Shown here piece by piece: positions 1-15,724 of a DNA stretch of 15,724 bases. A model generated the notes under the pieces. It had not been told where the DNA came from and made no database searches. It saw only the letters and a list, made by a program, of their open reading frames with translations. Within the stretch, counting starts at the first letter, position 1. Every line of letters begins with the position of its first letter. This stretch comes from Anaerolineaceae bacterium (GTDB lineage Bacteria > Chloroflexota > Anaerolineae > Anaerolineales > Anaerolineaceae): contig JAQVUC010000004.1 in assembly GCA_028699715.1 (NCBI GenBank), positions 1 through 15,724 on the forward strand, given 5' to 3'. The position numbers and the translations under genes were made by a program.

Positions 1-2492
1 AGGAACGCCGCGAAACGCGCCAGGAATTGGGCTTGCCGGATGATGAGAATCTACCGGCTGGCAAGCGCGTTTACCAACGTGAGCCTTTTGCCGCGGATGT
101 GAGCGAAGGCAAGAACGACCCGATCTACAACGCCCATTCCTACCACACCAAGGTGCCCCACAAAGCCATCATGCGCTATATCCTGCACTACACCGACCCG
201 GGCGATATCGTTTTTGATGGTTTTTGCGGCACGGGCATGACCGGCGTGGCAGCCCAACTCTGCGGCGACAAAAAAACCGTCGAAAGCCTGGGCTACCGAG
301 TGGACGGTAAAGGTGTGGTCTGGGAAGGCGACAAAGCCATCTCCCGCCTGGGGGCGCGCAAGGCAGTCCTGAATGACCTTTCCCCGGCGGCCACCTTTAT
401 TGCCTACAACTACAACACGCCGGTGGACGCGCGTGCCTTTGAGCGCGAAGCCAAGCGCGTCCTGGCAGAAGTGGAAGCGGAATGCGGCTGGATGTACGAA
501 ACCTGGCACCCAAATTGTGATGATCCCAACCAGGTGAAGGGCAAGATCAACTACACCGTCTGGTCAGACGTCTACCGCTGCCCGCATTGCGGGCAGGAAA
601 TGGTCTTTTGGGATGTGGCAGTTGATCAAAAGGCTGGCGGCATTAGAAGTGACTGGGAGTGCCCTGGTTGCGCCAGCTTGCTGGCTAAAACTCCCAAAAA
701 AAACAGCGGCGCGCTGCGGGTGGAACGGGTTTTTGATACCATCTACGATCGCGCTCTGCAGCAGACCATCCAACAAGCCCGCCAAGTGCCGGTGATGATC
801 AATTACTCGGTTGGCAAGAAGCGTTTTGAGAAAAAACCAGATGAATCCGATCTGCAATTGATCAAGAAAATTGAAGCGAGTGATATCCCTTACCAATTTC
901 CCACGGATAAATTGCCCGATGGTTTTAATACTGCACAACCAAAAATCAGCCATGGTTTAACCCACGTACACCATTTTTTTACTAAACGGAACAATTATCT
1001 GTATTCGAGATTGTTCTATAATTTAAAAAATCATACTATTCTTTTTCTCATTACTTCTTCCATGATAAATACCTCAAAACTCTATGCATATAGGACTAAT
1101 GGGAAAGGCGGTGACATTTCAGGGACATTGTTTATTCCTACTCTTAACCAAGAAATAAATGTTCTCTATGCAATAAAGAATAAATTAAATCGACTAAAAA
1201 ATTTCTTTTATGGTGGAGCAATAGGCAATTCTTTAATAGAAGCAATTTCATCAAGTAATATTGAAAAAAGAACAGAAAATGCGTACCAATACATATTCTT
1301 GGACCCTCCATTTGGTGGCAACTTGATGTATTCGGAGCTCAACTTTTTATGGGAAGCTAGATTGGGTGTTTACACCAACAATAAAAAAGAAGCAATTATT
1401 AATAAAGAACAAAAAAAAACATTGGCAGAATATCAAACACTAATAGAAGAGTGTTTTGAAAAATTTTATAAACTTTTAAGACCGGGTCATTGGATGACGG
1501 TTGAGTTTCACAATTCCCAAAACCCGGTTTGGAACTCTATCCAAGAAGCGCTCCAACAGGCAGGTTTTGTGATCGCAGACGTGCGCACACTTGACAAGCA
1601 GCAGGCGTCCTTTAAACAGATTACCACTTCTGCAGCTGTCAAGCAAGACCTAATTATTTCTGCCTACAAATCCACCTTTGAATTTGAACAGAAGTTTTCA
1701 ATAAATGGCGGCAGTACCCAAGGGGCATGGGAGTTCATCCGCCAGCACCTCGAACAACTGCCGATGCCTGACGCGCAGGCTGGTAACATCCAAATCCAGA
1801 GTGAACGTACGCCTTACTTGCTCTACGACCGCATGTTGGCTTTTCACCTGGTGCGCGGGCTGACAATCCCGCTTTCTTCCAGTGAGTTCTACCAGGGGCT
1901 TTCGCAGCACTGGCTGATGCGCGATGGTATGGCTTTCACGCCCTCCCAGGCTTTTGCCTATGATCAATTACGCCTGGTTTCAGACAAAGTGGAACAGCTC
2001 TCGCTGTTCGTGACCGATGAAGCCAGCGCCATCCAGTGGCTTAAAGCCGAGTTGGATCCCACAACCGGCAACGGACCGCAAACCTACAGCGACCTGCAGC
2101 CCAAGTTCCTCAAGCAGTTGCACCAGGAACGCTACGAAAAACTGCCTGAACTGCAGGTGATCCTCAGGCAGAGCTTCTTGCAGGATGACGAAGAACGCTG
2201 GTTCGTGCCTGACCTGGAAAAACAAGCTGACCTGGAAGCCCTGCGCGAGCAAGCGCTGCTGCATGAGTTCAACGAGTACACACGCGGTAGCGGCAAGATC
2301 AAGGTCTTCCGCGCCGAAGCCATCAAAGCCGGCTTCAGCAAAGCCTGGGCGGAACACGCCTACGACCGCATCGTGGCGGTGGCGGAACGCCTGCCTGAGC
2401 AAGCGCTGCAGGAAGACCCCAAGCTGAAACTTTATTACGATAACGCCCTGAACCGCGCCAGGAAACAACCGAAACAATCGCAACTTTTATAG
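1..2492 (+). CDS. Amino-type (N6A/N4C) DNA methyltransferase, 5'-partial
   Basis: Probable S-adenosylmethionine-dependent DNA methyltransferase acting on an exocyclic amino group (N6-adenine or N4-cytosine), presumably marking host DNA. The frame is open to the left edge, so the true start lies upstream; a TTG at 27 is only the first possible start inside the window. Numbered from that TTG, a motif X-like stretch (SYHTKVPHKAIMRYI) leads into SAM-binding motif I, DGFCGTGMT at 64-72. Two CxxC pairs (C185/C188 and C212/C215) form a likely zinc ribbon. The catalytic DPPF is at 426-429. The order X-I-(long insert)-IV is alpha- or gamma-like, not the beta order common in N6_N4_Mtase proteins. The C-terminal third is unassigned. 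About 950-1480 is strikingly AT-rich compared with the rest of the gene. It ends 27 nt before the next gene. Methylase identity is firm; target and base specificity are unknown. Confidence 0.88.
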   Translation, partial: ERRETRQELGLPDDENLPAGKRVYQREPFAADVSEGKNDPIYNAHSYHTKVPHKAIMRYILHYTDPGDIVFDGFCGTGMTGVAAQLCGDKKTVESLGYRVDGKGVVWEGDKAISRLGARKAVLNDLSPAATFIAYNYNTPVDARAFEREAKRVLAEVEAECGWMYETWHPNCDDPNQVKGKINYTVWSDVYRCPHCGQEMVFWDVAVDQKAGGIRSDWECPGCASLLAKTPKKNSGALRVERVFDTIYDRALQQTIQQARQVPVMINYSVGKKRFEKKPDESDLQLIKKIEASDIPYQFPTDKLPDGFNTAQPKISHGLTHVHHFFTKRNNYLYSRLFYNLKNHTILFLITSSMINTSKLYAYRTNGKGGDISGTLFIPTLNQEINVLYAIKNKLNRLKNFFYGGAIGNSLIEAISSSNIEKRTENAYQYIFLDPPFGGNLMYSELNFLWEARLGVYTNNKKEAIINKEQKKTLAEYQTLIEECFEKFYKLLRPGHWMTVEFHNSQNPVWNSIQEALQQAGFVIADVRTLDKQQASFKQITTSAAVKQDLIISAYKSTFEFEQKFSINGGSTQGAWEFIRQHLEQLPMPDAQAGNIQIQSERTPYLLYDRMLAFHLVRGLTIPLSSSEFYQGLSQHWLMRDGMAFTPSQAFAYDQLRLVSDKVEQLSLFVTDEASAIQWLKAELDPTTGNGPQTYSDLQPKFLKQLHQERYEKLPELQVILRQSFLQDDEERWFVPDLEKQADLEALREQALLHEFNEYTRGSGKIKVFRAEAIKAGFSKAWAEHAYDRIVAVAERLPEQALQEDPKLKLYYDNALNRARKQPKQSQLL
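950..1480. other. AT-rich mosaic segment inside the methylase gene
   Basis: Hand count over 961-1440 gives 149 G+C in 480 bases (31%), against 68% in the line at 421 and 52% in the line at 2101. The reading frame is kept throughout. The segment covers roughly codons 308-485, including catalytic DPPF and the preceding region where an alpha-type enzyme would carry its target-recognition domain. It also holds T7 (974-980) and A9 (1411-1419) runs. The likely reading is a recombined or separately acquired specificity segment; relaxed codon use is an alternative. Confidence 0.6.
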
Positions 2493-2519
2493 CCGGGAGC
2501 AAAGAGGAGGGTAAATAAC

Positions 2520-5500
2520 ATGCAGACACTGGTTGATTGGGAAAAACGGCTAAAACCCTTCTTTGATAGCGGCTTACGCATCATCGGCGAAATCCCTTTA
2601 AATGAAACAGATGTCGATGAACTGGCGGAAGAAGTACGGAATTTCTTAGCTGGATTCGATAAATTCACCAGGGCTACAAATGTCCTCACAAAGCGTTTCC
2701 CGTACGTTTTCATGACCCTTTTAGCACATTTTTCGATGTACAACGACCAGTCAGGCTACTGGCACGCCTTACAGCTAGCGGTAGGTGCTGACCAGGACCT
2801 GCACATCACACTCTGGCATCGAAAATTTGTTAATCTCGCCCGACAGAACGATTTGAAGACCTTCGACATCTCGGACACTCCAAATTATTATGTGGCTTCA
2901 ATCCGATTCCACGGAGGCATTCCCTCTTATTATTTGCCTGACTTTTTTGAGCGAATGGTCGTCCCCGCAGTAACACAACAGGATTTGCGGCATATTCCAC
3001 CAAAAGAAGCAATGAATTACTTACTACAACATGCCTATTTGGGGAGGCCCGTGTTGGATTTCCTTGAAAACAGCGGAGAGATGGGCCTCGCGTGGTTTGA
3101 AGCCTGCTGCAAGCTGGTGCGGCATGCCAGGGAGAATCATGGTGAAGTGCTGCCCATCTCGGCTGTACCTGAGCTGCCCTACAACATCCACACTTTTTTC
3201 GAGCAGTATAGTGAGGAAAGAGAGGATCGTGGCTTTCACTGGAGCCGACCCTACCTTGAGGTAAACCCACTTTCTGAAGAATCACCAGTCATCCTGCGCA
3301 TCCCGGAACAAATTGTTACCACACAGGCAGCCAGCCAGTTATTGCATTGGACGATCACCTGGCCTGGGCAAAATCAACCTATCATAGAATTCTGCGAGGT
3401 CTATCACCGCAGGTCAGGTGAATTCACAACCGAAGTAATCAAACCCATCCCGATCCCGACTACCCAGGTGACCGTTTCCATATCCTCAAGTAAACAGGAC
3501 GGGCAAGAGGACTCAGAGCTGCGCCGATGGACGCTTCCCTTGCTTCCTGCGCCTGATCAGGCCCCGCTTGTCGCATTTCGCGCAAACTTCCGGCAGGTCC
3601 CAAATGCCAAATCCCTGCCAGCCCAGGTCTTGTTTCTGCTCACGCCCAAAACAGCTGAATTGGAGATAGATTCAGCGACCACAGAACGGGTTGACTCGTT
3701 TTCCACATTTTCTGGGGGTTGGAAAGATTGGAAACTGGAACAATGGGATCTGACACACGCGATTTCCTTGCTGCTTCACCAGGACGGCCAAGTGCTCGGC
3801 AACATTGTACCTGTGGCAAGGGAAGTGGATCTGCCTGAGCTCTGGGGAGGACATCGTTTTGATTACCAGGAAAATCTTGATCAGCCTCTGTATACCTCAG
3901 GGATACCCTCGGTAAGCATTCCTGTCTCACTTAGCAGCGCGATGTACCAGGCTCTGAGGGATTGGAAAGTGCGCGCTATCTCGATCGGAGAAGCCGCGCC
4001 GACAATCGATCGCCAGGTTGCTTTCCTGGAATACCAGGATGAACTCCTGTTTGAAGGATCCCGCGCCATACTTTCCCTGGAGAAGCTTTTAGGAGAAAAA
4101 CCTGCTGGCATTTACGAGATCAGGGTTAGCGGTCCACGAGGAATCAAGGCTGACTTTCGCTTGCGGCTTTGGCCAAAACTCCTCCTACAAAATTATTCCA
4201 AGGAATTGCCCAAAGCAGAAGAGTCGAGAGACCCTGTGGAGTTTAATGTGTATTTACAGGATGGGGCTTGGGTGGAAACCCAAGCAGGCGCTGACCCCGT
4301 AGAGATCGCCCAAGAAGGCAACGGCTTCTCAATTAATGCCGCACCTCATCTGCGGAGTATTGCACTCGACCTGGTCACAATCAGTAGAACCGGAGAATAT
4401 ATCCGCGTTCCAGTCAGCATTCCCGTGGTACGGTTGCGCTGGGGCTTGGTGGAAGAGAATATGCCAAACTTGCTTGAATTCGGGCAAACTGTCTTCCATG
4501 TTTCAAAAGAAAGATTTTCTCAATATGAAAGCCGCGCTTTACATGTGGAAATGCACGGTCTCAGCGGTATGCTGGAACGTATGCGCTGCCAGCTAGTGGA
4601 ATCGGATAATGAAAACAACCTTTTACAGTTAGCTGATTTTCGCAAGACTGGCTTCAAATCGGACTGGCTAAAAGTTTCGCTGTTGCAGTTTAGTGAAACC
4701 ATAAGAGCAATTAATACCCAGGTCCAATTTCAGCTGGTTTTTCAGAAAGACAATAGAAGCCCGCTAATCAGGTACGCCCTTTTGGAAATCAGTCCCGAGA
4801 TGGATGTCAGGGATGCAAGGTTGGAACAGGTATCTGAGTGTGATTGGAAATTAATCTGGAAGGAAGACTTACCGCTCAAAAACCGGCGGGTGATGCTCAA
4901 ATCCGCCTGGTTGCCTTGGGCGCCGACCATTGAAGAAAAGATACCGGATGAAAACAGGGGTGAATACACCTTCAGAAATATTGCTTTGCCTCCCTCCAGC
5001 TTTGAGATTTACTTCTACACCAAGTTCAAGTGGGAACCAACAGCAGTAGTGCCACCTGAAAACGCAGCCTGCTTAGAAGTTGATTTGATCTCACCCGTTG
5101 AAAGACTGGCATTTCTTGAAAAACCACAACAGGGGCACGACGCGCAATTTCGTCAATTGATCGAAAAAGCCTGTATCCTCGATAGGATGGGAAACTCACA
5201 GGCACGGGACGAGGTTGTTTCAGCTTCCGCGACACATCTCAGACACCTGCGTGATATCCAAACTTTGGTTGGGACGATTAAGTGGATGCGAGAAACAGAT
5301 AATATGTATCCACCTATTAAGAGCTTCTTTTATCAATATACCTTCCACCAATCTCTTGTAAATGCAATGCTGGAAAAGTACCCCCAAGGGGATGCCAACC
5401 TGATCGATTACCTACATTTAATCACACCCAGTATTTACGCTGACTCTGCCAGGATACTGCTTGAGAAAGTGGACGACCCGCTTGTAACTTCGACCTGCAT

Positions 5501-6380
5501 CAAGGCACTTATTAATCGAAAAGACGATGGATTGTTGCCTGTGATTAATTCCATGATTTCCCAGGGGCGAATATCGGCTGAGAGCGCCGCTGAGTTATTG
5601 ACCGAAGACCCTAATCAGAGCTTGTGGGCATTGGAGATAATTGCGGATTTGAATCAGAGCGATTCCTTGGACAACCTGCTCAAGGCAATCCTGCCTTCCA
5701 TAGTTAAGGAGTATACCCAGACCGTTCCAGAATGGCTGGAAGATGTTCTGTTGCGCGCATTAACTGTCGAAAAATCGCGAGAGTTGATCTTGCGATATTT
5801 GAAGATCCTTGTTGAGCTTGATCGAGATGAGGTCTGGAAAGTCTTGGTCGATAAGGAGAGACTTGAACAAGTTACTCACGAGGAATTCATTGAGTTTCTT
5901 AAATCTGATCCAGAAAAAGCCTTGGAGGTTCTCAGGCAACACAACGATTCTGACTGCTATTCTGAAGATATCTTGAAGTTGGAAGAGGAATTCCCATCCG
6001 CTGCGGGTCTGTTGACCCCTGGAATGACTTTATCCACGCCTTTTGGAGTAGTTCAAATTGTAAGTATTAAGCTCGTAGACGGTACACGTGCACAATCTGT
6101 CAAGAAAGCGGATGTCAACTTCATCCTTAAAGTAACAAGCGGCTCAGGACTTGACAGGATAGAGGCTGATTTGGACTTTAGCCAAATGACATTGCAATTT
6201 CGAAATGAAAAACAGATATACTGCTGTAGTGTTTGTAATAATTTTTGTCATCCCAAGCAACATAGATTGAATGAACATCACCGTCAAACACATCCTTACG
6301 ATCCGCAAGCCTTTATTCTCAGGTGCGGTAGCATTCCTTTTACCATAAATGACATACAGCACATAGATGCTATAGACTAA
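2520..6380 (+). CDS. Large unknown protein (1286 aa) with C-terminal C2H2-type zinc finger; probable defence-system partner
   Basis: I do not recognise a named domain over most of this protein. The ATG is supported by a strong ribosome site (GAGGAGGG, 2504-2511) 8 nt upstream. The N-terminal part is helical and contains a conserved-looking HGGIP patch at 131-135. Residues about 250-850 look beta-rich. About 900-1150 reads as consecutive amphipathic helices, possibly a HEAT-like solenoid. About 1150-1230 is again beta-rich, and the end carries C1236/C1239/H1254/H1258, a C2H2-type finger that could bind nucleic acid. There is no signal peptide, membrane segment, Walker motif or nuclease motif that I can see. 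It sits between the methylase and the DUF1998 helicase, 15 nt before the latter. By size and position it could play the role of the large DruH-type partner of DruE in Druantia, but this is inferred from context, not from recognised homology. Confidence 0.8.
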   Translation: MQTLVDWEKRLKPFFDSGLRIIGEIPLNETDVDELAEEVRNFLAGFDKFTRATNVLTKRFPYVFMTLLAHFSMYNDQSGYWHALQLAVGADQDLHITLWHRKFVNLARQNDLKTFDISDTPNYYVASIRFHGGIPSYYLPDFFERMVVPAVTQQDLRHIPPKEAMNYLLQHAYLGRPVLDFLENSGEMGLAWFEACCKLVRHARENHGEVLPISAVPELPYNIHTFFEQYSEEREDRGFHWSRPYLEVNPLSEESPVILRIPEQIVTTQAASQLLHWTITWPGQNQPIIEFCEVYHRRSGEFTTEVIKPIPIPTTQVTVSISSSKQDGQEDSELRRWTLPLLPAPDQAPLVAFRANFRQVPNAKSLPAQVLFLLTPKTAELEIDSATTERVDSFSTFSGGWKDWKLEQWDLTHAISLLLHQDGQVLGNIVPVAREVDLPELWGGHRFDYQENLDQPLYTSGIPSVSIPVSLSSAMYQALRDWKVRAISIGEAAPTIDRQVAFLEYQDELLFEGSRAILSLEKLLGEKPAGIYEIRVSGPRGIKADFRLRLWPKLLLQNYSKELPKAEESRDPVEFNVYLQDGAWVETQAGADPVEIAQEGNGFSINAAPHLRSIALDLVTISRTGEYIRVPVSIPVVRLRWGLVEENMPNLLEFGQTVFHVSKERFSQYESRALHVEMHGLSGMLERMRCQLVESDNENNLLQLADFRKTGFKSDWLKVSLLQFSETIRAINTQVQFQLVFQKDNRSPLIRYALLEISPEMDVRDARLEQVSECDWKLIWKEDLPLKNRRVMLKSAWLPWAPTIEEKIPDENRGEYTFRNIALPPSSFEIYFYTKFKWEPTAVVPPENAACLEVDLISPVERLAFLEKPQQGHDAQFRQLIEKACILDRMGNSQARDEVVSASATHLRHLRDIQTLVGTIKWMRETDNMYPPIKSFFYQYTFHQSLVNAMLEKYPQGDANLIDYLHLITPSIYADSARILLEKVDDPLVTSTCIKALINRKDDGLLPVINSMISQGRISAESAAELLTEDPNQSLWALEIIADLNQSDSLDNLLKAILPSIVKEYTQTVPEWLEDVLLRALTVEKSRELILRYLKILVELDRDEVWKVLVDKERLEQVTHEEFIEFLKSDPEKALEVLRQHNDSDCYSEDILKLEEEFPSAAGLLTPGMTLSTPFGVVQIVSIKLVDGTRAQSVKKADVNFILKVTSGSGLDRIEADLDFSQMTLQFRNEKQIYCCSVCNNFCHPKQHRLNEHHRQTHPYDPQAFILRCGSIPFTINDIQHIDAID

Positions 6381-6395
6381 AGCGAGGAAATAGAC

Positions 6396-9300
6396 ATGGC
6401 AATTCACCCACTTGAGACAACAGAGAAAATCAGGGCGACCTACATCAATTACCTGAAAACGATCAAGCCTTTCCAGGACGAAAAACTCCGCGAGGAATTC
6501 GCCCAGGCAATTGAAGCTCAAGACATGCTAGTGAAGGGACCTCTGCTGCAGATTGCACTTCCTTATCTTAAGGACAAAAGTATACACGAATTGGTGGATG
6601 AAGGGGTCCTCTCACCTCGCTTTGAGCAACTCAGCTCAGATTCCCTGCAGTACAACCGTTCCTTGTATGCGCATCAGGTCAAAGCCATTCGGAAAGCTGT
6701 TGGTGGTCGCAACCTGGTGGTCAGCACGGGTACTGGTTCTGGCAAGACAGAGGCTTTCTTGATCCCGATTCTGGATTATCTTTTACGTGAGCAGGACGCA
6801 GGCACCTTAAGCCAACCGGGCGTGAGGGCACTGCTGCTTTACCCCATGAACGCTTTGGCAAATGACCAGATGAAACGCTTGCGCCGCATTCTGGAAGAAT
6901 ATCGAGCCATTACTTTTGGACGGTACATCAACGTCCAGGAAACACCCGAAACCAAGTCGCAAGCAGAAGCAAATTTTAAAAGTATGTACGGCGATTCCGA
7001 GCCCTTCATCGATAATGAGTTGAAATCGCGTGAGGAAATGCATGCGTCACCGCCGCATCTGCTTGCGACCAACTATGCAATGCTGGAATATTTGCTTCTA
7101 CGGCCTAAAGCCACAAATCTGTTTGATGGGGAAACCGGAAAGCATTGGCATTTCATCGTTCTCGATGAAGCCCATGTTTACGACGGGGCAAATGCCACGG
7201 AAATTGCTATGCTGTTGCGACGTCTGCAGGACCGGGTTGCGGGAGATAAACATGGGAAAATCAAGGGAATTGCCACGTCTGCTACCCTCGGGGCTGGTAT
7301 CAAAGACTACAGCCAGGTTGCGACATTTGCGAGTAACCTGTTCAATAAGAGCTTTGTTTGGGATGATGATGACCCTAAAGAACAGGATGTCGTCGGAGCT
7401 GAGTTTTTACCTGTTGATGCCCTCGGCGAGACATGGGGACAGCTCAGTCCTGAAGTGTACCACCTGATAAACGAGGTTTTGGGTTCCGACCGCGATTCGG
7501 TCAATAGCCTGTCAGAGCTGAAAAACATTGTGATCAATTCTGGCGTCCCTGATAAAGTAGTTGCTGATGCAATTTTTGCAGGTCAAAAGAAAAAGGATTT
7601 CGCCATCCAAACATTCCTCTACGAAGTGCTAAAAGGGGATAATAACATCAGAAAACTGATCAGCTCGCTAAAGGAACAATCAGCATTATTACATGTAGCT
7701 GCCCAGCATGTCTTCCCTGGTGATCCTAAGGCTGAACAAGGTTTGATAGACCTGGTAGCCTTGGCTGTCATGGCGAAGACAGGGGAGGAGGAAATGCCAC
7801 TATTGCCAGCTCGCTATCACACCTTTGCGCGCGCGTTAGAGGGGGCTTTTGTCTGTCTAAATGAAACTGATCATCCAAAAGATAAACCGCGATTATTCCT
7901 TCAGAGGAAAAAGTTTTGTGAATATTGTGGCAGTCGGGTGTTTGAACTAGCTAACTGTACGCGCTGCGGCACAGCGTATATTGTTGGAAAAGAAACCCGA
8001 GGCAGTGGGTTGGATGAAGAGTTAAAAGAGTTTGAGATCAAGGTCAATAACAATTACCTATTACAGGATAGCCAGATATACATCAGTGAAACCGCAAGGG
8101 ATACAAATTATTACATCTTTTCCGGCGAGGTTTCTTCTGCTAACGAGGATGAGAGTGTTTCGAATGAAAAAGATGTTTCTGATGATGAATCATACGAAAA
8201 CGCCACTGAAATCATACTCTGCACAAAGTGCGGACAGGTACAAAATCCTCAGCAAGCACCCCAATGCTCTTGTGGTAGTGAATACATGCGAAAAATGCAC
8301 AAAATAGATCTCCAGGGTAAGAGGACCCTTAAACGATGTGTCAGCTGTTCTACAAGGAATAGCTCAGGAGCAGTGTATCGGTTTTTAACTGGCCAGGATG
8401 CCCCTGTTAGTGTAATTGCCGGAAGCTTGTATGACCAGCTTCCTGCTTCTACGAAACAGGATGAGCGTCAGTACCCTGGCGAAGGGCGTAAGATGCTGAA
8501 TTTCACTGACAGCCGCCAAAATGCGGCTTTCTTTGCTCCTTACATTGAACGCATCCATATGCGCAACCTGCGACGTGGTCTGATTATGCAAACAGTCAAG
8601 GAGCAATTAGAGGGAGATATTGAGGACATCAGATTGCAGGATCTGATTGCACCATTGGAAAAAAATGGAGAAAAGATTGGACTGTTTAAGTCGAAAGACT
8701 CTCCAACGGAAAAGAAGAAAAGGATGGCTATCTGGTTAATGCAGGATTTTACCCCGCTCGACCGGCGCATCAGCCTCGAAGGGTTAGGTTTATTATCCTT
8801 TGAACCTACCATCCCAGACACTTGGCCAACTTTCCTCGATGACTCGGTTTTGCACTTGAGTCGAAAAGAGACTTACAACTTATTAAGACTTCTGCTAAAC
8901 AGCTTGAGATATCAAGGTGCAGTATCCTATCTTATGCCCGATCAGAATATTTATAAAGAAATTGAGTTTTCTCCGCGCAACCGACTGCTCTATTTTCGAT
9001 ATCAAGAAGCTAATCCCAAAGCGGGAGTCTTCTCCTGGATGCCCTCCGAAGGGCATGAAAATACCAGGTCAGAATATCTAAAGCGCCTGCTTATTTCAAG
9101 AGGGTTAAGTGATTATGAGGCTAAAAAGGCATCAAGAGATCTCCTTGAAGATATCTGGGGTTTTATTATCAATTCTGAATGGAAAATGGTTCTTAACACT
9201 GTAAACCATAACTACGCCCACATAGGCGTTGTACATTCATTAGCTCATGAAATGTGGAAGGTAACACTCCCATCCGAGAATTACAACGAGTGGATGATTT

Positions 9301-11339
9301 GCAGTCACTGCAGAAACGTATATCCTGCTGGTGTCGGTGAGACATGTTTGACCTACTTCTGCCCAGGACCACTGGAACCCCTCGCAAAACACAAAGAGGT
9401 GTTGGAGTCTAACCTCTTCAGAATTAATTACAGTAAGAACAAACTTATCCCTCTTGAAGCTCAAGAACATACAGCCCAGTGGACTGCAAAAAAGGCGGCT
9501 GAAGTTCAATCCCAATTTATCAAAGGTGAGATTAACCTATTAAGTTGTTCTACTACTTTTGAATTAGGCGTAGATGTTGGGGATCTGCAAGCTGTAATGA
9601 TGCGCAATATGCCGCCGACTACCGCAAACTATATTCAAAGAGCTGGACGTGCAGGAAGGCGTACTGATAGCGCTGCTTATATTATGACATACGCCCAAAG
9701 ACGGTCGCATGATCTCACAAACTACACAGATCCCGTAGGTATGGTATCAGGAAAGTTGAAACCACCTCACACACCATTGACTAATGAAAAGATCATACGC
9801 CGTCATCTCCATTCAGTTGTCTTTGCCAGTTTCTTAAAGTGGATCAAAAGTGAATTCGGAATTGAATACAAGAACGTAGGTGATTTCTTCTGCCCGAAGG
9901 AGGGGCCCGACGGGCGTGATTATCTCAGGCAATATCTGGATGCCAAGTCGGACACTCTGATGACAGAGATGGTAAACGTGATACCCAAAGGCATGCACGG
10001 GATTCTTGGACTGGAAGACTGGTCCTGGGTTCAACAACTCACTAATCAACAAAACGAAGGTGTGCTCGATTTAGCTCACGATGACATAAATGATGATGTT
10101 ACCTATCTGAAAGAAGAGATATCCAAGCTTTGGGATGAAGCAAACACAACTCATAATAGTCGGTTGATTCGTGTGGCTGAAGGGAAAGAAAGAATCATCA
10201 ATCAAATCATATCTGCCGAATTGTTGGGGTTCTTAGGCTCAAGAAATGTATTGCCAAAGTACGGTTTCCCTGTTGATGTAGTTGAGCTACAGACTAACCA
10301 TCTCGATCCAAAAACCGGTTCAACAGAAGTGGATTTATCTCGAGATCTACGAGTAGCAATCTCGGAATTTGCCCCTGGGAGTCAGGTAATAGCAGGTAAA
10401 AAAATCTGGACGGGGGGAGGCCTGAAAACCCATCGGACTAAATCATGGCAACAGGTCAATTATGTTATTTGCAGAAGCTGCCAAAGGATGTACCAGGGAT
10501 TCGAAAATGAAATCCCAACCATTTGCAGTTGTGGCGAGTCATTACCCCAGTCTCGTACGTTTATTATCCCAGTTACTGGCTTTATTGCATCCACTGAAGT
10601 TGCATCTCCAGGCGAAGAGCCACCTCAGCACACCTACGCGAGCAGCGTCTATTTTGGTGATTATGAACAAAAGAAATCTGAAAAGTATGATGAAAGTACA
10701 GAATTTATTCTTGAAGACTCGCTTGGCCTTCCCACTCTATATCGCTATTCCCGGTTTGGATATATGATCTTGGTCAACAAAGGATACAACAATGGATTTG
10801 ATATATGCAAGGAATGTGGATACGGAAAAGTAGTAAATTTTCTTGTTGGTGGAACTCAGCAAAAACACAAGAACCCAATTACTGGAAGGGATTGTCACGG
10901 AGATTTTTTGCGAAGGGTGGATCTTGGACACCGATATCTAACAGATGTCCTGGAGATCAAGCTTAGCCTTCCTCCAGCGATGAGTTACCCAAACCCAATG
11001 CGCAGTTTGATGTATGCATTGTTGGAAGGAGCCAGTGAATCACAGGGGATTCGCCGATCTGACATTGATGGAACTCTCTACTACCGGTCAGGAGGTGAGG
11101 CACCATCGATCATCTTGTTCGACGCAGTGCCAGGTGGAGCAGGCCACGTTGAAAACATCAAGGATCATCTCAGAGATGCAATATTCGCAGGATATAAAAA
11201 GGTCAAAGATTGCCAGTGTGGTGAAGACACGAGCTGTTATAACTGCTTGCGCAATTACTCGAATCAACGCTTCCATGACGATCTCCAACGTGGTTACGCT
11301 ATAAAAATGATGAGGCTATTACTTAATAATGGGATTTAA
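6396..11339 (+). CDS. SF2 DEAD/DEAH-type helicase with C-terminal DUF1998 (DruE / DrmA-DrmB-like)
   Basis: ATP-dependent nucleic-acid translocase or helicase. Walker A GTGSGKT is at 112-118, motif Ia YPMNALANDQ follows, motif II DEAH is at 257-260 (followed by VYDGANA), and motif III SAT is at 295-297. Helicase domain 2 resumes with FTDSRQNAA at 703-711, motif V TTFELGVDVG at 1053-1062 and motif VI QRAGRAGRR at 1081-1089. Cysteine pairs typical of zinc ribbons occur at 508/511 with 521/524, 609/612 with 624/626, 648/651, 969/972 with 984/989, 1359/1362 with 1377/1379, and 1471/1474. The C-terminus has FDAVPGGAG followed by C1606/C1608/C1614/C1617, the DUF1998 (MrfA-type) signature. DISARM splits helicase and DUF1998 between DrmA and DrmB, whereas Druantia DruE fuses them, as here. 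GAGGAA (6384-6389) precedes the ATG by 6 nt. The last 11 nt overlap the next gene. Family assignment is firm; the exact system is inferred. Confidence 0.9.
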   Translation: MAIHPLETTEKIRATYINYLKTIKPFQDEKLREEFAQAIEAQDMLVKGPLLQIALPYLKDKSIHELVDEGVLSPRFEQLSSDSLQYNRSLYAHQVKAIRKAVGGRNLVVSTGTGSGKTEAFLIPILDYLLREQDAGTLSQPGVRALLLYPMNALANDQMKRLRRILEEYRAITFGRYINVQETPETKSQAEANFKSMYGDSEPFIDNELKSREEMHASPPHLLATNYAMLEYLLLRPKATNLFDGETGKHWHFIVLDEAHVYDGANATEIAMLLRRLQDRVAGDKHGKIKGIATSATLGAGIKDYSQVATFASNLFNKSFVWDDDDPKEQDVVGAEFLPVDALGETWGQLSPEVYHLINEVLGSDRDSVNSLSELKNIVINSGVPDKVVADAIFAGQKKKDFAIQTFLYEVLKGDNNIRKLISSLKEQSALLHVAAQHVFPGDPKAEQGLIDLVALAVMAKTGEEEMPLLPARYHTFARALEGAFVCLNETDHPKDKPRLFLQRKKFCEYCGSRVFELANCTRCGTAYIVGKETRGSGLDEELKEFEIKVNNNYLLQDSQIYISETARDTNYYIFSGEVSSANEDESVSNEKDVSDDESYENATEIILCTKCGQVQNPQQAPQCSCGSEYMRKMHKIDLQGKRTLKRCVSCSTRNSSGAVYRFLTGQDAPVSVIAGSLYDQLPASTKQDERQYPGEGRKMLNFTDSRQNAAFFAPYIERIHMRNLRRGLIMQTVKEQLEGDIEDIRLQDLIAPLEKNGEKIGLFKSKDSPTEKKKRMAIWLMQDFTPLDRRISLEGLGLLSFEPTIPDTWPTFLDDSVLHLSRKETYNLLRLLLNSLRYQGAVSYLMPDQNIYKEIEFSPRNRLLYFRYQEANPKAGVFSWMPSEGHENTRSEYLKRLLISRGLSDYEAKKASRDLLEDIWGFIINSEWKMVLNTVNHNYAHIGVVHSLAHEMWKVTLPSENYNEWMICSHCRNVYPAGVGETCLTYFCPGPLEPLAKHKEVLESNLFRINYSKNKLIPLEAQEHTAQWTAKKAAEVQSQFIKGEINLLSCSTTFELGVDVGDLQAVMMRNMPPTTANYIQRAGRAGRRTDSAAYIMTYAQRRSHDLTNYTDPVGMVSGKLKPPHTPLTNEKIIRRHLHSVVFASFLKWIKSEFGIEYKNVGDFFCPKEGPDGRDYLRQYLDAKSDTLMTEMVNVIPKGMHGILGLEDWSWVQQLTNQQNEGVLDLAHDDINDDVTYLKEEISKLWDEANTTHNSRLIRVAEGKERIINQIISAELLGFLGSRNVLPKYGFPVDVVELQTNHLDPKTGSTEVDLSRDLRVAISEFAPGSQVIAGKKIWTGGGLKTHRTKSWQQVNYVICRSCQRMYQGFENEIPTICSCGESLPQSRTFIIPVTGFIASTEVASPGEEPPQHTYASSVYFGDYEQKKSEKYDESTEFILEDSLGLPTLYRYSRFGYMILVNKGYNNGFDICKECGYGKVVNFLVGGTQQKHKNPITGRDCHGDFLRRVDLGHRYLTDVLEIKLSLPPAMSYPNPMRSLMYALLEGASESQGIRRSDIDGTLYYRSGGEAPSIILFDAVPGGAGHVENIKDHLRDAIFAGYKKVKDCQCGEDTSCYNCLRNYSNQRFHDDLQRGYAIKMMRLLLNNGI

Positions 11340-12054
11340 ACAAATTTCTGTAGGTGCAGATAGATTCCTTGCCTTGCAATGGGCAAATTTTGCATATGAA
11401 CTTTTCGCATCTTCCACAGATCAGGATGCGTCAAGAAAATTTCTGAGTGATTATTTGGGAAGTCAAATGCTTGGTAAAGTGTCGACCCGTAAAACTGCAG
11501 ACCAACTCAACCGGCTTTGGCTGTATGCAGATGACCCTTACCAGAGTTTGCGCGAAATGACTCGCTCACTATTAATGCCAATTGACCATGCCCAGATGGC
11601 AGTCCTTCATCTGGGTATGGCAATGAATGTTTTTCCTATCTATCGTGAAACTATGCGCGTCATAGGGACTCTGGAAAGGCTTACAGATCAAATTTCAACC
11701 AAAGCAATAACTACCAGAGTCATCGAAAAATTCCCAACTACTACATCAATACCTCGAACTGTTAACCGAGTACTTCAGACATTGGACGATTGGCATTTCA
11801 TTGAGCTATTTCAAGGGAATGTTGTTATCAAGGAAATTCTCTTACCAGATCCAAGACTAGTAAACTGGTATATCATAGCCATCCTACGAGCAACTGAACA
11901 GAACGAAATTACCTTGCAGGAACTTGAAACTTGTCCACTGAAGTTAGGTATCAACTTTTCACATCCCAGAAGCGTCATCAATGGCTCCGAAGACCTATTT
12001 TTTGGCCGTAACCAAATGGGATTAGAAGTTGTTCGATTAAAGACACTCCAATAA
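11329..12054 (+). CDS. 241-aa helical protein with probable winged helix, coupled to the helicase
   Basis: Unrecognised by direct motif. The ATG at 11329 lies inside the end of the helicase gene (11-nt overlap), so translation is probably coupled; a weak GAGG (11312-11315) lies 13 nt upstream. The N-terminal 110 residues are amphipathic helices. About 120-172 alternates short helices with a strand pair ending in NVVIKEIL, the pattern of a winged helix. Overall order and size recall BrxA (DUF1819) of BREX: a helical body, then a winged helix, in a small accessory protein encoded within a defence operon. That is a resemblance of layout only. There is no HxK motif, so it is not a phospholipase D-type DrmC. 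It may bind DNA or bridge the large subunits. Confidence 0.78.
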   Translation: MGFKQISVGADRFLALQWANFAYELFASSTDQDASRKFLSDYLGSQMLGKVSTRKTADQLNRLWLYADDPYQSLREMTRSLLMPIDHAQMAVLHLGMAMNVFPIYRETMRVIGTLERLTDQISTKAITTRVIEKFPTTTSIPRTVNRVLQTLDDWHFIELFQGNVVIKEILLPDPRLVNWYIIAILRATEQNEITLQELETCPLKLGINFSHPRSVINGSEDLFFGRNQMGLEVVRLKTLQ

Positions 12055-12079
12055 CAAGTAAAATCAAAACCAATCCTAA

Positions 12080-12100
12080 CAGTGCACACTGGGTGCACTG
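12080..12100. promoter_or_regulatory. Perfect 8-bp inverted repeat, candidate operator for the WYL regulator
   Basis: CAGTGCAC (12080-12087) and GTGCACTG (12093-12100) are exact reverse complements separated by ACTGG. The repeat ends 38 nt before the WYL regulator ATG, where an autoregulatory operator is expected. Dimeric WYL regulators of the BrxR/CapW group bind inverted repeats upstream of their own genes. It could instead fold as an RNA hairpin, but the following AGTTTTGG is a poor terminator tract. Confidence 0.6.
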
Positions 12101-12121
12101 AGTTTTGGTACACTGAATTTT
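12092..12121. repeat. Tandem 15-bp imperfect direct repeat overlapping the operator
   Basis: GGTGCACTGAGTTTT (12092-12106) is followed immediately by GGTACACTGAATTTT (12107-12121), identical at 13 of 15 positions. The second copy adds a third half-site (GTACACTG), in the same orientation as the right arm of the inverted repeat and 15 bp, about one and a half helical turns, further on. This fits cooperative binding of a regulator just upstream of the AGGAAAGG ribosome site (12122-12129). Confidence 0.6.
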
Positions 12122-12138
12122 AGGAAAGGCAAACGACC

Positions 12139-13125
12139 ATGTCTCAACGGCAGCAGTTGGAACGAATCATGGAAATTGACAGGCGCATCCGGGAGGGGGC
12201 ATACCCGAACGCGGAAAAGCTGGCGGAATACCTGGAGGTCAGCAGGCGGGTGATTTTCAATGACCGCAGTTTCATGATTTATCGCTTGGGAGCGCCAATT
12301 GAGTTCGACCGGGAGCGGGGCGGTTGGTTTTACACCGATAAGACGTGGTCTTTGCCGGGGATATATGTGACTCAAGGTGAGTTGATGGCTTTCTTTCTCT
12401 CTCTAGAGATTGCTAAGCGCTACATCGGAACTGACCTTGAGTCACCTCTCCGCTCTGCCGTGGATAAGATCGCCAAAGCGGTCAAAGGCCCAGTCAGCGT
12501 GGAGATCAACGAGCTGCGTTCCCACTATACCTTTTCCGAATTCAACACCATCAGCGTGGATGCCCAACTGCTGATCGACCTGCACCAAGCCATCCTCAAC
12601 CGCCAGCAGGTCTGGATGCGCTACTACTCAGCCAACCGGGGCGTGGTGTCTGAAAGGATTGTGTATCCCTATCACCTGCACAACTTCCAGGGGGATTGGT
12701 TTTTGGTCGCCTTTGATACCTTCCGCAGCGATTTTCGGCTCTTCCTGGTTGGGCGTATCCAGGAGATGAAGTTGCTTAAAGAGAAGTTCGACTGGGATGA
12801 GAATTTCTCAGCAGAGGATTGGATTGGCAGCGGCTTCCAGCTGCACGCGGGGGGCGAAGCGGAGGATGTGCAGATCTGGTTCAGCCCGAACAAAGCCCAG
12901 TTCATCCGTGAGCGCAAGTGGCATCCCAGCCAGGCTATCGAGGAACAGCCGGATGGCAGCCTCGTTCTGCACCTGAAGACCGGTGGCTTGGTGGAAGTGC
13001 GTAACTGGGCGCTGCAGTTCGCGGATGATGCGGAGGTACTGAAACCCGACAAATTGAGGGAAGACATTATAAATGCTGTCAGAAAGTTATCCGGGCATTA
13101 CGGCATCGATCATGCCGCTGAATGA
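12139..13125 (+). CDS. WYL-domain transcriptional regulator (HTH-WYL-WCX)
   Basis: A DNA-binding regulator, 328 residues, the usual size for HTH-WYL-WCX proteins. Residues about 5-65 form a winged HTH (NAEKLAEYLEVSRRVIFNDR). A linker at about 75-130 precedes the WYL domain at about 140-212. The signature there is GDWFLVAFD at 185-193, with W187-F188-L189 in place of W-Y-L, and the downstream arginines FRLFLVGRI agree with the family. The C-terminal part to about 320 looks like a WCX domain. WYL domains are thought to sense nucleic-acid ligands, and members such as BrxR and CapW repress defence operons. AGGAAAGG lies 9 nt before the ATG, and the inverted and direct repeats sit just upstream, suggesting autoregulation. 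It could control the upstream helicase operon, the downstream genes, or both. Confidence 0.9.
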   Translation: MSQRQQLERIMEIDRRIREGAYPNAEKLAEYLEVSRRVIFNDRSFMIYRLGAPIEFDRERGGWFYTDKTWSLPGIYVTQGELMAFFLSLEIAKRYIGTDLESPLRSAVDKIAKAVKGPVSVEINELRSHYTFSEFNTISVDAQLLIDLHQAILNRQQVWMRYYSANRGVVSERIVYPYHLHNFQGDWFLVAFDTFRSDFRLFLVGRIQEMKLLKEKFDWDENFSAEDWIGSGFQLHAGGEAEDVQIWFSPNKAQFIRERKWHPSQAIEEQPDGSLVLHLKTGGLVEVRNWALQFADDAEVLKPDKLREDIINAVRKLSGHYGIDHAAE

Positions 13126-13160
13126 TAAAATTCAACTATTAATTTGCTGGGAGGAGAGGT

Positions 13161-13712
13161 ATGAAAGAAAAGACCATTATCTACGGAATAACCAACTTAG
13201 GTTTGCTGTTTGTCCCCGAAAGCCGAGCGAAGGAACTGGCAGAGAGCAATAAAGCTTTGCTAACAGCCAAAACCTGGGGGGAGTTCAAGTCGCTGGTGTC
13301 GCATGAAATGTACGAATTCTACCTGGTCAACTCAGCCTATTACGAAGGTCCTTGCGAGCCCGAAGATGGCGATTATGCTCCCTTCGATATCCCCCCTGAG
13401 ACCCCTTTCACCCCTAACGACGTCGTAACTTATGATGTCCTCCCAGCCTATCCAGAGATTGAGATGTCGGAGTGGATGCCGGAGGGAATTCAAGCCAAGT
13501 TCGGCCGCAAGGTGCGCTACTCCGCCATGGACATGAACGTTCCCGCAGGCGACATCCTGGTGTTGGATGAAAGGCATATGGATGAGATCGTCGCTGAGCT
13601 GGTGAAACACGGTTTTAATTGCAGGCGGGATGACGGCCTGCTAATGGCCGGCACCACCCTCGATTTCGATCCGGTTGACTATCCGAATGTTGAGACCGAT
13701 GATAAAGACTAA
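13161..13712 (+). CDS. Acidic 183-aa protein of unknown function
   Basis: I do not recognise this protein. A strong GGAGGAGAGG ribosome site precedes the ATG by only a few bases, and the gene follows the WYL regulator by 35 nt, so both are probably on one transcript. By hand count it has 36 Asp/Glu and 16 Lys/Arg (net about -20), with an acidic tail (ETDDKD). The middle, about 65-100, is rich in proline and acidic residues. No signal peptide, membrane segment, catalytic motif or metal-binding cluster is apparent. GC content resembles the WYL gene, not the AT-rich gene to the right. Roles could include an accessory partner of the regulator, an acidic DNA-mimic type protein, or an unrelated cargo gene; none is demonstrated. 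Confidence 0.75.
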   Translation: MKEKTIIYGITNLGLLFVPESRAKELAESNKALLTAKTWGEFKSLVSHEMYEFYLVNSAYYEGPCEPEDGDYAPFDIPPETPFTPNDVVTYDVLPAYPEIEMSEWMPEGIQAKFGRKVRYSAMDMNVPAGDILVLDERHMDEIVAELVKHGFNCRRDDGLLMAGTTLDFDPVDYPNVETDDKD

Positions 13713-13877
13713 CGAGATCCAAACTAATGAAACTAAGCATAATTAGATCCGCACGAAATATTAATATCACATATATTGCGAAATCAACGCAACATGTTTT
13801 TCGAGTGATTAGAGATTGTTGAGCAAATGTTTATTCAGGGCTCATCTGGATTTGACATAAATAACCAGGAGAAACCA
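13713..13877. other. 165-nt AT-rich intergenic gap at a compositional boundary
   Basis: No ORF or RNA gene is seen. It contains a 10-bp palindrome ATATTAATAT (13758-13767) and a small inverted repeat TTGCG/CGCAA (13776-13780 and 13788-13792), both weak. No confident promoter or intrinsic terminator was found, although the length and composition suit a promoter for the RecQ-like gene. A ribosome site, CAGGAGA, lies just before that gene. Confidence 0.5.
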
Positions 13878-15724
13878 ATGAAACTAACTGACTATATTCA
13901 AACAAAATTAAATGAAACTATCCAGATGGATAAGAGAATTCTTTATATCTTAAAAGGTTTTGCCAATATTAGACTTGAATTGAATGTGCCAAAGTTTGGA
14001 GATATCAATTTTTCAAAATTATTATCCGATCAAGATAAAGAAAAACCAGATATATCAAATCTACATGGTGCTTACTATCTATTCTATGAAGAAGCTAGTC
14101 TTCTTGGTGATTTACTCTCAGCGCTTTCTTACGTCAATTATGATGTGAAAATTGTTAACTGTAATATTTATAATGGGGTGTATCCAACTTTTTCGGGGCA
14201 CATCAATACTGCCGGTGTTGAAGCTTTTTATGGTGAAGAGCATCACGTATTCCAAGACTTATTTTCAACAATGGAATATGAAAATGGGATATGCTACGTG
14301 ACCTTCAATCCAATTAGTGTTCAAAAAAGTATTGAAGTAATTGATCTTTTTGAATTACCTTCAAAAACCTTGACCCCAAAAAAAATGAATGATTGGGATA
14401 GTATAGATTCTATTGATATATCAAATCATCCAACGTCATTTGCATCTCTTGTCGATAATATTCTGAGTGAGAAATCCTCTTCATTTTTCCTTGAAACTCA
14501 AGAAGATTTATCCCCGTCAATTTTGACGAGATTATGCTTCCTGTCAAAATTTGCAGATGTTACATTGCATAAAGTTTTCCCTTATCCAGATTACACACTA
14601 GAGACTCAACCAAATCCTGCCTTTTTGGATATCTTAAGGCGTCGAAACCCAAGTTATAATTTTAAAAGATTCTTGTGTTACAAAAATCCTTCTATAAACA
14701 ACGATACGGTCGAAATTAATCAAGAAAAAGTGATTAGCAAAATTGTTGAACAAGCAGAGAGGGCAAGATCAGATCAGGACTACAAAGATATTTTCGTAAC
14801 AGCTCCTACCGGATCGGGAAAATCGATAATGTTCCAAATTCCTGCAATATTTCTTGCTGAAAAATACTCCGGTTTTTTGACAATTGTTATATCTCCACTA
14901 ATTGGTCTGATGAATGACCAGGTCAACAATATTGAAGACCTAACTTCGAGCGCCGCTACCATTAATAGTGACTTTACTCCTGAAGAAAAAAGTAAGGTTC
15001 TTGAAAATATTAGGAATGGGAAAACAAATATTCTTTACCTTTCGCCCGAATCGTTTTTGATGAATTCTGATATAGCAACGCTAATAGGTGAGAAAAGTAT
15101 AGGACTTTTTGTAATCGATGAGGCTCACACAGTGGTTACATGGGGGCAAAGTTTTAGACCAGATTACTGGTATCTGGGCGAAAGGATCAAACAATTAAGA
15201 ACAAGCGGAAAAATGTCATTTCCAATAGCCACATTTAGTGCCACAATTCCTTATGGCGGAACCGACAATATGTACCAGGACATGATCGACTCATTAAACA
15301 TGGAAACATATGAAACAGAATTTCTTGGCATTGTCAGAAGGGATGAAATACAATTTTCTATCAACAATTACATCAGTAAAGTAGACTATGAGCTAGAAAA
15401 GAGGGAAAGGGCTGTAAAATCATTGAAAGAGTTGATCGATAGCCGAACAAAAACCATTGCCTATTTTCCTTTCAAGCGGACCATAGGCGATATATATCGT
15501 GAACTGGACTCGAGCTCTACGACAATTTATCACGCAGGACTACATTCTTCTGCGAAGAGATTAAGTGCTTACCAATTCAGCATTGGAGAAAAGCATTTAC
15601 TCCTGGCAACCAAAGCCTATGGGATGGGAATAGATATTCCCGATATTGCATGCGTATATCACTTTGCCCCAACCGGGACGCTTTGTGACTATGTACAAGA
15701 AATTGGTAGGGCAGCCAGAAAACC
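13878..15724 (+). CDS. RecQ-like SF2 helicase with long N-terminal extension, 3'-partial
   Basis: The frame from ATG 13878 is open to the right edge (615 codons visible). It is preceded by CAGGAGA a few bases upstream. Helicase motifs run in order: APTGSGKS at 309-316 (Walker A), SPLIGLMNDQV (RecQ-type motif Ia), DEAH at 414-417 within IDEAHTVVTWGQSFRPDY (the RecQ signature after motif II), SAT at 454-456, ATKAYGMGID at 577-586 (motif V), and QEIGRAAR at 607-614 (motif VI, in the RecQ form Q-E-x-G-R-A). Canonical RecQ begins its helicase core near the N-terminus. Here about 300 residues precede it with no recognised domain, so this is not housekeeping RecQ. RQC and HRDC domains, if any, would lie beyond the window. 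One sampled line is only 30% GC, far below the neighbouring upstream genes. It is probably a defence or mobile-element helicase. Confidence 0.87.
   Translation, partial: MKLTDYIQTKLNETIQMDKRILYILKGFANIRLELNVPKFGDINFSKLLSDQDKEKPDISNLHGAYYLFYEEASLLGDLLSALSYVNYDVKIVNCNIYNGVYPTFSGHINTAGVEAFYGEEHHVFQDLFSTMEYENGICYVTFNPISVQKSIEVIDLFELPSKTLTPKKMNDWDSIDSIDISNHPTSFASLVDNILSEKSSSFFLETQEDLSPSILTRLCFLSKFADVTLHKVFPYPDYTLETQPNPAFLDILRRRNPSYNFKRFLCYKNPSINNDTVEINQEKVISKIVEQAERARSDQDYKDIFVTAPTGSGKSIMFQIPAIFLAEKYSGFLTIVISPLIGLMNDQVNNIEDLTSSAATINSDFTPEEKSKVLENIRNGKTNILYLSPESFLMNSDIATLIGEKSIGLFVIDEAHTVVTWGQSFRPDYWYLGERIKQLRTSGKMSFPIATFSATIPYGGTDNMYQDMIDSLNMETYETEFLGIVRRDEIQFSINNYISKVDYELEKRERAVKSLKELIDSRTKTIAYFPFKRTIGDIYRELDSSSTTIYHAGLHSSAKRLSAYQFSIGEKHLLLATKAYGMGIDIPDIACVYHFAPTGTLCDYVQEIGRAARK

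Follow-up and report, generated by a model that had tools for sequence, protein, structure and literature searches.

An operon of BREX type 3 and Druantia III-like genes without recognisable PglZ and BrxF: a probable chimera in an Anaerolineaceae bacterium

The stretch of DNA analysed here, the window, is an entire contig of 15,724 b (C3 of genome G000), and it opens with four co-directional genes on the plus strand. At its 5' end lies the gene of a PglXI/BrxXI-type adenine methyltransferase (3..2492, 829 aa visible), whose reading frame is open at the 5' end, the gene start being lost at the contig end. It is followed by the gene of a 1286-aa protein (2520..6380), here called X, which appears to be a remote relative of DruH, by that of a DruE-like YprA-family SF2 helicase with a DUF1998/MZB domain (6396..11339, 1647 aa), and by brxA (11329..12054, 241 aa), the start of which overlaps the end of the helicase gene by 11 nt. 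The four co-directional genes of a preliminary description, with junctions of 27, 15 and -11 nt, were all recovered as plus-strand ORFs with the same gaps. Directly downstream of brxA, on the same strand, an HTH-WYL-WCX protein is encoded (12139..13125; Pfam WYL and WCX), a candidate regulator that may belong to the operon; its gene is also found 3' of brxA in the relative L002, where tblastn shows it split over two frames. No Rfam family or tRNA was found within the window.

Looking leftward from the window, as the preliminary description had proposed, we recovered the PglXI N-terminus and two more genes on C226, a separate contig of this genome, which holds the 5' part of the operon (NERD-UvrD, BrxC and PglXI residues 1-33). 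The complete order is NERD-UvrD, BrxC, PglXI, X, DUF1998 helicase and BrxA, of which the window carries the 3' four, and this composition is well supported; the operon of the window genome is spread over C226 and C3, with its continuity presumed. The four genes are contiguous as first described, but the operon comprises six genes rather than four, with BrxC and NERD-UvrD on C226. The C226 BrxC is 94% identical to that of L002, whose PglXI has 937 aa, the window sequence starting at L002 residue 96. The window's metagenome-assembled genome is 73% complete. Conjugation genes adjoin the operon part on C226.

Three of the six proteins scored as members of BREX type 3 families, namely the AAA+ ATPase BrxC (DUF6079), PglXI/BrxXI and BrxA. 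The methylase matched the PADLOC PglXI model PDLC02541 with 1104 bits (E 0) as well as Pfam N6_N4_Mtase, and it carries motif I FCGTG (nt 222), DPPF (nt 1302) and, between these two methylase motifs, a CPHC/CPGC pair (nt 579 and 660). The C226 BrxC matched PDLC02482 with 1300.9 bits over residues 1-1231, the L002 BrxC matched PF19557 with 1196 bits, and BrxA matched PDLC02437 with 106 bits over residues 7-227. In the nuclease-helicase NERD-UvrD, the NERD motif E-x-D...E-V-K was intact in all five aligned sequences.

The helicase scored best as a Druantia DruE in the PADLOC comparison, with 671.8 bits on the DruE1 model and 601 on DruE3, against at most 82 for BrxHI/HII and at most 55 for DrmA, while the controls reached 571 (Escherichia coli DruE) and 324 bits (E. 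coli ARMADA YprA) on DruE1 and 348 bits (the same YprA) on DruE3. It matches Pfam DEAD, Helicase_C and MZB, and its motifs include GTGSGKT, DEAH, QRAGR and eight CxxC pairs. The MZB/DUF1998 domain spans residues 1538-1618 (nt 11007-11249) and the protein ends 29 residues past it, so that there is no nuclease domain or C-terminal RNase H there. Overall, a PADLOC run on the four window proteins, also suggested in the preliminary description, returned no single subtype: methylase and BrxA went to BREX, the helicase to DruE and X to nothing.

Protein X is predicted to consist of a helical N-terminal region, tandem Ig/FN3-like sandwiches, a helical solenoid, a small beta barrel and a C2H2 zinc finger (AF2 models with pLDDT 86.7 and 89.6). 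Its N-terminal region holds an invariant GGIP (HGGIP at nt 2910), and the C-terminal C2H2-type finger (nt 6225-6293) is formed by C1236, C1239, H1253 and H1258, each at least 90% conserved across 63 rows (alignment A1, 63 of the 75 homologues, the window's X counted, found at E<=0.001). Neither X itself, when compared with all PADLOC families including the DruH models, nor seven of its homologues compared with the PADLOC DruH models gave a DruH match, and three of these seven matched MzaA; by comparison, all four DruH-family control proteins, down to about 20% identity, matched 10-13 DruH models each. Upon comparing profiles by hhalign, we found that the X family (49 rows, the 32 of alignment A2 with the X proteins of 17 loci added and those of other loci omitted) aligned with the DruH family (alignment A3, 26 of 43) over 812 columns with a probability of 96 and an E-value of 4.5e-9, as against 0.043 and 0.035 for two reversed controls and 0.35-0.79 for five permuted ones. 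The 32-row profile gave a probability of 69.6 and an E-value of 4.2e-5, and when a single DruH sequence was compared with the X profile, the E-value was 0.58. PF27205/PF27201 were absent from the precomputed annotation of X homologues, and the Pfam copy scanned here misses DruH itself. This profile-profile link suggests that X is a remote DruH relative outside the DruH families; the zinc-finger protein first presented as a giant unknown keeps its size and its finger but probably has a relative. Structural searches with Foldseek gave generic matches, mostly Ig/FN3 proteins with low TM-scores, and no DruH entry among the 50 matches listed for each half of X; some were Ig/FN3 ectodomains of receptor tyrosine phosphatases. 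A sequence search of solved structures returned five weak matches, with E-values between 0.039 and 1.2; two were zinc fingers. Plasmid records searched by tblastn contained no match to X, and a single motif scan of viral contigs was likewise negative. We also considered X as a diverged PglZ, which was rejected by the predicted fold and by the loci L090 and L112, where X and PglZ both adjoin the helicase.

The contiguous order NERD-BrxC-PglXI-X-helicase-BrxA recurred in six distinct relatives (L002, L020, L021+L093, L159, L161 and L165), not counting L158 (100% identical to L002 over 20 kb) and L164 (99.9% identical to L021 over 19.4 kb). Intergenic gaps in these loci range from -17 to 125 nt, except for one (-146) whose value hinges on which start is chosen, and the gap between helicase and brxA from -11 to 12 nt. 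Comparison of the window genome with L002 revealed purifying selection on all six genes (dN/dS 0.06-0.24; 0.06-0.12 for NERD, BrxC, PglXI and helicase). In comparison with L020 and L021, the lowest identity (26-29%) was that of X and BrxA, the remaining four proteins having 41-61%; DruH is likewise reported to be more diverged than DruE in the accessible text of PMC13192584. Against the near relative L002, the fastest gene was PglXI (81%), not X (84%). X and an L002-type BrxC co-occurred in 8 of 396 genomes where 2.2 were expected (7 versus 2.1 without the window's own genome). Given this recurrence and selection, the six-gene arrangement is more than chance, and the hybrid layout outside standard schemes that had been proposed from the window (an amino-methylase and a BrxA-like protein together with a helicase fused to DUF1998) recurs as a unit. 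The expectation that its genes travel together was borne out in part: the six-gene order is kept in six relatives, but the X-helicase pair is common on its own, without methylase and BrxA, at many loci, and because of this its coupling to BREX genes is not obligatory. Degraded forms occur as well, L004 being a decayed copy and L160 a pair plus BrxA beside PglXI and NERD remnants.

We did not find PglZ in genome-wide searches with PF08665 or PDLC02558 of G000 (the window genome), G400, G080 and G337, or with PF08665 of G862, G939, G930, G983 and G1021, while G741 was positive in every search that took it in, and G494 was positive too. Six of the PglZ-negative genomes that bear the six-gene operon (G337, G930, G080, G862, G939 and G983) are 95-99% complete. 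No PglZ lies between helicase and brxA in the six-gene loci; in G741 and G494, a recognisable PglZ sits exactly there. BrxF was not found genome-wide with PDLC02497 in G000, G400, G080 and G337, nor by tblastn within the loci L159, L161, L164 and L165, and the search was positive for G741, G445 and G721; G445 keeps BrxF, yet PglZ was not found in its 91% complete genome. The SNF2-type helicase BrxHII is absent from the operon, where X and the DruE-like helicase stand in its place. Bridging loci retain one of the missing components, two of them PglZ (L090 and L112, X-Hel-PglZ-BrxA) and four BrxF (L129 and L130, NERD-BrxF-BrxC-PglXI; L082 and L089, BrxF-BrxC-X).

In the second BrxC tree, drawn with three new rows and without L136, L138, L139 and L140, the six-gene loci grouped with G741 and G445 (9 rows, 100/100). 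L082 and L089 stood apart in this BrxC tree and L082 in the helicase tree, indicating that the pair entered BREX cores on two or more occasions. Seven helicase rows (six BREX-linked rows and L004) formed one clade in a first tree (95/94) and fell into two groups in a second with more rows (EcArmadaYprA, L025 and L027 left out, seven added). As the PglZ-free form is thus found in two helicase groups, parallel loss or an exchange of the pair is needed. The pair-only copies L163 and L166 fall inside the window's helicase clade.

The reading that we hold to be probable is that the operon serves antiphage defence and is a chimera of BREX type 3 and a Druantia III-like system, lacking PglZ and BrxF and carrying the pair between PglXI and BrxA. 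It could instead represent two neighbours, a Druantia III-like pair having landed by a mobile-element accident in a BREX type 3 operon that lost PglZ and BrxF and is decaying, as the many pairs without BREX genes, the broken copies L004 and L160 and the conjugation genes beside the window genome's own operon might suggest. We consider this unlikely, given the identical order and mostly tight gaps at six distinct loci, the low dN/dS of NERD, BrxC, PglXI and helicase, the BREX genes flanking the pair on either side, and its repeated entry into BREX cores. That the operon is an ordinary BREX type 3 system with PglZ encoded in trans or diverged past recognition would suit the BREX scores of BrxC, PglXI and BrxA and the incomplete window genome, and is very unlikely in view of the six nearly complete genomes in which PglZ was not found, the recognisable PglZ of G741 and G494 at the very junction that is closed in the six-gene loci, and the helical and Ig/FN3-like model of X, which had no PglZ or alkaline-phosphatase fold among the 50 Foldseek matches listed per half.

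Hardly to be expected is an already described system with a YprA helicase (DISARM, ARMADA, BRIGADE or TALON), although the combination of a YprA-family helicase and a methylase is reminiscent of ARMADA and DISARM, and the NERD nuclease in a Chloroflexota bacterium of TALON as described in the accessible text of PMC12458937. The six-gene loci lack a gene for the BrxHII/RapA-like helicase of ARMADA and DISARM class 1, and they also lack the stand-alone DUF1998 protein of DISARM, the DUF1998/MZB domain being fused to the helicase in one ORF with DrmA scores of at most 55 bits. None of the six genes is a TPR-CSD or TBP gene, nor did a Pfam scan show one in ten further ORFs (two beside the L002 operon and eight next to X-helicase loci where no BREX core was seen), and the helicase has no C-terminal RNase H; TALON is here set apart by its description rather than by its sequences. 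On DruE1, the window helicase scored 672 bits and the E. coli ARMADA YprA, the one helicase compared from ARMADA, BRIGADE and TALON, 324.

For the chimera, we suggest a mechanism in which PglXI, BrxC and BrxA would methylate a motif in host DNA and so mark the cell's own DNA, while X, via its Ig-like domains, would license the helicase upon recognising a phage product or a state of DNA. The helicase would then translocate on unmarked or replicating phage DNA. Which protein cuts this DNA is a guess, ours being the NERD (PD-(D/E)XK) domain of the NERD-UvrD protein; X itself may possibly cut too, because E. coli DruH reportedly has dimer-dependent nuclease activity. In ordinary BREX, BrxF is an inactive STAND-type putative sensor and PglZ a putative effector, and X, helicase and NERD may take over the work of the two. 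We give about even chances to the more general idea of a PglZ-independent BREX, in which marking by BrxC, PglXI and BrxA was wired, perhaps repeatedly, to a Druantia-type attack by a DruH-like sensor, a DruE-like helicase and NERD that replaces BrxF and PglZ.

PglZ is usually regarded as a hallmark of BREX. The accessible text of the BREX survey PMC12839542 treats it as the main effector, one that nearly all BREX systems retain. The main text of that survey mentions Druantia and DruE 0 times, and the main text of the YprA survey PMC12458937 mentions PglZ, BrxC and DruH 0 times. Among open-licence papers, PglZ and DruE were found together in one, whose accessible text mentions each once, and we found none that has BrxF together with Druantia or that describes a BREX lacking PglZ. 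The present operon links these two defence families, and together with its relatives it provides a natural series (BREX with PglZ, BREX with PglZ and a DruH/DruE-like pair, and the same without PglZ and BrxF) along which methylation and protection can be compared, making the role of PglZ directly testable. If the idea of a PglZ-independent BREX holds, BREX and Druantia would be built from modules for marking and for attack that can be exchanged, and PglZ would be dispensable given another attacker.

BREX type 3 operons run in the order BrxF-BrxC-PglXI-BrxHII-PglZ-BrxA. The accessible text of PMC12839542 gives these six components and finds BrxHII in 77% of BREX type 3 taxa. The operon shares BrxC (DUF6079), PglXI and BrxA with BREX type 3 and retains the order BrxC-PglXI-helicase-BrxA, whereas it lacks PglZ and BrxF, has a DruH/DruE-like pair in place of the SNF2-type BrxHII, and carries an additional NERD-UvrD gene in front. 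With Druantia III (DruH-DruE), it shares a nuclease-free DruE-like helicase; according to the accessible text of PMC12458937, Druantia III-like systems most often have a helicase without nuclease. It also shares a large upstream partner that has Ig-like domains and, at the matching position, a GG[IL]P motif; X, however, lies outside the DruH families by PADLOC, and the pair is embedded in a BREX core. Like ARMADA, the operon combines a YprA-family helicase with a PglX-like methylase, but it has no BrxHII-like helicase, BrxC and BrxA are present, and its helicase scores higher on DruE models than the E. coli ARMADA YprA. The Type-1/Type-2 BREX-Related (DUF499, Hma) systems, as given in the accessible text of PMC12839542, are likewise PglZ-free and consist of ATPase, methylase and helicase, but their ATPases are of the DUF499 type, whereas the present operon has a DUF6079-type BrxC and a DruE-like helicase. 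The DISARM-like parentage of the preliminary description was not sustained: like DISARM, the operon has a DUF1998 domain plus a methylase, but it is to BREX type 3 and Druantia III that it stands closest in parentage.

All four co-directional genes of the preliminary description, with junctions of 27, 15 and -11 nt, were found in the window, which is an entire contig (C3) of a 1.70-Mb, 73% complete genome (G000). In PADLOC, the methylase is PglXI (PDLC02541, 1104 bits; Pfam N6_N4_Mtase), the helicase scored best against DruE models (DruE1 672 and DruE3 601 bits, versus 82 for BrxHI/HII and 55 for DrmA; Pfam DEAD, Helicase_C and MZB), the last gene is BrxA (106 bits), and the 1286-aa protein, here called X, matched none of the models; the motifs of methylase and helicase are intact. 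The locus L002 of a relative (UBA6105), whose X is 84% identical to that of the window, carries in front of PglXI a BrxC (DUF6079; PDLC02482, 1313 bits) and a NERD-UvrD protein, and another contig of the window's own genome, C226, bears BrxC (162-3860, 94% identical to BrxC of L002) and NERD (3899-5578). C226 ends with PglXI residues 1-33, and the window begins at residue 96 of the L002 PglXI. Since C226 and L002 supply NERD-UvrD and BrxC before PglXI, we read the operon as six genes, NERD-UvrD, BrxC, PglXI, X, helicase and BrxA, split over two unjoined contigs. Directly before it on C226 (locus L128, 5815-9052) lie genes for a VirD4-type coupling protein, a DUF3801 protein and a RepA_N/DUF6017 replication protein, and hence the operon adjoins a conjugative or plasmid-like element. 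Downstream in the window, a 183-aa orphan (13161-13712) gave nothing in PADLOC, Pfam or NCBIfam and has a counterpart (83%) after the WYL gene of L002, while a RecQ-like helicase truncated by the contig end (13827-15722; PADLOC top C3a193, 'poss. alt. Cas3', 351 bits, DpdF models next) is unmatched in the ~4.3 kb after brxA in L002.

That the genes recur together in other genomes was borne out, as six distinct relatives carry the six genes contiguously, on one strand and in identical order (L002; L020 in G080; L021+L093 in G337; L159 in G862; L161 in G939; L165 in G983), and so does L164 (G930). The three related loci that have names come from Anaerolineaceae/Chloroflexi MAGs. L021 and L164 are 99.9% identical over 19.4 kb of the operon region, and G337 and G930 belong to two genera; either the DNA was transferred recently or near-identical DNA has been assigned to different genera. 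Partial relatives are L162 (BrxC-PglXI-X-helicase, contig edges) and L175 (PglXI-X, edge), and two loci are broken: L004 has X in two frames and short remnants of PglXI and BrxA, and in L160, X, helicase and BrxA remain, next to what is left of PglXI and NERD. Counting partial matches, X occurred in 14 of 400, 29 of 396 and 26 of 400 genomes of overlapping phylum, class and order draws. L002-type BrxC (E 1e-20 or better) occurred in 30 of the 396 class genomes, together with X in 8 versus 2.2 expected (7 versus 2.1 without the window's own genome). The two share a contig in five of these eight (G080, G337, G445, G721, G742); in G000 and G741 they lie on two contigs with breaks inside PglXI or X, and in G555 they occupy separate contigs without any hint of being linked. 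Two X homologues (P0008 and P0030, 83% and 85% identity) are labelled as Thermotogaceae and Spirochaetales MAGs, through either cross-phylum transfer or mis-binned contigs. In L020, a NucC-type nuclease (18159-18893, 307 bits) follows brxA and points to extra effectors beside the operon.

Of the X family, 75 proteins were found, the window's own included. PADLOC DruH models matched neither X nor seven homologues, and the same models matched four DruH-family proteins down to ~20% identity, which places X well outside the DruH family. Profiles of X nevertheless matched that family, at probability 69.6 (E 4.2e-5, 695 columns) with 32 rows and at 96 (E 4.5e-9, 812 columns) with 49 rows, where two reversed controls gave E 0.035 or worse and five permuted ones 0.35 or worse; one DruH sequence, alone, had no match to the X profile. 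The control with the four DruH-family proteins makes X a more remote relative and does not affect the profile match. A GG[IL]P motif at about residue 135 is conserved in both families. X was modelled with AF2 in two parts, residues 1-850 (pLDDT 86.7, pTM 0.70) and 651-1286 (pLDDT 89.6, pTM 0.69); the predicted fold starts with a helical region, continues with beta sandwiches in tandem (Ig/FN3-type Foldseek matches) and a helical solenoid, and closes with a small barrel and a finger at the C-terminus, names other than the Foldseek-matched ones being our reading of predicted secondary structure. According to PMC13192584, DruH has helical ends flanking Ig-like domains, likely senses phage, and shows nuclease activity that depends on dimer formation. 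Outside BREX loci, X of L023 (7863-11933), L024 (8365-12396) and L029 (7845-11255) has, in place of the Zn finger of the window's X, a final domain that resembles the C-terminal portion of MzaA (185-196 bits). A DUF2357/PDDEXK_7 (McrC-like) gene adjoins X in L023, and an HmaA-HmaB pair (12053-18459; 1678 and 1086 bits) adjoins the X-helicase locus L026.

The operon lacks PglZ. Searching PF08665, we found none in G000, G400, G401, G080 and G337, with matches in 3 of the 16 genomes of this first set, none adjoining X; PDLC02558 agreed, matching only three of nine genomes (G741, G494, G721). In a later set, PF08665 detected none in G862, G939, G930, G983 and G1021, and three of nine genomes matched: G741, the control, and, weakly and on contigs other than X's, G947 and G1001. 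Six genomes carrying the six-gene operon are 95-99% complete. Among a further 24 X-bearing genomes, PF08665 matched in 10, two of them on X's contig (G741, G494). BrxF (PDLC02497) was absent from G000, G400, G080 and G337 and found in G741, G445 and G721; BrxF queries had no match within the loci L159, L161, L164 and L165. Bridging arrangements exist: in G741, NERD-BrxF-BrxC-PglXI (L130) and X-helicase-PglZ-BrxA (L090) lie on separate contigs, G494 has the C-terminal end of X followed by helicase-PglZ-BrxA (L112), and G445 (91% complete, no PglZ found) has NERD-BrxF-BrxC-PglXI, with PglXI in two frames, and then X beginning at the contig edge (L129). At locus level, Chloroflexota L133, L134, L135, L137 and L139 read BrxF-BrxC-PglXI-PglZ-BrxA with no helicase-sized gene between. 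A separate arrangement is seen in L082, BrxF-BrxC-X-helicase-PglXI (edge), and L089, BrxF-BrxC-X (edge).

In midpoint-rooted trees, BrxC of the six-gene loci, G741 and G445 clustered together (9 of 17 rows, 100/100), L082 and L089 falling outside, and the L082 helicase fell among those of loci with X and helicase but no BREX core seen (100/100). Hence, the X-helicase pair entered a BREX core at least twice. Helicases of L021 and L165 grouped with those of the PglZ-bearing L090 and L112 (99/99), separate from the window's group (97/100), so that the PglZ-free form needs either two losses or an exchange of the pair. As two pair-only loci, L163 and L166, belong to the window's group, where L163 is nested, the pair can apparently also leave a BREX core.

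Relative to L002, the six genes are under purifying selection (dN/dS 0.06-0.24), and PglXI was the most diverged gene; relative to L020 and L021, X and BrxA have diverged strongly (26-29% identical, the other four genes 41-61%). The NERD motif E-x-D...E-V-K is kept in all five aligned sequences. NERD also adjoins X-helicase loci without a BREX core seen (L024, L028, L167), and it therefore probably belongs with the X-helicase half. We propose that BrxC, PglXI and BrxA would mark self DNA, X would act in sensing, the helicase would drive along phage DNA, and NERD, possibly with X, would cut.

Because the operon has three of six tested core features of BREX type 3 (BrxC, PglXI and BrxA) and lacks the other three (PglZ, BrxF and BrxHII), we class it as a derivative of BREX type 3 and not as that system itself. 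Of Druantia III, it has the helicase, and DruH through remote homology only; the window's helicase carries no nuclease, like most helicases of Druantia III-like systems according to PMC12458937. According to PMC12839542, PglZ is retained almost throughout BREX and related systems, the DUF499 Type-1/2 BR systems being the exception. The examined portions of these two papers and of PMC13316683 and PMC11090510 hold no description of the present chimera. Overall, the operon is a real and recurring chimera, apparently functional, that joins BREX type 3 to a Druantia-III-like module and has no PglZ; it is firm in its composition and, in its mechanism, a proposal.
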